A stretch of DNA of 64,000 nt from Oscillospiraceae bacterium (GTDB taxonomy: Bacteria > Bacillota > Clostridia > Oscillospirales > Ruminococcaceae), in assembly GCA_017468365.1 (NCBI GenBank), contig JAFUIS010000021.1, positions 1 to 64,000 on the forward strand, read 5' to 3'. Below, one piece after another: positions 1-64,000 of the stretch (positions within the stretch are counted from its first letter, which is position 1; every line of letters starts with the position of its first letter). The notes under the pieces are model-generated. The model had not been told where the DNA came from. It worked only from the letters and a program-made list of their open reading frames with translations, and ran no database searches. The position numbers and the translations under genes were made by a program.

Positions 1-296
1 CTCAGTCCGGCTACTGATCGCAGACTTGGTGGGCCGTTACCTCACCAACTATCTAATCAGACGCGAGGCCATCTCTCAGCGATAAATCTTTGGTACATAT
101 GCCATGCGACAAATGTACATTATGCGGTATTAACGTTCGTTTCCAAACGGTATCCCACTCTGAAAGGCAGGTTCCTCACGTGTTACTCACCCGTCCGCCA
201 CTAGCTTTGAACCCGAAGGTCCTCCGCTCGTTCGACTTGCATGTGTTAGGCGCGCCGCCAGCGTTCGTCCTGAGCCAGGATCAAACTCTTTGATAA
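1..296 (-). rRNA. rrs: 16S ribosomal RNA, 5' part (truncated by window edge)
   Basis: Read on the minus strand this is the 5' start of a bacterial 16S rRNA. The universal primer-site sequence AGAGTTTGATC lies near 279-289, followed by the conserved GAACGCTGGCGGC helix region and the V1 region. The gene continues beyond base 1. The exact 5' end is estimated from the usual distance to the AGAGTTTG motif and may be off by several bases. A strong promoter lies about 190 bases upstream. Confidence 0.97.
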
Positions 297-488
297 TGTT
301 ATATATCAACCACCCTTAGGTGGCTAACAAATCAAAGTTATTTTTCCCAAGCTTCAAGTCTCACTGACTTGCTATTACTTTTGGAATTTACTCAAATGAA
401 TACAAGGGTTTAATTCTTGTTCTTCTTCATTGTTGTTCAATTTTCAAGGTCCTTCTAAATCTGTGTCACTCGAAGTGACAGCTTTGTT

Positions 489-517
489 ATTATATCAAAT
501 CTGTTACAGCTTGTCAA
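489..517 (-). promoter_or_regulatory. rRNA promoter
   Basis: On the minus strand a perfect TTGACA (-35, 512-517) is followed by a 17-base spacer and a perfect TATAAT (-10, 489-494). It points into the 16S gene, leaving a leader of about 190 bases. The strength fits an rRNA operon. Confidence 0.9.
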
Positions 518-558
518 CACTTTTTTCAAAAAAATTTCAAAAAATTTTGAAAAATTTT

Positions 559-720
559 TCAGCGGCTGAAAAGGCTGGATTGGCTGCCAAACATGGCGAA
601 CATTACCGCAAAAAGAGCAAGGAAAAGGAACATGCAAAGGTATGCCTGGATCTCTTCTTTGATATGCTGTTTCTTTGCGGCTTTTTCTTCTTCGGTAAGA
701 ACCTTCTTTTCTTTTGCCAT
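559..720 (-). CDS. small single-pass membrane protein, unknown
   Basis: A 53-residue protein of unknown function. It begins MAKEKKVLTEEEKAAKK, a lysine/glutamate-rich cytoplasmic head of about 25 residues, followed by one hydrophobic segment (about residues 28-46) and a short polar tail. The ATG at 720 is chosen because AAGGAGGA lies 9-16 bases upstream. A longer in-frame reading from 807 lacks a ribosome site. It sits just upstream of, and on the same strand as, the 16S promoter. No family was recognised. Confidence 0.7.
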   Translation of the reverse strand: MAKEKKVLTEEEKAAKKQHIKEEIQAYLCMFLFLALFAVMFAMFGSQSSLFSR

Positions 721-932
721 CTGCTCGTCCTCCTTATTTAAATGTAGTATTAATAATATATTATATAATCCAAAAAATTGCAAGCATTGTTTTTTTAAGT
801 AAACCAAAGTTGAAAATCACCCGTTCCGGAAAAGCCGCGCTATATAATAATGTATATATATTATATATAATAGGGCGTTTTTGCCCGAAAAGAAATTTTT
901 GAAAAAAATTTGAACTTTTTTCAAAAAAAGGC

Positions 933-961
933 TTGACAATCTGCTTTTTGTTTTGTATAAT
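933..961 (+). promoter_or_regulatory. promoter of tRNA-Met/tRNA-Glu
   Basis: TTGACA at 933-938, a 17-base spacer, then TATAAT at 956-961: a perfect consensus promoter ending about 30 bases before the tRNA-Met gene. Confidence 0.9.
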
Positions 962-992
962 TATCTTCGCCTTGAGGCAAACAAAAGCAGAT

Positions 993-1069
993 GGCGGCGT
1001 AGCTCAGTTGGCTAGAGCATGCGGTTCATACCCGCAGTGTCACCGGTTCGAATCCAGTCGCCGCTACCA
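993..1069 (+). tRNA. tRNA-Met (CAT)
   Basis: Cloverleaf with a 7-bp acceptor stem (993-999 with 1059-1065, one G-T pair), anticodon stem TGCGG/CCGCA and anticodon CAT at 1027-1029. Discriminator A and CCA are encoded. The anticodon stem lacks the three G-C pairs of initiator tRNA, so this is probably the elongator. A lysidine-modified Ile tRNA with CAT anticodon cannot be fully excluded. Confidence 0.92.
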
Positions 1070-1073
1070 TAAT

Positions 1074-1148
1074 GGCCCGTTGGTCAAGCGGTTAAGACAC
1101 GGCCCTTTCACGGCTGTAACGCGAGTTCGATTCTCGCACGGGTCACCA
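1074..1148 (+). tRNA. tRNA-Glu (TTC)
   Basis: Acceptor stem 1074-1080 pairs with 1138-1144. The anticodon loop CTTTCAC gives anticodon TTC, and CCA is encoded. It follows tRNA-Met after 4 bases and is co-transcribed with it. Confidence 0.95.
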
Positions 1149-1151
1149 CTA

Positions 1152-1184
1152 AGAGCACTGATGAAAATCAGTGCTCTTTTTTTA
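1152..1184 (+). terminator. intrinsic terminator after tRNA-Glu
   Basis: An 11-bp perfect stem (AGAGCACTGAT with ATCAGTGCTCT), GAAA loop and a T7 tract, directly after the tRNA pair. Confidence 0.9.
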
Positions 1185-1279
1185 TTAAAATTTCGCCCTC
1201 CATTAATAAATGTTTACAATTTATTTATTCTCTTGAACAAAAAACGCGCTATAATAAAAACATCAGGGAGGTGTTTTTT

Positions 1280-2113
1280 ATGTGGACACGTGCAAGAATT
1301 AAAGAGGAAGCCAAAAACAGCTTCCGCCGTTTCGGTTACTGGATGCCGTTTCTCGTAACCTTCATCGTCGGAATAATTTCCGGTGGAATGGGCATTACCG
1401 GAAGTACGAGCACCGGCAGCGTTACCACCGAATATACCACCGAATATCACGGCGAACTTACCCCCGCAGGATTTGCTCATTTTCTCGAAGAGATCTTCGG
1501 CGAGTTTGGTGCTCAGCTTGAAAGCTTTTTCAGCAATCCCCTTATCGCCATGACCACGGCTTTTCTCGTGGTGCTCGGCTTTATGGTTGGACTTGTGATC
1601 ACTTTCGGCTGGAGCGCTTTCGTCGCAGGCCCGGTCATCGTCGGCAAAAACCGCTACTTTATGGAACACCGCGCTTTCGATTCCAAATTCGAGCGTCTTT
1701 TCTGGTCCTTCCGCAGCGGAAGATATATGAACGTAGTAAAGATCATGTTCTGGCGTGACGTAAAAATCTTCCTTTGGAGCCTTCTTTTCGTCATTCCCGG
1801 AATCATCAAATCCTATGAGTACTGCATGGTACCCTATATCCTTGCGGAAAACCCCCGGATTTCCAGCGAGCGCGCTTTCGAGCTTTCAAAACTCATGACC
1901 CGCGGCGAAAAATGGAAGATCTTCGTCCTCCAGCTTTCGTTCATCGGCTGGTATCTCATCGGAGCAGTCTGTTGCTGCGTCGGCGGCGTTTTCGTAGATC
2001 CCTATTTTGAAGCCACCTTTGCGGAACTTTATCAGGTCATGCGCGAAAAAGCCCACGGCCTCGGCTTTGCGGATTACAACGATCTTCCCGGCTTCTTCCC
2101 GGAACAAAAATAA
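1280..2113 (+). CDS. DUF975 family integral membrane protein (copy 1)
   Basis: A 277-residue polytopic membrane protein of the DUF975 family; its function is not known. The N-terminus carries the family pattern of an amphipathic stretch (KNSFRRFGYW) leading into the first membrane segment. A long central region follows, with WSAFVAGPVIVGKNRYFMEH, then a conserved block (PGIIKSYEYCMVPYILAENP) and two C-terminal membrane segments. The start is the ATG at 1280 behind AGGGAGGTG; a GTG 9 bases upstream overlaps that site. A -10-like TATAAT lies at 1250-1255. It is a tandem paralogue of the next gene, with the same SD-to-start layout and a nearly identical terminator. Confidence 0.85.
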   Translation: MWTRARIKEEAKNSFRRFGYWMPFLVTFIVGIISGGMGITGSTSTGSVTTEYTTEYHGELTPAGFAHFLEEIFGEFGAQLESFFSNPLIAMTTAFLVVLGFMVGLVITFGWSAFVAGPVIVGKNRYFMEHRAFDSKFERLFWSFRSGRYMNVVKIMFWRDVKIFLWSLLFVIPGIIKSYEYCMVPYILAENPRISSERAFELSKLMTRGEKWKIFVLQLSFIGWYLIGAVCCCVGGVFVDPYFEATFAELYQVMREKAHGLGFADYNDLPGFFPEQK

Positions 2114-2124
2114 TCACGAGCACC

Positions 2125-2156
2125 AAAAGCACCCCAAAAGGGTGCTTTTCTTTTTT
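2125..2156 (+). terminator. intrinsic terminator after DUF975 copy 1
   Basis: Stem AAAAGCACCC/GGGTGCTTTT followed by a T-rich tract. It is nearly identical to the terminator after copy 2 at 3036-3066. Confidence 0.88.
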
Positions 2157-2246
2157 CTGAAAGGAAGTCAGCGTCCCTTCTTCCCTTTATTATTGATATA
2201 TCCTTTCCTTTATGTTAAAATCAAATTACCCAAGGAGGTGTTTTTA

Positions 2247-3020
2247 ATGTGGGATTTTTCTACTCTTAAACAAAACGCCCGAAACTCCCTCAAAAGTTTC
2301 GGCTTCTGGACTCCGGTTTTCGTCTGCCTTATGCACGGACTTCTTGCCGGAACTTCTTACGGCGGAAGCGCCGCTTCTTCGGAATCTTCCGAAGAGACCA
2401 CGATCATCGATACTTTTTTCCCGCAGCTTGATTCCCTTGCGGAAGATCCTTTCTTCTCCTTTATTGTAATAGCCATAGCGATAGCTCTCATTATTTTGAT
2501 CATCGCTTTCGCCCTGGCATGGAGCGCATTCATCGGCGGTCCCGCCACCGTTGGCAAAAACAGATTTTTCATGGAGCACCGTTTTTCCCGGGCGCAGTTC
2601 AAAAAGCTCTTCTGGGCCTACGGCTGCGGAAGCTATCTTAACGTTGTAAAAATCATGTTCGTTTACGAAGTCAAGCTCCTTCTCTGGACCCTGCTTTTCA
2701 TCATTCCCGGAATCATCAAGTCCTACGAATATTTTATGGTGCCCTATATCCTTGCGGAAAACCCGACCATAAGCTGCGAAGACGCTTTTTATCTTTCCAA
2801 AAAAATGACCGACGGCGAAAAAGCGAGCATTTTCTTCCTTCAGCTTTCGTTCATCGGCTGGTATTTCCTTTCCGTTCTGACCTGCGGAATCGGATTCATC
2901 GCTCTTCAGCCCTATATGGAAGCCACTTTTGCGGAACTTTATCAGGTCATGCGCGAAAAAGCCCAGTCCCTCAATCTTCCCGGAACAGAAAAACTTTCCG
3001 GCTTCTGCCCCGAACAATAA
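2247..3020 (+). CDS. DUF975 family integral membrane protein (copy 2)
   Basis: A 257-residue paralogue of the preceding gene with the same architecture: amphipathic N-terminus (NSLKSFGFW), an extracytoplasmic or loop region rich in Ser and Glu, and the shared blocks FIGGPATVGKNRFFMEH and PGIIKSYEYFMVPYILAENP. The C-terminus near EATFAELYQVMREKAQ is very similar to copy 1. The start is the ATG at 2247, placed by AAGGAGGTG ten bases upstream; the reading frame runs back to 2007 but without a ribosome site. Function unknown. The differences are concentrated in the loop after the first membrane segment. Confidence 0.85.
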   Translation: MWDFSTLKQNARNSLKSFGFWTPVFVCLMHGLLAGTSYGGSAASSESSEETTIIDTFFPQLDSLAEDPFFSFIVIAIAIALIILIIAFALAWSAFIGGPATVGKNRFFMEHRFSRAQFKKLFWAYGCGSYLNVVKIMFVYEVKLLLWTLLFIIPGIIKSYEYFMVPYILAENPTISCEDAFYLSKKMTDGEKASIFFLQLSFIGWYFLSVLTCGIGFIALQPYMEATFAELYQVMREKAQSLNLPGTEKLSGFCPEQ

Positions 3021-3035
3021 CAACAGCAAAAACAA

Positions 3036-3066
3036 AAAAAGCACCCCAAAAGGGTGCTTTTCTTTT
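3036..3066 (+). terminator. intrinsic terminator after DUF975 copy 2
   Basis: Hairpin AAGCACCC-CAAAA-GGGTGCTT with a T tract, a copy of the terminator at 2125-2156. Confidence 0.88.
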
Positions 3067-3102
3067 GCATAAAAACAATGTTTCCCAAAAAAGAGAAAAC
3101 CG

Positions 3103-3139
3103 CCGAAAAAAAGAGCGCCTTTTTAAGGCGCTCTTTTTA
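3103..3139 (-). terminator. terminator of serS
   Basis: Perfect 11-bp stem AAAGAGCGCCT/AGGCGCTCTTT flanked by A and T tracts, so it can act in both directions. It lies 4 bases past the serS stop. Confidence 0.85.
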
Positions 3140-3142
3140 TAA

Positions 3143-4411
3143 TCATTTGATTTCGTCAAATCCCATATATTTGCGAAGAACTTCCGGAATGGTGACGGAA
3201 CCGTCTTCGTTCTGATAGTTTTCAAGGATAGCCGCGGTGGTTCTGCCGATTGCAACGCCGGAACCGTTGAGGGTGTGGGCAAAAACAGCCTTGCCGTCTT
3301 TGTCTTTGCATTTGATGTTTGCTCTGCGTGCCTGGAAATCCTCAAAGTTGGAGCAGGAAGAAATCTCAACGTATCTTCCGTAAGAAGGCATCCATACTTC
3401 GATGTCATAGGTCTTTGCGGAGCTGAAGGTAAGGTCGCCGGTGGTAAGAACGACCACGCGGTAAGGAAGTCCAAGTCCCTGAAGAACTTTTTCCGCTTCG
3501 CCGGTAAGCTCTTCAAGCTCTTCATAGGATTTTTCCGGATCAGCAAATTTAACAAGCTCGACCTTGTTGAACTGGTGCTGACGGATAAGACCGCGGGTGT
3601 CGCGTCCTGCGGAACCTGCTTCTGCACGGAAACAGGCGGAATATGCGCAGTATTTGATAGGAAGAGCAGCTCTGTCGAGCACTTCGCCGCGGTAGAAGTT
3701 TGTTACCGGAACTTCTGCAGTGGGGATAAGATAAAGATCTTCGCCCTCAAGTTTATACATATCCTCGGCAAATTTGGGAAGCTGACCGGTGCCGGTCATG
3801 GAAGCTTTGTTTGCCATAAAAGGCGGGAAAACTTCGGTATAGCCGTTGGCGGTGTGGGTATCGAGGAAATAGTTCATAATAGCGCGCTCAAGTCTTGCGC
3901 CAAGGTCCTTATAAAAATGGAATCTTGCGCCGGTAACTTTGCCTGCTCTTTCCGGGTCAAGGATATTCAGATCCTGACCGAGGTCCCAGTGCGCTTTGGG
4001 CTCAAAGTCAAATTTTCTGGGTTCGCCCCAGCGGCGAAGCTCAACGTTTTCGGTGTCGTCTTTTCCGTAAGGAACGGCCTCGTTGGGAATGTTGGGAATT
4101 CTGAGGATGAGTTCAAGCTGGCGGTCCTCAAGTTTTGCAAGCTCTTCGCCGCATTTTTTGGATTCCTCGGCAATCTCTTTCATCTGTGCCATAAGCTCGG
4201 TGGTATCCTCGCCGTTCTTTTTCATAACGGGAATCTGTTTGCTGGCGCGGTTCTGCTGTGCTTTAAGGTCATCGGTCTTTGCGTTGAGTTTGCGGCGCTG
4301 TGCGTCGATTTCAACAAGCTCGTCAACAACCTCGTCCATGGGTTTAAATCTTCTGCGGCAAGCCTCTTTAACAAGCTCCGCATTTTCTCTTACAAATCTA
4401 ATATCAAGCAT
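3143..4411 (-). CDS. serS: seryl-tRNA synthetase
   Basis: Class II aminoacyl-tRNA synthetase that charges tRNA-Ser. It is 422 residues, the usual bacterial length. Residues 1-100 form the coiled-coil tRNA-binding arm ([20 protein letters not shown] region). The catalytic core has motif 2 around [20 protein letters not shown] and motif 3 near [17 protein letters not shown]. It is the last gene of the parA-parB-serS run, starting 18 bases after parB stops, and ends at a strong terminator. Confidence 0.98.
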
Positions 4412-4429
4412 CGGTCTTTCTCCCTTACT

Positions 4430-5299
4430 TTACATTTTCTTTTTAAGAAGTCGCTCGCAGATATCCGCAAGCTCGTTTTTGTTATAAAACGGAAATTCAA
4501 TGGTGCCGCCCTTTTCGTTTTCGGTGATTTTAAAGGGTCTTCCAAGTTCGTTGGTCATCGCAACCTGCATTTCGCGGTAAAATTTATCCTTCGGGAAGGA
4601 ATCTTTTTTCTTCGTGGCCTTTTCTTTGGGCTCTTTTGCCGCTTTTGCGCAAAGTTTTTCCGCTTCCCTTACCGAAAGTCCGTCCGCAACTATCATTTTC
4701 GCAAGTTCGGTGCGTTTTTCTTCCGGCGCGGAAAGAATTGCCTTGGCGTGTCCCGCAGAAAGACTGCCGGAAGAAACCAGCGGCAGCACCTCCTCGGGCA
4801 AATTGAGAATACGAAGGGTATTCGCAATTGCAGGGCGGGATTTTCCCACAGCTTCGGAAAGCTGTTCCTGGGTCATTTTGTATTTATCCATAAGGCGGCG
4901 GTAGCCTTCGGCAGTTTCCACCGCGTTAAGGTCTTCCCTTTGAAGGTTTTCGATAAGCGCAACCTGGTCGGTCTCTTCGTCGCTCATCTCTCTGATAAGC
5001 GCCGGGACTTCCGTAAGTCCGGCAATTCTTGCGGCGCGCCATCTTCTTTCGCCCGCGACTATCTGGTACATTCCGTTTCTGGTGGGTCTTACCAGAAGGG
5101 GCTGCAAAATTCCGTGGGCAGAAATGGAATCCGCAAGCTCGTTAAGGGCGGTTTCGTCAAATTCTTTTCTCGGCTGAGATAAGTTCGGCTCGATTTCCGA
5201 AAGTCTTACGGTGGTTATGCCGGCCTCTTCCGTCGAAACCGCCGTCTGGTCAGCAAAAAGCGCGTCAAGTCCTTTGCCAAGTCCTCTTGATTTTGCCAC
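4430..5299 (-). CDS. parB: chromosome-partitioning protein ParB/Spo0J
   Basis: A 289-residue ParB. The ParB/Srx CTPase domain (about residues 25-115) has the NxxQPR-type entry SQPRKEF and the GERRWRAAR motif that binds parS-stimulated CTP. ENLQRED follows, then the central HTH that reads parS (EQLSEAVGKSRPAIANTLR), and a C-terminal dimerisation domain. The GTG start at 5299 is chosen because GGAGGGA precedes it and it lies one base after the parA stop; a longer frame to 5326 would run into parA. Together with ParA it segregates the origin and, in spore formers, links to Soj control of DnaA. Confidence 0.96.
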   Translation of the reverse strand: MAKSRGLGKGLDALFADQTAVSTEEAGITTVRLSEIEPNLSQPRKEFDETALNELADSISAHGILQPLLVRPTRNGMYQIVAGERRWRAARIAGLTEVPALIREMSDEETDQVALIENLQREDLNAVETAEGYRRLMDKYKMTQEQLSEAVGKSRPAIANTLRILNLPEEVLPLVSSGSLSAGHAKAILSAPEEKRTELAKMIVADGLSVREAEKLCAKAAKEPKEKATKKKDSFPKDKFYREMQVAMTNELGRPFKITENEKGGTIEFPFYNKNELADICERLLKKKM

Positions 5300-5300
5300 T

Positions 5301-6077
5301 TTATCCCTCCGTTCTGTTGTTCGCAATTATTTCATCCGCAAGAGCAAGATAGCTTTGGCTTCCCTTGGAAGAAAAATCATAGTATATTACCGGCTCTCCG
5401 AAAGAAGGCGCCTCGGAAAGGCGAACGTTTCTCGGAATGACCGTTTTAAAAACTTTTTGCGGGAAGTATTTTTTAACTTCCTCCACCACCTGCATGGTAA
5501 GGTTCAGTCTTGCATCATACATGGTAAGAAGAACGCCCTCCATGTCGATATAGCTGTTATAAAGCCTTTTTACGGTCCTTACCGTTGCCATAAGCTGCGA
5601 AAGTCCTTCAAGCGCATAAAATTCGCACTGTATCGGAACAAGAATGCTGGTGCATGCCGCAAGCGCATTAAGAGTAAGAAGTCCCAGCGACGGCGGACAG
5701 TCGATACAGATGAAATCGTAATTTGCCTGAATGGTTGCCAAAGCGTTTTTAAGCCTGAGCGCCCTGTTTTCCATATCCACAAGTTCAATTTCCGCTGCAG
5801 CAAGATCAATGCTCGAAGGCATTATATCAAGGTTCTTATATTTGGTCCGAACAACAGCTTCTTCCGCCTTGCAGTTTCCGATGACCACGTCGTAAACGGA
5901 ACGTTTGACTTCCCTTTTGTTTACTCCAAGCCCCGAAGTGGCGTTTCCCTGGGGGTCCGAATCCACAAGCAAAACTCTGCCTCTCGTTCTGTATGCAAGC
6001 GCTGCCGAAAGGTTCACCGCGGTGGTGGTTTTTCCGACTCCGCCTTTTTGATTTGCGAATGCTATTATTTTGCCCAT
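5301..6077 (-). CDS. parA: chromosome-partitioning ATPase ParA/Soj
   Basis: A 258-residue ParA/MinD-type ATPase. The deviant Walker A motif KGGVGKTT is at residues 11-18, DSDPQGNATSGLG follows around residue 40, and the Walker B-like region is CIDCPPSLG near residue 125. It binds non-specific DNA as an ATP dimer and is stimulated by ParB. The ATG at 6077 has a GGAGGA site. Two parS sites lie in the 380-base region upstream. Confidence 0.97.
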   Translation of the reverse strand: MGKIIAFANQKGGVGKTTTAVNLSAALAYRTRGRVLLVDSDPQGNATSGLGVNKREVKRSVYDVVIGNCKAEEAVVRTKYKNLDIMPSSIDLAAAEIELVDMENRALRLKNALATIQANYDFICIDCPPSLGLLTLNALAACTSILVPIQCEFYALEGLSQLMATVRTVKRLYNSYIDMEGVLLTMYDARLNLTMQVVEEVKKYFPQKVFKTVIPRNVRLSEAPSFGEPVIYYDFSSKGSQSYLALADEIIANNRTEG

Positions 6078-6171
6078 TCTTTCCTCCGGTAAATATTAGT
6101 TCCTTTTAATTATAATAGGTCTCCCCTCTTTTTTCAATCTGTTTTCGGAATTTCTGTCAAAATATTAAAAA

Positions 6172-6187
6172 TGTTTCACGTGGAACA
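6172..6187. promoter_or_regulatory. parS site 1
   Basis: The 16-mer TGTTTCACGTGGAACA is one base off the Bacillus parS consensus TGTTNCACGTGAAACA. It lies 95 bases upstream of parA, where ParB/Noc-family proteins would load. Confidence 0.92.
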
Positions 6188-6188
6188 A

Positions 6189-6352
6189 GCACTGCGAGCG
6201 CGTCCTGTGGACGATACAGCGAGCAGTGCTTGGCGCCGCGGTCAAAATTTTCAAGGCGAATTGCCGAAGAAAATTTTGGGCACCGCAAGAATGGTATCCT
6301 TCGCCTTGAAGTGGGTATATTCTGCGAGCGCGTCCTGCGGACGATTCCTTTG
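6189..6352 (+). repeat. dispersed repeat family D, copy 1
   Basis: A structured intergenic segment between two parS sites. The core at 6218-6290 reads through GGCGCCGCGGTCAAAAT and ends CACCGCAAGA; it recurs in inverted orientation at 9457-9529. An internal hairpin of the type GCG-CGTCC-TG-(T/C)-GGACG occurs twice here (near 6197-6215 and 6332-6350). The second copy of the family has CGCCC/GGGCG at the matching place, a paired change. Confidence 0.8.
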
Positions 6353-6362
6353 TTTCTTCGAA

Positions 6363-6378
6363 TGTTCCACGTGGAACA
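6363..6378. promoter_or_regulatory. parS site 2
   Basis: TGTTCCACGTGGAACA, a perfect 16-bp palindrome matching the parS pattern, 78 bases downstream of the noc stop codon. Confidence 0.92.
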
Positions 6379-6455
6379 AAAACGCAAAAAGCCGTCCTTT
6401 CGGACGGCCCTTTGCGTTTTTCAGGGGAATGTGACGAAGCATGTTCTGCCTCTTT

Positions 6456-7319
6456 TTATATAACTGACGAAGCGCCTTTCGGCATCTTCGGAGCAGTGCA
6501 GGTTTCCGCCGTTTTTCCGGCGGTTCTGAAAGCCATGTTTTTCGGAACGGAAACCGAATAGGTTATCCTTTCGTCATCCTCGGTGACGGTGCTCACGGCG
6601 CAAAGCCCGGCCGAATTCATCACCGCCACCGCGTGCTCAAAGGTGTTGAGGAATATCCTCACGTCCTTTATAAGATATTTGGGGGCTTTGCGCTCAGGCT
6701 TCTTTTCAAGGATTGCGGAAACGTATTTTTCCGCCGACGCAACCGAAAGTCCCTTTGCGGCAAAATGCTCTGCCGCCGCCTTTCGTTCTTCCCCGGAAGA
6801 AAGTCGCAAAAGTTCCCTTGCGTGTCTTTCCGAAAGGGCGTTTTCGGTGATGACCTTTCTGACTTCCTCTTCAAGCTTCAAAAGCCGCAGCTTGTTCGAA
6901 AGCCCCGAAGGAGAAAACCCAAGCCGCTTTGCCGCTTCTTCCCTGGGCAAATTCCAAACGGCAATAAGCTTTGCAATAGCCTCCGCCTCATCAAAAGGCG
7001 AAAGCTGGGCGCGCTCAAGGTTTTCAATAAGCGCCCATACCGCCGAATCTTCGTTCGAAAGGTCATAGACCACCGCGTCTATTCTTTCCTCCCCAAGCAT
7101 TTTCATCGCCCTGAGTCTTCGTTCCCCAGCGATGAGTTCAAAACCTTTTCCCGCCCTTCTTACGGCGATGGGCTGAATGAGTCCGTTTTCCTTGATGCTT
7201 TTTGAAAGGGAAAAAAGTTCCTCTTCGTCAAAATCCCTCCTTGGCTGAAAAGGGTTCGGCAAAACCGCCGAAACGGGAACGCTCTCCACCGTCCTTTGCT
7301 TTTTGCGATTTGTGAACAT
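6456..7319 (-). CDS. noc: nucleoid occlusion protein Noc (ParB paralogue)
   Basis: A 287-residue ParB-family protein. The N-terminal domain has NPFQPRRDFDEEEL and the GERRLRAMKM CTP-binding motif, followed by IENLERAQLSPFDEA and the HTH EAAKRLGFSPSGLSNKLRL. The C-terminal dimerisation region is divergent from ParB. Its position upstream of parA and downstream of rsmG is the classical place of noc in Firmicutes, where it blocks division over the nucleoid by binding DNA and membrane. The ATG at 7319 has GGAGG about 10 bases upstream. A second ParB with another role is possible, but the context favours Noc. Confidence 0.85.
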   Translation of the reverse strand: MFTNRKKQRTVESVPVSAVLPNPFQPRRDFDEEELFSLSKSIKENGLIQPIAVRRAGKGFELIAGERRLRAMKMLGEERIDAVVYDLSNEDSAVWALIENLERAQLSPFDEAEAIAKLIAVWNLPREEAAKRLGFSPSGLSNKLRLLKLEEEVRKVITENALSERHARELLRLSSGEERKAAAEHFAAKGLSVASAEKYVSAILEKKPERKAPKYLIKDVRIFLNTFEHAVAVMNSAGLCAVSTVTEDDERITYSVSVPKNMAFRTAGKTAETCTAPKMPKGASSVI

Positions 7320-7496
7320 CTTATCGCCTCCGGTTTTATATTACCATAGTTTTCCATTTTCTTCCAGAACTTTCGGTCGCAAAAATCCCCTTTATACAAT
7401 ATTAAAAAACACCCTTCGCCAAGGCAAAAGCCGAACCTTGCCAAAAGTCGTTTTCCTTTGACCGTTTTTGCGAAAAGTTTTATGCATAATCGTAAT

Positions 7497-7517
7497 ATTT
7501 ATCGTTTTTCGATAAAT
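7497..7517. promoter_or_regulatory. operator-like palindrome upstream of the DUF2975-xre pair
   Basis: ATTTATCG-TTTTT-CGATAAAT, a perfect 8-bp inverted repeat with a 5-base spacer, ending 5 bases before the -35 element of the next promoter. By position it could be the binding site of the Xre regulator encoded in the same operon (inference). Confidence 0.55.
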
Positions 7518-7522
7518 TTTTA

Positions 7523-7551
7523 TTGACTTTCGAAAAAATATGTGCTATTTT
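7523..7551 (+). promoter_or_regulatory. promoter of the DUF2975-xre operon
   Basis: TTGACT at 7523-7528, a 17-base spacer and TATTTT at 7546-7551, preceded by TG one base upstream (extended -10). Confidence 0.6.
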
Positions 7552-7615
7552 TAAATCAAAGGAATGGGGGGTACGCCCTCTTAATCTGAAATTTTAAAAA
7601 AAGGAGGCCTTTCCA

Positions 7616-8098
7616 ATGACCCAAAAAAACCTTTCAAAATGGCTCAAAGCCGTCATAATCGGAACCGGCATCTTCGGCCTTGCCATCTTCGCATGGCTCG
7701 TTCCCATGTACGGCGCAAGCATCGCCTCGCTCTATCCGGAATTTTCCCATTGCTATTGGCCCTGGCTCATCTTCCTCTGGCTCTGCGCTCTTCCCTGTTT
7801 CGTTTCCCTTTTTTTCGGCTGGAAGGTCGCAGAAAACATCGGCGCGGATAATTCCTTCAGCTTTGAAAACGCAAAGCTCTTCAAAAAAATTTCTGTCCTT
7901 GCCGCAGGCGATTCGGTCTTCTTTCTTTTGGGAAACGTCGCGCTTCTTTTCGCGAATATGAGCCACCCGGGAATCACCATAATCTTTGCGCCTCTTGTCG
8001 CTTTTGTGGGCGCTGCGGTTTCGGTGGTCTGCGCCGCTCTTTCCCACCTTATTTATAAATCCGCAGTGATGAAAAGCGAAAACGATTTAACCATATGA
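7616..8098 (+). CDS. DUF2975 family membrane protein
   Basis: A 160-residue protein with four predicted membrane segments (about residues 10-32, 45-68, 95-117, 122-144). The sequence pattern and gene context, followed 13 bases later by a small Xre regulator, match DUF2975 proteins, whose role is unknown. The ATG at 7616 follows AAAAGGAGG. It is the first gene of a four-gene plus-strand island sitting inside the otherwise minus-strand rsmG-noc-parAB order. Confidence 0.8.
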   Translation: MTQKNLSKWLKAVIIGTGIFGLAIFAWLVPMYGASIASLYPEFSHCYWPWLIFLWLCALPCFVSLFFGWKVAENIGADNSFSFENAKLFKKISVLAAGDSVFFLLGNVALLFANMSHPGITIIFAPLVAFVGAAVSVVCAALSHLIYKSAVMKSENDLTI

Positions 8099-8111
8099 GG
8101 AGGCGGTGCTC

Positions 8112-8321
8112 ATGGCAATAAAAGTCAATCTTGACGTCGTGCTCGCAAAAAGAAAAATGAGCATGACCGAACTTTCCGAAAAAGTCGGCATCACCATGGC
8201 AAATCTTTCGATTTTAAAAACCGGAAAAGCAAAAGCCGTGCGCTTTTCCACCCTCGAAGCTATCTGCAAGGTCCTCGATTGCCAGCCGGGCGATATCCTT
8301 TCCCGGTCCGAGGAAGAATGA
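8112..8321 (+). CDS. small Xre/Cro-type HTH regulator
   Basis: A 69-residue DNA-binding protein, almost wholly one helix-turn-helix domain: residues 14-50 contain KRKMSMTELSEKVGITMANL with the recognition helix after GITMANLS. The C-terminus reads VLDCQPGDILSRSEEE, typical of YozG-like regulators paired with DUF2975 membrane proteins. The ATG at 8112 is preceded by GAGGAGGCGG. It may autoregulate through the palindrome at 7497-7517. Confidence 0.9.
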   Translation: MAIKVNLDVVLAKRKMSMTELSEKVGITMANLSILKTGKAKAVRFSTLEAICKVLDCQPGDILSRSEEE

Positions 8322-8322
8322 C

Positions 8323-8757
8323 ATGAAAATAATCTTTCAGATAATCGCCCTGATCCTCAGCTTTTTTGCTGCGGTCTTTAATTTTCTCTTTCCCCCAACC
8401 GCCGTTTCGGATATCCGCCAAAACCTTGATATGAAAATAAGACCCTCCGCAGTGGTTTATTTTGAAGATACCCACGGCGGTTTTCACGGCGACGGCGAAG
8501 AGATAATAATTTTTACCCCAACCGATTTCCAAAAAGAAAAAATAAAAGCCGAATGGAACAAAACCCCGGTGGAAAGCGGAATTTACTCTTTAATTTTTTC
8601 AAAAACGGAGTATAATGGACTTGAACTTACAAAATATATCCCAAACACAAAGGGATATTGGTTTTATAAAAACCGCAGCGATTTCACCTATTCCTATAAT
8701 TTCTCTTTCGCCTTTTTCGACGGCGAAAAAGTCTGTTATTACGAACTTGATACCTGA
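8323..8757 (+). CDS. hypothetical membrane-anchored protein
   Basis: A 144-residue protein of unknown function. An N-terminal hydrophobic segment (about residues 4-24) serves as anchor or signal, followed by a mostly polar, aromatic-rich domain with a Tyr/Phe-rich stretch near residues 105-135. It starts one base after the xre stop codon, so it is probably translated from the same message. No family recognised. Confidence 0.7.
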   Translation: MKIIFQIIALILSFFAAVFNFLFPPTAVSDIRQNLDMKIRPSAVVYFEDTHGGFHGDGEEIIIFTPTDFQKEKIKAEWNKTPVESGIYSLIFSKTEYNGLELTKYIPNTKGYWFYKNRSDFTYSYNFSFAFFDGEKVCYYELDT

Positions 8758-8768
8758 GGAGTGATTTT

Positions 8769-9188
8769 ATGATAACCTGGCTTATTATGTTCCTTCAAAA
8801 AATCGAAGGCGCAAACCTTTTCATCGCTGTAATCGGCGCAATGTGGGTGCTCTATGCGGGATTTTTCCTTGCAATAAAAGCCAACCGCGGAAAAAACCAG
8901 CTTAAAGCCGCGGCAATTTCCGGGCTGGTCGTCACCTTCATCAGCGATATGGTCTGGTTTTTCAAATTTTTCGATAACTTCGAATACCGCAACCCGGGTG
9001 TCGGCGGCGTGCTCTGGATCCTTCTTCTTCCGGTCCTTATGTTCCTTTGCGTAATGGTACTCAGCTATATCAACGCAAGCCGCTATGAATTCGATAAGAA
9101 AAAGCGCGAAAAAGAAGCTTCCAAACAGAAAAAGAAAGAAAAACGCCGCAAAAAATATGAACAGCAGTCTTCCGACGAAGAACTTTAA
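8769..9188 (+). CDS. hypothetical membrane protein with basic tail
   Basis: A 139-residue protein with about three membrane segments (residues 15-37, 45-66, 84-106) and a strongly charged C-terminal tail rich in Lys and Glu (KKKREKEASKQKKKEKRRKK). The ATG at 8769 follows a GAGGAG site. It is last in the four-gene island and is followed by a strong terminator. Family not recognised. Confidence 0.7.
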   Translation: MITWLIMFLQKIEGANLFIAVIGAMWVLYAGFFLAIKANRGKNQLKAAAISGLVVTFISDMVWFFKFFDNFEYRNPGVGGVLWILLLPVLMFLCVMVLSYINASRYEFDKKKREKEASKQKKKEKRRKKYEQQSSDEEL

Positions 9189-9190
9189 AA

Positions 9191-9222
9191 AAAAGCACCT
9201 GCCTTTCGGCAGGTGCTTTTTT
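9191..9222 (+). terminator. intrinsic terminator of the island operon
   Basis: Perfect stem AAGCACCTGCC/GGCAGGTGCTT, five-base loop and T tract, directly after the last island gene. Confidence 0.92.
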
Positions 9223-9399
9223 AACCTTATTATAATCTGCGCCTTAATTTTATTTCAGCGGCTTTTCGCTTATTTTAATAACTTTTAAAAATTAGCCGAG
9301 ACTAAAAGTTAAACAAAAAACCGCCGTCGGCTTGAACGATGGCGGTCGGGATTCAAAAGCACGATATTTTGGTGGTGCATCTTAGTCCCCTAAAAAGGG

Positions 9400-9575
9400 G
9401 ACAGCGTTTGCGGGAGCAAACTGCAGGGGTGTAAAACTTTTCTTTCAGGTGATGTCTCTTGCGGTGCCCAAAATATTCTGCGGCATAAAGCCTTGAATAT
9501 TTTGACCGCGGCGCCAAACCTTGCTCGCTGTTTCGCCCACTGGGCGCGCTTCGCAAGCTTTGCTCGGTTTCTTTT
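9400..9575 (-). repeat. dispersed repeat family D, copy 2 (inverted)
   Basis: The core 9457-9529 is the reverse complement of 6218-6290 with few differences. The adjacent hairpin GCGCCCAGTGGGCGC type replaces the CGTCC/GGACG hairpin of copy 1, so both sides of the stem changed together. With copy 1 it brackets noc and the four-gene island in inverted orientation. Confidence 0.8.
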
Positions 9576-9613
9576 GGTTACAAAAGAAATGGGGTATCAT
9601 AAAAGATTACTAT

Positions 9614-9636
9614 AAAAAAGGCAACCTTACGGCTGC
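9614..9636 (-). terminator. terminator of rsmG
   Basis: Read on minus: AAGGCAGCCGTAAGGTTGCC followed by a T6 run, just downstream of the rsmG stop codon. Confidence 0.85.
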
Positions 9637-9643
9637 CTTAATT

Positions 9644-10351
9644 TTATTTAAGCGGCTTTTCGCTTATCTTCACTCTCTGTCTGGGATATTTCGCCGGGGT
9701 CGCGGTTTTCTTTTCAATAAAAACCACCGATCTTCCGCCGGCGGGAATCTCATAAATCATCGGCTCTTTTATTTCGCCGCCAAGAATTTTTGCCGCCGCC
9801 TTTGCCCCTTCGATTTCTTCCGCAACTTCTGCGGTCTTCATGGGCGCAAAAACTCCGCCCACTTTAACAAGGGGAATGCAGTATTCCGAAAGCACCGCAA
9901 GGTTCGCCACCGCCCTTGCGGTAACAAAATCAAAGCTTTCCCGAAGGTTTTTGTCGTGACATACGTCCTCTGCTCTTGCGTGAACAAGGGTAGCTTTTAT
10001 TTTGATTTCGTTAAGCACCGCATCAAGAAAATTAAGGCGCTTCTGCAAGGAATCTATGAGCACAAGCTTGATATCGGGCCTTGCAATTTTGAGCACCACT
10101 CCGGGAAAACCCGCGCCGGTACCCACGTCCGCAACCCTTGCACCCTCGGGAATGTTCGCCCTTTTAAGGTAAGCAAGGCAGTCCAAAAAGTGCTTCACCG
10201 CAATTCCTTCCGGGTCGGTTATGGCGGTAAGGTTCATTTTTTCGTTCCATTCCACCAAAAGCTCCGCATATCTTTCAAGCTGAGCATACTGCTCTTCCGA
10301 AAGAGCCTCGGCGTGCTCGGGGATATAGTTTTTCAAAATTTCAGTGACCAT
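9644..10351 (-). CDS. rsmG: 16S rRNA (guanine-N7)-methyltransferase RsmG
   Basis: A 235-residue SAM-dependent methyltransferase that modifies G527 of 16S rRNA. The Rossmann-type SAM loop VADVGTGAGFPGVVLKI is near residues 70-86, then IDSLQKRLNFLD, and the catalytic region FDFVTARAVANL. Length is typical. It starts 7 bases after mnmG ends, with GAGGT upstream, and is the last gene before its terminator. Confidence 0.97.
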   Translation of the reverse strand: MVTEILKNYIPEHAEALSEEQYAQLERYAELLVEWNEKMNLTAITDPEGIAVKHFLDCLAYLKRANIPEGARVADVGTGAGFPGVVLKIARPDIKLVLIDSLQKRLNFLDAVLNEIKIKATLVHARAEDVCHDKNLRESFDFVTARAVANLAVLSEYCIPLVKVGGVFAPMKTAEVAEEIEGAKAAAKILGGEIKEPMIYEIPAGGRSVVFIEKKTATPAKYPRQRVKISEKPLK

Positions 10352-10358
10352 GTTTACC

Positions 10359-12227
10359 TCATTTCTGGATATAGATGAGCAAAACGGAAACGTCCGCCGG
10401 CGAAACGCCGGAAATCCTGCTCGCCTGACCGATGTTCATGGGTCTTACGCGGTTAAGTTTTTCAATAGCTTCAAGGCGAAGTCCGTGGATGGCCTTGTAA
10501 TCGATGTCCTCGGGGATCTTCTTTTCCTCAAGGCGGTGCATCTGTTCCACCTGCGCCAGCTGTTTTCTTATGTAACCCTCATATTTGATCTCGATCTCCA
10601 CCTGTTCGATAACGTCCTCAGGCAGTTCCGGACGGTTGGGGTCAAAGGGCGCAAGGTCCGCATAGGTTATCTGGGGGCGTTTGAGCAGCTCCGAAAGCCT
10701 TGTGCCTTCGGTCAAAGGCGCAGTTCCCTTTTCGGTGAGCATCGCGTCAAGTTCCTCGCTCATTCTTATGCTCGCGTTCTTTGCCCTTTCAAGTTCCGCA
10801 TCACGGAGTTCGCGCTTTTTAAGGAACTTCTGCCACCTTTCGTCGGAAATAAGACCGATTTCTCTTCCAAGGGGGGTAAGACGCATATCCGCGTTGTCCT
10901 GTCTGAGCACAAGGCGGTATTCGCTTCGGCTGGTCATCATGCGGTAAGGGTCAAGAACGCCCTTGGTGCAAAGGTCGTCGATAAGGGTTCCGATATAGGA
11001 ATTGCTGCGTTCGAGCACGATTTCCTCTTTTCCAAGAACTCTTCTTGCTGCGTTGATTCCTGCAAGAAGTCCCTGAGCAGCGGCTTCCTCGTAACCGGAA
11101 GTTCCGTTGAACTGTCCCGCGCCGAAAAGACCTTTCACCTGCATGAATTCAAGAGTCGGGCGAAGGTCAAGGCTGTCGCAGCAGTCATATTCGATAGCGT
11201 AAGCGTTTCTCATAATGCTCACGTGCTCAAGTCCTTTTATGGAACGGTAAATCGCTATCTGAACGTCCTCAGGAAGAGAGGAAGAAAGACCGGAAAGATA
11301 CATTTCCTCCGTTTCAAGACCCATGGGTTCCACAAAGAACTGATGTCTTATCTTATCCGGAAATCTCATTACCTTGTCTTCAATGCTCGGGCAGTAACGG
11401 GGACCGATTCCCTCGATTTTTCCGGAATAAAGAGGCGAACGGTCGATGTTTTTGCGAATGACCTCGTGGGTATCCTCGTTGGTATAACCTATCCAGCAGT
11501 CAACTTTATTTTTAAGCTCGCCCTCAGTTTCAAAGCTGAACGGAACGATATGCTCATCGCCGTGCTGAATTTCAAGCTTTTCATAATCAATGCTGTTTCT
11601 GAGCACGCGGGCAGGTGTTCCGGTTTTAAAGCGGCGAAGTTTGATGCCCAGTTTCTCCAAAGAATCCGAAAGAGGTTTTGCCGGGCTGCTTGCGTCCGGA
11701 CCGCTTTCCCATTTTCTGTCGCCTACGTAGATGATTCCTTTAAGATAAGTGCCGGTGCAGATGATTACGTTCGGCACTTCATAAAAAGCGCCCAGGTGAG
11801 TGGTAACGCCGAGCACGCCGCCTTTTCCGTCGGAACGCACTTCGACTATCTCCGCCTGTTTTATATCAAGGTTTTCCTGATTTTCAAGGGTCTTTTTCAT
11901 CAAAAGGTGGTAATATGCCCTGTCTTCCTGCGCACGAAGAGAATGTACCGCCGGGCCTTTTCCAAGGTTGAGCATGCGGCTCTGTATCATCATTTTGTCC
12001 GCCGCTTTTCCCATTTCGCCGCCAAGGGCGTCGATTTCGCGAACAAGATGTCCTTTTGCGGTGCCTCCGATGGAAGGGTTGCAGGGCATATTCGCGATTT
12101 TATCCAGATTAAGTGTAAAGATGCAGGTCTTTACACCAAGTCTTGCGGCAGCCAAAGCGGCTTCAACTCCGGCGTGTCCCGCGCCAATTACCGCAACGTC
12201 ATATTTTCCTGCAAAATATTCTTCCAT
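10359..12227 (-). CDS. mnmG: tRNA uridine-5-carboxymethylaminomethyl modification enzyme MnmG
   Basis: A 622-residue FAD enzyme that with MnmE installs (carboxymethyl)aminomethyl groups on wobble U34. The FAD-binding motif VIGAGHAGVEAALAAARLG is at residues 11-29, SIGGTAKGHLVREIDALGG follows near residue 50, and TGTYLKG plus the C-terminal MnmE-binding helical domain (IGQASRISGVSPADVSVLL) are intact. The ATG at 12227 has GAGG about 10 bases upstream. mnmE normally lies directly upstream; here about 1.1 kb of repeat-bounded material separates the two. Confidence 0.98.
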   Translation of the reverse strand: MEEYFAGKYDVAVIGAGHAGVEAALAAARLGVKTCIFTLNLDKIANMPCNPSIGGTAKGHLVREIDALGGEMGKAADKMMIQSRMLNLGKGPAVHSLRAQEDRAYYHLLMKKTLENQENLDIKQAEIVEVRSDGKGGVLGVTTHLGAFYEVPNVIICTGTYLKGIIYVGDRKWESGPDASSPAKPLSDSLEKLGIKLRRFKTGTPARVLRNSIDYEKLEIQHGDEHIVPFSFETEGELKNKVDCWIGYTNEDTHEVIRKNIDRSPLYSGKIEGIGPRYCPSIEDKVMRFPDKIRHQFFVEPMGLETEEMYLSGLSSSLPEDVQIAIYRSIKGLEHVSIMRNAYAIEYDCCDSLDLRPTLEFMQVKGLFGAGQFNGTSGYEEAAAQGLLAGINAARRVLGKEEIVLERSNSYIGTLIDDLCTKGVLDPYRMMTSRSEYRLVLRQDNADMRLTPLGREIGLISDERWQKFLKKRELRDAELERAKNASIRMSEELDAMLTEKGTAPLTEGTRLSELLKRPQITYADLAPFDPNRPELPEDVIEQVEIEIKYEGYIRKQLAQVEQMHRLEEKKIPEDIDYKAIHGLRLEAIEKLNRVRPMNIGQASRISGVSPADVSVLLIYIQK

Positions 12228-12255
12228 TTTTTCAAAACCTCGATTCTGTAAATTA

Positions 12256-12297
12256 CCTCCTCGGAGGAGGTGTCACCGAAGGTGACGGAGGAGGGAT
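12256..12297. repeat. hairpin repeat family C, copy 1
   Basis: Two hairpins in tandem: CCTCCTCGGAGGAGG (self-complementary), then GTCACC-GAA-GGTGAC, then GGAGGAGGG. It lies between mnmG and the DUF559 remnant. Confidence 0.85.
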
Positions 12298-12301
12298 TTT
12301 A

Positions 12302-12382
12302 TCAAAGCCTCCGTTTTACAATTTTGTCTATATAAACACAAACGTTTTCAAAATTATAATTTATATCTTTATTTAAAAGCCG
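12302..12382 (-). pseudogene. 3' remnant of a second DUF559 nuclease gene
   Basis: On minus this reads RLLNKDINYNFENVCVYID then KIVKRRL and a stop. It matches the last 27 residues of the intact DUF559 protein encoded at 12939-13304 (RFLNKDINYNFENVCAYID... KGRIL). A 30-base stretch is identical in DNA. The rest of the gene is missing and its place is taken by repeat copy 2, so only the C-terminal tail survives. Confidence 0.85.
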
Positions 12383-12410
12383 CTCTATAAACCTCGGCTT
12401 ATGTAAATTA

Positions 12411-12455
12411 CCTCCTCGGAGGAGGAGGTGTCACCGAAGGTGACGGAGGAGGGAT
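12411..12455. repeat. hairpin repeat family C, copy 2
   Basis: The same element as copy 1 with one extra GAG triplet between the two hairpins; the second stem is GTCACC/GGTGAC. It separates the DUF559 remnant from the ParB-like gene. Confidence 0.85.
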
Positions 12456-12464
12456 TTTATCCCA

Positions 12465-12869
12465 TTAATTATCATTGAAAAATAAAACTGCTTCCTGCAT
12501 TCCGTCGCACCAGTTATCCCATTTTGCAACAAATTCATCATGTGGCAAAATCCGGTGCTCAAGGTCTGAAATATTTTTTATTCCCCGGCCCTCACAGGCT
12601 TTTATACAAATTTTATATTCAGTAATTCCGATTTCTTCTTCCGAATCCCAAACAAGCGGAACTTTTTCAAGCCCGGAAAGAAACGCCGCAAGGGCTCTTG
12701 TGTGTCCATCGGTAAAAAATATTTTTCCGCCGTGCTCAAAAATCGGCAAAGGCTCAAAATTTGAAAGGTCTTTTGGATTAAACCAACTTTTCACTCTTTC
12801 AAGTTTTTTTGCGGAAATATAAAACTGGGAAGGCTGAATATCCAAAAGTTTGATTTCGTCAATATTCAT
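12465..12869 (-). CDS. ParB/sulfiredoxin-fold domain protein
   Basis: A 134-residue stand-alone protein carrying the short ParB-like signature TDGHTRALAAF (compare GERRWRAA of ParB) near residue 60, preceded by a LLDIQPSQFYIS strand and followed by VPLVWDSEEE. There is no HTH or dimerisation domain, so it is not a partition protein. Fold assignment is by motif only and the role is unknown. Start: ATG at 12869 with TTGGAG upstream; a TTG at 12884 behind GGAGGT of repeat copy 3 is an alternative. It lies between two family C hairpins. Confidence 0.65.
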   Translation of the reverse strand: MNIDEIKLLDIQPSQFYISAKKLERVKSWFNPKDLSNFEPLPIFEHGGKIFFTDGHTRALAAFLSGLEKVPLVWDSEEEIGITEYKICIKACEGRGIKNISDLEHRILPHDEFVAKWDNWCDGMQEAVLFFNDN

Positions 12870-12893
12870 GCTGAAATTCTCCAAATGTATTTA

Positions 12894-12938
12894 CCTCCTC
12901 GGAGGAGGAGGTGTCACCGAAGGTGACGGAGGAGGGAT
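12894..12938. repeat. hairpin repeat family C, copy 3
   Basis: CCTCCTCGGAGGAGGAGG followed by GTCACC/GGTGAC hairpin and GGAGGAGGG. Its minus-strand end gives GAGGAGGTAA, an SD-like sequence for the ParB-like gene. Confidence 0.85.
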
Positions 12939-13304
12939 TTATAAAATCCTCCCTTTAACGATTTTATCAATGTAAGCGCAAACATTTTCAAAATTATAAT
13001 TTATATCTTTATTTAAAAACCGCAAAACATCAATTCCGCAAGTTTTTAAATATTCCGTTCTCTTTTTGTCATATTCGATTTCATCATGTTCATAATGCTG
13101 AGCGCCGTCAATTTCGATAACAAGATTTGCTCTCCTGCAATAAAAATCAACGATATAATTTCCGATAACTCGCTGCCTTGAAAAATGAATATCATAATTT
13201 CTCAAAAACCGATACCAAAGCTTATTTTCCTCCGGCGTCATGTTTTTTCGCAGCTCCCGGGACAGTTCCCTCAATTTTGGGTTTGCTTCAAAATTTCTCG
13301 GCAA
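12939..13304 (-). CDS. DUF559 endonuclease-fold protein
   Basis: A 121-residue protein of the DUF559 family, a restriction-endonuclease-like fold related to very-short-patch repair nucleases. Visible features are the N-terminal RELRKNMTPEENKLWYRFLR, the core RQRVIGNYIVDFYC with the candidate catalytic Asp, and LVIEIDGAQH with the second acidic pair. No activity is known for most members. The TTG at 13304 is chosen because GGAGGAGGG of repeat copy 4 precedes it and family members begin near this point. A degraded sister copy lies at 12302-12382. Confidence 0.85.
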   Translation of the reverse strand: MPRNFEANPKLRELSRELRKNMTPEENKLWYRFLRNYDIHFSRQRVIGNYIVDFYCRRANLVIEIDGAQHYEHDEIEYDKKRTEYLKTCGIDVLRFLNKDINYNFENVCAYIDKIVKGRIL

Positions 13305-13310
13305 AACTAT

Positions 13311-13357
13311 CCCTCCTCCGTCATCGCTTTGCGATGCCACCTCCTCCTCCGAGGAGG
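13311..13357. repeat. hairpin repeat family C, copy 4
   Basis: Opposite orientation to copies 1-3. The second stem is CATCGC-TTT-GCGATG instead of GTCACC/GGTGAC; both arms differ but still pair. It abuts the mnmE stop codon and supplies GGAGGAGGG ahead of the DUF559 gene. Confidence 0.85.
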
Positions 13358-14722
13358 TTATTTTCCCACGCAGAATTTTTCGAATACTTTTTCGATAACC
13401 GCGTCGCTGGCTTTTTCGCCGGTAAGTTCATAAAGCGCGTCAAGAGAAGTTTCGATGCAAATTCCCACCGCGTCCAGCGTCATTCCGAAAGCAACGGCAT
13501 CCAAAGCTTCGTCAATGGCTTTTTTTGCTCTGCGAACGCAGTCCAGCTGGCGTTCGTTTGCCATAACAGGTTCCGCCGGGTCAAGGTCTGCGGTTTTGAG
13601 CACCCTTGCCAGCGCCTCGCGGAATTCATATTCTCCGTCGCCTTTTGCGGCGGAAATGGTGACCACGTTTTCAAAACCTGCCTTCACCGCGTCAACGTCC
13701 GCCTGAATTTCAAGGTCGGATTTGTTGATTACCGCAACGGCGGGTCTGCCTTTAAGCTTTTCGATAAGTTCAAAATCCGTTTCGTCAAAAGGTCTGCTGG
13801 AATCAAAAACCGCAATAACAACGTCGCAGCGCTCAATTTCGGTGTTTGCCATGTCAACGCCTATGCGTTCAACAGTGTCCTCGGTGTCCCTAAGACCCGC
13901 CGTATCAAGAAGGCGAATGGGAATATCCCCCACGAGCACCGATTCCTCAACAACGTCGCGGGTCGTTCCGGCAATTTCTGTAACAATGCTTCTGTCCCGG
14001 CCGGAAATAAGGTTCATAAGGGTGGATTTTCCTACGTTGGGTTTTCCGGCGATGACGGTGGTGGCTCCTTCGCGGATAACTTTTCCCGCGTCATAGGTAT
14101 CCATAAGTCGTTTGAGCACCGCTTCGGTCTCTTTGAGCACCGTTTCAAGATGTTCGTCCGAAAGTTCCTCAACATCCTCTTCCGGATAGTCGCTCCATGC
14201 AGCAAGGTGTGTCTCAAGCTCCGTCAGTTTTTCGGTAACGGAGCGGATTTTTTTATAAAGTGCGCCGTCGCGCATTGCAAGTGCGGCTTTTCCGGCGCTG
14301 GCGGATTTTGCGGAGATCATATCCATAACCGCTTCCGCCTGGGTAAGGGTCAGTTTTCCGTTAAGAAGCGCCCTTTTGGTAAATTCGCCGGGTCCCGCAA
14401 GACCTGCACCGCAATCAAGGGCAGCTCTGAGCACGCGTTTTAAAAGCGCGGGGCTTCCATGGCAGGAAAACTCCACGGTGTTTTCGCCGGTAAAGCTTTT
14501 CGGCGCAAGAAAAACCGTCGCCACCGCTTCGTCAATGTCGCCTTCGGCGTCAAAAACTCTTCCGTAAGCGCAGGAATAACCGGAAAGGGTCGAAAGTTCC
14601 TTTCCGCCCTTAAAAGGTCGGAACATCTTTTCGCCGATTGCGACCGCTTCCTCACCGGAAATTCTTATTACGCCAAGTCCCGAAGCGGAAAGGGGCGTTG
14701 ATATTGCGGCAATGGTGCTCAT
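13358..14722 (-). CDS. mnmE: tRNA modification GTPase MnmE
   Basis: A 454-residue GTPase partner of MnmG. The N-terminal tetrahydrofolate-binding domain begins STIAAISTPLSASGLGVIRI. The inserted G domain carries GKPNVGKSTLMN (P-loop), the switch II motif DTAG and NKSD. The protein ends FCVGK, the C-[IV]-G-K motif whose Cys is required for modification. The ATG at 14722 has GGAGGT 7 bases upstream; the frame extends to 14764 without an SD. Confidence 0.98.
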   Translation of the reverse strand: MSTIAAISTPLSASGLGVIRISGEEAVAIGEKMFRPFKGGKELSTLSGYSCAYGRVFDAEGDIDEAVATVFLAPKSFTGENTVEFSCHGSPALLKRVLRAALDCGAGLAGPGEFTKRALLNGKLTLTQAEAVMDMISAKSASAGKAALAMRDGALYKKIRSVTEKLTELETHLAAWSDYPEEDVEELSDEHLETVLKETEAVLKRLMDTYDAGKVIREGATTVIAGKPNVGKSTLMNLISGRDRSIVTEIAGTTRDVVEESVLVGDIPIRLLDTAGLRDTEDTVERIGVDMANTEIERCDVVIAVFDSSRPFDETDFELIEKLKGRPAVAVINKSDLEIQADVDAVKAGFENVVTISAAKGDGEYEFREALARVLKTADLDPAEPVMANERQLDCVRRAKKAIDEALDAVAFGMTLDAVGICIETSLDALYELTGEKASDAVIEKVFEKFCVGK

Positions 14723-14784
14723 AAATTTACCTCCAATGTTCATTCCCTGCGATTTAACGTGCATATTATCCTATTCTATATTAT

Positions 14785-14821
14785 AAAAAGAGCCGGCACT
14801 GAAATCAAGTGCCGGCTTAAC
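14785..14821 (-). terminator. terminator between jag and mnmE
   Basis: AAGCCGGCACT/AGTGCCGGCT stem with a minus-strand T5 tract, after the jag stop codon. It suggests mnmE also has its own promoter or depends on read-through. Confidence 0.8.
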
Positions 14822-14840
14822 TTTTTATCAATTAATTTGA

Positions 14841-15884
14841 TCAGAGATCGATTCTTCCGTAAAGAGAAAGAGAAGAAACGTCGTTTTTCGGCGGCTCGTT
14901 GGAAGGAGCTACGATAACTTTCTGGCTTTCTCTGGGTGCGCGGTTTCCGCGTCCGTTTCTTCTGTCGTTTCTTTCGCCGCGGAATTTTTTATCGCTGCGG
15001 GGTTTTGCGCCTTCGATGGGGCTGATAACGACTCTTCTGTTGGGTTCGCTTCCGATAGATTTGGAAGTTGCGCCGTTAACGGTCTGAACGGTGGAATGAA
15101 CGATTCTGCGTTCATAGGGGTTCATTGCCTCAAGGGTAATGGAACGTCCGCTTCTTACCGCGTTGGAAGCGGTCTTTCTTGCATAAGCGCGAAGGCTTGC
15201 TTCACGTTTGCTGCGGTAATCGTCGATATCGAGAACAACTCTTACGTAGCTTCCCTCGCTCTTGTTTGCAACAAGAGATGCAAGATACTGCATTGCGTCA
15301 AGGTTGTCGCCTCTTCTGCCAACAACTGCGCCCATATCTTCGCCGGAAAGCTGAAGAACGATCATTCCGTCTTTCTGGGCATAGGTAACTTCTGCTTCGG
15401 GATAACCAAGAGCGGTAAGCACCTCTTTGATATACTCAGCCGCAGCGCTGCCTTTCATTTCAAGAACTTCGGGAGCAAGAACTTTTACTTCCTCTTTTGC
15501 GTTTTCGGCTGCCTCTATTTTTTCATCGGGAGCTTTGACTTCTTTTTTGGGTTCCTGTTTTTTAGGCTGCTGGGGTTTCTGTTCTTTTTTGGGTTTTTCC
15601 TGTTTTTTGGGCTGTTCCTTCAAGGTTTTTTCGGCGGGTTTATGCTCTTTTTTCTTTTTGGGAGCTTCCGCTTTTTTCTCTTTTACCGCAAACATTTTGT
15701 TCCAGTAATCTTCGTCGATAACTGCTTTTGCGGTTGCGGGAACAGAAACAAGACCAAGGAATTTTTTTCTGGGTCTTTCAATAATTTCAACAGTAACGTA
15801 TTCACGGTCGACTCCGGCCTTGTTATAGGCGGCTTCGATCGCTTCTTCCACGGTTTTTCCCGTGGCTAAAAACTCTCTTTCCAT
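14841..15884 (-). CDS. jag: RNA-binding protein Jag/KhpB (SpoIIIJ-associated)
   Basis: A 347-residue protein with three parts: the Jag N-terminal domain (residues 1-60, EREFLATGKTVEEAIEAAY), a long low-complexity Lys/Glu/Pro linker (about residues 70-130), and a C-terminal KH domain (VVGRRGDNLDAMQYLASLV) followed by an R3H domain (NPYERRIVHSTVQTV). The tail is basic. It sits directly downstream of yidC, as usual. The ATG at 15884 is preferred; a TTG two codons earlier (15890) lies 4 bases from AGGAGG and is possible. Confidence 0.95.
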   Translation of the reverse strand: MEREFLATGKTVEEAIEAAYNKAGVDREYVTVEIIERPRKKFLGLVSVPATAKAVIDEDYWNKMFAVKEKKAEAPKKKKEHKPAEKTLKEQPKKQEKPKKEQKPQQPKKQEPKKEVKAPDEKIEAAENAKEEVKVLAPEVLEMKGSAAAEYIKEVLTALGYPEAEVTYAQKDGMIVLQLSGEDMGAVVGRRGDNLDAMQYLASLVANKSEGSYVRVVLDIDDYRSKREASLRAYARKTASNAVRSGRSITLEAMNPYERRIVHSTVQTVNGATSKSIGSEPNRRVVISPIEGAKPRSDKKFRGERNDRRNGRGNRAPRESQKVIVAPSNEPPKNDVSSLSLYGRIDL

Positions 15885-15905
15885 TTTCAAAAAGCCTCCT
15901 GATTA

Positions 15906-16985
15906 TTAAAGGTCGTCGTTTTCGTCATATTTTTCGCCGTATTTTTCAGCAGCGCGTTTTCTTGCTTCGGCAAGTTTTTTCTTGTTTGCAGCCGCCTGAG
16001 AGGGGTTTTCTTCCTGAGCATATTTTGCAGCTCTTTCTCTCTGGAGCTCTTTAAGTTTTTCTCTTGCTTCCTGGCGTTTTGCGCGTTTTGCTTCTCTTTC
16101 GGCTTCAACCTCTGCCTCGACCTTTTCGGCAAGTTTCTTCGGGTTAAGGAAGAAATGGAAAGCAACGCTCTGGATAAGCTGTGCTACTGCGGAAAGGGTC
16201 CAGTAAAAACCTGCTGCGGCGGGAACGATGAATCCGATATAAACGGACATAAGGGGCATCATGTAAAGCATGATGTTCATGGCTCCTGCACCCTGCTGGC
16301 TGGTGGGGTTGGATTTTTGCATAAAGAAGGTCATTACAAGCTGGAAAACACCGCAAAGGATCGGGATAAGAAGATACCAGTTGAAAGAACCTTCATAGGT
16401 AAGTGCAAACTGAGGAACAACGCCGAGATCAAGACCGAAAAGGGTCATATCAAAATCAAGAATTTTGGAAACGAGTTCAGCGTCAACGGCGTTAAAAATC
16501 TCGGGATCTTCCTTGACGATTTTGAGAAGGTTGATCTGGGTGTAATAGGAATTCTTTTCAAAAACGTGGCCCGCGGCTTCTGCAACGGCAACCATTTCGC
16601 CGATAACGGCATTGGAAGCGCGGAAGATGTGATAGATGGGTTTATAAACAACGTCGATAACACCGAAAAGAATGGGGAACTGGATGAGGGAGGGAAGACA
16701 GCCGCTCATGGGGTTGTAACCTTCTTCGGTATAAAGTTTCTGGATCTCTTCGTTATATCTTTCTTTGTTGTTGCCGTATTTTTTCTGGATGTTCTGAAGC
16801 TTCGGCTGGAAAATGGCCATTTTGGCCTGTTCTTTCTGCTGTTTTACAGAAAGAGGAAGAAGCGCAAGCTTTGTGATAATGGTAAAAACAGTGATCGCAA
16901 GCGCATAGTTGTTTCCGGTAAGCAAGTAACAGCCCAGCATTACAAAGCCGAGCGGCCAGCCGAAAATAGTCATTATAAACTGCAT
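15906..16985 (-). CDS. yidC: membrane protein insertase YidC/OxaA
   Basis: A 359-residue insertase with the five-helix YidC core: TITKLALLPLSVKQQ holds the charged (here Lys) groove residue, followed by the cytoplasmic helical hairpin (KLQNIQKKYGNNKERYNEE) and NPMSGCLPSLIQFPIL. The usual N-terminal lipoprotein signal is not evident. The C-terminus has a long basic coiled-coil tail (about residues 290-359) of the sort that contacts ribosomes. Start overlaps the yidD stop by one base. Confidence 0.97.
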   Translation of the reverse strand: MQFIMTIFGWPLGFVMLGCYLLTGNNYALAITVFTIITKLALLPLSVKQQKEQAKMAIFQPKLQNIQKKYGNNKERYNEEIQKLYTEEGYNPMSGCLPSLIQFPILFGVIDVVYKPIYHIFRASNAVIGEMVAVAEAAGHVFEKNSYYTQINLLKIVKEDPEIFNAVDAELVSKILDFDMTLFGLDLGVVPQFALTYEGSFNWYLLIPILCGVFQLVMTFFMQKSNPTSQQGAGAMNIMLYMMPLMSVYIGFIVPAAAGFYWTLSAVAQLIQSVAFHFFLNPKKLAEKVEAEVEAEREAKRAKRQEAREKLKELQRERAAKYAQEENPSQAAANKKKLAEARKRAAEKYGEKYDENDDL

Positions 16986-17278
16986 TATTTACCTTCCTCC
17001 TGATTGTGGGAGAGGCTGTTTTCTGTTTTGGTCTTTTTCTTTTTGGAGTAGTAAAACAGGTCCCATTCTTCCGGGACCGGGTCATATCCGCCCTCATGAA
17101 AAGGGTGGCAGCGCAAAATCCTTATAAAGCCAAGTAACCCGCCCCTCATCGCACCAAATCGGGAAATCGCCGTATATGCGTATGAAGAACAGGTGGGATA
17201 ATACCGGCAACAAGGCCTTTTATAAGGAGAAATCGCCGTCTGATAAAATCTTATGAGTAACAGAAACAGCTTTTTCAT
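16985..17278 (-). CDS. yidD: membrane protein insertion efficiency factor YidD
   Basis: A 97-residue YidD. It shows the defining cysteine motif [15 protein letters not shown] and the downstream [17 protein letters not shown]. It assists YidC-dependent insertion at the inner membrane. The ATG start overlaps the rnpA stop by 4 bases, indicating translational coupling. Confidence 0.97.
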
Positions 17279-17622
17279 ACTTCTTTTGTGCTCTGTAAGG
17301 CGCCCAATTTCCGTAACTGGGCGGTCAGGATGGGGGTCAGAGCGGTAGACTTGGTAAATGTTGTTTTTGTGCGCGCAACAAGGATTATATCGGTTCCGGG
17401 TTTTACCATCGGAAAAACCTCCCTGAATGCGGCTCTTAAAACTCGCCGTGCGCGGTTTCTTGCCACGGCATTTCCGATTTTTTTGCTGGTGGTAAGGCCA
17501 AGGCGAACTTTGCCCAGGCGGTTAGGAAAAACGTAACAAATAACGCAGGGATCTGCGGAACTTTTTCCCCTTTTGTAAATGCGCAAAAAATCGTTGTTTC
17601 GTTTGATAGAAAGTGTCTTCAT
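17275..17622 (-). CDS. rnpA: ribonuclease P protein component
   Basis: A 115-residue protein subunit of RNase P, which processes tRNA 5' ends. It shows the N-terminal [13 protein letters not shown] and the RNR signature [13 protein letters not shown]. It is the second gene of the rpmH-rnpA-yidD-yidC operon. Confidence 0.97.
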
Positions 17623-17644
17623 CGGTCAATAACCGCCGAAAAAA

Positions 17645-17779
17645 TTAGTAGCTGAGGTGTTTTCTGCCTCTTGCTCTTCTTGCTGCGAGAACTTTGCGGC
17701 CGGATTTGGTTGCCATTCTTGCGCGGAAGCCGTGTACTTTCTGTCTGTGGAGTTTTTTGGGCTGATAGGTTCTTTTCAT
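17645..17779 (-). CDS. rpmH: 50S ribosomal protein L34
   Basis: A 44-residue L34: begins [20 protein letters not shown] and ends [10 protein letters not shown], the full conserved length. The ATG at 17779 follows a GGAGG site (complement of CCTCC at 17790-17794). First gene of the leftward origin operon. Confidence 0.98.
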
Positions 17780-17819
17780 CTCTGATTTCCCTCCTTTCAA
17801 AATTGCCTTGCAACAGAGG

Positions 17820-17848
17820 ATTATATAGCATTTTTTTAAAAATGTCAA
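17820..17848 (-). promoter_or_regulatory. promoter of rpmH-rnpA-yidD-yidC
   Basis: On minus: TTGACA (17843-17848), a 17-base spacer and TATAAT (17820-17825), 40 bases before the rpmH start. Confidence 0.9.
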
Positions 17849-17950
17849 TATTAAATTTATAATTATATATATAAAGGCGTTTTTTCTGTAAAGTAAAACC
17901 CCGTTACACTGCCAAAAAGCCTCCCCAAAAATATCTCTTTTAAAAACCGG

Positions 17951-18028
17951 GCAGATGATATTTGCCCCGCATTAAAAATCAACCGGACAAACTCTAAAAA
18001 CCGCAGGCAGCGGTCAGGACCTCTTTGC
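17951..18028 (+). repeat. composite repeat family B (degenerate copy)
   Basis: GCAGATGATATTTGCCCCGC, about 30 bases, then GCAGGCAGCGGTCAGGACC. The same two modules in the same order and similar spacing are found downstream of gyrA (28397-28477), where both hairpins are perfect. Confidence 0.65.
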
Positions 18029-18040
18029 CAAAAAACTCAA

Positions 18041-18136
18041 TTTTCCACAATTCCTTTATAATTTATAATACATTTATAAATATATCGCCAAAAATATGTT
18101 GAAAACCTTTTCTTTTACACCGCTTTGTGCTATAAT
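18041..18136 (+). promoter_or_regulatory. dnaA upstream region: DnaA-box-like site and extended -10 promoter
   Basis: TTTTCCACA at 18041-18049 is a near-consensus DnaA box. TGCTATAAT at 18128-18136 is an extended -10 element about 70 bases before the dnaA start. No good -35 is visible at normal spacing. The DnaA site suggests autoregulation (inference). Confidence 0.6.
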
Positions 18137-18205
18137 TATCCTGCCTTAATTTATAATTTCTCACTTTCTCTTGTTTAAATAAATAAACAAAATAGGAGGA
18201 AAAAC

Positions 18206-19546
18206 ATGGATTCGTTTGAAGAAATTTTTGATTTGGTAAGCGATTACTGCAAGACCCAGATGACCGAAGTCGCCTATAACCTTTGGATAAAGGATATAGC
18301 GCCCATCAAGCTCACCAGCGAATATGTCCGCCTTGGGGTCAACACCGAATTCAAGCAGAATATCGTTTCCGAAAAATACAGCGATCTTTTGGGCAAAGGC
18401 TTCGAAAGAGTTCTCGGCTTCCCGGTCGAGATCCGAATCGAATGCATCAAACCCGAAGAAGTAAAACCCAGGGAATATTATCCCCCCATGGAGCACCCTA
18501 ACCCAATTCCCGCGGTGCTCGATTCCGGCGATTACGACTATACCTTCGATACCTTTATCGTCGGTTCGTCCAACAAGTTTGCCCACGCAGCAGCTTTGGC
18601 AGTCGCCACCCACGATATCAGAAACTATAACCCGCTCTTTATCTACGGAGATTCCGGCCTTGGTAAGACCCACCTTCTTTTCGCGATAATGAACGAGGTA
18701 AAAAGAAGAAAACCCGAAGCCCTTGTTGCTTACGTAAAAGGCGAACAGTTCACCAACGAGCTTATCGCCGCTATCAGAAGCCAGCAGACCCCTGAATTCC
18801 GCGAAAAATACCGCAAGGCGGATTTCCTTCTGGTGGACGACATCCAATTCATTGCGGGCCGTGATTCCACCCAGGAAGAGTTCTTCCACACCTTCAACGC
18901 CCTTTATGAATCCGGAAAACAGATAGTCCTTACCAGTGACCGCCCGCCAAAAGAAATCAAGACCCTTGAAGACAGACTTCGCACCCGTTTTGAAATGGGT
19001 CTTATGGCGGATATCCAGCCGGCTGATTTTGAGACCCGAATCGCCATTATCCAGCGCAAGGCCGACCTTCTCAAACTCGATATGCCCATCGAAGTTGCGG
19101 AATATATCGCCAACAACCTCAAAAGCAATATCCGCCAGCTCGAAGGCGCCGTAAAGAACATAAAAGCAAACTCCCTTATTTATGAGCACCGCCCCATTAC
19201 CATAATGGTCGCACAAAGCGCCATCCGCGATATTCTCAACGATAACCAGCCGGTGCCCGTAACTATCGGAAAAATAATAAATGAAGTAAGCCGCACCTTC
19301 AACGTTTCTGACCAGGATATCAAGAGCAACAAGCGCGCAGCAAATATCAGCCGCGCACGCCAGGTCGCAATGTACGTCATCAAGGATATCACCCAGATGA
19401 GCATGGCCGCCATTGGCGACGAATTCGGCGGAAGGGACCATTCCACCGTCGTCTATGCCATCAGCCAGATCGAAAAGGCAATGAAGACCGATTCACACCT
19501 TCGTGAGATAATCGAAGACATCACCAAAAACGTAAAAGATAATTAA
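18206..19546 (+). CDS. dnaA: chromosomal replication initiator DnaA
   Basis: A 446-residue initiator. Domain I (residues 1-80) is followed by a short linker, then the AAA+ domain with Walker A GDSGLGKTHLL (near residue 150), Walker B LLVDDIQF and RTRFEMG. Domain IV carries the DnaA-box-reading signature GGRDHSTVVYAI. The ATG at 18206 follows AGGAGG. It marks the switch from minus- to plus-strand coding. Confidence 0.99.
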   Translation: MDSFEEIFDLVSDYCKTQMTEVAYNLWIKDIAPIKLTSEYVRLGVNTEFKQNIVSEKYSDLLGKGFERVLGFPVEIRIECIKPEEVKPREYYPPMEHPNPIPAVLDSGDYDYTFDTFIVGSSNKFAHAAALAVATHDIRNYNPLFIYGDSGLGKTHLLFAIMNEVKRRKPEALVAYVKGEQFTNELIAAIRSQQTPEFREKYRKADFLLVDDIQFIAGRDSTQEEFFHTFNALYESGKQIVLTSDRPPKEIKTLEDRLRTRFEMGLMADIQPADFETRIAIIQRKADLLKLDMPIEVAEYIANNLKSNIRQLEGAVKNIKANSLIYEHRPITIMVAQSAIRDILNDNQPVPVTIGKIINEVSRTFNVSDQDIKSNKRAANISRARQVAMYVIKDITQMSMAAIGDEFGGRDHSTVVYAISQIEKAMKTDSHLREIIEDITKNVKDN

Positions 19547-19800
19547 ACCATTCCACATGTTGAAAAATGTTGAAACAAGGTTAATTAAACAGAGTTTGAA
19601 CAATATAACATATTTTATTCCACAACGCTTTTTTTGACCTTTTTGCTTTCAACTTTTCAAAAAATTTTCAATAACCGGAATATGGAAAACCAAAGGGCAT
19701 TTTTTCCTTTAAAAAAGCCTGTCCGCAAAATTTTCCACAAATTCCACAACCCCTACTGTTATTACTGAATAATAATATTCTTTCTTTCTTTTTGGAGGAG
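19547..19800. other. replication origin oriC (dnaA-dnaN intergenic)
   Basis: A 260-base AT-rich gap between dnaA and dnaN. It holds TTTTCCACA (19731-19739) followed two bases later by TTCCACA (19742-19748), TTATTCCACA (19615-19624), and TTCCACA joined to repeated TGTTGAAA motifs (19551-19576). Poly-T/poly-A tracts at 19628-19670 could serve as unwinding element. Gene polarity diverges from this region. Exact box use and unwinding site are inferred. Confidence 0.8.
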
Positions 19801-19806
19801 ATCTTT

Positions 19807-20910
19807 ATGAAATTTTCTTGCAGCCGCCAGGAGCTTTCCGAAGCGCTCAACAACGTCACCCGTGCCGTTGCCGCAAAAACCACTCATCCTGCCCTTGAAG
19901 GCGTTCTCATTATTGCCGAGGACGAAAATCTGACCCTCAGCTGCTACAACATGGAGCTGGGCATCACCACCTATATGCCCGCACGCATCAGCGAAAACGG
20001 TTCCATCGTCCTTAATGCAAAGCTTTTCAGCGATATGGTCCGCCGCCTTGCTTCCGAAAGGATAGAGATAGAGTGCGATGAAAAATTCATCACAAAAATC
20101 CGCGGCGGTGCGGCTGAATATAACATCATCGGAATCGAAGCCGAAGAATTTCCGGCTCTTCCCACCGTTGACGAAAAGATCAATTTCACTATCCGCCAGG
20201 ATACTCTTAAAAGCATGATCGAACAGACCATTTTTGCTGTTGCTGTCAACGATTTCAAACCCGTTCACACCGGTTCCAAATTCATTATAAAAGACCATGT
20301 TCTTTCCGTAGTTTCTGTTGACGGTTTCCGCCTTGCAATAAGACAGGAACAGGTTTCCTACGGCGATGAACTTGACTTTATCGTTCCGGGAAAATCCCTT
20401 TCCGAAGTTGCAAAGCTTCTTGAAGGCGACGAAGAAATTCTTATCGCCCTTTCCCAGAAACATATCATCTTCCGCATCGGAAGATACGACGTTGTTTCCA
20501 GACTTCTTGAAGGCGATTTCATAGATTTCCGTTCTTCCATTCCCGCAACTTCCAATACCGTCGTTGAAGTAAAAGTCCGCGACTTCCTCAACTCCATTGA
20601 CAGAACCAGCCTTCTTATCAACGACCGCCTTAAAAGCCCTATCCGTCTTTCCATCGGCGACGGCGAGATAAAAATCTCCTGCTCCACCGCAATAGGCAAA
20701 ATCAGCGACGTTGTGGAATGTGACATCACCGGAAACCACGTTGATATGGGCTTCAATAACCGCTATCTTTCCGAAGCTCTTCGCGCCACCGGCTGCGATA
20801 AAGTAAAAATGGTCATCAACAGCCCTCTTGCTCCTGTAAAAATCGTTCCTATGGAGGGCGAAAGCTTCCTCTTCCTCGTTCTTCCCGTAAGAATGAAAGC
20901 GGATATCTGA
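19807..20910 (+). CDS. dnaN: DNA polymerase III sliding clamp (beta subunit)
   Basis: A 367-residue beta clamp with the three repeated clamp domains. It begins MKFSCSRQELSEALNNVTRA and ends with LPVRMK, the C-terminal region forming the protein-binding pocket. The ATG at 19807 has GGAGGAG upstream; an in-frame reading from 19792 includes the SD itself and is rejected. Confidence 0.98.
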   Translation: MKFSCSRQELSEALNNVTRAVAAKTTHPALEGVLIIAEDENLTLSCYNMELGITTYMPARISENGSIVLNAKLFSDMVRRLASERIEIECDEKFITKIRGGAAEYNIIGIEAEEFPALPTVDEKINFTIRQDTLKSMIEQTIFAVAVNDFKPVHTGSKFIIKDHVLSVVSVDGFRLAIRQEQVSYGDELDFIVPGKSLSEVAKLLEGDEEILIALSQKHIIFRIGRYDVVSRLLEGDFIDFRSSIPATSNTVVEVKVRDFLNSIDRTSLLINDRLKSPIRLSIGDGEIKISCSTAIGKISDVVECDITGNHVDMGFNNRYLSEALRATGCDKVKMVINSPLAPVKIVPMEGESFLFLVLPVRMKADI

Positions 20911-20934
20911 TTTTAAAAAACTTACGTAATATTA

Positions 20935-20960
20935 ACCGTCGGGGACGACGGTCCCTACAG
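20935..20960 (+). repeat. hairpin repeat family A
   Basis: ACCGTCG-GGGA-CGACGGT followed by CCCTACAG, between dnaN and the S4 gene. A single half-element of the type doubled at 22381-22434. Confidence 0.75.
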
Positions 20961-20980
20961 CAAAATTATGAGGTAATAGA

Positions 20981-21259
20981 ATGGCCAAAATTCAGCTTAA
21001 ACTTGTCAGAAGACCAAGCCCTTCCGCTCCGACGGAAGTTGCAATTCGCGATGAATTTATAAAACTGGATTCCTTCCTTAAATTTTCCGGCGCGGTAATG
21101 ACCGGCGGCGAAGCAAAGGAACTTATCCAGGGCGGAAAAGTTAAAGTAAACGGCGAAGTCTGTACCATGCGCGGAAAGAAAATGCGTCCCGGCGACGTTG
21201 CCGAACTTTCCGGAAAAAGCTATATGGTCACTTCCCAAGAAGAAGATTTTGACGAATGA
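20981..21259 (+). CDS. yaaA: S4-domain RNA-binding protein (YaaA-like)
   Basis: A 92-residue protein consisting of one S4 RNA-binding domain: [22 protein letters not shown] and [21 protein letters not shown]. It occupies the conserved slot between dnaN and recF and overlaps recF by 4 bases. Its role is probably ribosome-related, but unproven. Confidence 0.93.
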
Positions 21260-22371
21260 TTTTCAGAAAACTCGAGCTTTCGGATTTTCGTAACATCGAA
21301 GATCTGGAAATGATACCCGGCGAAAAGGTAAACATAATCTGCGGCGAAAACGCCCAGGGAAAAACAAACCTTATGGAAGCCCTTTGGCTTTTTACCGGCG
21401 CAAAATCTTTTCGCCAGACAAAAGATTCGGAATTTATCCGCTTCGGAACAGAAAAAGCAAGGCTTAAAGCCGATTTTTATTCCGAAAACCGCGAACAGAA
21501 CGCCGAAATAACCTTTTCCCCTTCAAAAAGCATAAAGAAAAACGGAATCGATATCAAAACTTCGGCAGAATATGCCGGAACCTGCGGCGGAGTTGTTTTT
21601 TCTCCTTCCCATATGAATCTTTTCCGTGACGGCCCAAAGGAAAGACGCCGCCTTGCGGATACTTCCCTCTGCCAGCTTTATCCAAAATATATCTCGGTGC
21701 TCAGCGATTATAACAAAGTTCTTCTTCAAAGAAACACCGTGCTCAAAGACGCAAGATATCACAGCGGTCTTATCGATATGCTGGACGTTTATGACGAACA
21801 GCTTGCCCGCCTTGGCGGAAACATCATAAGAACAAGGGTCGCTTATTGCGAAAGCCTTAACAAAAAAGCCGCCGAGATATATAAAGGAATGTCCGCCGGA
21901 CGTGAAGAATTCTTTGCGGAATATAAAACCACCGTCCTTTCCGAAGATGAGCACGCCGAAAGTTCTTTGAGCACCGCAGATTGGGCGCAAAAACTTTACA
22001 ATGCGCTCCAAACTTCCCGCAATTTTGATTTTGAGCACGGTTCCACCTCCATGGGACCCCACCGGGACGATATCGAAGTCACCCTTGACGGAATGCCCGT
22101 CCGTTCATTCGGTTCCCAGGGTCAGCAGCGAAGCTGCATCCTTTCGCTCAAACTGGGCGAAGCAAAACTTCTGGGCGAAGCCATGGGCGAACCCCCTCTC
22201 ATTCTTCTTGACGACGTTATGAGCGAACTTGATTCGGTCCGCCGTGACTATATTCTCAATTCCATAGGTGAAAGCCAGATTTTTCTCACCTGCTGCGATA
22301 AAGAACTTTTTTCCGGCCTTTCAGAAGGAAAAGTCTTTATCATGGAAAAAGGAAAAATAAAGGAAACCTGA
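21256..22371 (+). CDS. recF: DNA repair/gap-filling protein RecF
   Basis: A 371-residue SMC-like ATPase. Walker A is [15 protein letters not shown] (about residues 31-45), the ABC-type signature lies in [16 protein letters not shown], and Walker B is [13 protein letters not shown]. It helps load RecA at gaps with RecO/RecR. The start overlaps the S4 gene (ATGA), so the two are coupled. Confidence 0.97.
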
Positions 22372-22380
22372 TTTTTACCG

Positions 22381-22434
22381 TAGGGACCGTCGTCCTCGAC
22401 GGTCCGCGGAACGCTGAGGACAGCGTTCCCTACA
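22381..22434 (+). repeat. hairpin repeat family A, double element
   Basis: Starts TAGGGACC and ends GTTCCCTACAG. The first hairpin is ACCGTCG/CGACGGT, the second AACGCTG/CAGCGTT; the stems differ in sequence but both pair perfectly. It lies between recF and remB. Confidence 0.8.
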
Positions 22435-22471
22435 GAAAAAGAAGGGAGCCTATAAAAAAGGAGGAACTTTA

Positions 22472-24722
<2,251 letters not shown>

Positions 24723-24742
24723 AAAACAGGAGGAAAATTAAA

Positions 24743-25612
24743 ATGGGATTTAACATCTTTAGAAGAAAACCGAAACCGAAGCCCGAAATCAAACGCCTTG
24801 AAGTTTCAAATTACGGCGAACCCAGATATGTTTTTACCCATATCCCCACCCTTGAAGTTTACCGCGAATATAACGACACCGTTTCCGCACCCGCAATCGC
24901 AAGAGATAAACAGCTCAAACGCGTTTTCGGCCTTATCATGGGCGGAATCTGCGTTGCTTTCACCGTCGGCGCAGTGCTCAACTTCGACCTTCCGGAATTC
25001 CTTGAAAAAGGAAGAAGCTTTTACGAATGGGTAAGCTATACCTCTTTCATGTTCTGGTTCATCGTTGCCGTAATGTCCGGCTATCTTTGCTATCACCTTC
25101 TCACCTATTACCACTTCTTCCCCAAACGCCTTGAAAAGGCAACCGCTGATTATTATAAATCCAGCGCATATCTCACCAACGAGATAGTTCTTGCCTGCTA
25201 TGAAGACGGCGTTCTTGAAAAAGCCGCACCCCGCGATGAATTCTTTGAATGGGGAATGTTCAACCGCTGCTGGGAAAGCGAAAACGTCGTTTACCTTGAA
25301 TTCACCCTTGCAAACCAGCTTTTCGTTGCAAAAGAAGTAATGATCGAAGCCGGCGCAAACATTGAAGAATTCATGGCCTGGGCAAACGAAAAAATCGAAG
25401 AGGGCAAAATCATCATGGCAGAGCGCGAAGCCGCCGAAGAAGCTGCCGAAGAAGCCGCCGAAGAGGAATATGAAGAAATTCAGAGCCAGATCGAAGAGCT
25501 TGAAGAACAGCTTGACGAAACCGACGACGAAGTTCTTGAAGACGAACTCGAAGATAAAATCGAAGCCCTTGAAGAAAAAGCCGACGAGCTTGAAGATAAA
25601 ATCGACGACTGA
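24743..25612 (+). CDS. hypothetical membrane protein with acidic coiled coil
   Basis: A 289-residue protein of unknown function between gyrB and gyrA. Two membrane segments lie at about residues 62-80 and 97-119. A cytoplasmic domain follows (about 130-225) whose layout recalls YcxB-like domains, then a highly acidic Glu-rich coiled coil (about 232-289, with EELEEQLDETDDEVLEDELE). The ATG at 24743 follows CAGGAGG. It starts 20 bases after gyrB and is probably co-transcribed. Confidence 0.8.
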   Translation: MGFNIFRRKPKPKPEIKRLEVSNYGEPRYVFTHIPTLEVYREYNDTVSAPAIARDKQLKRVFGLIMGGICVAFTVGAVLNFDLPEFLEKGRSFYEWVSYTSFMFWFIVAVMSGYLCYHLLTYYHFFPKRLEKATADYYKSSAYLTNEIVLACYEDGVLEKAAPRDEFFEWGMFNRCWESENVVYLEFTLANQLFVAKEVMIEAGANIEEFMAWANEKIEEGKIIMAEREAAEEAAEEAAEEEYEEIQSQIEELEEQLDETDDEVLEDELEDKIEALEEKADELEDKIDD

Positions 25613-25633
25613 AAAAGCCTTCCTTGTTAAAAA

Positions 25634-25683
25634 ACCTTCCCAGAGGGGAAGGTGGCAAAACCGAAGGTTTTGACGAAAGAGGG
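25634..25683 (+). repeat. hairpin repeat family C, variant
   Basis: CCTTCCCAGAGGGGAAGG followed by CAAAACC-GAA-GGTTTTG and GAAAGAGGG. The arrangement matches copies 1-4, but both stems have different, still complementary, sequence. Confidence 0.7.
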
Positions 25684-25713
25684 ATAACCCAATTACCAGG
25701 AGGGTAATAAAAA

Positions 25714-25761
25714 TCCCTCCTCCACCGTCTTCGACGGTCCCCCTCCTCCTCTGAGGAGGTA
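25714..25761 (-). repeat. hairpin repeat family C, copy upstream of gyrA
   Basis: CCCTCCTCC, CCGTC-TTC-GACGG, then CCTCCTCCTCTGAGGAGG. It ends 25 bases before the gyrA start. The variable stem again differs but pairs. Confidence 0.8.
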
Positions 25762-25786
25762 ATTAAAAAGAACGGAGGAAACCGTT

Positions 25787-28339
25787 TTGGAAGAAAACGA
25801 AAAGAAAATTCCCGAAGCCGCTATCGAACTTGAAGACGATATGCCCAAGGCAAAACTTATAAACGTGGATATCGAAAAAGAGATGAAAAAATCCTTTCTG
25901 GATTATTCCATGTCCGTAATCGTTTCCCGTGCTCTTCCGGATGTACGCGACGGTTTGAAACCGGTACACAGAAGAATCCTCTATACCATGTATGAAAACG
26001 GTCTTGAACCGTCAAAACCCTATAAAAAATGCGCCGCCACAGTCGGCGACGTTCTCGGTAAATATCATCCCCACGGCGACGCTTCCGTTTATGACGCAAT
26101 GGTCCGTCTTGCCCAGGATTTTTCCATGAGAGCGCCCCTTGTTGACGGCCACGGAAACTTCGGTTCCATCGACGGCGACCCGCCTGCAGCTTACCGTTAT
26201 ACCGAATCCCGAATGAGCAAAATGGCAATAAGAATGCTCACAGATATTGATAAGGAAACCGTAGATTTCACCGGAAACTATGACGACAGCCGCAAAGAGC
26301 CGGTCGTTCTTCCTTCCAAATATCCGAACCTTCTTGTCAACGGTTCCGTCGGTATCGCCGTTGGTATGGCAACCAATATTCCGCCCCACAACCTTCGCGA
26401 AACCGTAGAAGCCACCTGCTGCCTTATCGATAATCCGGATGCCACCCTTGACGACCTTATGGAACATATCAAGGGACCCGATTTTCCCACCGGCGGCGTG
26501 ATTATGGGAAGAGCGGGAATCCGCGCAGCTTATGCCACCGGCAGAGCAAAGCTCATTCTCCGTTCCCGTGCCGAGATCCAGGAATGGAAAAACGACCGCT
26601 ACCGCATTGTAGTAACCGAAATCCCCTATATGGTCAACAAGGCAAGACTTATCGAAAGCATTGCCGACCTTGTTAAAGAAAAACGCGTAGAGGGAATTTC
26701 CGACCTTCGCGATGAATCCGACCGCGAAGGACTTCGCATCGTCATCGAGCTCAAGCGCGACGCCAATGCCCAGGTCGTTCTCAACCAGCTTTATACCTAT
26801 ACCCAGCTTCAGGATACCTGCGGCGTTATCATGCTCGCTCTTGTTAACGGCGTTCCGAAGGTCCTTCCTCTTAAAGAAGTCATTCAGCATTATATCGACT
26901 TCCAGCGCGAAGTCATCACCCGCCGCACCAGATTCGAGCTCAAAAAACTCCGCGAGCGCGAACATATCCTCGAAGGTCTCAAAATTGCCCAGGATAACAT
27001 CGAAGAAGTCATCCGCATCATCAGAAGCGGTAAGGACGACGCCGAAAACCGTCCCAGACTTATGGAGCGCTTCGGTCTTTCCGAAATCCAGGCAAACGCA
27101 ATTCTCCAGATGCGCCTGGGCCGTCTTTCTTCCCTCAACCGCGAGGCAATGGAAAACGAACTTGCCGAGATCCGCGCAAAAATTGCAGAACTCGAAAACA
27201 TTCTCGGCGATATCCACCTTGTTGATGAGATCATCAAAACCGAAATGCGCGAAATTGCCGATAAAAACGGCGACGACCGCCGCACCGGAATCGAAACCAT
27301 CAGCGGCGAAATGGATATGGAAGACCTTATTCCCGTGGAAGACAGAGTTATCACCCTTACCCACTTCGGTTATATCAAAAGCCAGCCCGTGGATGCTTAT
27401 AAGGCACAGCGCCGCGGCGGACGCGGTATTTCCGGCATGACCAGACGTGACGAGGACTACGTCGAAAGCCTCTTCACCGTCTCCACCCATGACTATATCC
27501 TCTTCTTCACCGATAAGGGCAAAGTCTTCCGCATCAAAGGCTACGAAATTCCCGAAAGTCAGCGTGCCGCAAGGGGTACCAATATCGTCAACGTTCTTCC
27601 GCTTGAACAGGACGAAAAAGTTACCACCCTCATCAAGCTTTCCGGAATCATCGATGAAGAGAGCACCTATCTCACCATGGTCACCAAGGCCGGCGTCATC
27701 AAGCGTACCCGCCTTTCCCAGTACCGCAACGTACGCAAAAGCGGTCTTAACGCCATCAGCCTTGACGAGGGCGACGAACTTAAATGGGTTCGTCTTACCG
27801 GCGGCGAAGACGAACTTGTGGTTGCCACCAAAAAAGGCATGGCCATCCACTTTAAAGAGACCGACGCCCGTGAACTGGGAAGAACCGCACGCGGCGTAAG
27901 AGCTATCGAACTTGCCGAAGGCGACGAAGTTGTCGGCATGGAAATCGTTGAGGAAGGCAAAAAACTTCTTACCATCAGCGCCGGCGGCAAAGGTCGCCGC
28001 ACCGAATTTGCGGATTACCGAATCCAGCAGCGCGGCGGTAAAGGTCTTCAGAACTATAAGACCGACGAAGTTGCCGGAATCAAGGCTGTTTGCGACGATG
28101 ACGATATCATCGCAATCAGTTCCGACGGCATCATAATCCGCCTTTCCGTAAACGAAGTCAACGTCCAGCAGCGCGGAGCTTCCGGCGTAAAGGTAATGCG
28201 CCTTGCCGCTGAAGATTCCAGAGTCGTTTCCTTCACCGTTGCACCCAAGGGCGAAGACGATGAAGAAGCCGAAGGCGAAGAAACTTCCGAAACCGCAGAA
28301 TCCGAAACCGAAGTTTCCGAAGCCCCCGCCGAGGAATAA
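25787..28339 (+). CDS. gyrA: DNA gyrase subunit A
   Basis: An 850-residue GyrA. The breakage-reunion domain has the catalytic Tyr in [10 protein letters not shown], and the C-terminal half forms the DNA-wrapping beta-pinwheel with the GyrA box QRRGGRG (near residue 545). The tail is acidic (about the last 30 residues). The TTG at 25787 is supported by CGGAGG 8 bases upstream. The quinolone-resistance region reads [12 protein letters not shown]: Ala at the position of E. coli Ser83. Confidence 0.99.
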
Positions 28340-28351
28340 TTGAACCAAAAC

Positions 28352-28386
28352 AAAAAAAGGCACCCAAAAGGGTGCCTTTTCTTTTT
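28352..28386 (+). terminator. terminator of gyrA
   Basis: AAAGGCACCC-AAAA-GGGTGCCTTT stem and T tract, 12 bases past the gyrA stop. Confidence 0.92.
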
Positions 28387-28396
28387 CCGCCGAAAC

Positions 28397-28477
28397 CCTG
28401 CGGATGATATCCGCCCCTACGATCAAAAAGACAAAACCGCTTCCCCAAACCGCAGGCAGCGGTCTTGACCGCTTTGC
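28397..28477 (+). repeat. composite repeat family B (intact copy)
   Basis: CTGCGGATGATATCCGCCCC then, after about 35 bases, GCAGGCAGCGGTCTTGACCGC. Both modules are inverted repeats (GCGGAT/ATCCGC and GCGGTC/GACCGC). A worn copy with the same order lies upstream of dnaA at 17951-18028. Confidence 0.75.
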
Positions 28478-28515
28478 TAAAAAAATAAGCCTGCGGGCAA
28501 GCCTTTGCTCCCCAC

Positions 28516-28544
28516 TTGACCTTAAAAGAAAAAAGGTATAAAAT
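28516..28544 (+). promoter_or_regulatory. promoter of the zinc-ribbon/macro operon
   Basis: TTGACC at 28516-28521, a 17-base spacer and TAAAAT at 28539-28544, 25 bases before the first zinc-ribbon gene. Confidence 0.6.
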
Positions 28545-28568
28545 TTTCTTTGTAAAGGAGGCGATAAA

Positions 28569-28814
28569 ATGTTTTTCGGATTTGAATTCATGGCGTTTTT
28601 TATAACAATAATATGCTTTGTCATCTTTGTTTTTGCTTTCATCATGATCATGATGAAATTCATAAAAAGCCACGGCGGAACCTCTTCCGTAAAAATCATC
28701 GTCGATGGAAAAGAAAAAACCGAAGAACCGCCGAAAGAGCTCCGCTGCCCCTATTGCGGCGCACCCATTCACGAAAACGACGCAAAATGCGACTACTGCA
28801 AATCCAAACTCTGA
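28569..28814 (+). CDS. small membrane protein with C-terminal zinc ribbon (copy 1)
   Basis: An 81-residue protein: one N-terminal membrane segment (about residues 5-30), a short linker, then a four-cysteine zinc ribbon CPYCGAPIHENDAKCDYCKS (two CxxC knuckles). The zinc ribbon would face the cytoplasm. Function unknown. The ATG at 28569 follows AAAGGAGG. Its last 24 residues are identical to those of the next gene. Confidence 0.85.
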   Translation: MFFGFEFMAFFITIICFVIFVFAFIMIMMKFIKSHGGTSSVKIIVDGKEKTEEPPKELRCPYCGAPIHENDAKCDYCKSKL

Positions 28815-28833
28815 TAAAAAGGAGAAACCCTTT

Positions 28834-29175
28834 ATGCATAGAAGAAAAAGCGAACCTCAATCTCCGCTTGCAGCTATGCTGAGCGGAATTTTTATAGTCT
28901 GCTTCGGAATTTTTTGGACAATAATGGCGGGGTCGATGTTTCCGCCAATGGCAATTTTCGGAATCCTTTTCACCGCAATCGGTGCTGTAAACGCATACGA
29001 TACATATAAAAAAGTAAAGTCAAAAGAGGAAGAACCTCAGGAACACCGGGATTTTTACGAAAACGAAGAAACTTATAAATCCAAAGTTCAAAAAGAAGAG
29101 CTCCGCTGCCCCTATTGCGGCGCACCCATTCACGAAAACGACGCAAAATGCGACTACTGCAAATCAAAACTTTGA
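28834..29175 (+). CDS. small membrane protein with C-terminal zinc ribbon (copy 2)
   Basis: A 113-residue protein: polar N-terminus (MHRRKSEPQSPLAAML), two hydrophobic segments (about residues 15-32 and 36-52), a charged linker, and the zinc ribbon CPYCGAPIHENDAKCDYCKS. The last ~75 bases of coding DNA are almost identical to those of copy 1, while the N-terminal halves are unrelated. ATG 28834 follows AAGGAG 20 bases after copy 1 stops. Confidence 0.85.
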   Translation: MHRRKSEPQSPLAAMLSGIFIVCFGIFWTIMAGSMFPPMAIFGILFTAIGAVNAYDTYKKVKSKEEEPQEHRDFYENEETYKSKVQKEELRCPYCGAPIHENDAKCDYCKSKL

Positions 29176-29199
29176 TTTTTTAAAAAAGGAGGGGTATTT

Positions 29200-30261
29200 T
29201 TGCCGCTTCTCATCGTTCGCAACGATATCACAAAAATCGAATGTGACGCCATAGTAAACGCCGCCAACAAAAATCTTCGCGGAGATGGCGGAGTTTCCGG
29301 CGCAATACATAAGGCCGCCGGCATAGGTTTGCTTGCGGAATGTATGACCCTTGGAAAATGCGAAACCGGCAAGGCAAAACTCACCAAAGGATATAAACTC
29401 CCCTGCAAATACGTTATCCATGCGGTAGGCCCAGTTTGGAAAGACGGTGAGCACGGGGAAGAGGAAGTTCTTCGCTCGGCATACCGCGAAAGCCTTGCCC
29501 TGGCCCTTTCAAAAAACTGCGAAAGCGTTGCTTTCCCCCTTATTTCCGCCGGTTCCTATGGTTTTCCAAAGGATAAAGCGATAAAAGTCGCCCTGGATTG
29601 CTTCAGCGAATTTCTTCTTGAGCACGATATGCTCATCTATCTCGCGATTTTTGATAAAGAGAGCACCGCCCTTGGCGAAAAGCTTTTTCCGGGCGTAAAA
29701 AAATATATCGACGACAATTACGTTGACGAAAAACTTCTTTTCGAAAACAGAAACCGCTGCTTTGATGAGGATGAATCGGCGCCTTTGCCAATGCCATATT
29801 TCAGCACGGCGGCCTTTGAGCCCGAATCGGTGCTCGACGAAAAACCGAGCGGAAAACACGTGCTCAAAAAGGTTTCGGCGGCAAAAGCCCCGGCTTCTCT
29901 TGAAGAACTGCTTTCAAAAATGGACGAAAGTTTTTCAAAAACCCTCCTTCGCCTTATCGACGAAAAGGGAATGACGGACGTTCAGTGCTACAAAAAAGCC
30001 AACGTTGACCGAAAACTCTTCTCAAAAATCCGCAGCAATCCGGATTATCACCCCAAAAAGAAAACTGTGCTCGCTTTTGCGGTGGCGCTTGAACTTTCTG
30101 TTGCCGAAACAAAGGAGCTGCTGCTCAAAGCCGGTTTTTCCCTTTCAAAATCCAGCAAATTCGACGTTATCGTCGAATATTTCATCGAAAACGGCATTTA
30201 TGACGTCTTTACGATCAACGAAGCACTCTTTTCCTTCGATCAGGACCTGCTCGGATTATAA
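29200..30261 (+). CDS. macrodomain protein with C-terminal HTH-like domain
   Basis: A 353-residue fusion. Residues 1-170 are a macrodomain (ADP-ribose or related nucleotide binding): NDITKIECDAIVNAANKN, the GDGGVSGAIHKAAG loop and PLISAGSYGFP. A linker follows, then about 110 C-terminal residues with a helical, Xre-like pattern (MTDVQCYKKANVDRKLFSKI ... LSVAETKELLLKAGF). The TTG at 29200 follows AAGGAGGGG. Enzymatic removal of ADP-ribose is possible but not shown by sequence. It is followed by a hairpin and then a VWA gene. Confidence 0.88.
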   Translation: MPLLIVRNDITKIECDAIVNAANKNLRGDGGVSGAIHKAAGIGLLAECMTLGKCETGKAKLTKGYKLPCKYVIHAVGPVWKDGEHGEEEVLRSAYRESLALALSKNCESVAFPLISAGSYGFPKDKAIKVALDCFSEFLLEHDMLIYLAIFDKESTALGEKLFPGVKKYIDDNYVDEKLLFENRNRCFDEDESAPLPMPYFSTAAFEPESVLDEKPSGKHVLKKVSAAKAPASLEELLSKMDESFSKTLLRLIDEKGMTDVQCYKKANVDRKLFSKIRSNPDYHPKKKTVLAFAVALELSVAETKELLLKAGFSLSKSSKFDVIVEYFIENGIYDVFTINEALFSFDQDLLGL

Positions 30262-30304
30262 AATGTCGCTTTTTTTGCGACCTTTCGGTTTCATAAAAAT
30301 GATA

Positions 30305-30341
30305 AAATGCAGCTGTAAACAAAAAACAGCTGCATTTTTTT
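30305..30341 (+). terminator. hairpin/terminator between macro and VWA genes
   Basis: AAATGCAGCTG ... CAGCTGCATTTTTTT, a perfect stem with a T7 run. The T run leads straight into the GGAGG of the VWA gene, so the element may act as an attenuator rather than a complete stop. Confidence 0.8.
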
Positions 30342-30353
30342 GGAGGTATTTTT

Positions 30354-31010
30354 ATGAAAAACAACATCACCGAACTCGTATTTATCCTTGACAGAAGCGG
30401 TTCCATGTGCGGACTTGAAAAAGACACCATCGGCGGATTCAACTCCGTGCTCAAAGAACACAAAAACGCCGAAGGAAAAGCTTTTGTGAGCACCGTTCTT
30501 TTCGACCACGAAATAAAGACCGTTCACGACCGAATTCCCATCGAAGAAGTTGCGCCCATGACCGAAAAAGATTATCAGACCCGCGGCACCACTGCCCTTA
30601 TCGACGCCATCGGAACCACCGTTGAGCACGTGGATTTTATCCACAAATATATACGCCCTGAGGACGTTCCCGAAAAGACCATGTTCGTCATCATCACCGA
30701 CGGTTTTGAAAACGCAAGCCGCCGCTTCACTTCCGATTCTGTAAAAAAATCGGTGGAGGAGCACAAGAAAAAAGGCTGGGAATTTGTTTTCGTGGGCGCC
30801 AATATCGATGCGGTGGAAACCGCTTCGCATTTCGGAATCTCCGAAGACTGCGCCGTAAATTATCACGCGGACAAAACCGGCACAGAAAAAGTCTATGACG
30901 CCGTTGCAAAGGCAACCTTTGCCTTCCGCCAAAAAAACTTTGACCGCGAAGCCATGCCCGCCATGTTCAGCGACGTCTGCGAGGACTTTGAAAACCGTAA
31001 AAAAAGATAA
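30354..31010 (+). CDS. von Willebrand factor A domain protein
   Basis: A 218-residue single VWA domain. The metal-ion-dependent adhesion site is complete: DRSGS at residues 13-17, the Thr in RGTTALID near 77, and ITDG near 115. No signal peptide or membrane segment, so it is cytoplasmic. VWA proteins of this kind usually scaffold multiprotein assemblies; partners here are probably encoded next to it. The ATG at 30354 follows TGGAGG directly after the hairpin. Confidence 0.9.
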   Translation: MKNNITELVFILDRSGSMCGLEKDTIGGFNSVLKEHKNAEGKAFVSTVLFDHEIKTVHDRIPIEEVAPMTEKDYQTRGTTALIDAIGTTVEHVDFIHKYIRPEDVPEKTMFVIITDGFENASRRFTSDSVKKSVEEHKKKGWEFVFVGANIDAVETASHFGISEDCAVNYHADKTGTEKVYDAVAKATFAFRQKNFDREAMPAMFSDVCEDFENRKKR

Positions 31011-31230
31011 AAAATCTTTAATTCGTGAAAGCGATAAAGTTTCGCCGTCAAAAATTTTCAAAATTGCAAAACGGTGCCGGAATTGCAAAAAATGTATAAA
31101 ATTTTGCAGGATGAATAAAAATTATCCTGCAAAAAGTACGCTTTACAATATCAGTTGTCCGCAGTAGGCGGACAGGATTGAACAAAAAGAAACCGCCCTT
31201 AAAGGCGGCTTCTTTTTTTAGGTATTATAT
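31011..31230. other. intergenic region with two inverted repeats and a terminator
   Basis: No gene seen. TTTTGCAGGAT and its complement form a stem near 31102-31135 that could end the VWA transcript. TGTCCGC-AGTAG-GCGGACA lies at 31156-31174. The hairpin at 31184-31219 (CCGCC...GGCGG with flanking A and T runs) ends the minus-strand 61-aa gene. Confidence 0.6.
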
Positions 31231-31416
31231 TTATTTAACGATGGAAAGAATAAGAGTCATGATGGTTTTGGAAAGGCTGACGGTTTTCTTTTCTACAACA
31301 AGTGCAGAAAAACCTTCACAATAAGCCATATTTTCGTGTTTTGCCCAGATGGGAGCTTCGGGAAGGCGGCTTTCAAGCTGGCAGCGGTAATCGTTAAGAG
31401 AAATGTTAGAGAACAT
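31231..31416 (-). CDS. 61-residue protein, unknown
   Basis: A small soluble protein beginning MFSNISLNDYRCQLESRLPE. It has one amphipathic half and a more hydrophobic C-terminus (about residues 45-60, VSLSKTIMTLILSIVK). The ATG at 31416 follows AAAGGATCG, it has its own terminator, and its promoter carries an operator-like palindrome, so it is likely real. No family recognised. Confidence 0.65.
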   Translation of the reverse strand: MFSNISLNDYRCQLESRLPEAPIWAKHENMAYCEGFSALVVEKKTVSLSKTIMTLILSIVK

Positions 31417-31483
31417 AGTTTATATCGATCCTTTCGTCATTTAGTGGCGCAAGGACAAAACCTTGCTGCCGGCATTTTTATTA

Positions 31484-31537
31484 ACGAACTGTCCGTTCGT
31501 CGAGTACATTATAGCGCAACAAATCTTGCAAAATCAA
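31484..31537 (-). promoter_or_regulatory. regulated promoter of the 61-aa gene
   Basis: On minus: TTGATT (31532-31537), an 18-base spacer, TATAAT (31508-31513). The inverted repeat ACGAAC-TGTCC-GTTCGT (31484-31500) lies just downstream of the -10, over the expected transcription start. Such placement is typical of a repressor operator. No regulator gene is adjacent. Confidence 0.7.
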
Positions 31538-31891
31538 TACCCGTCAAGTGAGAAAACCAACGAAAATTCCGTTTATAAACTGTGCAGTCTGCACAAAAAT
31601 GAAAATTTCTATCAAAAACAAAAACCGAATATGCAAAATTCTTCTCAAAAAACTGATAAATATGCAGAAAATGAATAAAGATTTTTGAAAAAATTTTTGC
31701 TGTCGCCAAAGAAAACCGCTTGTTTATGCGGTTTTTTGCTTTAACAGGCAAAAGAATGTATATTGAATAAAAACACCTGTCCGCCGCTGAAAAAACCTTC
31801 TACTGACAGAGCGGCCGACTTTCCCAAAGTTTTTTCACCTTTCTGCCTCGCTTTGCCCGGCAGTTCCCCTTAAAAGGCGCTTTTGCCGGAC
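31538..31891. other. intergenic region, no gene seen
   Basis: About 350 bases without a supported gene. The only feature is a hairpin AAACCGC...GCGGTTT with a T6 tract near 31714-31738. Short reading frames on both strands lack ribosome sites. It may be the remains of a lost divergent gene. Confidence 0.5.
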
Positions 31892-31930
31892 CAAAAAAGC
31901 CGGGCAAAAATTTGCCCGGCTTTTGTTTTT
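31892..31930 (-). terminator. terminator of mfd
   Basis: AAAGCCGGGCAAA/TTTGCCCGGCTTT stem with flanking A and T runs, immediately after the mfd stop codon. Confidence 0.9.
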
Positions 31931-34900
31931 TTATTCCCCTTCGTACCGCATGGCAAGAAGGACTTTTTTCATAAGTTCGATGGGGCGTTCCGCAGTTTTA
32001 AGCGTTACCGAAAGGTGGGGCTTCGCGCTCATAAGATCCATGGTAAGTCTGCCCTGCATTTTCTGGGTCGCCATACTTATGCGCTCAAGGTCAAGCTCCT
32101 TGGGATAAAAACGCATGACCGCATCCACCTGACGGATATCGGTGATTCCCAGATGCGAAGCCATGTTTCGAAGAGTCGCCACTTCGATAAGACCCATGAC
32201 GGAAGTGGGCGGTTCGCCGAAACGGTCGATAAGTTCGTCAATAACGTCCGCGGCGTCCTCCTGATTTCGAATAGCGGCAATTCGCTTATACATATCGACC
32301 CTCTGGTTGAGGGAGCTGATGTATTTTTCCGGAATATGTGCGTCAAGGGCGATGTCGATGGCACATTCTTCTGAAGAAGGCGGCGGCGCTTCGCCCTTTT
32401 CTTCCGCAATTGCTTCGGAAAGAAGGCGCACGTACATTTCGTAACCGACGGATTCCATGTGTCCGTGCTGGTTTGCGCCAAGAATATTGCCCGCACCGCG
32501 GATTTCAAGGTCGCGCATGGCGATTTTGAAGCCGCTTCCGAACTGGGTGAAATCGCGGATAGCGGAAAGGCGCTTCTGGGCAATGTCGCTTATGGATTTT
32601 CCGCGGGTGAAGGTGAAGTAAGCAAAAGCGTGGCGGTTAGAACGACCGACCCTTCCTCTCAGCTGATAAAGCTGGGAAAGACCCAGGTGGTCCGCGTTTT
32701 CAATGATAAGGGTGTTGCAGGAGGGAACGTCGATTCCGCTTTCGATAATGGTGGTGCAAACGAGTATATCCGTTTCGTGGTCAAGAAGGCTCTGCCATAT
32801 ATCCGAAAGTTCCTCTTCGCTCATTTTTCCGTGGGCAAAGGCAATTTTCGCTTCCGGAAGGTCCTCCTGAAGCCTTGCGGCACAGCCGATGATGCTTTCG
32901 GTGTTGTTATGAAGATAAAAAACCTGACCGCCGCGTCGAAGTTCCTTTCGGATAGCTTCAAGCACCACTCCACGGTCGTATTCCATAACGTAGGTCTGTA
33001 CCGGGTGGCGGTCTGTGGGCGCTTCTTCAATGGTGGACATGTCGCGGATGCCGCTCATGGCCATGTTGAGGGTCCTCGGAATGGGCGTTGCCGAAAGGGT
33101 AAGAACGTCCACCGAAGCCTTCATCTCTTTCATTTTTTCCTTGTGGGCAACGCCAAAACGCTGTTCCTCGTCGATGATACAAAGTCCGAGGTCTTTGAAG
33201 ATGACGTCCTTCTGCAAAATTCGGTGGGTGCCGATGACAATGTCAACTTCGCCGCTGCGAAGTCGGGTGAGAATCTTTTCCTGCTGCTTCGGTGTGCGAA
33301 AGCGGGAAAGAAGCTCGATAGTTACCGGAAATCCGTCCATTCTCTGCATAAAGGTCTGGTAATGCTGCCAGGCAAGAATTGTGGTGGGAACGAGCACCGC
33401 CACCTGTTTTCCGTCCATGACGGCTTTAAAAGCCGCGCGGATAGCGACTTCGGTCTTTCCAAAACCCACGTCGCCGCAAAGAAGGCGGTCCATGGGTCTT
33501 GCGGTTTCCATGTCGTGCTTTATTTCCTCAATGCAGCGAAGCTGGTCGTCGGTTTCCTCATAAGGGAATCTTTCCTCAAAATCCCTCTGCCAGTCCGTAT
33601 CTTCCGAAAAGGCATAGCCCTCGGTGCGCATTCTTTTGGAATAAAGGGCGATAAGTTCCTTTGCCATATCCTTTACCGCGGCTTTTACCCTGCTTCGGGT
33701 CTTTTGCCAGTCGGTGGAATTGAGCTTGTTGAGTTTTACGGCTTTGTCGTCCTTGGGGCCGACGTATTTTGAAACAAGGTCAAGCTGGGTAACGGGAACG
33801 TAAAGCATATCCGTTCCCGCATAGCGGATAGAGATATAATCCTTTACAACTCCGCGGATATCCTGCTTTACAATGCCCTGAAAAATTCCGATGCCGTTGG
33901 TGACGTGAACAACATAATCTCCCGGTGCGATGTCCGAAAGGCTTTTAAGGGGATTTTCAGCTTTTTTGAATTTTCTGCGTTTTCGCTCCGAAACGTTTGC
34001 CCTGCCCTGGCTTATAACGGCAACTTTCGCCTGAGGAATTTCGAAACCGGTGGAAAGGCTTCCTTCAAGAACAAAAACCGTTCCGGGCGAAAGCTTTGCG
34101 TCCGAAGCAAAAGCCGCGTTTATGTTGTTGTTGATAAGGTCAGTGGTAAGGGCGTGGGCAGCTCTTTCGGTGCCGCAAAGCACCGCGGTGCTGTAACCCC
34201 TTCGGGAATAATCCCGAAGGTCTTCGACAAGGGATTCAAGATCGCCGTTCCAGAGCGAAAGGCTCATGGCGCCAAAATCCGCAACGGTGCGAACGTGAAG
34301 GTCGTTGACGCTTCTGAGGAAAGAATCCATGAGCACCGTCGTTCCCTCGTCAAGCACCGAGATGTATTCTGTGATATCCATTCCGAATTTTTCGCAGCCG
34401 GGAAAAAGGATTCCCTCTTCGAAAAGCATCGAAATATCTTCGTTTTGCTGGGCGGAAAGGGTTTTCAGCATCTCTTTCTGCTTGATGAATTCGGTGCAGA
34501 TGACGACCCCGTCCGAAACGTAGTCAAAAACCGTCGCCGGGAACTTATAAATAAGCGGAATATAGCGGTCCGGAGCCGAAACCGAAAGCCCGGAATCGAG
34601 CCTTTCAAGGTCGGCTTCAATGTTCTTCTTCGCAAGCACGCCGTGTTTTCCGCGCTGTTTTGCGTAAGCATCTTTGAGCAGCTTGATGAGCGCCTCTTTG
34701 GAATCCGGAAGAACTTCCCTTGCGGGCGCAATAAAAGCTTCGTCTGTCTCTTTTGTTCTTCGCTGGCTTTCAAGGTCAAAATAGGCGACCGAATCCACCT
34801 CGTCCCCCCAAAATTCAAGACGGACGGGGCAGGGATACTGCGGCGAATAAAAGTCAAGGATACCGCCGCGAACGGAAAACTGGCAGGGTCCGTCAACCTG

Positions 34901-35395
34901 GCTTCTGCGCTCATAACCCGCGCGCGAAAGCTTTTTGGAAAGTTCCTCAAGGTCAGAAACGTCGCCGCGTTTTACCGAAAAGGTGTTGTATTTAAAAGTG
35001 CCGGGCGGAACGGTATACTGAAGCGCCGCCTCAACGGAAGAAACGACTATCTTACAGCTTCCGTCAAGTATCCTTCCCAGGACCGAAAGCCTTTTCTGTT
35101 CATATTCGGCGGAAGCACCCTCTGCGCTTCTGAAACGAAGGTCGCGAATGGGATATAAAGCCGCTTCATCCCCAGGGCAAAGCCGGGCGATATCTTCCGC
35201 AAGCCTTGTGGCGGAAGGTTCGTCCGGAGTTATTATAAGAACGGGTTTTCCGTAGCGCTCTGCAATTCCGAAAGAGACCAGCGCTCTTTCGGCGCCGGTA
35301 AGACCGGCGGCAAAAACGGGCATGGAAAAACTCCGCCCAAGCGCAGATAGCACCTGTCGGAATTGCGGCACGCTGTCCATAAAGTTTTGTAACAT
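31931..35395 (-). CDS. mfd: transcription-repair coupling factor Mfd
   Basis: A 1154-residue translocase that removes stalled RNA polymerase and recruits UvrA. The N-terminal UvrB-like module begins near MPVFAAGLTGAERALVSFGI. The RNAP-interacting CarD-like domain is near residues 480-540 (PGDYVVHVTNGIGIFQG). The RecG-like motor has GDVGFGKTEVAIRAAFKAV (Walker A), DEEQRFGV (DEEQ box) and QLRGRVGRSNRHAFAY (motif VI). ATG 35395 has AGAGGTG upstream; the frame runs on to 35488 through a hairpin repeat, which is rejected as coding. Confidence 0.98.
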   Translation of the reverse strand: MLQNFMDSVPQFRQVLSALGRSFSMPVFAAGLTGAERALVSFGIAERYGKPVLIITPDEPSATRLAEDIARLCPGDEAALYPIRDLRFRSAEGASAEYEQKRLSVLGRILDGSCKIVVSSVEAALQYTVPPGTFKYNTFSVKRGDVSDLEELSKKLSRAGYERRSQVDGPCQFSVRGGILDFYSPQYPCPVRLEFWGDEVDSVAYFDLESQRRTKETDEAFIAPAREVLPDSKEALIKLLKDAYAKQRGKHGVLAKKNIEADLERLDSGLSVSAPDRYIPLIYKFPATVFDYVSDGVVICTEFIKQKEMLKTLSAQQNEDISMLFEEGILFPGCEKFGMDITEYISVLDEGTTVLMDSFLRSVNDLHVRTVADFGAMSLSLWNGDLESLVEDLRDYSRRGYSTAVLCGTERAAHALTTDLINNNINAAFASDAKLSPGTVFVLEGSLSTGFEIPQAKVAVISQGRANVSERKRRKFKKAENPLKSLSDIAPGDYVVHVTNGIGIFQGIVKQDIRGVVKDYISIRYAGTDMLYVPVTQLDLVSKYVGPKDDKAVKLNKLNSTDWQKTRSRVKAAVKDMAKELIALYSKRMRTEGYAFSEDTDWQRDFEERFPYEETDDQLRCIEEIKHDMETARPMDRLLCGDVGFGKTEVAIRAAFKAVMDGKQVAVLVPTTILAWQHYQTFMQRMDGFPVTIELLSRFRTPKQQEKILTRLRSGEVDIVIGTHRILQKDVIFKDLGLCIIDEEQRFGVAHKEKMKEMKASVDVLTLSATPIPRTLNMAMSGIRDMSTIEEAPTDRHPVQTYVMEYDRGVVLEAIRKELRRGGQVFYLHNNTESIIGCAARLQEDLPEAKIAFAHGKMSEEELSDIWQSLLDHETDILVCTTIIESGIDVPSCNTLIIENADHLGLSQLYQLRGRVGRSNRHAFAYFTFTRGKSISDIAQKRLSAIRDFTQFGSGFKIAMRDLEIRGAGNILGANQHGHMESVGYEMYVRLLSEAIAEEKGEAPPPSSEECAIDIALDAHIPEKYISSLNQRVDMYKRIAAIRNQEDAADVIDELIDRFGEPPTSVMGLIEVATLRNMASHLGITDIRQVDAVMRFYPKELDLERISMATQKMQGRLTMDLMSAKPHLSVTLKTAERPIELMKKVLLAMRYEGE

Positions 35396-35438
35396 AAGGA
35401 CACCTCTGTATATAAAAAAGTATAAATCCGGATAAAAG

Positions 35439-35482
35439 CCTCCCTTGTCAAAGGGAGGGGGACCGCCGAAGGCGGTGGAGGG
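35439..35482 (-). repeat. hairpin repeat family C, copy upstream of mfd
   Basis: CCTCCCTTGTCAAAGGGAGG then CCGCC-GAA-GGCGG and GGAGGGA. It lies between pth and mfd. Confidence 0.8.
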
Positions 35483-35493
35483 ATTCAAACCCC

Positions 35494-36114
35494 TCAGTTA
35501 AACTTATTCATCGCCTCGTCAATTTTTCCCGCCATGATAAGCTTAACCGCTTCGGCTGCGTTTTCATACATTCCGTCAAGGGTCTTCAAATCCTCTTCGG
35601 AATATTTTCCAAGCACCCAGTCCGCAAGGTCCCAGCCTTCGGGCTTTTTGCCGATTCCGATTTTAACTCTCGGAAAACCGTCGCCGGAACAAAGGGAAAT
35701 GATGCTTTTTATTCCGTTGTGGCCGCCGGCGCTTCCTTTTTTGCGGATTCGCATTTTTCCCACGTCAAGGGTGGTATCGTCATAAATGACGATGACTTTT
35801 TCAAGAGGAATTTTATAAAAATCCATTGCGGCAAAAACGCTTTCGCCGGAAAGGTTCATAAAAGTCTGGGGCTTCATCAAAAGAACGCTTTTTCCGCCGA
35901 ATTCACAGGCGCAGGTAAGCGCCTTATATTTAAGGCGGTCGATATGAACGTTCGCCTTGTCCGAAATTTTATCCATTGCCATAAAACCGGTGTTGTGGCG
36001 GGTCTTTTCATAATCCTTTCCGGGATTTCCAAGGCCGACGATAATATATTCCGGCGGACCCGAAACTTTTTCGGTCTTTTTGATTTTATCAAACAAACTC
36101 CAGATGTCGTTCAT
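35494..36114 (-). CDS. pth: peptidyl-tRNA hydrolase
   Basis: A 206-residue Pth that frees tRNA from drop-off peptidyl-tRNA. Family motifs are IIVGLGNPGKDYEKTRHNTGF (catalytic His in RHNTG), PQTFMNLSGESV, and YDDTTLDVGKMRIRKKGSAG with GGHNGIKSI. It carries about 20 extra N-terminal residues relative to most homologues; an alternative start is not obvious. It lies between polA and mfd, the usual pth-mfd pairing. Confidence 0.96.
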   Translation of the reverse strand: MNDIWSLFDKIKKTEKVSGPPEYIIVGLGNPGKDYEKTRHNTGFMAMDKISDKANVHIDRLKYKALTCACEFGGKSVLLMKPQTFMNLSGESVFAAMDFYKIPLEKVIVIYDDTTLDVGKMRIRKKGSAGGHNGIKSIISLCSGDGFPRVKIGIGKKPEGWDLADWVLGKYSEEDLKTLDGMYENAAEAVKLIMAGKIDEAMNKFN

Positions 36115-36136
36115 TTAAAATAACTCCTTTATATGG

Positions 36137-36160
36137 TAGGGAACGGTCTTGACCGTTCCG
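36137..36160. repeat. hairpin repeat family A
   Basis: TAGGGAACGGTC-TT-GACCGTTCCG between polA and pth, matching 45110-45133 exactly through the hairpin. Confidence 0.8.
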
Positions 36161-36164
36161 CAAA

Positions 36165-38762
36165 TTAATGCGCCAAAAGCCAGGTTTTTCCCATTCCCAC
36201 GTCAACTTCCATGGGTACCGAAAGGCTTGCGGCGTTTTCCATTTCTTCTTTAAGGATATCCGCGACCTTTTGGGCGCAGTTTTCGTTTGCTTCAACAATA
36301 AGTTCGTCGTGCACCTGCATGATAAGTTTTGCGTCAAGCTTTTCGGCTTCAAGCCGGTTTTCGACCCTTACCATGGCAAGTTTGATGATATCCGCGGCGG
36401 TGCCCTGAATGGGCATGTTGCGGGCAACTCTTTCACCGAAGGAGCGAAGATTGAAGTTGCTGCTCGAAAGTTCCGGAAGATATCTTCGCCTTCCGTAAGA
36501 AGTCACCGCGTATCCGCATTTTTTTGCGCTTTCAATGCTCTCTTTCATAAAACGGTCAACGCCGCTGTAATGTGAAAGATAGCTGTCGATATACTGCTGG
36601 GCTTCCTTGGTGGGAACGCCGATGTTTTCGCCAAGGCTCCAGGCACCGATTCCGTAAACGATTCCGAAGTTTACCGCCTTCGCCCTGCTTCTCATCTGGG
36701 AAGTGACAAAATCCTCCGGCACACCAAAAACCTGGGAAGCGGTCTGGGTGTGAACGTCGGTACCGCCGGTAAAGGCGGAAATCATATTTTCGTCACCGGA
36801 AAGATGCGCAAGTACCCGAAGCTCTATCTGGGAATAGTCCGCGTCCACAAGGGTGAATCCCTCTTTCGCAACGAAAAATCCGCGCATGCGGCTTCCCAGT
36901 TCGGTGCGAATAGGAATATTCTGAAGGTTCGGTTCAAGGGAACTTATTCTTCCGGTGCGGGTTTCTTTCTGATTAAAGCGGGTGTGAACTCTTCCGTCCG
37001 GTGCAAGTGCGTTAAGAAGTCCGTCAACGTAGGTGGAACGAAGCTTCGTCAGCTTTCGGTATTCAAGAATCTCGTCAACGGCGGGGTGATATTTCCGGAT
37101 ATCTTCAAGAACGTCGGCGCCGGTGGAATAGCCGCTTTTGGTCTTTTTCTTTGCCGGAAGTCCAAGGTGCTCAAAAAGCACCACCCCAAGCTGCTTCGGT
37201 GAAAGAATGTTGAATTCCTCGCCGCAAAGTTCAAAAATGCGCTGCTGGGTTTCGTCAATGGTGACCGAAAGTTCCTCGCCGAAACTGCGGATGCCTTCCG
37301 GGTCGATTTTAAATCCCCTGAGTTCCATCGAAGCAAGGATCTTCGCAAGGGGAAGTTCGATTTCATCAAGGATCTTTTCTTCGCCGCAGCTTTCAAGTTC
37401 CGCTCTGAGCACAGTGCAAAGTCCCGGGAACACCGCCGCTTTCGAAAGAAGCTCCGAATGAGCATCAACGTCGCCTTTAAGTTCAAATTTTTCCGCGTGA
37501 TAAAGAGCTGCAAGTCTTTCGGCGGTGTAATCGTCGCCGGAAACGTTAAGGATATATCCCGCAAGGGAAGAATCCATCAAAAAGCCTTCGGCTTCGCCGC
37601 CGTGGTTTTCTGCCCAGCGGCAAAGGAATTTAAGGTCGTCGGTGCGTTTTTCACCCTTTGAGCACAGGAATCTTGCAAATTCCGCATCAAAAAAGAAGCC
37701 GTCGTTCTCGATGAGCACCGTTTTTTCGCCCCTTATAAGGCAAACCGCGGTAAGGTCGTCCCCTTCCGCCTCAAAAAGAACGTCGGTGCTCATGCCGTCG
37801 CAATATTCCGAAAGAATTGAGCACGGTTCAAAAGAAACTTCCATTTCCCTTGCAGGGGCGGAATTTTCTTCGGTTTTTTCGGGCGCCATGGTGGGGTCAA
37901 GCCCAAGCCTTTCAATCATTTTATACATTTCAAGCCTTGTAAGAAGCGCCACCGCCGCTGCTTCGTCCCGCTCCTTCGGAAGAAGATCCGAAAGATCCTG
38001 AGAAATGGGCGCAAAGCGGTTTATCTCGCCAAGCCTTCTGCTCAGATACGCAAGGTCTTTTCCCTCTTCAAGCTTTTTGCGCTGGGCGGGTTTAAGTTCA
38101 AGCTCGTCAAAATGCTCATAGATATAGTCAACGCTGTGATATCTCTGGATAAGATCCAGCGCGGTCTTTTCGCCGATTCCCGGAACGCCTGGAATATTGT
38201 CGCTGGAATCGCCCATGAGCGCCTTCACTTCGATAAGTTCAAGCGGCTCAACGCCGTATTTTTTGTGCACCGCCGGAATATCCATCATGGTGGAAACCGG
38301 CGCGCCCATTTTGGTGGTGGCAAGGCGAACTTTGGTGTGCTCACCTATAAGCTGAAGGCTGTCGCGGTCACCTGTGGAGATAACGCAGTCTGCGCCCTGT
38401 TCCTCACAAAGGCGCGAAACGGTGCCGAGAATGTCGTCCGCTTCCCAGCCTTCAATGGCGATCACCGGGTAACCGAGGTACCCCAAAAGCTCTTTCACCA
38501 CCGGGAACTGGTCGATAAGTTCCTGAGGAGTGGCGTGGCGTCCCGCCTTATATTCTTTATAAAATTCGTGGCGGAAGGTGGGCGCATGAACGTCAAAGGC
38601 AAAAACAATTGCGTCCGGCTTTGTTTCCGCAACGGAAGTGAGCAGAATTGAAAGAAAACCGTAAACGGCGTTGGTAAAAAAACCGTCCTTTGTGGTAAGC
38701 ATTTTTATGCCGTAAAAGGCGCGGTTCATAATGCTGTTGGAATCGACTGCGAGAATCTTCAT
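36165..38762 (-). CDS. polA: DNA polymerase I
   Basis: An 865-residue family A polymerase. The 5'-nuclease domain (residues 1-290) carries the acidic cluster (YEGWEADD-type EGWEADDILGT, TGDRDSLQL). The middle 3'-5' exonuclease-like domain is degraded: the first acidic motif reads FEAEGDD instead of DTE, so proofreading is doubtful. The polymerase domain (about 460-865) has DADYSQIELRVLAH (motif A), the O helix RSRAKAVNFGIVYGIG and MQVHDELIVE (motif C). Confidence 0.98.
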   Translation of the reverse strand: MKILAVDSNSIMNRAFYGIKMLTTKDGFFTNAVYGFLSILLTSVAETKPDAIVFAFDVHAPTFRHEFYKEYKAGRHATPQELIDQFPVVKELLGYLGYPVIAIEGWEADDILGTVSRLCEEQGADCVISTGDRDSLQLIGEHTKVRLATTKMGAPVSTMMDIPAVHKKYGVEPLELIEVKALMGDSSDNIPGVPGIGEKTALDLIQRYHSVDYIYEHFDELELKPAQRKKLEEGKDLAYLSRRLGEINRFAPISQDLSDLLPKERDEAAAVALLTRLEMYKMIERLGLDPTMAPEKTEENSAPAREMEVSFEPCSILSEYCDGMSTDVLFEAEGDDLTAVCLIRGEKTVLIENDGFFFDAEFARFLCSKGEKRTDDLKFLCRWAENHGGEAEGFLMDSSLAGYILNVSGDDYTAERLAALYHAEKFELKGDVDAHSELLSKAAVFPGLCTVLRAELESCGEEKILDEIELPLAKILASMELRGFKIDPEGIRSFGEELSVTIDETQQRIFELCGEEFNILSPKQLGVVLFEHLGLPAKKKTKSGYSTGADVLEDIRKYHPAVDEILEYRKLTKLRSTYVDGLLNALAPDGRVHTRFNQKETRTGRISSLEPNLQNIPIRTELGSRMRGFFVAKEGFTLVDADYSQIELRVLAHLSGDENMISAFTGGTDVHTQTASQVFGVPEDFVTSQMRSRAKAVNFGIVYGIGAWSLGENIGVPTKEAQQYIDSYLSHYSGVDRFMKESIESAKKCGYAVTSYGRRRYLPELSSSNFNLRSFGERVARNMPIQGTAADIIKLAMVRVENRLEAEKLDAKLIMQVHDELIVEANENCAQKVADILKEEMENAASLSVPMEVDVGMGKTWLLAH

Positions 38763-38898
38763 TCGTTTCCTCCGAAATAAGAATTATTGGAATAAATCCC
38801 AGATTTTTTCTTTTGTCATATGATTAATTATAGCATATAATTTTTCCTTATGCTATAATATTATAATAAATTATAAAGCAAAGCGGAGGTACAAAACC

Positions 38899-39894
38899 TT
38901 GAAAAAATCCACCAGATTTATAACTGCATTCATCTCTTTGGCGATAGCGATATCGTCTTTTTCCGGTTGCGATTTTAACGAGGAAGTCCCCGCAATAGGT
39001 TCGGAAGAAAGCCTTTCCCAAAGCGAAAGTTCCTCTCTTCCCGAAATTTCGGAACCCGAAATAACCGAACCGGTTCCCGAACCTTCGGTCACCCTTTCTT
39101 CCACCGAAGTTTCCCGGGGAAGCTTTTTTATGATAAGGGTCGAAAACGCCGACCTTTCGGATTATTCCTTTGTGGATTTTATGGATTACGAGCGTGAATT
39201 CATCGCCACCGACGGCGGCTGGGTCTGTTTCGTCCCGGTAAAAATGGATACCCACCCCAAAAGCTATGACCTTTCTTTCCGAATCGGCGATTTTGAATAT
39301 TCCGAAAAAATAACCGTTACCGACCGCAACATAAACAAACAGTATCTCACCGTTGCGCCCTCGACCCTTGAAGAAACCCTTGAAGACGACGCAGTAAGAG
39401 CCGCCTTCAATGATTTTTTCCAGAAATACCGCTGGTATGAAACCGGAGTAAAATTCTGGGAGGGCGAATTCGTTCTTCCTCTGGGCGATTATGTCTATAA
39501 AGAGACCACCCCCTACGGCACTTTCAGGGAATTTTCAAACGGTGCCACCGAGTGGCATAACGCCACCGATATGGCGGCAAAAGGCGGTACCCCCATTTAT
39601 GCCACCAACAGCGGCGTAATTCTTTTTGCGGATTACCTCGGACTCACCGGAAACACCGTTATCATAAATCACGGCATGGGTGTTATGAGCTGGCATTATC
39701 ATATGAGCAAGCTTGACGTTGAAACCGGCGATAAAGTTGAAAAAGGCGAGCTTATCGGAAGAGTCGGCACCACCGGCCTTTCCACCGGAAACCACCTTCA
39801 TTTCGGAATCACCGTAGGTGGAATTTTTGTTGACCCCATGGAAATGATAGGCACCGAACCGGACCTTGACTTCTGGAAGGAGGACGCAAAATGA
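38899..39894 (+). CDS. LytM/M23-family peptidase lipoprotein
   Basis: A 331-residue exported protein. Its signal peptide ends in a lipobox SFSGC (Cys about residue 26), followed by a Ser/Glu/Pro-rich linker. The C-terminal M23 domain shows HNATD (Zn ligands His and Asp), SWHYHM and NHLHFG, so the zinc site is complete and it could cleave peptidoglycan cross-links. The TTG at 38899 follows GCGGAGG. The stop overlaps dusB by 4 bases. Confidence 0.92.
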   Translation: MKKSTRFITAFISLAIAISSFSGCDFNEEVPAIGSEESLSQSESSSLPEISEPEITEPVPEPSVTLSSTEVSRGSFFMIRVENADLSDYSFVDFMDYEREFIATDGGWVCFVPVKMDTHPKSYDLSFRIGDFEYSEKITVTDRNINKQYLTVAPSTLEETLEDDAVRAAFNDFFQKYRWYETGVKFWEGEFVLPLGDYVYKETTPYGTFREFSNGATEWHNATDMAAKGGTPIYATNSGVILFADYLGLTGNTVIINHGMGVMSWHYHMSKLDVETGDKVEKGELIGRVGTTGLSTGNHLHFGITVGGIFVDPMEMIGTEPDLDFWKEDAK

Positions 39895-40865
39895 AAATAG
39901 GAAACATCGAACTTCCGAAATATGCAGCCCTTGCGCCTCTTGCAGGTGTCGGCGACCGCGCCATGCGCGAAATAAGCCGAGAATTCGGTGCGGTTTGGAC
40001 CGTGGGAGAAATGACCAGCTCAAAAGGTCTTTCTTACGGAAGCAAAAAATCCGCCGAACTTCTTGAAATAAACGAAGCGGAACGTCCCTGCGCCGTCCAG
40101 CTTTTCGGAAGCGAACCGGAAGTCATGGCAGAAGCCGCAAGAATGGCTCTCGATTATAAACCTGATGCCATCGATATAAACTTCGGCTGCCCCGTTCCAA
40201 AAGTTGCCGGAAACGGCGGCGGTTCCGCCCTTATGAAAGACCCGGAACTTGCGGGAAGGATCGTAAGAGCTGTTGTTGACGCCGTTGATATCCCCGTAAC
40301 GGTAAAATTCCGCGCCGGCTGGGATAACGACCACCTCAACGCGGTGGAGTTTGCCTGCATCTGCGAAGCAAACGGCGCTTCGGCGCTCACCGTTCACGGA
40401 AGAACCAGGACCCAGATGTATGCGCCGCCGGTCAACTGGGATATCATCCGCCGGGTGAAGGAAGCGGTTTCCGTTCCCGTAATCGGCAACGGCGACGTGG
40501 TTTCTCCCGAAAGCGCAAAGGAACTTTATGACCAAACCGGCTGCGACCTTGTAATGGTCGGACGCGGCGCCATGGGCAACCCCTGGATTTTCAAACGCAT
40601 CGCCCACTATATGGAAACCGGCGAGCTTCTTCCGGAACCTTCTCCCGAAGAAAGAATGGCGGTCCTTAAAAAGCATATCGAACTTCTCTGCAAATATAAG
40701 GGCGAATATACCGGAATGCGCGAAGCGCGAAAACATTCCTCCTGGTATATTAAAGGAATGCGCGGCGCCGCGGAATTTCGAAGGGAATGCGGCGAACTCA
40801 CCACCCCCGAAGATCTGGAAAATCTCATCGACCGGGTGCTTCTTGCCGCAGAAAATGAAGGGTAA
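39891..40865 (+). CDS. dusB: tRNA-dihydrouridine synthase
   Basis: A 324-residue FMN enzyme reducing uridines in tRNA D-loops. It shows APLAGVGDRAMREISREFGA, NFGCPVPKVAGNGGGSALM with the catalytic Cys, TVKFRAGWD, ALTVHGRTRTQMY, and the FMN-phosphate loop GNGDVVS / MVGRGAMGNPWIF. Translation is coupled to the LytM gene (ATGA overlap). DusB is the closest Firmicutes subgroup. Confidence 0.95.
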   Translation: MKIGNIELPKYAALAPLAGVGDRAMREISREFGAVWTVGEMTSSKGLSYGSKKSAELLEINEAERPCAVQLFGSEPEVMAEAARMALDYKPDAIDINFGCPVPKVAGNGGGSALMKDPELAGRIVRAVVDAVDIPVTVKFRAGWDNDHLNAVEFACICEANGASALTVHGRTRTQMYAPPVNWDIIRRVKEAVSVPVIGNGDVVSPESAKELYDQTGCDLVMVGRGAMGNPWIFKRIAHYMETGELLPEPSPEERMAVLKKHIELLCKYKGEYTGMREARKHSSWYIKGMRGAAEFRRECGELTTPEDLENLIDRVLLAAENEG

Positions 40866-41004
40866 AATTGAGCACCATTCACCCTTCGGTGAATATAAAA
40901 ATACCCCTATGCAGGTTTTCCAGTAACTTCCAATTCCCCGGAAAAATATACTCAAAAGTATCAAAAACGCTCTTTCAACATAAAAAATATGAACAAATGG
41001 CATA

Positions 41005-41151
41005 TTTAAGCCGTTTGGTGGAGTACTCGGTTGAAAATGTTGAAAACCTCGCGTTTTTGTAAAGTTTTTATGTGGAAAACTCGATTTTTCCACAAACCCA
41101 TTGTTGAAAATGTTGAAAAGTGCTCATAAAAACCGCCATTTTAAGCCGTTT
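41005..41151. other. oriC-like repeat module upstream of hemW
   Basis: Direct repeats flank an inverted pair of DnaA-box-like 9-mers: TTTAAGCCGTTT (41005), GTTGAAAATGTTGAAAA (41030-41046), TGTGGAAAA (41071-41079), TTTTCCACA (41086-41094), GTTGAAAATGTTGAAAA again (41103-41119), TTTAAGCCGTTT again (41140-41151). The same TGTTGAAA and TTTTCCACA words occur at oriC. The rest of the 390-base gap (40866-41253) holds no gene. Confidence 0.7.
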
Positions 41152-41253
41152 AGCACCCAAAGTTTTCAAAGTGGAATAAAAATCGGTGTTGAAAAACCCT
41201 TTTTGAGCACCGAAAACGACCCCAAAACCCAAAAATCGAAGGAGGGAGCACCG

Positions 41254-42372
41254 ATGAATAAAAACGCCCCTGCGGGACTGTATATTCACGTTCCCTTCTG
41301 CATCCAAAAATGCAGGTACTGCGACTTTTATTCATTTCCAAAAGGCGAAGAATATTTCGAAAAATATAAAAACCGCGTAATCGAAGCCATTGATTTTTAT
41401 CAAAAAAAATATGCAAGGCGCTATAACTCTTTGTATTTCGGCGGCGGAACGCCCCTTCTTCTGGGCGAAAAACGCCTTTTTGAGATAATGGAAGCCGCAG
41501 GACCCTTTCTCACCCAGGATGCGGAAGTCTCCGCAGAGGGAAATCCCGGCGCAGCCGAAAGAGTTGATTTTTCCGTTTTGCGCTCTGCGGGAATAAACCG
41601 CCTTTCCTTCGGACTTCAAAGCAGCAGCGATAACGAACTTTCCGCTTTGGGAAGGATACACACCGCAAAAGAGGCGGAAGAAACCGTAAAAGCCGCCCAA
41701 AAAGCCGGTTTTGATAACATCTCCCTCGACCTGATGCTCGGAATCCCCTACCAGACGAAGGAGAGCCTTCTCGAAAGCATCGCTTTTTGCGATTCCCTCG
41801 GAGTTTCCCATATCTCTTCCTATATTTTAAAAATCGAAGAGGGAACTCCCCTTTCAAAGAGTGACCTTAGGTTCCTTTGCGCAAACGAGGACGAGGTTTC
41901 GGACCTTTATCTTCTTGCCTGCGAAGAACTTTCACGCCGCGGTTTTTCACAATACGAAATTTCAAACTTCGCGAAGGAGGGAAAACGCTCTTTTCATAAC
42001 CTTCGCTATTGGCTGGACGGCGAATACGTCGGAATAGGACCTTCCGCCCATTCATTCATGGAAGACCGCCGTTTTTATACCGACCGGAACATAAAATCCT
42101 TTCTGACCGTTCCTTTTGAAGAAAACGAGAGGGAAGAATCTTCCGGCGGCGGTTGGGAAGAATTTGCCATGCTCAGGCTTCGCCTTTCGGACGGACTGGA
42201 TACCGGGGAACTTTCAAAAAAATTCCCCGAAGCGCCGGCAAACGAGATACTTGAAAGAGCAAAGCCTTTCGAAAATCCCGGCCTTTTAAAAATAAACGGC
42301 AAAAATATCGCCTTTACCCCAAAAGGCTTTTTGCTTTCCAACGCCCTTACGGCGGAAATCCTTTATGACTGA
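41254..42372 (+). CDS. hemW: HemW-like radical SAM protein
   Basis: A 372-residue radical-SAM protein of the HemN/HemW group. It has the CxxxCxxC cluster motif CIQKCRYC (near residue 16-23), then SLYFGGGTP and GINRLSFGLQS. It lacks the long N-terminal extension of true coproporphyrinogen dehydrogenases, so heme chaperone HemW is favoured. The ATG at 41254 follows GGAGG; the frame reaches back to 41101 through the oriC-like repeat module, which is not coding. Confidence 0.92.
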   Translation: MNKNAPAGLYIHVPFCIQKCRYCDFYSFPKGEEYFEKYKNRVIEAIDFYQKKYARRYNSLYFGGGTPLLLGEKRLFEIMEAAGPFLTQDAEVSAEGNPGAAERVDFSVLRSAGINRLSFGLQSSSDNELSALGRIHTAKEAEETVKAAQKAGFDNISLDLMLGIPYQTKESLLESIAFCDSLGVSHISSYILKIEEGTPLSKSDLRFLCANEDEVSDLYLLACEELSRRGFSQYEISNFAKEGKRSFHNLRYWLDGEYVGIGPSAHSFMEDRRFYTDRNIKSFLTVPFEENEREESSGGGWEEFAMLRLRLSDGLDTGELSKKFPEAPANEILERAKPFENPGLLKINGKNIAFTPKGFLLSNALTAEILYD

Positions 42373-42398
42373 CCTTTTTACGAAAAAGGAGAACGAAA

Positions 42399-43100
42399 AT
42401 GAAGAAACTCAAAACTCTCGGAATAATAATGGGCGCGCTGCTCGTTCTTTTTGTTGCGGCTTTTGCCGTAATGGCCGCCCTTGGAATTTTCACCGTTGAA
42501 ACCGGCGAAGGCGGCGGAATTTCCTTTAACCCCATCGTAATGAAAAAGAACTGGGAAATTCCCCTTTCCGAAAAAACCGCCGTTATCAAAACCGAAAAAG
42601 GCGAAATAAAAATCGCTCTCGCCGATTGCGAAGCCGCGGAAAAATTTTCCGAACTTGCAAAAAGCGGAATTTATCTTGAAAGCGCTTTCGATACCGTTGC
42701 CGAAGACCTTTTTATAAGCGCTTCGGCAAATGGCGAAAGCTTTGAAGCCGAAATGACTTCCTATGCCTGCGTTTACGGCGCGGTGGGTTTTGTTCTCGAA
42801 GGCGAAAAAGCCGCACCGGATTTTTTCATCGTAACTAAAAACGGCCTTTCCGGTCTTTCCGAAAGTTTTATGACCGAACAGGGTTTTGACGAAGAAAAAA
42901 TCGCTTTTTATAAAGAAAACGGCGGAATTCCCGAATATGAAGGAAAAGTAATCATCTTCGGAAAAGTCCTTTCCGGAATGGAAACCGCCGAAAAAATCGC
43001 AAAAACCGAAAACTCCGGCTATACCGGCGGATATAAACCCGCCGAAGCGGTAAAAATAATTTTCGCCGGAATTATTGAACCCGAAGAAACCACTGAATAA
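42399..43100 (+). CDS. membrane-anchored degenerate cyclophilin-like protein
   Basis: A 233-residue protein with an N-terminal membrane segment (residues 7-30) and an extracytoplasmic domain resembling peptidyl-prolyl isomerase: TEKGEIKIALADCEAAEKF, FSELAKSGIY and FGKVLSGMETAEKIAK match the cyclophilin frame. The catalytic core motif (FHRVI...Q) is replaced by ESAFDTVAEDLFI, so isomerase activity is doubtful. ATG 42399 follows AAGGAG. Confidence 0.75.
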   Translation: MKKLKTLGIIMGALLVLFVAAFAVMAALGIFTVETGEGGGISFNPIVMKKNWEIPLSEKTAVIKTEKGEIKIALADCEAAEKFSELAKSGIYLESAFDTVAEDLFISASANGESFEAEMTSYACVYGAVGFVLEGEKAAPDFFIVTKNGLSGLSESFMTEQGFDEEKIAFYKENGGIPEYEGKVIIFGKVLSGMETAEKIAKTENSGYTGGYKPAEAVKIIFAGIIEPEETTE

Positions 43101-43113
43101 TAAGAAAATCGCG

Positions 43114-43140
43114 TTGACTTTGCCGCGGGATTATTATAAT
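43114..43140 (+). promoter_or_regulatory. promoter of the DUF1292 cluster
   Basis: TTGACT (43114-43119) and TATAAT (43135-43140) separated by only 15 bases; the short spacing lowers confidence. Confidence 0.5.
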
Positions 43141-43184
43141 ATATTAAATGTAAAAAACATCCTCACAAAAAGGAGAAAATAAAA

Positions 43185-43499
43185 ATGAGCAAACAGAACC
43201 ATAACCCCGCAGAAGACGAATACGGTCCCGACCTTGTAACCCTTGTTGACGAAAACGGAAAAAAGACCGAATTCGAAATCGTTGATTCCATCGTTACCGA
43301 CAATAACGAATATTACGCACTTATTCCCGTTGAAACCCCCGAAAATCTCGATTCCGACACCGGCGAACTCGTGATCCTCAAGGTTGTGGAAGAAAACGGC
43401 GAAGAATTCCTTGATGAGATCGAAGACGACGAAGAATATGAATCCATTTCCGAAGCTTTCATGGATCGTCTTGAAGACATTTATGATTTTGAAAGCTGA
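43185..43499 (+). CDS. DUF1292 family protein (copy 1)
   Basis: A 104-residue very acidic DUF1292 protein: VTLVDENGKKTEFEIVDSI then EYYALIPVETPEN and a C-terminal LEDIYDFES. Members are small cytosolic proteins of unknown role. First of three tandem paralogues. ATG 43185 follows AAAAGGAG. Confidence 0.9.
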   Translation: MSKQNHNPAEDEYGPDLVTLVDENGKKTEFEIVDSIVTDNNEYYALIPVETPENLDSDTGELVILKVVEENGEEFLDEIEDDEEYESISEAFMDRLEDIYDFES

Positions 43500-43508
43500 G
43501 GGAAAAAC

Positions 43509-43778
43509 ATGAACGAAAAAGACCGCGAATTTCTTACCCTTACCGACGAAGAAGGAAACCAGCACGAATTTGAGATCGTCGATAAAATCCTTGTGAACGA
43601 AACCAAATATCTTGCAATCGTTCCCGCTGTGGAATGTGAAGAAGACGGACTTTATATCTACAGAGTTTTCGTCGAAGACGGCGAAGAATATATCGAGCCC
43701 ATCGAAGACGACAAAGAGTTCGAAGAAGTTTCCGAAATTTTTGAAGACCGCCTTTCCGAAATTTACGATTTCGAATAA
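43509..43778 (+). CDS. DUF1292 family protein (copy 2)
   Basis: An 89-residue paralogue: LTLTDEEGNQHEFEIVDKIL, KYLAIVPAVEC, ending RLSEIYDFE. It starts 9 bases after copy 1 stops, so it shares its mRNA. It is closest to copy 1 by the shared YDFE ending. Confidence 0.9.
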   Translation: MNEKDREFLTLTDEEGNQHEFEIVDKILVNETKYLAIVPAVECEEDGLYIYRVFVEDGEEYIEPIEDDKEFEEVSEIFEDRLSEIYDFE

Positions 43779-43807
43779 TAATTAAAAAAAGAAAGAGGAA
43801 AAAAACA

Positions 43808-44083
43808 ATGCCTCAGGATTTTGAAGAATACAATACCGTCACCCTTACCGATGACGACGGCAACGACATTGAATTTGAACTTGTGGACGCCATTGAACAT
43901 AACGGAAAAAAATATTGCGTCCTTTATCCGGAAGGCCTTACCGAAAAAGAACGCGAATTTGAAGAACCCGTAATTCTCGAATATGTCATCGACGGCGACA
44001 TCGATTATCTTGAAGAGATCGTTGACGAAGACGAATATGATGAAATTTACGGAATCTATTTTGATGAAGGTTACGAAGCATAA
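43808..44083 (+). CDS. DUF1292 family protein (copy 3)
   Basis: A 91-residue paralogue: VTLTDDDGNDIEFELVDAI, KKYCVLYPEGL, with a divergent C-terminus (EIYGIYFDEGYEA). ATG 43808 follows AAGAGG. It ends just before the structured RNA at 44111. Confidence 0.9.
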   Translation: MPQDFEEYNTVTLTDDDGNDIEFELVDAIEHNGKKYCVLYPEGLTEKEREFEEPVILEYVIDGDIDYLEEIVDEDEYDEIYGIYFDEGYEA

Positions 44084-44110
44084 AATCGTCCCTTCCCGGA
44101 AAAACTGATA

Positions 44111-44308
44111 AAACCCCCTGCGTTGTGCGAGAATCGTCCGTTTTTTTAATCCAACAAATCGTTAAAAGGGAGTTTTGCTCCGTCCTTGTAATGTAGGCCC
44201 CGGCTTTTTTGGCATCGGGGGAACGTGAACCGGACGGGAAAACTTACCCACCTTGTCTTATGACCGGGTTTCAACGATGGACTGTTCGGCAATGCGGGGT
44301 ATTTTTTT
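44111..44308 (+). ncRNA. ssrS: probable 6S RNA
   Basis: A ~190-nt rod-like RNA. The 5' ACCCCCTGCGTTGTGC pairs with the 3' GGCAATGCGGGGT, which is followed by a T7 tract. Inside, GTCCGTT pairs with AACGATGGAC. An unpaired bubble follows on both sides, then CCGTCC with GGACGG and CCCCG/CGGGG lead to the apical loop. This terminal stem / large internal bubble / apical stem layout is that of 6S RNA, which binds sigma-A RNA polymerase. Assigned by structure only. Confidence 0.65.
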
Positions 44309-44341
44309 AAAGAAAAACAAAAGCGAAAGGAGATGCCCATT

Positions 44342-45079
44342 TTGTCACGTTTTGAACGAACGGAACTTTTCCTCGGAAAAGATTCCACCGAAAAATTAAA
44401 AAACGCAAGGGTCGCCGTAATAGGCCTTGGCGGAGTAGGCGGAAGCGCCGCCGAAGGAATTTTAAGAGCGGGCGTGGGTCATCTTCTTTTTATCGACGGC
44501 GACACCGTTGATGAAACCAACATCAACCGCCAGCTTCTTGCCACCGATGAAACCGTCGGAATGGATAAAATTGCCGCCGCAAAACTTCGCTTTGAACTTA
44601 TAAACCCCGATGCGGATATGACCTTTAAAAAGGAATTTTATCTTCCGGAAAACAGCGCCTTTCTTTATGACTGGAACCCGGATTATATAATCGACGCCAT
44701 CGATACCGTCACCGCAAAGCTTCATATCGCCGAAGAATGCAAAAAGCGCGGAATAAAGCTTTTGATGTGCCTCGGAACGGGCAACCGCCTTGACCCGGAA
44801 AAACTTCATATCGGCGATATCTCCGAAACCGCCGGAAGCGGCTGTCCCCTTGCAAGGGTCATCCGAAAGGAACTTAAAAAGCGCGGCATCGAACACCAGA
44901 CCGTCCTTTTCAGCACCGAAGAGGCAAAAAAAGCCGCAATCGATTCCGAAGGCGGTCGCCACAGCCCCGGAAGCATCTCTTTCGTACCGCCGGCCGCGGG
45001 ATATCTCCTTGCGGGAAAATGCGTGAGAGATTTAATAAGCCTTCCCTTGGGGGAAGGTGTCTGCGAAGCAGACGGATGA
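44342..45079 (+). CDS. tcdA: tRNA threonylcarbamoyladenosine dehydratase TcdA-like
   Basis: A 245-residue E1-like (ThiF/MoeB) protein that cyclises t6A in tRNA. The ATP-binding loop is AVIGLGGVGGSAAEGI, then DGDTVDETNINRQLLA, IDAIDTVTAKL and the conserved SFVPPAAG. The TTG at 44342 is preferred because AAAGGAG is 10 bases upstream; ATG 44333 is too close to it. The last dozen residues (LPLGEGVCEADG) and the stop codon come from a family C hairpin repeat. Confidence 0.88.
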   Translation: MSRFERTELFLGKDSTEKLKNARVAVIGLGGVGGSAAEGILRAGVGHLLFIDGDTVDETNINRQLLATDETVGMDKIAAAKLRFELINPDADMTFKKEFYLPENSAFLYDWNPDYIIDAIDTVTAKLHIAEECKKRGIKLLMCLGTGNRLDPEKLHIGDISETAGSGCPLARVIRKELKKRGIEHQTVLFSTEEAKKAAIDSEGGRHSPGSISFVPPAAGYLLAGKCVRDLISLPLGEGVCEADG

Positions 45080-45084
45080 GAGGC
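45041..45084 (+). repeat. hairpin repeat family C, overlapping tcdA 3' end
   Basis: CTTCCCTTGGGGGAAG then GTCTGC-GAA-GCAGAC, GGATGAGAGG. It supplies the final codons and the TGA of tcdA. Confidence 0.8.
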
Positions 45085-45109
45085 AAATTAATAAGACAGA
45101 TATTTACGG

Positions 45110-45133
45110 TAGGGAACGGTCTTGACCGTTCCG
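45110..45133. repeat. hairpin repeat family A
   Basis: TAGGGAACGGTC-TT-GACCGTTCCG, identical in the hairpin to 36137-36160. Confidence 0.8.
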
Positions 45134-45166
45134 AAAAAATTTCCATTTTGCAAAAGAGTTTTAAAA

Positions 45167-45907
45167 ATGATAAAACCCCGGAATTCCTTGATGGAGACGG
45201 AAGAGGGACTTTTGAATATTAAAAAAAGGGGTGACCGGTTTTTGAAAAAACAGTTTTTCTGTTTCATCGGAGCGGTTGTTCTTGCCTGCGGAATAATGGT
45301 TTTCACCGATGGAGTGATAATGCCGGGTTATGCAATAAAATCCGCCGTTAAAATTGCGGTTTTCCTGATAATTCCGTTTATTTTCTCCCGCTTTTTTAAA
45401 GAAACGGATTTAACTTCCTTCCTTAAATTCAGCAAAAGCGGATTCAAAACGGCGCTTCTTCTCGGAATAGGAATCTATCTTCTCATAACCGGCGGATATT
45501 TTGCCCTTTCGGGAATTATAGATTTTTCAAAAATAGCCGGTTCACTTTCGGAAAATGCCGGCGTTACAAAGGAAAATTTTCTTTTTGTTTCGCTCTATAT
45601 TTCCTTTGCAAATTCCCTTCTGGAAGAATTTTTCTTCCGCGGCTTTGTTTTCCATAACGCGAAAAATCTTTCCGGAAGAAAATTTGCCCATGTTTTCAGC
45701 TCCGGAACTTTTTCTCTTTACCACACCGCAATGATGCTTGGCTGGTTCAGCCTTCCGGTTTTTGCTCTTGCGCTTTTCGGCCTTTTCGCCGGCGGAATTA
45801 TCTTTAACCGTCTTAACGAAAAAACAGGGTCAATTTACAGTTCCTGGTTTGTGCATATGTTTGCAAATTTCGGAATAAATACGATCGGCTTTATTCTTTT
45901 AAAATAA
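45167..45907 (+). CDS. CPBP family intramembrane metalloprotease
   Basis: About 246 residues with roughly seven membrane segments. The CPBP/Abi motifs are EEFFFRGF (EExxxR, near residue 165), FSLYHTAMMLGW and HMFANFG with the second metal-binding His. Family members process membrane substrates; the target is unknown. The start is uncertain: ATG 45167 has only a weak AAGAG site, ATG 45191 none, and TTG 45242 has AGGGGTG at good spacing, giving a 221-residue protein. Confidence 0.8.
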   Translation: MIKPRNSLMETEEGLLNIKKRGDRFLKKQFFCFIGAVVLACGIMVFTDGVIMPGYAIKSAVKIAVFLIIPFIFSRFFKETDLTSFLKFSKSGFKTALLLGIGIYLLITGGYFALSGIIDFSKIAGSLSENAGVTKENFLFVSLYISFANSLLEEFFFRGFVFHNAKNLSGRKFAHVFSSGTFSLYHTAMMLGWFSLPVFALALFGLFAGGIIFNRLNEKTGSIYSSWFVHMFANFGINTIGFILLK

Positions 45908-45930
45908 TTTTCAAAAAGGAGTTTTAAAAA

Positions 45931-46158
45931 ATGATAAAACCCGGACGTTACCGCCATTTCAAGGGCAACGAATATGAAGTTATCGGCACAGCCAGACACA
46001 GCGAAACCCTTGAAGAAATGGTCGTTTACCGCGCCCTTTACGGCGAATTCGGACTTTGGGTCCGCCCTGCATCAATGTGGGAAGAAACCGTCGAACGCGA
46101 CGGAAAAACTTATCAGCGCTTCACCTATATCGGCGAATCGGAGGATTCTGCCGACTGA
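45931..46158 (+). CDS. DUF1653 family protein
   Basis: A 75-residue protein matching DUF1653: KPGRYRHFKGNEYEVIG, ARHSETLEEMVVYRALYG and WVRPASMWEETV. A soluble, small beta-rich domain of unknown role. ATG 45931 follows AAAAGGAG. Confidence 0.92.
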   Translation: MIKPGRYRHFKGNEYEVIGTARHSETLEEMVVYRALYGEFGLWVRPASMWEETVERDGKTYQRFTYIGESEDSAD

Positions 46159-46178
46159 CCCCCTTTGAGGAAAAACCA

Positions 46179-47012
46179 ATGAACAAAAAACTTATACTTA
46201 TCGTGCTCGCAATAATCGCTTCCCTTGCCTTTTCGGTCTTTGCAATCGATTCCCGCCTTAAAGTCACCCACTATACGGTCGAAAACGAAGGCAGCGAAAC
46301 ACCGCTTCGGATCGCCTTTATCACCGATCTTCATTCCTGTTCCTACGGCGGAAGCGAGATGACCGACCTTATCGAAAAAGTCCGTGCTCAAAATCCCGAC
46401 ATTGTTCTTCTGGGCGGCGATATCTTTGACAGCCGAAGAATGCCGGACGACAACGCCATAACGGCGCTCAAAGCTTTGGGCGCAAAATACCCCTGTTATT
46501 TCGTCAGCGGAAACCATGAGGTAAGGCACGAAAAACTTGATGAATATAAGGAAATCGTCGCTTCCTGCGGAGTGACGGTGCTCGACGGCACCCACACAAA
46601 AATGGCGATTTCCGCTTTGAGCACCGAACCGGATATTTACGGTTTTGATGACGTCACCGCCTATGAAAACCTGGATTCCCAGCTTTCTCATATGAAAGAA
46701 GTGACCGGAAATTACCATTTTCCCGAATCCTTCAACGTCCTTCTCATCCACCGCCCCGAAAATTTTGAGCACTATGCAGACCTCGGATTTGACCTTGTTC
46801 TCTGCGGCCATGCTCACGGCGGCCAATGGCGTATTCCCGGCGTGCTCAAAGGTGTCTATGCCCCGGGCCAGGGAATTTTTCCGAAATATACCAAAGGTCT
46901 TTATGAAATCGGCGATTCCAAAATGATAGTTTCCGCCGGCCTTGCAAAAGAATCAAACATCGTTCCGCGAATCTTTAACCGCCCGGAAATCGTAATTATT
47001 GACATAATTTAA
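46179..47012 (+). CDS. membrane-anchored metallophosphoesterase
   Basis: A 277-residue calcineurin-like phosphoesterase with an N-terminal membrane anchor (residues 4-22). Metal ligands are in ITDLHS, GGDIFD, SGNHE, and HAHGGQW. YaeI-type enzymes of this architecture face outward. Substrate unknown. The start is the ATG at 46179 with TTGAGGA upstream; the frame reaching back to 46056 overlaps DUF1653 and is rejected. Confidence 0.92.
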   Translation: MNKKLILIVLAIIASLAFSVFAIDSRLKVTHYTVENEGSETPLRIAFITDLHSCSYGGSEMTDLIEKVRAQNPDIVLLGGDIFDSRRMPDDNAITALKALGAKYPCYFVSGNHEVRHEKLDEYKEIVASCGVTVLDGTHTKMAISALSTEPDIYGFDDVTAYENLDSQLSHMKEVTGNYHFPESFNVLLIHRPENFEHYADLGFDLVLCGHAHGGQWRIPGVLKGVYAPGQGIFPKYTKGLYEIGDSKMIVSAGLAKESNIVPRIFNRPEIVIIDII

Positions 47013-47027
47013 AAAGAAGGTGTTTTT

Positions 47028-47360
47028 GTGGCGAAGTATGAACGAAAACTCATCGGCGATTTTGACGATATCATTAAAAAAATCGAAGACGGAATCCTTG
47101 CCGAAAGCGTTTCCGCCTCGCTTGAAGACGAAAGCCATTTCCGCGGAAAAGATTCAAGATGCGCTCTTTTGGTCTTTGAAAGATACAGCGCCTTCGGCGG
47201 AAACCGCGTAAGCCTTTCGGTCACTCTTTTTGAAAGCGAAGGCGAAATTCGCGTTTCGGGAATCACCTCAGGCGGAAGTCAGGCGGTTTTTATGAAGCTC
47301 AACACCCTCGGCGAAGAAACTTTTCTCGAAACCTTTAAAAAGACCGTCGATTCCATTTAA
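47028..47360 (+). CDS. DUF6054-like protein
   Basis: A 110-residue soluble protein: KLIGDFDDIIKKIEDGIL, RCALLVFERYSAFGGNRVSL and VSGITSGGSQAVF. I recognise the pattern as DUF6054-type, from memory only. Function unknown. GTG start at 47028 behind AGAAGGTG. Followed by a strong terminator. Confidence 0.75.
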   Translation: MAKYERKLIGDFDDIIKKIEDGILAESVSASLEDESHFRGKDSRCALLVFERYSAFGGNRVSLSVTLFESEGEIRVSGITSGGSQAVFMKLNTLGEETFLETFKKTVDSI

Positions 47361-47375
47361 AACCGAAAATCAAAA

Positions 47376-47410
47376 CCAAAAAAGCCGCCCCAAAAAGGGC
47401 GGCTTTTTGT
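47376..47410 (+). terminator. bidirectional terminator between DUF6054-like gene and ybaK
   Basis: AAAAAGCCGCCC-CAAAAA-GGGCGGCTTTTT: perfect stem with A and T runs, shared by two converging genes. Confidence 0.92.
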
Positions 47411-47417
47411 TTTTCGT

Positions 47418-47888
47418 TTATTCCCAATCCTTGCAAACGTCTATCCAGCCCACGGCGCCGGAATATTTTTCAAGTTCCGGAATGGAAAGTTCAATGGCGC
47501 TGCTGCTGCTTCCCGCGGCAGGAAAAACCGTTTCAAAACGGCGCAGCGATTCGTCAAGATAGATTTTTACTCCTTCGTTCACCGCAAAGGGACAAACTCC
47601 GCCCACCGCGTGACCGATAAGCCTTTCGGCGTCGTCATAAGAAAGCATCGCCGCTTTCGTTTTGAACTGCGCCTTATATTTCGGGTTAGCAATTCTTGCG
47701 TCGCCGGCGGCAACGATAAGAACGGGTTCTTCCCCCACCATGAACGAAAGGGTCTTGGCAATTCTTTTCCCTTCGCATCCCAAAGCCGCCGCCGCAAGTT
47801 CCACCGTTGCGGAAGAAACTTCAAATTCAAGGATACGCTCTTCAATGCCGAATCCGGCAAAAAATTCCCTTACTTTTTCAATGGACAA
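47418..47888 (-). CDS. ybaK: YbaK/EbsC-type aminoacyl-tRNA deacylase
   Basis: A 156-residue YbaK-fold protein of the editing-domain family that clears mischarged Cys- or Ala-tRNA(Pro). It shows the family pattern KTLSFMVGEEPVLIVAAGD, KAQFKTKAAMLS, and GHAVGGVCPFAV. The TTG at 47888 is preceded by GGAGAT. The exact substrate cannot be read from sequence. Confidence 0.9.
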   Translation of the reverse strand: MSIEKVREFFAGFGIEERILEFEVSSATVELAAAALGCEGKRIAKTLSFMVGEEPVLIVAAGDARIANPKYKAQFKTKAAMLSYDDAERLIGHAVGGVCPFAVNEGVKIYLDESLRRFETVFPAAGSSSSAIELSIPELEKYSGAVGWIDVCKDWE

Positions 47889-47948
47889 AAAGTTTCATCT
47901 CCTTTTCAGGAAGTTATAAAACTTTTATACCACCGAAAAATGCCAAAG

Positions 47949-48296
47949 TCAACCCTTCCTAAAAAGCTCCCTTGCGCCGATGAAGATGAGAAGAAGCGCA
48001 AAGGAGATACGAAGAAAATCCTTTCCGATATTCTGGGCGATGAAAAACCCAAGGAACACCCCCGGAATTCCGAATGCCGCCGTAACTGCGGCGTTTTTTA
48101 TTTTTATAAATCCGTTTTTAAAATGAAAAAACACCGCAACCGGCGCCGTTGCAAGAAAAAACAAAAGGTTCGTCCCCTGAGCCGAAAGCTGTTCGATGCC
48201 GCAAAAAGCGGTGAGATATAAAAGTAAGATACCCCCGCCGCCAATTCCCATTCCACCGGCGGCTCCCGCCAAAAAACCTATAAGGCTGTCGGTCAT
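47949..48296 (-). CDS. TauE/SafE (TSUP) exporter, second half
   Basis: A 115-residue protein equal to one half of a TauE/SafE permease: FLAGAAGGMGIGGGGILLLY motif and about four membrane segments. Canonical members are ~250 residues with two such halves in one chain. Its ATG overlaps the stop of the first-half gene by 4 bases, so the two are co-translated, probably as a heterodimer. Confidence 0.88.
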   Translation of the reverse strand: MTDSLIGFLAGAAGGMGIGGGGILLLYLTAFCGIEQLSAQGTNLLFFLATAPVAVFFHFKNGFIKIKNAAVTAAFGIPGVFLGFFIAQNIGKDFLRISFALLLIFIGARELFRKG

Positions 48297-48655
48297 AAAA
48301 TCATCTCCAAAAGCATTTTTCCGCCGGAAAAAAGTACGAATCCGCCGAAAATTTTCCGAAGAGTTTCGGATTTTATCTTTTTAAAAAAAACCGCGGCAAA
48401 AACCGCTCCCAAAATTCCCATAGGAATGAACCCAAAGGCATCATCAAAAGAAAAAACGCCGCTTTTATAATAAAGAAAAACCGAAACCGCCGAAAGACAG
48501 ACCGTAACAAAAAGCGCCGTCGCCTGACTTTCCTTTTGCGAAAGCCCGTTTTTGCCAAGAAGCGGCACCGCAATTATTCCGCCGCCGCTTCCGAAAAGTC
48601 CGTTCAAAAATCCTGCAAAAAAACCCGCCGCGGCAAAAAGAAAAGTCTTTTTCAC
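48293..48655 (-). CDS. TauE/SafE (TSUP) exporter, first half
   Basis: A 120-residue half-permease: FFAGFLNGLFGSGGGIIAVP motif near residue 10-29 and four membrane segments. The GTG at 48655 follows GAAGGGAG; a longer frame to 48802 overlaps spoVAC on the other strand and lacks an SD. It pairs with the downstream half gene. Anion (sulfite/sulfonate) export is the family role, not proven here. Confidence 0.88.
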   Translation of the reverse strand: MKKTFLFAAAGFFAGFLNGLFGSGGGIIAVPLLGKNGLSQKESQATALFVTVCLSAVSVFLYYKSGVFSFDDAFGFIPMGILGAVFAAVFFKKIKSETLRKIFGGFVLFSGGKMLLEMIL

Positions 48656-48744
48656 AAAAAAACTCCCTTCGGAAAATTTATTCGGGAATATTTTTTCCGA
48701 AAAACCGAACAATAACCGTGAAAACAAAAAAGGAAGTGAAAACT

Positions 48745-49188
48745 TTGTCCGTTTCGCCAAAGGAATATAAAAAAATGGAAGAAAAGGCCGCCCCAAAAAC
48801 AAAAAGCCTTCGGAATCTTTCAGGCGCGTTTTTTATCGGCGGAGCCTTTTGCCTTTTGGGTCAGGCGCTTTTGGAACTTTATAAAAACCTCGGAATGGGA
48901 AGCCCCTCCGCTTCGCTTCTCACCTCGGTGAGCCTTATAGCCCTTTCAGCTGTTCTCACCGGGATAGGCGTTTACGATAAAATAGCAAAATTCGGCGGCG
49001 GCGGAACTCTTGTTCCCATAACCGGTTTTGCCAACGCGGTGGTTTCACCGGCCATGGAATATAAAAGCGAAGGTTTTGTTCTGGGCCTTGGGGTAAAAAT
49101 CTTCACCGTTGCGGGTCCCGTCATCGTTTACGGAACTCTCGCTTCGGTGGTCTATGGGGCCATCTATTATATAATGAATAAAATATAA
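48745..49188 (+). CDS. spoVAC: stage V sporulation protein AC
   Basis: A 147-residue integral membrane protein of the SpoVA channel, which moves dipicolinic acid into the forespore. It shows FIGGAFCLLGQALLELYK and the block GTLVPITGFANAVVSPAMEYKS. The TTG at 48745 is preferred because AAGGAAG precedes it and family members begin near this point; GTG 48718 lacks an SD. First of three consecutive spoVA genes. Confidence 0.95.
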   Translation: MSVSPKEYKKMEEKAAPKTKSLRNLSGAFFIGGAFCLLGQALLELYKNLGMGSPSASLLTSVSLIALSAVLTGIGVYDKIAKFGGGGTLVPITGFANAVVSPAMEYKSEGFVLGLGVKIFTVAGPVIVYGTLASVVYGAIYYIMNKI

Positions 49189-49196
49189 AAAGCGGG

Positions 49197-50228
49197 GTGA
49201 TTTTTACGGCGCATAAAATCGGAAAACAAACGGTGATTTTAGATTCGCCCGTAAGCGTTTTTTCTTCCGCAGCAGTGGGCGGAAAAAAGGAAGGCGAAGG
49301 TCCTTTGGGCGCGGATTTTGATTTTATAAACGAAGATTCCCGCTTTGGCGAAAAAACCTGGGAAAAGGCCGAAAGCAAAATGCAGGAGCTTGCGGCAAAA
49401 GCCGCCCTTAAAAAATGCGGACTTTCCATGACCGATATGGATTTCATCTTTGCCGGCGACCTTCTCAACCAGTGCATCGCCTCGGCTTTTTCCGCAAGGG
49501 GTTCAAAAGTTCCCTATATCGGGCTTTACGGCGCCTGCTCAACTTTTGCCGAAGCGTTGGGTCTTTCGGCGATTTTTGCCGAAGGAATAGCGCAAAACTG
49601 CCTTGCGGTGGCGTCCTCACATTTTTGTTCCGCCGAAAGACAGTACCGCTTTCCTCTCGAATACGGCGGCCAAAGACCGCCCTCTTCCCAGTGGACGGCG
49701 ACCGCTTCCGGCGCCGCGGTTGTTTCAAAAAACGAAAGACCGCCCTTTATAAAGGCGGTCTGTTTCGGAACGGTGGAAGATTTGGGCATAAACGACCAGA
49801 ACAACATGGGCGCTGCCATGGCACCCTCCGCTTCGGCCACTCTTTCAACATTTTTCAAAGATACCTACACCGACCCTTCCGATTACGATCTTATCGTTAC
49901 GGGGGATTTGGGGGCCGTTGGCGCAGAGCTTTTAAAAGAGCTTATGGAAAAGGAAGGCTTTGATCTGGGCGAAAATTATAACGACTGCGGACTTATGCTT
50001 TTCGAGCGGGAAAAACAACAGGTGGAAAGCGGAGCTTCCGGCTGCGGCTGTTCCGCCGCCGTAATAAGCGGACACATAATTCCAAAGCTCAGGTGCGGCG
50101 AACTCAAAAACGTTCTTGCAATTTCCACCGGTGCGCTCATGAGCCCCACCAGCGTTTTGCAGGGCGAAACCATTCCCGGCGTTGCCCACCTTATCTGTTT
50201 TTCTTCCGAAAAAGGAGGCATCTTCTGA
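49197..50228 (+). CDS. spoVAD: stage V sporulation protein AD
   Basis: A 343-residue thiolase-fold protein that binds dipicolinic acid. It shows AAVGGKKEGEGPLGADFD, FAGDLLNQCIASAF and GYGACSTFAEA-type LYGACSTFAEALGLS. The GTG at 49197 overlaps the SD-like GCGGGGTGA, leaving no proper ribosome site for it; a non-standard start a few codons on is possible. It lies between spoVAC and spoVAE. Confidence 0.95.
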   Translation: MIFTAHKIGKQTVILDSPVSVFSSAAVGGKKEGEGPLGADFDFINEDSRFGEKTWEKAESKMQELAAKAALKKCGLSMTDMDFIFAGDLLNQCIASAFSARGSKVPYIGLYGACSTFAEALGLSAIFAEGIAQNCLAVASSHFCSAERQYRFPLEYGGQRPPSSQWTATASGAAVVSKNERPPFIKAVCFGTVEDLGINDQNNMGAAMAPSASATLSTFFKDTYTDPSDYDLIVTGDLGAVGAELLKELMEKEGFDLGENYNDCGLMLFEREKQQVESGASGCGCSAAVISGHIIPKLRCGELKNVLAISTGALMSPTSVLQGETIPGVAHLICFSSEKGGIF

Positions 50229-50581
50229 TGGAATATCTTAAAGCCTTTCTTGTGGGCGGAATTCTTTGCGCTGTGGGCCAGATTTTCATCGACCGCACAA
50301 AACTTACCCCCGCAAGGATTTTGGTGGGTTTCGTAGTGGGCGGCGTCATCCTTTCTGCTCTGGGAATTTATGAGCCGCTGGCTGATTTTGCCGGAGCGGG
50401 CGCAACGGTGCCTCTTTCGGGTTTCGGTCACCTTCTTGCAAAAGGCGTGCGCGCAGCGGTGAATGAAAAAGGCCTTCTCGGAATTTTCACCGGAGGCATC
50501 ACTGCCGCATCAGGCGGAATAACCGCGGCAATAGTTTTCGCCTTTATCGCCGCACTCTTTTTTAAACCGAAAGATAAATAA
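50228..50581 (+). CDS. spoVAE: stage V sporulation protein AE (SpoVAEb)
   Basis: A 117-residue polytopic membrane protein: FLVGGILCAVGQIFIDRTK and GATVPLSGFGHLLAKG, a distant paralogue of SpoVAC. Its ATG overlaps the spoVAD stop (TGATG). With spoVAC and spoVAD it forms the minimal SpoVA set typical of Clostridia. Confidence 0.95.
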   Translation: MEYLKAFLVGGILCAVGQIFIDRTKLTPARILVGFVVGGVILSALGIYEPLADFAGAGATVPLSGFGHLLAKGVRAAVNEKGLLGIFTGGITAASGGITAAIVFAFIAALFFKPKDK

Positions 50582-50697
50582 AAAAAACTCCCGCGCCTGG
50601 GAGAGGCTTTTTACGGAACGGTCAAGACCGTTCCCTGCATTTTGGCATGGGTGTTTTTCGTTTCAAATGCAGGGGCGGATATCATCCGCCCGCTTTG
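50582..50697. repeat. hairpin repeats of families A and B after spoVAE
   Basis: CTCCC-GCGCCT-GGGAG (50588-50604, possible terminator of spoVA), GGAACGGTC-AA-GACCGTTCCC (50615-50636, family A), and GGGCGGAT-ATC-ATCCGCCC (50672-50691, family B). No gene in this stretch. Confidence 0.7.
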
Positions 50698-50708
50698 TAA
50701 AAACAAGC

Positions 50709-50747
50709 ACAAAAAAACGCCTTCATCTTTTGGATGAAGGCGTAATT
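50709..50747 (-). terminator. terminator of rpsT
   Basis: ACGCCTTCATC/GATGAAGGCGT stem with a T7 run on minus. Confidence 0.92.
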
Positions 50748-50762
50748 TTAAAGACTTTTCAA

Positions 50763-51026
50763 TTAAACGTTAGCTGCGTTGAGCTTTTTAGCAAGAGCGG
50801 ATTTACGTCTTGCAGCAGTGTTTTTATGAAGGATACCTTTTGCTGCAGCCTGGTCAACACGTTTGATTGCGAGGCGGATTGCGGCTTCTCTATCTTCAGC
50901 ACCGTTTGCGCAAGCGATCTCAGCTTTTTTGATGTTGGTCTTAAGATTGGTTTTGATTGCTTTGTTGCGAGCGGTTTTGGTTGCGATAACCTTAACTCTC
51001 TTTTTTGCAGATTTAATGTTCGGCAT
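50763..51026 (-). CDS. rpsT: 30S ribosomal protein S20
   Basis: An 87-residue S20: MPNIKSAKKRVKVIATKTAR, basic throughout, ending AKKLNAANV. Full normal length. Single-gene unit with its own promoter and terminator. Confidence 0.97.
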   Translation of the reverse strand: MPNIKSAKKRVKVIATKTARNKAIKTNLKTNIKKAEIACANGAEDREAAIRLAIKRVDQAAAKGILHKNTAARRKSALAKKLNAANV

Positions 51027-51069
51027 TAACTACACCTCCTTCGCTTATCGGATACGTTCACGAATAATC

Positions 51070-51098
51070 ATCTTACACGAAAATATCCGTTCTGTCAA
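51070..51098 (-). promoter_or_regulatory. promoter of rpsT
   Basis: On minus: TTGACA (51093-51098), 17-base spacer, TAAGAT (51070-51075), about 45 bases before the rpsT start. Confidence 0.85.
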
Positions 51099-51273
51099 GG
51101 GTTTTTGGCCTTATTATCACAAAAATATTTATGAACAGGCAAAAATAAGCCGGGCTTTGCATTAACACGGTCTGCAAAATACCGGTACTTAGTCATTATA
51201 ACAAAGAAGAAGCCCCAATGTCAACAAAAACCGCACCGTTAAAAGAAATAATTGATAAAATTTTTTCGGATAC

Positions 51274-51606
51274 TCAAAGATATTTTGAAAGGTATTCAAA
51301 AATATTGCCGTAAAGATATTCTTTTATTCTTGCGGCAATATATTCCGGCGGCTGGGAAAAACCGGAATAGACCGTGCGGTTTTTGTAGCATGCGTTGCAG
51401 GCGTGAAGAATAAAATCGTCAACACTGTGCGAAGCAAGGGAAAAAGCTTCGTCAACAAGGCTGTCATTTATTTCGCTGATTTCCTTATAAATAACGTCCG
51501 AAAGGCTTTCAAAATGTCGATAAAAAGTGTTCTTGCCGACTCCCGCTTTTTTACATACCTCGGTCACCGAAATTTCATGAAAAGGCTTTGTCCCTATTCT
51601 CCGTGC
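51274..51606 (-). pseudogene. truncated TetR/AcrR-type regulator
   Basis: In frame it reads KPFHEISVTEVCKKAGVGKN then TFYRHF, the helix-turn-helix of a TetR regulator. A stop codon lies 11 codons before KPFHEIS, so the first helix and any normal start are missing; only an internal GTG (51567) remains. The protein also ends after about 75 residues of ligand domain, against about 130 normally. Probably a remnant. Confidence 0.7.
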
Positions 51607-51909
51607 TCAAAAAAGAAAAGGCACCAGCCGGATGACAAGCTGTACCGGCACCGGAAGAAAAACCGCCCCGATTTTAAAAGCCTTTACCGCCTTTCCGAAA
51701 GATGAAACGTCCGCCGAAAAACTTCTTCCGAAGACCTCGGCAAAAAGTTCGCCCCCACGGTGCTCAACCGTAAAAAACTCTCCGGAGGAAAAACCGCTTT
51801 CCGCAAGAGAACCGCAAACGAAGGAAAGCCCAAGGGCAAAAAATATAAGAATTATTACCGCCGAAAGGGAAAGAAAAAACGCCCTTCTGAAATCCGCCGT
51901 AAAAACCAC
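51607..51909 (-). CDS. hypothetical membrane protein downstream of spoIIP
   Basis: A 100-residue protein with one N-terminal membrane segment (about residues 12-34) and a Phe/Val-rich domain; no family recognised. Its GTG start at 51909 has only a weak AAAGG site. It follows spoIIP by about 40 bases and its stop codon is the one that truncates the TetR frame, so it may be a decayed or fused remnant. Confidence 0.45.
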   Translation of the reverse strand: MVFTADFRRAFFLSLSAVIILIFFALGLSFVCGSLAESGFSSGEFFTVEHRGGELFAEVFGRSFSADVSSFGKAVKAFKIGAVFLPVPVQLVIRLVPFLF

Positions 51910-51948
51910 CGCCTTTCTTAAAAGAAGTATCGGCGGTTTTCGGGCGGT

Positions 51949-53103
51949 TTATTCCGTGAGCACCGAAACAAGCGCATTACCCAAAAGTTCTGCGGAATAT
52001 TCCGCCTCCTCAAGGGTGTTGCCGGTGGCACCGATTTCAATGAGCAAAAGTCCCGGCGAAAGATCCATGTTGTATTTGCGGTAATCGAAAAGAACGGGAC
52101 GCGTTATTCCGGGATAAAGTTCCTCAAGGCGGCTTGCAAGAGCTGCCGCAAACCTAAGATTTTTCCAGTAATCGGGCATGTTCATTTTTCCGTTGTCACA
52201 GCCGGAAATTATCATTATCTGGGCGGCTTTTTTGCCGTTAACAACCGCCGTCGGCTTTATTATTTCCTTTTCCGAAGGTTCAATAGCGTCCCGGTGAAGG
52301 TCAAGAAATACCGTCAGCGAAGGGTTTTCTTCCATATGTTCCTTTATTGTAACGGCGCTTCGACCGTAAGAACCGTTGTAACCCGGGTCGTCGTGCAAAG
52401 TTTCGTCGTGGATAACGCCTATGCCCTTTGCGGTGAGCACCGCCGAAAGCGCCTCTCCCACCGCAACCATGTTTTCGGTTTTGTCGGTGCTCCGCCAGGT
52501 GTTTTCGGTGTCAAAAAAACCGGCGTCAAAGGCTTCGTAACCTTCGGTTGCGTGGGTGTGATAGATGAGTACCTGGGGTTTTTCGCTTTCGGTGCTCAAA
52601 GAAAGGGAATGGCTTTCCGAAAGCTTTGTTTTTATCTTTTCCGCACTGTGTGAGGTGCAGTTTTTTATCAAAGCGCTGCCAAAGGCAACGTAAATTCCCC
52701 CTTCGCTTGCCGAATATTGGGTTTCGGTAACTTGTCCCCGGCGGCTTTCGGGAATTTCCGGCGGAACTTTTTCCGCTTTCAAAGGTTCATCCGGGGCGGA
52801 AATCTCCGCTTGCGCTTCGTTTTGAGCACCGTTTTCTTCCTCTTCAAAAACGGTGCTCAAAGGCGGTTCCTCTTCCGGTTCAAAAGGCTCCGAAAGGATC
52901 GCCGCGGTGCTTCCGGGTCTTGCAAAAGCCATGGCGTAATAAAAAAAGTCGGAACCGCTTTCCGCCATTTTCAAAAAAGCCCCTATCCCCAGAAAACACC
53001 CCATAAAAAAAGCTGCCACCCTTGCGGAAAAAGCTATAAAGTCAAAAGCCTTTGTTTTTATCTTTAGGGAAAAGTTTTTTCTCCTTTGCCCGATCCTTTT
53101 CAT
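51949..53103 (-). CDS. spoIIP: stage II sporulation protein P
   Basis: A 384-residue SpoIIP, the amidase/endopeptidase that thins septal peptidoglycan during engulfment with SpoIID and SpoIIM. It has an N-terminal membrane anchor (about residues 27-48), a Glu/Pro-rich linker, then the zinc amidase domain: VLIYHTHATEGYEAF, FLDLHRDAI and LLIEIGATGNTLEEA. It is separated from rpsT only by remnants; gpr, often found here, is absent. Confidence 0.96.
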   Translation of the reverse strand: MKRIGQRRKNFSLKIKTKAFDFIAFSARVAAFFMGCFLGIGAFLKMAESGSDFFYYAMAFARPGSTAAILSEPFEPEEEPPLSTVFEEEENGAQNEAQAEISAPDEPLKAEKVPPEIPESRRGQVTETQYSASEGGIYVAFGSALIKNCTSHSAEKIKTKLSESHSLSLSTESEKPQVLIYHTHATEGYEAFDAGFFDTENTWRSTDKTENMVAVGEALSAVLTAKGIGVIHDETLHDDPGYNGSYGRSAVTIKEHMEENPSLTVFLDLHRDAIEPSEKEIIKPTAVVNGKKAAQIMIISGCDNGKMNMPDYWKNLRFAAALASRLEELYPGITRPVLFDYRKYNMDLSPGLLLIEIGATGNTLEEAEYSAELLGNALVSVLTE

Positions 53104-53149
53104 AAAATACCTCTTTGCAAAAAAGTTTTTTATAAAACCTATGCAAAAA

Positions 53150-53182
53150 GGCGCAAAAAAATACGGCGGAAAACCCGCCGTA
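53150..53182 (-). terminator. terminator of the lipoprotein gene
   Basis: ACGGCGG-AAAAC-CCGCCGT stem with a minus-strand T run, after the stop at 53194. Confidence 0.8.
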
Positions 53183-53193
53183 AATTTTCTTTT

Positions 53194-53859
53194 TTATTGT
53201 TCTTCGCCGAAAAGAACTTTTGCATATGCCGGACGGAAGAAAATTTCCATCTCGTTATATTCCAGCGGAATAAAGCCGTATTCCATTCTCCAGAGAAGAT
53301 CTTTCATTTCACTGTCGTCAAGGTCATAAAAATCCATCACCGCAACGGCATAGATGCCGTCGGTCTCGACTTTCGAAAATTTTGCGTTCAGGTATCTTCC
53401 GTCATAAGGCACATGATAAACCCCGTCCTTGCCGGGATATTCGGAAGAAAAACTTTCGATATCAAGAACGTTTTTTGCAAAATCGTCCACAAGCTCTTCC
53501 GGAACAACAAGTTCGCCGCTATCGTCGGTCATTTCGTTTCCGCCGTCGCGCAAGATCTGATAGGTTCTCATGATCGTATAGTGGCGGATGTTTTCAGCGG
53601 TAAAGCCGCCGCCTTTCGTAAAGTCAAATTCGCCCCGGTGGGAAGAAACAAAAGTACGTACTTCGTTTTTAAAATATTCTTCGGTGAAAGAAAGGTCCTC
53701 GGTCTCCATATAATCCGAAGGTTTTTCATCGGCGGGTTCTTCCGCTTCGGGAACGGCGTTTTCGGAAACGTTGGGGGTGATAACGGGGGTTTCCGGTTTT
53801 TCTGCGCCGCAGGAAGCAAAAACAAGTACCATAACAAGAACAATAATGAGTTTTTTCAT
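53194..53859 (-). CDS. hypothetical lipoprotein
   Basis: A 221-residue exported protein with lipobox VFASC (Cys at about residue 17) after MKKLIIVLVMVL. A Pro/Glu-rich linker is followed by a globular domain (about residues 60-221) with no motif I recognise. The ATG at 53859 follows AAGGAGGC; the frame reaching back to 53892 has no SD. Confidence 0.85.
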   Translation of the reverse strand: MKKLIIVLVMVLVFASCGAEKPETPVITPNVSENAVPEAEEPADEKPSDYMETEDLSFTEEYFKNEVRTFVSSHRGEFDFTKGGGFTAENIRHYTIMRTYQILRDGGNEMTDDSGELVVPEELVDDFAKNVLDIESFSSEYPGKDGVYHVPYDGRYLNAKFSKVETDGIYAVAVMDFYDLDDSEMKDLLWRMEYGFIPLEYNEMEIFFRPAYAKVLFGEEQ

Positions 53860-53922
53860 AAAAAACGCCTCCTTAAAAATTGCTTTCAACAATATAGTCG
53901 CTTAAAGGGGCAAAAATGTTGC

Positions 53923-53955
53923 AAAAAAGGCGAACGGAATTTTCCGTTCGCCTTT
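53923..53955 (-). terminator. terminator of the M50 peptidase gene
   Basis: GGCGAACGGAA/TTCCGTTCGCC stem with a minus-strand T6 run. Confidence 0.88.
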
Positions 53956-53960
53956 TTGTA

Positions 53961-55085
53961 TCAGAATATTTCGCGCTTCTGGTCGATAAGTTCCATGATT
54001 TCTTTTTCGTTTTCGATTTCGGAAGAATAGGGATAGGTCTTTACGGTCTTTTCAAAAAGCTCCCGGCATTTTTCCGCAATGGTAAGGTTCTTTTTATAAA
54101 GAAGCTGATAAGCATAGGCAAGGCGCCTGCGTGAAACGTAATTTGCGGTGGAACGGATATATTTATCCAGCGCCGGAGTGTTGAGAGAATCTATCTCCGA
54201 AGGTTCGGCACCACGGAAAATTCGAAGGAACATCAGTTCGCAAAGAAGTTCGTTTCTGTGAACGCCAAGAAGTCCCGGTGCTTTCAGCATATATTCCGCG
54301 GTTTCTTCCGCCTTTTCAAAATCGTGAACGTCAAAATAATAGTTATATCTCATAACGCCCACGGTGCAGACAATGGGGTCCTCAAGGCCTTCGCCCTCGG
54401 GAAGAAAGAAAAATCCTTCCGGAAGGTCGCGCATTCTTTCCCCTTCTGAAAGAAGTCCGTTGACGTAAAGCTGAAGCCAGAAAGCGCGCATAACGGTTTC
54501 GTCTTTTCCAAGGGAAAGAGCGTTTCGTCCGTCGTTCGAAATTCCGCCCACCTGAAGGGGAATTCCGTTAAGAAGAACGTTTCCGATGCCGACGGCAAAA
54601 AGCATGCCGAAAAAGGTCCTTAAAAGTCCCGGTTCGTTCATAAGAACAAAAGCGGCAAGGAAAACGACAGCAAAAACAAAGTTTGCAATGCATCCGCCGA
54701 AATTATAAAGGCGGTAAGGAATCTTTCCTTTCCAGGGCGGCGGCATCATAAGACATTGTCCGCCGGTTCCCACAACGTTATAAAGCTTTATGCGAAGTCT
54801 TCCGTCGGATTTTATGAACATCACGTTTCCGATGCGGAACGAAACGAATTTATAACCGGTAAGAAGTCCGAAAATAAGGTGCCCCGTTTCGTGAATGACC
54901 GCCTGGATAAAATATGCCGCCAGAAGGCAAAGAAGACAGATGGCAATCTGAACGGCAAAATCCCTCGGCCCGCCGCCAAAAAGTTTTTCCGGGTCGGAAG
55001 AAATTATCATAAAAATTCCGCAAAAAGCGCCCACAAGCAGCATAAGTACCCTTGCGATAACATCTCCGGCATTTTTCTTTTTCAA
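53961..55085 (-). CDS. M50 family membrane metallopeptidase
   Basis: A 374-residue protein. Several membrane segments occupy the first 210 residues and include the zinc motif HETGH (residues 65-69), and a later GGISNDGRNALSLG corresponds to the third-ligand NxxPxxxxDG motif. The C-terminal ~160 residues are soluble and helical, TPR-like in appearance. The substrate is unknown; it differs from SpoIVFB and RseP in lacking CBS or PDZ domains. Confidence 0.85.
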   Translation of the reverse strand: MKKKNAGDVIARVLMLLVGAFCGIFMIISSDPEKLFGGGPRDFAVQIAICLLCLLAAYFIQAVIHETGHLIFGLLTGYKFVSFRIGNVMFIKSDGRLRIKLYNVVGTGGQCLMMPPPWKGKIPYRLYNFGGCIANFVFAVVFLAAFVLMNEPGLLRTFFGMLFAVGIGNVLLNGIPLQVGGISNDGRNALSLGKDETVMRAFWLQLYVNGLLSEGERMRDLPEGFFFLPEGEGLEDPIVCTVGVMRYNYYFDVHDFEKAEETAEYMLKAPGLLGVHRNELLCELMFLRIFRGAEPSEIDSLNTPALDKYIRSTANYVSRRRLAYAYQLLYKKNLTIAEKCRELFEKTVKTYPYSSEIENEKEIMELIDQKREIF

Positions 55086-55199
55086 AACGGACCACTTCCT
55101 TTCGCTTTTTCTATTATAACTTAAAATCCTCTGCCAAATAAAGACATAATGTTAATTTTCCGCAAAAACCTCACCCGACACGGTAGTTTTCAAAACCGC

Positions 55200-55221
55200 A
55201 GGGAACGGTCTTGCTGTTCCG
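55200..55221. repeat. hairpin repeat family A (imperfect)
   Basis: AGGGAACGGTCTTGCTGTTCCG, the same element as 45110-45133 with the right arm damaged. The terminator of the FAD gene follows. Confidence 0.65.
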
Positions 55222-55240
55222 GTGACGGAGGCGATTTTTT

Positions 55241-55273
55241 CAAAAAAAGAGGCGCTTTAAAAAGCGCCTCTTT
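55241..55273 (-). terminator. terminator of the FAD protein gene
   Basis: AAGAGGCGCTTT/AAAGCGCCTCTT stem with a minus-strand T7 run. Confidence 0.9.
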
Positions 55274-55286
55274 GCGGTTTGTGTGT

Positions 55287-56657
55287 TCAGTTTTTGGCAA
55301 TCTCTCTTGCAACAAGAACGCCGGATGCGGATGCATGGGAAAGGGAATGGGTGATTCCGCTTCCGTCGCCGATGATATAAAGTCCGTCGTATTTTTTGCT
55401 CATAAGGTTTTCGTTGACCTCAACTTCCATGTTATAGAACTTGACCTCGACGCCGTAAAGAAGGGTGTCATCGTTGGCAGTGCCGGGGGCAACTTTGTCA
55501 AGGGCATAAATCATCTCAACGATTCCGTCAAGAATTCTCTTCGGAAGAACAAGAGAAAGGTCGCCGGGAGTTGCGTTGAGGGTGGGGGTGATAAAAGCTC
55601 CGTCAATTCTGTCCTGGGTGGAACGGCGTCCGCGGATAAGGTCGCCGAAACGCTGAACGATAACGCCGCCGCCGAGCATGTTGGAAAGTCTTGCAATGCT
55701 TTCGCCATAGCCGTTGGAATCTTTGAAAGGTTCGGAAAAATGTTTTGCAACAAGAAGAGCAAAGTTGGTGTTTTCGGTCTGTTTTGCCGGGTCTTCATAG
55801 CTGTGGCCGTTAACGGTGATGATTCCGTTGGTGTTTTCGTTAACAACGGCGCCCTTGGGGTTCATGCAGAAAGTGCGGACAAGGTCGCCGTATTCCTTGG
55901 TGCGGTAAACGATCTTGCTTTCATAAAGTTCGTCGGTAAGGTGAGAAAAAACCTCTGCCGGAAGTTCAACGCGAACGCCGATATCAACGCGGTTGGACTT
56001 GGTGGGGATACCCATTTCCTTGCAAACTTTTTCCATCCATTTGCTTCCGCTTCTGCCAACGGAAACAATGCATTTTTTGCCGGTGTAAACTTCTTTTGCG
56101 GTTATAACTTTATAGCCGTTTTCGGTTGCCTCAACGGATTCAACGGGAGTGTTAAAGAAAAAGTCCACTCTGGTTTCAAGATATTTATAAATGTTTTCAA
56201 GGACGATATAGTTGATGTCGGTTCCGAGATGACGAACGGAAGCATCGAGAAGGTGAAGGTCGTTCTGAATGCAAAGCTTTTTAAACTTGGTGCCCGCGGT
56301 GGAATAAAGCTTGGTGCCTTCGCCGCCGTAAGCCATGTTTATTTCGTCAACATAGCGCATAAGGTCAAGAGCCTGTTTTTTGCCGATATATTCATAAAGG
56401 GTGCCGCCAAAATCGTTGGTGATGTTGTATTTTCCGTCAGAAAAAGCGCCCGCACCGCCAAAACCGCTCATAATGGAACAGGTTTTGCAGCCAATGCAGC
56501 TTTTTATTTTTTCACCGTCGATGGGGCAGCGGCGTTTTTCAAGGGAATGTCCCGCTTCAAAAACGGCAACTTTAAGTTCGGGAGAAAGCTTGGTAAGCTC
56601 GTAAGCGGAAAAAATACCGCCGGGACCCGCACCGATTATAATAACGTCATAATTCAT
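55287..56657 (-). CDS. FAD-dependent oxidoreductase with Cys cluster (COG2509-like)
   Basis: A 456-residue flavoprotein. The dinucleotide-binding motif VIIIGAGPGGIFSAYEL is at residues 5-21 and a C-terminal GLYIIGDGSGITHSLS closes the FAD site. A cysteine-rich segment CPIDGEKIKSCIGCKTC (near residues 45-62) may hold a redox centre. Family members are predicted dehydrogenases with unknown substrate. A divergent promoter pair separates it from the M20 gene. Confidence 0.85.
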   Translation of the reverse strand: MNYDVIIIGAGPGGIFSAYELTKLSPELKVAVFEAGHSLEKRRCPIDGEKIKSCIGCKTCSIMSGFGGAGAFSDGKYNITNDFGGTLYEYIGKKQALDLMRYVDEINMAYGGEGTKLYSTAGTKFKKLCIQNDLHLLDASVRHLGTDINYIVLENIYKYLETRVDFFFNTPVESVEATENGYKVITAKEVYTGKKCIVSVGRSGSKWMEKVCKEMGIPTKSNRVDIGVRVELPAEVFSHLTDELYESKIVYRTKEYGDLVRTFCMNPKGAVVNENTNGIITVNGHSYEDPAKQTENTNFALLVAKHFSEPFKDSNGYGESIARLSNMLGGGVIVQRFGDLIRGRRSTQDRIDGAFITPTLNATPGDLSLVLPKRILDGIVEMIYALDKVAPGTANDDTLLYGVEVKFYNMEVEVNENLMSKKYDGLYIIGDGSGITHSLSHASASGVLVAREIAKN

Positions 56658-56695
56658 TTAAAAAAACCTCCGAAAGGCAAAATTTTACCGAATAC

Positions 56696-56774
56696 AGTAT
56701 ATCATCAAGAATAGGATATTTCAAGTAAGCGAAAAAAATAAAAATCTTGAACTTTCCGCAAAAAAGGATATACT
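56696..56774. promoter_or_regulatory. divergent promoters for the FAD and M20 genes
   Basis: On minus: TTGAAA (56719-56724), 17 bases, TATACT (56696-56701), reading into the FAD gene. On plus: TTGAAC (56747-56752), 16 bases, TATACT (56769-56774), reading into the M20 gene. The two -35 elements are about 20 bases apart. Confidence 0.8.
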
Positions 56775-56802
56775 TTAACTATACAACGAAAGGAGAGATA
56801 TT

Positions 56803-58188
56803 ATGGGTATCAATCTTAAAGACATAGACCTTTTTATCGAAGAAAACAAAGAAAACATCCTTCGCGATATTGCAAGGCTCGTTGCGGTTCCAAGCATAGA
56901 AGGTGAACCCGAAGAGGGCGCACCTTTTGGCAAAGAACCCAAAAAAGCCCTTGAACTGGGCCTTAAAATTGCCGAAGAACTTGGCCTTTCCGCCAGAAAC
57001 TGCGAAAACTATATCGGCTATGCTGAACTTTCCGGCGAAGAAAAAGAAAAATATATTGCCACCGTCACCCACCTCGACGTTGTTCCCGTGGGCGAAGGCT
57101 GGACAAAATCTCCTTTTGAAATGTGGGAAAAGGACGGCTATATCATCGGCCGCGGAGTAATGGATGACAAAGGCCCCAGCGTCGTCTGCCTTTATGCTCT
57201 CAAATATCTTAAAGAAAAAAACATTCCCCTGCGTTATACCGTCCGCGCGCTTCTTGGCGCAAATGAAGAAACCGGCATGGGCGACGTTCAGTATTTCCTC
57301 AAAAACTATCCCGCACCGGCTTTTGCTTTCAGCCCGGACTCCAACTTCCCGGTCTGCAACGGCGAAAAAGGTATCTATCAGGGAATGATTTACTCCAAAT
57401 GCGCGCCGGAAAAAATAGTTTCCATCGAAGGCGGAATGGCATTCAACGTAATCCCGGATAAAGCCACTGCCGTGCTCAAACTTGAAGGCAAGGTTCCCGC
57501 AGCCGCCGAAAACATCGAAGTTTTTGAAAAAGACGGACTTCTTACCGTCAATGCTTTTGGAAAAAGCGGTCATGCTTCCATGCCCGAAGGTACAGTCAAT
57601 GCCATCGGCGTGCTCGTAAACTATATCCTCGATAACAACCTTTGCTCCGAAGCTGAAGCTGAATACCTCGCCGTGCTCAAAGCTCTCCATTCCTGCCCCT
57701 ACGGAACCGGAATCGGCGTTGATGCGGACGACCACAAGTTCTCGCCCCTCACCATCATCGGCGGAATCATTGGAATTAAGGACGGAAAATTCTTCCAGTC
57801 TCTCGACAGCCGCTATCCCACCAACACCTCCGGTGCTCAGATCACCGCCACCGTCAACGAAAAATTCGGCGAGCACTGCATCTGCGAAACCGTTGCCGAA
57901 ATGGAACCTTTCTATATCGAACCGGATTCCGCCGAGATCCAGACCTGCATCAACACCTATAACGAAATCACCGGCGAAAAGGCCGAACTTTATACCATGG
58001 GCGGCGGAACTTATGCCCGCGACTTCCCCAACGCCGTTTCTTTCGGTCCCGAGCACCCCGAAAGACCCATGCCGGAATGGGTGGGCGCAGTTCACTGCGT
58101 TGATGAAGGCGCTTCCGTCGAATTCCTGCTCGAAGCGCTCAAAATCTATATTGCAACCCTTATCCGTCTTCAGGACGTGGAACTTTAA
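56803..58188 (+). CDS. M20 family dipeptidase (PepV/Sapep-like)
   Basis: A 461-residue dinuclear zinc peptidase. Ligands are in THLDVVPVGEGW (near residue 88-99), the bridging Asp in GVMDDKGPS, the general base in GANEETGMGD, and the distal His late in the chain (GGGTYARDFPNAVSFG). Length and the lid insert resemble PepV and staphylococcal Sapep. Cytosolic, likely dipeptide hydrolysis. ATG 56803 follows AAAGGAGAG. Confidence 0.93.
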   Translation: MGINLKDIDLFIEENKENILRDIARLVAVPSIEGEPEEGAPFGKEPKKALELGLKIAEELGLSARNCENYIGYAELSGEEKEKYIATVTHLDVVPVGEGWTKSPFEMWEKDGYIIGRGVMDDKGPSVVCLYALKYLKEKNIPLRYTVRALLGANEETGMGDVQYFLKNYPAPAFAFSPDSNFPVCNGEKGIYQGMIYSKCAPEKIVSIEGGMAFNVIPDKATAVLKLEGKVPAAAENIEVFEKDGLLTVNAFGKSGHASMPEGTVNAIGVLVNYILDNNLCSEAEAEYLAVLKALHSCPYGTGIGVDADDHKFSPLTIIGGIIGIKDGKFFQSLDSRYPTNTSGAQITATVNEKFGEHCICETVAEMEPFYIEPDSAEIQTCINTYNEITGEKAELYTMGGGTYARDFPNAVSFGPEHPERPMPEWVGAVHCVDEGASVEFLLEALKIYIATLIRLQDVEL

Positions 58189-58238
58189 AAAACAACGTGC
58201 GGAAAATTTCCGCCCGTTTCCCGAAAAGAGATGAAAAT

Positions 58239-59147
58239 ATGACAGATCTTTCAAAAGAAATCCTTGAAAAATACCAGGTTCGAAAAACAAGAAAACAAAA
58301 AACGGAATTTATCGAACTTATGCGTGCTCATTTTCCAAACCTTAAAGTGGAGGAAGATGCCCTCGGTTACAGCCGCAATATCGTAATCGGAAATCCAAAC
58401 ACCGCAAAAACCGTTTTTGGCGCCCACTATGACACCTGTGCTGTTATGCCTATACCCAATTTCATCATGCCGAAGAATATGCTGATATCTTTTCTCTATG
58501 CTTTTGTGCTCGTTATTCCGATGTTCATCATCGCCGCACTTGTGAGCAAGATCATGAGCATCGTTTTGGATGCTGCGGACATGGTAAGCTTCTTCACTCT
58601 GCTTACCTATTGGCTGATTCTGGTTCTTATGATATTCGGTCCCGCCAACAAACACACCGTAAACGATAACACTTCCGGCGTCATAACACTTATCGAACTT
58701 ATGAACGCCATGACCGAAGAAGAACGTGCTCAAAACTGCTTTGTTTTCTTTGATAACGAAGAAAAAGGCCTTTTCGGTTCATCCACTTTCAATAAGGAAC
58801 ACAAAGAAGTGATGAAAGAAAAACTCCTCATCAACTTCGACTGCGTTTCCGACGGCGATTATCTGATGCTTATCCTCAATAAGCGTGCTCATCCGGAATA
58901 TGCCGAAAAGATGAAAGCCGCTTTCGAAGGCGTCACCGAAAAGACCGTGCTCATCGAAGACGCAAAGGGAGTCTATTACCCTTCCGACCAAAAGAATTTC
59001 AAAAAGAATATCGGCGTAGCCTCCTTCAAAAAATCAAAACTCGGTCTTTATATGGACAGAATACATACTCCCCGGGATACCGTAATGGACGAACAGAACA
59101 TTTCGGTGCTCGTTTCCGGAATGAAAAATTTCATCTCTGCCGAATAA
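58239..59147 (+). CDS. membrane-anchored M28 family peptidase
   Basis: A 302-residue M28-type aminopeptidase with an unusual insert. The first ligand is GAHYDTC (near residue 64), then two membrane segments (about residues 88-112 and 118-145), then the bridging Asp in VNDNTSGV, the acidic pair in FFDNEEKGLFGS, and the last His in DRIHTPRDTV. ATG 58239 follows AAAGAG about 50 bases after the M20 gene, so the two peptidases may form an operon. Confidence 0.88.
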   Translation: MTDLSKEILEKYQVRKTRKQKTEFIELMRAHFPNLKVEEDALGYSRNIVIGNPNTAKTVFGAHYDTCAVMPIPNFIMPKNMLISFLYAFVLVIPMFIIAALVSKIMSIVLDAADMVSFFTLLTYWLILVLMIFGPANKHTVNDNTSGVITLIELMNAMTEEERAQNCFVFFDNEEKGLFGSSTFNKEHKEVMKEKLLINFDCVSDGDYLMLILNKRAHPEYAEKMKAAFEGVTEKTVLIEDAKGVYYPSDQKNFKKNIGVASFKKSKLGLYMDRIHTPRDTVMDEQNISVLVSGMKNFISAE

Positions 59148-59182
59148 CAAAAAAGCCGCCCGAAAGGGCGGCTTTATTTTTT
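59148..59182. terminator. bidirectional terminator between M28 and ABC genes
   Basis: AAAAAGCCGCCC-GAAA-GGGCGGCTTT with A and T runs on either side, serving two converging genes. Confidence 0.92.
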
Positions 59183-59187
59183 TTGCT

Positions 59188-61011
59188 TTAATCTTCCTCT
59201 GCAGGGATCATTCTTCCGAACTGGGTGTCGAAAAGCTGTTTATAAATTCCGCCCTGTTCAATAAGTTCCTCATGCTTTCCGCACTGTGCTATGACGCCGT
59301 CGGAAAGTGCAAGAATTTTATCCGCTTCCATAATGGTGGAAAGGCGGTGGGCGATAACAATGCTGGTGCGGTCTTTCATCAGCATTTCAAGGGCGTCCTG
59401 AATGGCGCTTTCCGAAATGGAGTCAAGGGCGGAAGTCGCCTCGTCAAGAATAAGGATCGTCGGGTTTTTAAGAATGACCCTTGCGATGGAAAGACGCTGT
59501 TTTTCGCCGCCCGAAAGTTTAAGTCCGCGGTTTCCTACGGAAGTTTCATAACCTTCCGGCTGCTGGATTATAAAATCGTGGATAAAGGCGGCTTTGCAGG
59601 CGCTTTCGATCTCCTCCTGGGTTGCATCGGGCTTTGCGTAAAGAAGATTTTCGCGGATGGTGCCGTTGAAAAGATAGGTGTCCTGTGAAACCATGCCGAT
59701 TTGTTCGCGAAGATACTGAAGGTCAAAATCCCGGACGTCAACGCCGCCTATGGTGACTTTTCCGCCGTCAACGTCCCAAAGCCTTGGGATAAAATTGATG
59801 ACGGTGGATTTTCCGCTTCCGCTGGGGCCCACAATTGCCGCCATTTCGCCGGATTTTACGGTAAAATTGATGTCGTGAAGGATCTCAACGTCCTCGGTGT
59901 AACCGAAACGAACGTGTTCAAAAACAATGTCGGCGTTTTTAAGGTTCGGCCTTTTTGCGTTTTTGGGCGAAGTTATTTCAACTTCCCGGTCGAAATAATC
60001 GAAGATCCTTGTAAAAAGCGCAAGGCTTCGGGTAAAATCCACCTGAATGTTAAGAAGAGATTCCACCGGTCGATAAAGTCTGTTTACAAGGGCGACCATT
60101 GCGGTTATGGTACCGACCGTAAGAGCTGAATCGCCCATGGCGATAATAAAATATCCGCCTGCAAAATAGATAAGAAGCGGACCCAGCTGGGTAAAAATTC
60201 CCATCATCATGCGAAAAGCCCTGCCGCTGAGCTGTTCCTGAAGCCCAAGGTCGGTGACCTCTTTGTTCACCTTTACAAAGCGGTCATATTCGCTTTTTTC
60301 ACGGGTAAAAAGCTTTGTAAGAAGCGAACCGCTGACGCTGAGCGTTTCATTGATGAGCTGGTTCAGTTCGTCGTTCTTTTCCTGACTTTTAGAAAGAAGC
60401 TGCCACCTTGTTCTTCCTGCGGAACGGGTCGGCGCAATAAGAAGCGGAATAACAAGGATTCCCACTATCGCCATTTTGACGTTCATTCCGAAAAGGGCAA
60501 CAAGAGTCGTTATAACAGTGGCAACGTTGCTGAGAATGTTGCTCAGGGTGGAAGAAATAACGGTGGAAACGCCGCTGACGTCGGTGTTCATTCGGGTGAT
60601 GATGTCGCCCTGGTGCTCGCTGGTGAAAAAAGCGTGGCTCATCTTCTGAAGGTGGGCGTACATCTGGTTTTTCATATCAAAAACGATGTGCTGGCTGATC
60701 CACGCGTTGAGATAGTTGGTAAGAACCGTCACAAGCTGGGACGAAGTGAGGGTAACAAGCGCAAGAAGAAGCAGCTTTATAAGAAGCGCCATGTCTTTTC
60801 CGACCAAAGCCTCGTCCACTATCCGTCCGGTTATGATGCTTGGCAAAAGTCCCAGCACCGCCGAAACGAGTATCGTCGCAAAAACCAAAAGGAATTTTGA
60901 CCAATAGGGCGTAAGATAACCGAGAATGCGCTTTAAAAGAGCGGGAGTCACTTTCGGCATGTTTTCTTTTTCTTCTTCGGTAAGAAATCCCCGGGGATTC
61001 ATCGGAGGCAT
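59188..61011 (-). CDS. ABC exporter, fused membrane and ATPase domains
   Basis: A 607-residue half-transporter of the ABCB (multidrug/lipid exporter) type, working as a dimer. Six membrane helices span about residues 35-320. The nucleotide-binding domain follows with Walker A GPSGSGKST, Q loop, signature LSGGEKQRL and Walker B ILILDEATSALD. A single gene without partner suggests a homodimer. ATG 61011 has AAGGAGATG upstream. Substrate unknown. Confidence 0.95.
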   Translation of the reverse strand: MPPMNPRGFLTEEEKENMPKVTPALLKRILGYLTPYWSKFLLVFATILVSAVLGLLPSIITGRIVDEALVGKDMALLIKLLLLALVTLTSSQLVTVLTNYLNAWISQHIVFDMKNQMYAHLQKMSHAFFTSEHQGDIITRMNTDVSGVSTVISSTLSNILSNVATVITTLVALFGMNVKMAIVGILVIPLLIAPTRSAGRTRWQLLSKSQEKNDELNQLINETLSVSGSLLTKLFTREKSEYDRFVKVNKEVTDLGLQEQLSGRAFRMMMGIFTQLGPLLIYFAGGYFIIAMGDSALTVGTITAMVALVNRLYRPVESLLNIQVDFTRSLALFTRIFDYFDREVEITSPKNAKRPNLKNADIVFEHVRFGYTEDVEILHDINFTVKSGEMAAIVGPSGSGKSTVINFIPRLWDVDGGKVTIGGVDVRDFDLQYLREQIGMVSQDTYLFNGTIRENLLYAKPDATQEEIESACKAAFIHDFIIQQPEGYETSVGNRGLKLSGGEKQRLSIARVILKNPTILILDEATSALDSISESAIQDALEMLMKDRTSIVIAHRLSTIMEADKILALSDGVIAQCGKHEELIEQGGIYKQLFDTQFGRMIPAEED

Positions 61012-61126
61012 TGCCTCATCTCCTTTTGAAAAATCTATGTTTAAAGTATAGCACCCGAAGGCGCGCCGTTCAATTCCCGCCGCTGCCAAAAATAAAGCGC
61101 ATTTCTGTTAAAAATGCAGTATAAAA

Positions 61127-61157
61127 AAAGACGGCCGGAAGGCTGTCCTTTTTTCTT
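61127..61157 (-). terminator. terminator hairpin downstream of the tRNA fragment
   Basis: GACGGCC-GGAA-GGCTGTC with flanking A6 and T6 runs; probably the original terminator of the histidine kinase operon, now displaced about 180 bases. Confidence 0.7.
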
Positions 61158-61356
61158 AACGCCGTCGTCCGGTTTGGTTCAAGTCACATTTGTATAAAAA
61201 AACAAGGTACAGCAACGCTGTACCTTGTTTTTTGGTGCGGATGATGGGACTTGATAAGCTTTTGCTTCGCAAAATCTTAATGCTTTGCCCGACACTCGCA
61301 AACCTCTCCGGCTAAAAACGATTCACAGAATCGTTTTCTTAACGCCGTCGTCCGGT
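61151..61356. repeat. 23-bp direct repeat flanking a ~180-bp insert
   Basis: The same 23 bases occur at 61151-61173 and 61334-61356 (beginning TTTTCTTAACGCC, ending TCGTCCGGT). The second copy is the 3' end of the histidine kinase gene (its residues PDDGVKK); the first is non-coding. Between them lie a terminator and a tRNA 3' fragment. Confidence 0.85.
61196..61254 (-). pseudogene. 3' fragment of a tRNA gene with its terminator
   Basis: On minus, from 61254: TCAAGT (T loop), CCCAT (T stem), CATCCGC (acceptor arm), A, CCA, then an intrinsic terminator AACAAGGTACAGC/GCTGTACCTTGTT with T run. The spacing of loop, stem, acceptor and CCA is exactly that of a tRNA 3' third, leucine-like by acceptor sequence. 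No matching 5' part is present upstream. Confidence 0.65.
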
Positions 61357-63008
61357 ATTGTGAAAACAACTTTAATTTCTGTACCTTTTTGAATTCCACT
61401 TTCAAGTTCGAGTTTCGCGTTGTGAACTTTTGCCGCATGCTTTACTATCGAAAGCCCGAGTCCCGTTCCGCCGACTTCTTTTGAATGGCTTTTATCGACC
61501 CGATAAAATCTTTCAAAAATTCTTTCCCGGTGCTCCGGCGGAATTCCTATTCCGGTGTCCTTAACAGAAAGAACCGCTTCCTTTGCGGTTTTTGTAACGG
61601 AAACGCTTACTTTTCCTCCTTTGCGGTTATACTTTATGGCGTTATCGCAAAGGTTGAAAACGATTGCTTCCAGAAGTTCCGGAATTCCTTCGATTTCCGT
61701 TTTTTCTCCGGAAAGAGAAAGTTCAACCTCCATGGCATGTGCCGCAACGTCAAGATTTTTTATAACGTTTTCACAAACCGCAAAAAGGTCAACCTTTTCC
61801 CGTTTCATATCGTGGGCGTTTTCATCAAGATGTGAAAGGCTGATGATATCCTCAATAAGCCTTGTCATTCGTTTCGCTTCGTCATGAATGCGCCTTGCGC
61901 ATGGGATATAATCCTCCTGCTTCATAATTCCGCTTGCCATAAGTTCCGAAAAACCGGTTATGGAATGGAGCGGAGTTTTGAGCTCATGAGAAACGTTCGC
62001 GGTGAATTCCCGGCGCATCTGCTCGGAATCCTCTTTTTCCGTAACGTCAAAAAGGAAAAGCGCCGCACCGAAAACTTTTTCGCCGGAATAAACCGGGTTT
62101 GCGTCAATGCGGAAATATCCGCCGGAAAGTTCCGCTGTTTTTTCAAAATGCCCGCCTTTGACCGCTTCCGAAAAAACTTCCTTTACGGAAATATCCCGGC
62201 AAACAGCGGAAAGGTTCTCTCCTTCCGGGTTTCCGGAATATCCGAAAATCCGCTTTGCGGCGGAGTTTATGGAAACGATTTTGCCTTCAAAAGTAAGAAG
62301 AATAATTCCCTCGTCCATATTTTCAAGAACGGTTTCCAGCTCGTTTTTCTTTTTGCTGAGCTTTTCCTCCTGCCTTCTGAGTTCCTTTTGCTGCGCGGAA
62401 ATTCTTCGTAAAAGGGGCGCAACTTCGTCACAGTTTTTGTTTTCAAGGGGATTATCCAGATCAAGAGCGTTCAGGGGCTCAACGATTTTTTTCGAAAGCC
62501 GCTTTGCCGCAAAAACCGAAAGCAAAAACGCAAAAAAGATTATCAGAATTGCGGGCAATGCCGCTTTTGAAAACACCGCAAAAACAGAATCCCTTGCTAC
62601 CGAAAGGCGGATAAAACTTCCGTCCGGAAGTTTTTTTGCATAATAGATATAAACTTCGGAAAGGGTTTTTGAAAGTCGCCTGCTTTCGCCTTTTCCGGTT
62701 TTTGCCGCCTCTGTGATTTCCTCCCGTTCAAGGTGGTTTTCCATTTCGGAAAAATCCCCTTCGGAATCAAAAAGCACTTCGCCCTTTTCGGAAATATAGG
62801 TTATGCGGTAACCGCTTTCGCCGATATTCTGCAAAAAATCCGTTCCGTAAACGGAAATTCCCGCGGAAACGGATTCTGCGTAGTTTTCAAGCTGGGTCAG
62901 CCTGTCTTTTGAAAATTGCGAATAAAAAACTCCGAAAATCAATACTACGGAAGCAATAAGAACCGCCGCGGAAACCGAAATTATTGAATGGAAAATTCTT
63001 TTTGTCAA
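61323..63008 (-). CDS. phoR: sensor histidine kinase, PhoR type
   Basis: A 561-residue membrane kinase. Membrane segments are near residues 10-32 and 148-170 with an extracytoplasmic sensor between; a PAS domain follows (ENMDEGIILLTFEGKIVSI, near 230). The HisKA motif FTANVSHELKTPLHSI carries the phospho-accepting His; N, G1 and G2 boxes are NLCDNAIKYN, KDTGIGIP and GGTGLGLSIVKH. It overlaps the regulator gene by 4 bases. The phosphate link comes from phoU next door. Its last codons are part of a 23-bp direct repeat. Confidence 0.93.
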   Translation of the reverse strand: MTKRIFHSIISVSAAVLIASVVLIFGVFYSQFSKDRLTQLENYAESVSAGISVYGTDFLQNIGESGYRITYISEKGEVLFDSEGDFSEMENHLEREEITEAAKTGKGESRRLSKTLSEVYIYYAKKLPDGSFIRLSVARDSVFAVFSKAALPAILIIFFAFLLSVFAAKRLSKKIVEPLNALDLDNPLENKNCDEVAPLLRRISAQQKELRRQEEKLSKKKNELETVLENMDEGIILLTFEGKIVSINSAAKRIFGYSGNPEGENLSAVCRDISVKEVFSEAVKGGHFEKTAELSGGYFRIDANPVYSGEKVFGAALFLFDVTEKEDSEQMRREFTANVSHELKTPLHSITGFSELMASGIMKQEDYIPCARRIHDEAKRMTRLIEDIISLSHLDENAHDMKREKVDLFAVCENVIKNLDVAAHAMEVELSLSGEKTEIEGIPELLEAIVFNLCDNAIKYNRKGGKVSVSVTKTAKEAVLSVKDTGIGIPPEHRERIFERFYRVDKSHSKEVGGTGLGLSIVKHAAKVHNAKLELESGIQKGTEIKVVFTIPDDGVKKTIL

Positions 63009-63679
63009 TGGCGTTCCTCCATTCTGTAACCGACTCCGCGAACGGTTTCAATATCTTCTCCGCATTCGCCGAGCTTTGTTCTCAATGTCCCGATATGAAC
63101 GTCAACGGTTCTTGTTTCGCCGTAAAATTCCGTTCCCCAGATTTTTTCAAGAAGAATATCCCGGCTGAAAACCCTTCCCGGATTTTCCATGAAAATCCGC
63201 AGAAGTTCAAATTCTTTGAGCGTGAGCATGACCTTTTCGCCGTTTGCAAAAACGCTGTGCTCATCAAGGTTTACCGAAAGTTTGCCGGTGCTCAAAACAT
63301 TTTTTGCCGTTTTCGGGGTGGTTCTTCTGAGCACGGCTTTTATGTGCGAAACCATTTCCATCATTCCGAAGGGTTTTACAAGATAATCGTCCGCGCCGGT
63401 ATCAAGTCCGATGACTTTGTCATATTCCGTTCCCTTTGCGGTTGCCATTATTACCGGAATATCCTTTGTTGCCGCTTTTGAACGGAGTTTTTTAAGGATT
63501 TCGATTCCGTCCTCTCCCGGAAGCATAATATCAAGCATTATAAGTTCCGGAGTTTCAGTTTCGATTGCCTTCCAGAATTCCGTGCTTTCCGGAAAGCCTT
63601 TTGCGTCAAAGCCGGCGGAATTAAGGGTATAAATCATAAGTTCTCTTGAACTTGTGTCGTCTTCAACGCAAAAAATCAT
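63005..63679 (-). CDS. phoP: response regulator, PhoB/PhoP type
   Basis: A 224-residue OmpR-family regulator. The receiver has the acidic pocket EDD near residue 6, the phosphorylation Asp in LIMLDIMLPGEDG, and MATAKG plus VKPFGMMEM. The C-terminal winged helix shows LTLKEFELLRIFMENPGRV and RTVDVHIGTLRTKLG. It is encoded between phoU and the kinase and most likely controls phosphate-starvation genes. Confidence 0.93.
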   Translation of the reverse strand: MIFCVEDDTSSRELMIYTLNSAGFDAKGFPESTEFWKAIETETPELIMLDIMLPGEDGIEILKKLRSKAATKDIPVIMATAKGTEYDKVIGLDTGADDYLVKPFGMMEMVSHIKAVLRRTTPKTAKNVLSTGKLSVNLDEHSVFANGEKVMLTLKEFELLRIFMENPGRVFSRDILLEKIWGTEFYGETRTVDVHIGTLRTKLGECGEDIETVRGVGYRMEERH

Positions 63680-63682
63680 CTT

Positions 63683-64000
63683 TTAATCTTCCTCTCTTAT
63701 GCCTGTTGTGGAATAGACCACCCAGCCCGCAAGTTTTTTTGCGTGGTCGCCTATTCTTTCAAAATATTTCGCGATCATCAGAAGGTCAACGGCACATTCG
63801 CTGTCCGTTCCGGGAACGCAGAGTTTTTCGATAATATTGTGTTTTATTTCATCAAAACGGCTGTTGATGTTCGCGTCCGCCGCAATTACTTCCTTTGCGG
63901 CTTTTACGTTCTTTTTAACAAAGGCATCAACGCTTCCGTTGACCATTTTTATAACGGCGTTTGCCATTTCGTTGATATGGAAGGTATCGTCGCTTGATGA
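63683..64000 (-). CDS. phoU: phosphate-transport regulator PhoU (partial)
   Basis: The C-terminal 105 codons of PhoU; the gene continues past base 64000. It shows DDTFHINEMANAVIKMVNGS and the signature LLMIAKYFERIGDHAKKLAG of the second PhoU repeat. It ends 3 bases before the regulator starts. In the usual order pst genes would lie beyond the window edge. Confidence 0.93.
   Translation of the reverse strand, partial: SSSDDTFHINEMANAVIKMVNGSVDAFVKKNVKAAKEVIAADANINSRFDEIKHNIIEKLCVPGTDSECAVDLLMIAKYFERIGDHAKKLAGWVVYSTTGIREED

Follow-up and report, generated by a model that had tools for sequence, protein, structure and literature searches.

The locus between mnmG and mnmE

The question raised by this locus is what kind of element may have placed an array of repeats and short genes between mnmG and mnmE in the genome (G000) of an Oscillospiraceae bacterium. 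In the window, i.e., the whole 64,000-nt stretch of DNA analyzed (contig JAFUIS010000021.1, positions 1 to 64,000), mnmG starts at 12227 and mnmE ends at 13358 (both on the minus strand). Four copies (44–50 nt) of a repeat occupy the interval together with two ORFs, one an intact DUF559 gene and one ParB-like, and with what is left of another DUF559 gene; related motifs devoid of a gene are found further downstream:

12256..12299, plus strand: repeat copy R1, short variant
12300..12383, minus strand: last codons of a second, otherwise lost DUF559 gene (C-terminal remnant)
12408..12457, plus strand: repeat copy R2
12465..12869, minus strand: ParB-like ORF between the direct repeats R2 and R3 (longest ORF extends to 12884)
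12891..12940, plus strand: repeat copy R3, triplex motif 3' of the DUF559 gene, inverted relative to R4
12939..13304, minus strand: solo DUF559 gene for a PD-(D/E)XK nuclease (PF04480, 1.3e-31; longest ORF 12939–13340)
13309..13358, minus strand: repeat copy R4, triplex motif 5' of the DUF559 gene
25635..25688, plus strand: gene-less repeat of two-hairpin architecture, CCTTCCC type, before a gyrA-like ORF at 25787
25713..25761, minus strand: another triplex motif without a gene, opposite in orientation to 25635..25688 (gap of ~25 nt, no gene between)
35437..35487, plus strand: gene-less triplex motif close to where an mfd-like ORF starts, ahead of a pth-like ORF

Since R1 to R3 are in direct orientation and R4 is inverted, R4 and R3 form an inverted pair around the DUF559 gene and presumably bound a mobile unit. 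R4 consists of a distal palindrome (H1), a hairpin (H2, GGCATCGC/GCGATGAC) that differs from the second hairpin of R1–R3, and a third, purine segment (D, GGAGGAGGGAT) toward the gene, for which it could also serve as Shine-Dalgarno sequence. The core 30-mer of the repeat has three matches within the window (none across 100 shuffles). Three of the four copies are predicted to fold as two hairpins in single-stranded DNA (z −5.2 to −5.3), the shortest one having a different, poorer predicted fold (z −2.9); no Rfam family reaches its gathering threshold at the locus. Elsewhere in G000, the motif of the locus was found only as a variant at C7:98345.

All components named in a sequence-only reading of this stretch (four repeats, a complete and a truncated DUF559 gene, a ParB-like ORF) are confirmed to be present. 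This reading overlooked the third purine segment of the repeats, the inverted orientation of R3 and R4 around DUF559 as opposed to the direct R1–R3, and the recurrence of DUF559 within pairs of this kind.

The remnant together with its repeat shares 99 % identity over 129 nt with a repeat plus DUF559 C-terminus in G154, a genome of the same genus. The ParB-like ORF has a counterpart in G154 (93 % identity) and no match in G061 (same genus). Five family searches yielded no assignment for this ORF and no support for the name ParB proposed earlier, and its distant relative in G038 is by eye not accompanied by such a repeat. It is probably a passenger or neighbour outside the element.

Repeats as intrastrand triplex motifs

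A search for two successive hairpins with a purine run behind them extracted 167 elements from the window plus 100 related loci; block-shuffled copies of the 100 loci contained one. Segment D, located after H2, mirrors the 3' arm of H1 (e.g., CCTCTCCC...GGGAGAGG, H2, GGAGAGGG). In the purine-motif triplex code, G goes with G, A with A or T, and C with T. Parsing was possible for 155 of the 167 elements and yielded 43 distinct arm/D pairs, in which 316 of 344 positions fit this code in the mirror reading, as compared to a shuffled mean of 221.5 (sd 7.8, maximum 256; 2000 shuffles). Neither a direct reading (146 versus a shuffled mean of 158) nor an antiparallel-complement reading (151 versus 157) exceeded the shuffles. 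The first arm position, if C, is answered by T in D in 15 of 16 pairs. At the gene-less repeat 25635..25688, D breaks the code at two of eight positions. A motif search retrieved 197 motifs in 319 kb (1, 0 and 0 in shuffles) and 72 in another set (likewise 1, 0 and 0), the loci of both sets having been chosen for DUF559.

By sequence, the repeats thus belong to the kind termed intrastrand triplex motifs by Holder et al. (PMC4666352, here and below for the accessible part of that paper). Shared with the TM, TMECO and PIT elements described there are a pyrimidine-purine hairpin with a purine third strand, an intergenic location, multiple copies and occasional inverted pairs, whereas the second loop of TMECO comprises three bases (TTA or CCG) and is represented here by a variable hairpin. 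Motifs of this kind have been linked to genetic instability by an unclear mechanism, and no association of TMECO with mobile elements was found (PMC4666352). TMECO oligonucleotides folded into triplexes in vitro; in vivo footprinting did not demonstrate the triplex in E. coli (PMC4666352), which counts against the mobile-element model developed below. Judged from the covariation of arm and D, the present repeats may form triplexes in the cell. PIT elements were reportedly also studied by Hoyne et al.

Association of the repeats with DUF559 genes

Motifs were sought within ~280 nt of solo DUF559 domains, with other ORFs as control. The named set derives from a scan of named genome_contigs (80 loci kept of 566 relatives found) and is composed mostly of Clostridia. 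The following fractions of solo DUF559 domains versus control ORFs carried motifs:

Named set: both sides, 45/75 versus 10/454; at least one side, 66/75 versus 159/454
Family set: both sides, 6/19 versus 2/104; at least one side, 15/19 versus 23/104
Plasmid/phage/E. coli set: both sides, 9/23 versus 6/122; at least one side, 20/23 versus 43/122
Phylum set: both sides, 2/20 versus 0/79; at least one side, 5/20 versus 6/79

The frequent motifs on at least one side of control ORFs (159/454) arise partly because neighbouring genes share repeats. This census supersedes an earlier one of hairpins on both flanks (64/77 DUF559 versus 97/418 control ORFs). Motifs in gene-facing orientation prevail upstream (89 versus 40) as well as downstream (91 versus 44). 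A nuclease gene flanked by inverted repeats, with gene-less copies of the repeats elsewhere, is a recurrent arrangement. The association fades with distance: in the phylum set, motifs accompany the four closest relatives, only 1 of 16 more distant solo domains and none of seven long-frame proteins. Long-frame DUF559 genes with motifs amounted to 0/6 in the family set, 2/2 in the named set and 1/1 elsewhere (a cyanobacterial plasmid). Distant DUF559 clades are mostly devoid of repeats, which counts against the mobile-element model.

Adjacent inward-facing repeats spaced by 200–900 nt enclose DUF559 in 52 of 55 pairs (window 1/1, G154 loci 5/6, named set 39/39, plasmids and phages 7/9), a proportion biased towards DUF559 since the loci were mostly fetched for this gene. 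The exceptions are a gene-less cluster of several repeats (L258) and pairs in loci L189 and L206.

Beyond the Bacillota, the association recurs in Proteobacteria, Cyanobacteria and Deinococcota. The 24 loci inspected comprise 21 taken from plasmid/chromid records (30 listed of 37), two phage contigs and ycjD of E. coli K-12. In Deinococcus psychrotolerans, DUF559 is located between paaD and paaZ and flanked by matching inverted motifs; in Sphingomonas, it is inserted between sufB and sufC with a motif at either end; on pSymB of S. meliloti, motifs are present on both sides of the gene. As for TM and TMECO, such a motif occurs in the region beside E. coli K-12 ycjD; its presence on the fabI side only counts against the mobile-element model. 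Outside the Clostridia, the second loop often comprises three bases (CTA, TTA, CTG or CCG), some being longer or a hairpin. Three of the 24 loci (L189, L199, L204) escaped the automatic scan altogether; imperfect motifs are visible by eye in two of them (L189, L199).

Filled and unfilled sites in related genomes

The genome of G154 harbours 12 DUF559 matches. Four closely similar copies reside at different sites, and their similarity stops at the outer edges of H1, so that inverted ends bound the unit, as in an insertion sequence; H1 is missing on the left of one copy, and the left repeat of another differs. Synonymous divergence between these copies (dS 0.11–0.20, five of six pairs measured) shows that they are not recent, which counts against the mobile-element model.

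Ten G154 units were compared with G000. Both flanks could be located for nine of them, only the right flank for the unit of L045, and G000 lacks DUF559 at all nine placed sites. Seven of these contain nothing comparable, one a RAYT gene and one, by eye, a GTAG-type repeat. For three of the nine sites, the G061 counterpart could be resolved too and likewise has no DUF559; at the other six, absence from G000 could in part reflect loss rather than gain in G154. No target-site duplication was seen at the G154/G000 sites, the flanks of which are diverged by 7–27 %.

At the locus itself, mnmG was located in all ten relatives searched, and five mnmE-mnmG junctions were read in addition to that of G154; of the other five sites, four lie on the opposite strand, and at one no mnmE was found. 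The junction of G061 (~350 nt) contains neither DUF559, nor the ParB-like gene, nor this repeat class, and has two copies of another palindromic sequence. Those of G107 and G076 are short gaps, that of G171 carries one repeat of this class (by eye), and that of G006 has a different short ORF. In G154, the order is repeat, ParB-like ORF, repeat, DUF559, other repeats, repeat. The variation between relatives that had been predicted for this site is thus real in the junctions read.

Among the plasmid records listed (30 of 139 in one search), none evidently combined the flanks of the S. meliloti, Azospirillum or Deinococcus unit with absence of the gene. Two E. coli strains without ycjD beside fabI have another operon after fabI and hence provide no clean empty site; ycjD and eefRABCD were reported as alternatives beside fabI (PMC12817139, accessible part).

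The DUF559 nuclease and its co-variation with the repeats

The DUF559 protein of the window matches PF04480 (1.3e-31), a family labelled in Pfam as 'protein of unknown function'. Translation probably starts at the TTG codon at 13304, which aligns with the MPRN start of a relative. The nuclease motif DF-x(8-11)-[EV]-x-DG-xx-H is present in 103 of 106 sequences. For the pair of orthologues in G000 and G154, dN/dS amounts to 0.07, and for five of six pairs among the four G154 copies to 0.04–0.35; such low values indicate that the protein is maintained by purifying selection. Its relatives of solved structure in the PDB are 3hrl (1.3e-22) and the mobile intron protein 3r3p (9e-4), and weak matches to homing-endonuclease families were obtained as well. 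YcjD profiles detect Vsr (PMC1189080), and DNA damage was associated with the Caulobacter DUF559 protein VsrA in the absence of its cognate methylase (PMC12907096); a member of the family can apparently damage DNA in the cell, as far as the accessible parts of both papers report. DUF559 may cut the repeat.

Nuclease identity and repeat-arm similarity are correlated (Mantel r 0.50, n=106; reached in 0 of 2000 permutations, maximum 0.21), also within the Clostridia (r 0.38, n=65; 0 of 2000, maximum 0.26). This co-variation may stem in part from shared ancestry. Eight G154 elements are on average more similar in their repeats to the nearest relative elsewhere (0.85) than to other clades in the same genome (0.62), two of the eight behaving oppositely and four belonging to one clade. 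A link of a TPWE protein motif to repeat type was dropped for its few cases (6 of 106).

At the genome level, DUF559 matches (weak and fused ones included) were obtained in 27 of 197 genomes of the family, and a narrow repeat pattern in 24 of 197 (backward control 0 in those listed). With full-length DUF559 defined by E 1e-24 or better, the narrow pattern was found in 9 of 16 genomes with the gene versus 15 of 181 others (p 9e-6). The association is weaker once copies beside the gene, as judged by eye, are left out (6/16 versus 15/181, p 0.003). The pattern misses seven of the 16 DUF559 genomes, including G000, the repeats of which are of CCTCCTC type. Two genomes rich in repeats have no detected DUF559 (G136 with 20 copies, G029 with 24), counting against the mobile-element model; in G136, the repeat forms inverted pairs by eye in seven of the ten loci opened. 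The repeats of these two genomes may be relics or may have been mobilised otherwise.

Proposed element and alternative explanations

Taking these observations together, we consider it probable that R4-DUF559-R3 is a small mobile element which follows the logic of a REPtron with an unrelated nuclease and triplex ends, the nuclease perhaps bringing about the copying of its own ends. The unit (~450–500 bp) would consist of one PD-(D/E)XK nuclease gene between two inverted intrastrand-triplex motifs. Each end would begin distally with the pyrimidine-purine hairpin H1, which is joined to a purine third strand (D) that faces the gene and is able to lie antiparallel in H1. The connector between them is hairpin H2 in the present case and often a loop of 3 nt (e.g., TTA, CTA or CCG) outside the Clostridia. 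An end exposed as single strand during replication or repair might fold, and the cognate nuclease might then recognise the folded end or the palindrome and cut, upon which repair or replication would copy the unit, or the repeat alone, to a new site. Gene-less repeats would represent non-autonomous copies, as REPs do for RAYTs. In the window, the region between mnmG and mnmE would have collected, around the ParB-like ORF, one such unit, a second one now decayed, and further repeats. Such units seem to be gained and lost at various sites in bacterial genomes, and the nuclease may drive this movement or copying by cutting.

Next best is a homing-type scenario, which we regard as possible and distinctly less likely: DUF559 would cut pre-existing solo repeats, homologous repair with a filled copy as template would install the gene at the break, and the repeats themselves would be spread by something else. 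Besides the profile match of DUF559 to 3r3p and the weak homing-endonuclease matches, the existence of repeat-rich genomes without the gene would fit, as would the traces at the nine unfilled G000 sites, where a degenerate palindrome resembling H1 is visible at two sites, and a half-arm at a third (by eye). The remaining six sites, however, are without any trace by eye, which suits transposition, and genomes with full-length DUF559 are enriched in repeats even away from the gene (6/16 versus 15/181). Unlike the mobile intron protein and other Vsr-related homing endonucleases, DUF559 is bounded here by repeats at many G154 sites, and no intron or intein was noted.

It is rather improbable that the repeats merely mark or protect a Vsr-like repair or restriction gene, in the service of shared regulation or defence and with no role in movement. 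The relationship of YcjD to Vsr and the DNA damage linked to VsrA without methylase would accord with such a function, as would the listing of a Deinococcus DUF559 gene among the genes induced in a methylation mutant (PMC6712171, accessible part). Against this stand the absence of DUF559 at all nine resolved orthologous sites, the dispersed sites of related copies and the gene-less repeats elsewhere in the same genomes.

Mobilisation of the repeats by a RAYT or another transposase, with DUF559 as cargo, is very unlikely. G000 does harbour a RAYT gene with GTAG repeats, at the site homologous to a DUF559-filled site of G154; hence the earlier suggestion to look for a RAYT-type transposase was productive as regards presence, but not as regards association, since Y1/RAYT-type genes (PF01797) are found in 9 of 24 repeat-positive and 73 of 173 repeat-negative genomes (p 0.83), and the repeats at this RAYT gene are of the different, GTAG-tagged kind.

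Least credible of all is an exchange of integron-like cassettes via the hairpins by a site-specific recombinase, as had been proposed initially from the alternation of short genes with structured repeats at this locus, one gene per interval: presence/absence variation and the different short ORF in the G006 junction would be in line with it, but this ORF is by eye without such a repeat, one and the same gene recurs in 52 of 55 inward-facing pairs, and the integron integrase model TIGR02249 scored over its cut-off in none of three same-genus genomes (weaker tyrosine-recombinase matches occur in all three and in 14 of 14 controls). The sequence-only remark that no recombinase is visible may be mistaken, given that the best candidate for the enzyme in question is the DUF559 nuclease.

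Relation to known systems and implications

In its logic, the proposed element resembles REPtrons (TnpA-REP/RAYT plus REP), with which it shares a small nuclease gene, structured repeats, gene-less copies and co-evolution of nuclease and repeat (PMC8266576 and PMC3733652, accessible parts). Differences concern the nuclease, which is of HUH (Y1) type in REPtrons and a PD-(D/E)XK DUF559 protein between the repeats here, and the repeats, which possess a segment for the third strand and show no GTAG tag on visual inspection. REPtrons are also known for inverted REPs at their flanks and for REPs paired as REPINs. The parts, i.e., triplex repeats and DUF559 nucleases, are known; their union as an element was not found in print. 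DUF559 does not occur in the main text of PMC4666352, and the literature searched, which included few subscription papers, revealed no link of a DUF559 gene to triplex repeats in the parts accessible.

We see an even chance that the unit represents an undescribed minimal mobile element, present from Bacillota to Proteobacteria (with E. coli ycjD), Cyanobacteria and Deinococcota, in which a Vsr-like DUF559 nuclease recognises triplex-encoded ends, is the source of the bacterial PIT/TM repeats and employs a triplex code of its own in each lineage. Joining DUF559 with triplex repeats provides a testable origin for the latter and a candidate enzyme for the instability associated with them. A further implication is that a triple helix may serve as a signal for DNA recognition, the support for which so far is covariation. 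If true, the RAYT-REP way of life would have been invented a second time from unrelated components, and the DUF559 unit may explain the spread of a puzzling class of bacterial repeats.

Sites occupied by DUF559 in a related genome

At one site of the genome under study (L090), a single spot is used by two unrelated nuclease-repeat systems, RAYT/GTAG and DUF559/triplex: a RAYT-type gene accompanied by GTAG repeats lies at L090:3362-3901, and the same site carries DUF559 in the same-genus genome G154. The product of the RAYT-type gene matches Pfam Y1_Tnp above the cut-off and scores 60 bits with NCBIfam REP_Tyr_transpos, which is under the cut-off of 80. At window positions 22262-22568, the counterpart of a G154 DUF559 unit site, inspection by eye revealed a GTAG-type palindromic repeat as well as a AAGGGAGCC half-arm retained as a leftover. 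A separate repeat family, similar to the sequence joined to one G154 unit at its truncated left end, is present at window positions 9500-9600 and at the left edge of the L047 unit.

At the mnmE-mnmG junction, relative G006 (L267) has a short ORF of another kind, the triplex-class repeat being absent by eye. The same-genus genome G061 (L261) carries two copies of another palindrome-containing sequence in this gap.

Triplex motifs without a gene

Upstream of a gyrA-like ORF, two different triplex-class repeats form an inverted, facing pair (25635-25761) around a gene-free spacer of ~25 nt, possibly representing an emptied unit. The family genome G136 contains ten triplex-motif loci (L241-L250), seven of them inverted pairs with the palindromes innermost (by eye); DUF559 was not detected in this genome.

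Further features of the window
1-296, edge of the window, partial 16S rRNA (Rfam)
35437-35487, solo triplex motif by the start of an mfd-like ORF, ahead of a pth-like ORF
44112-44304, 6S RNA gene (Rfam)

DUF559 in other replicons

In the fabI-sapF region of E. coli (L185, L238, L239), K-12 has ycjD with its triplex motif, and two other strains have fabI followed by a TetR/RND operon; PMC12817139 reports ycjD and this operon as alternatives beside fabI. On cyanobacterial plasmids (L187-L189, L204), DUF559 genes adjoin methylase genes (DUF1156 or pglX), an arrangement that looks like insertion close to or within the latter. A Pseudanabaena plasmid (L206) has a DUF559 domain with triplex motifs on either side, all within a single long annotated frame, a possible in-frame insertion. 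In two fecal phage contigs (L198, L199), DUF559 is located close to triplex-class repeats, and such phages may serve as transfer vehicles.
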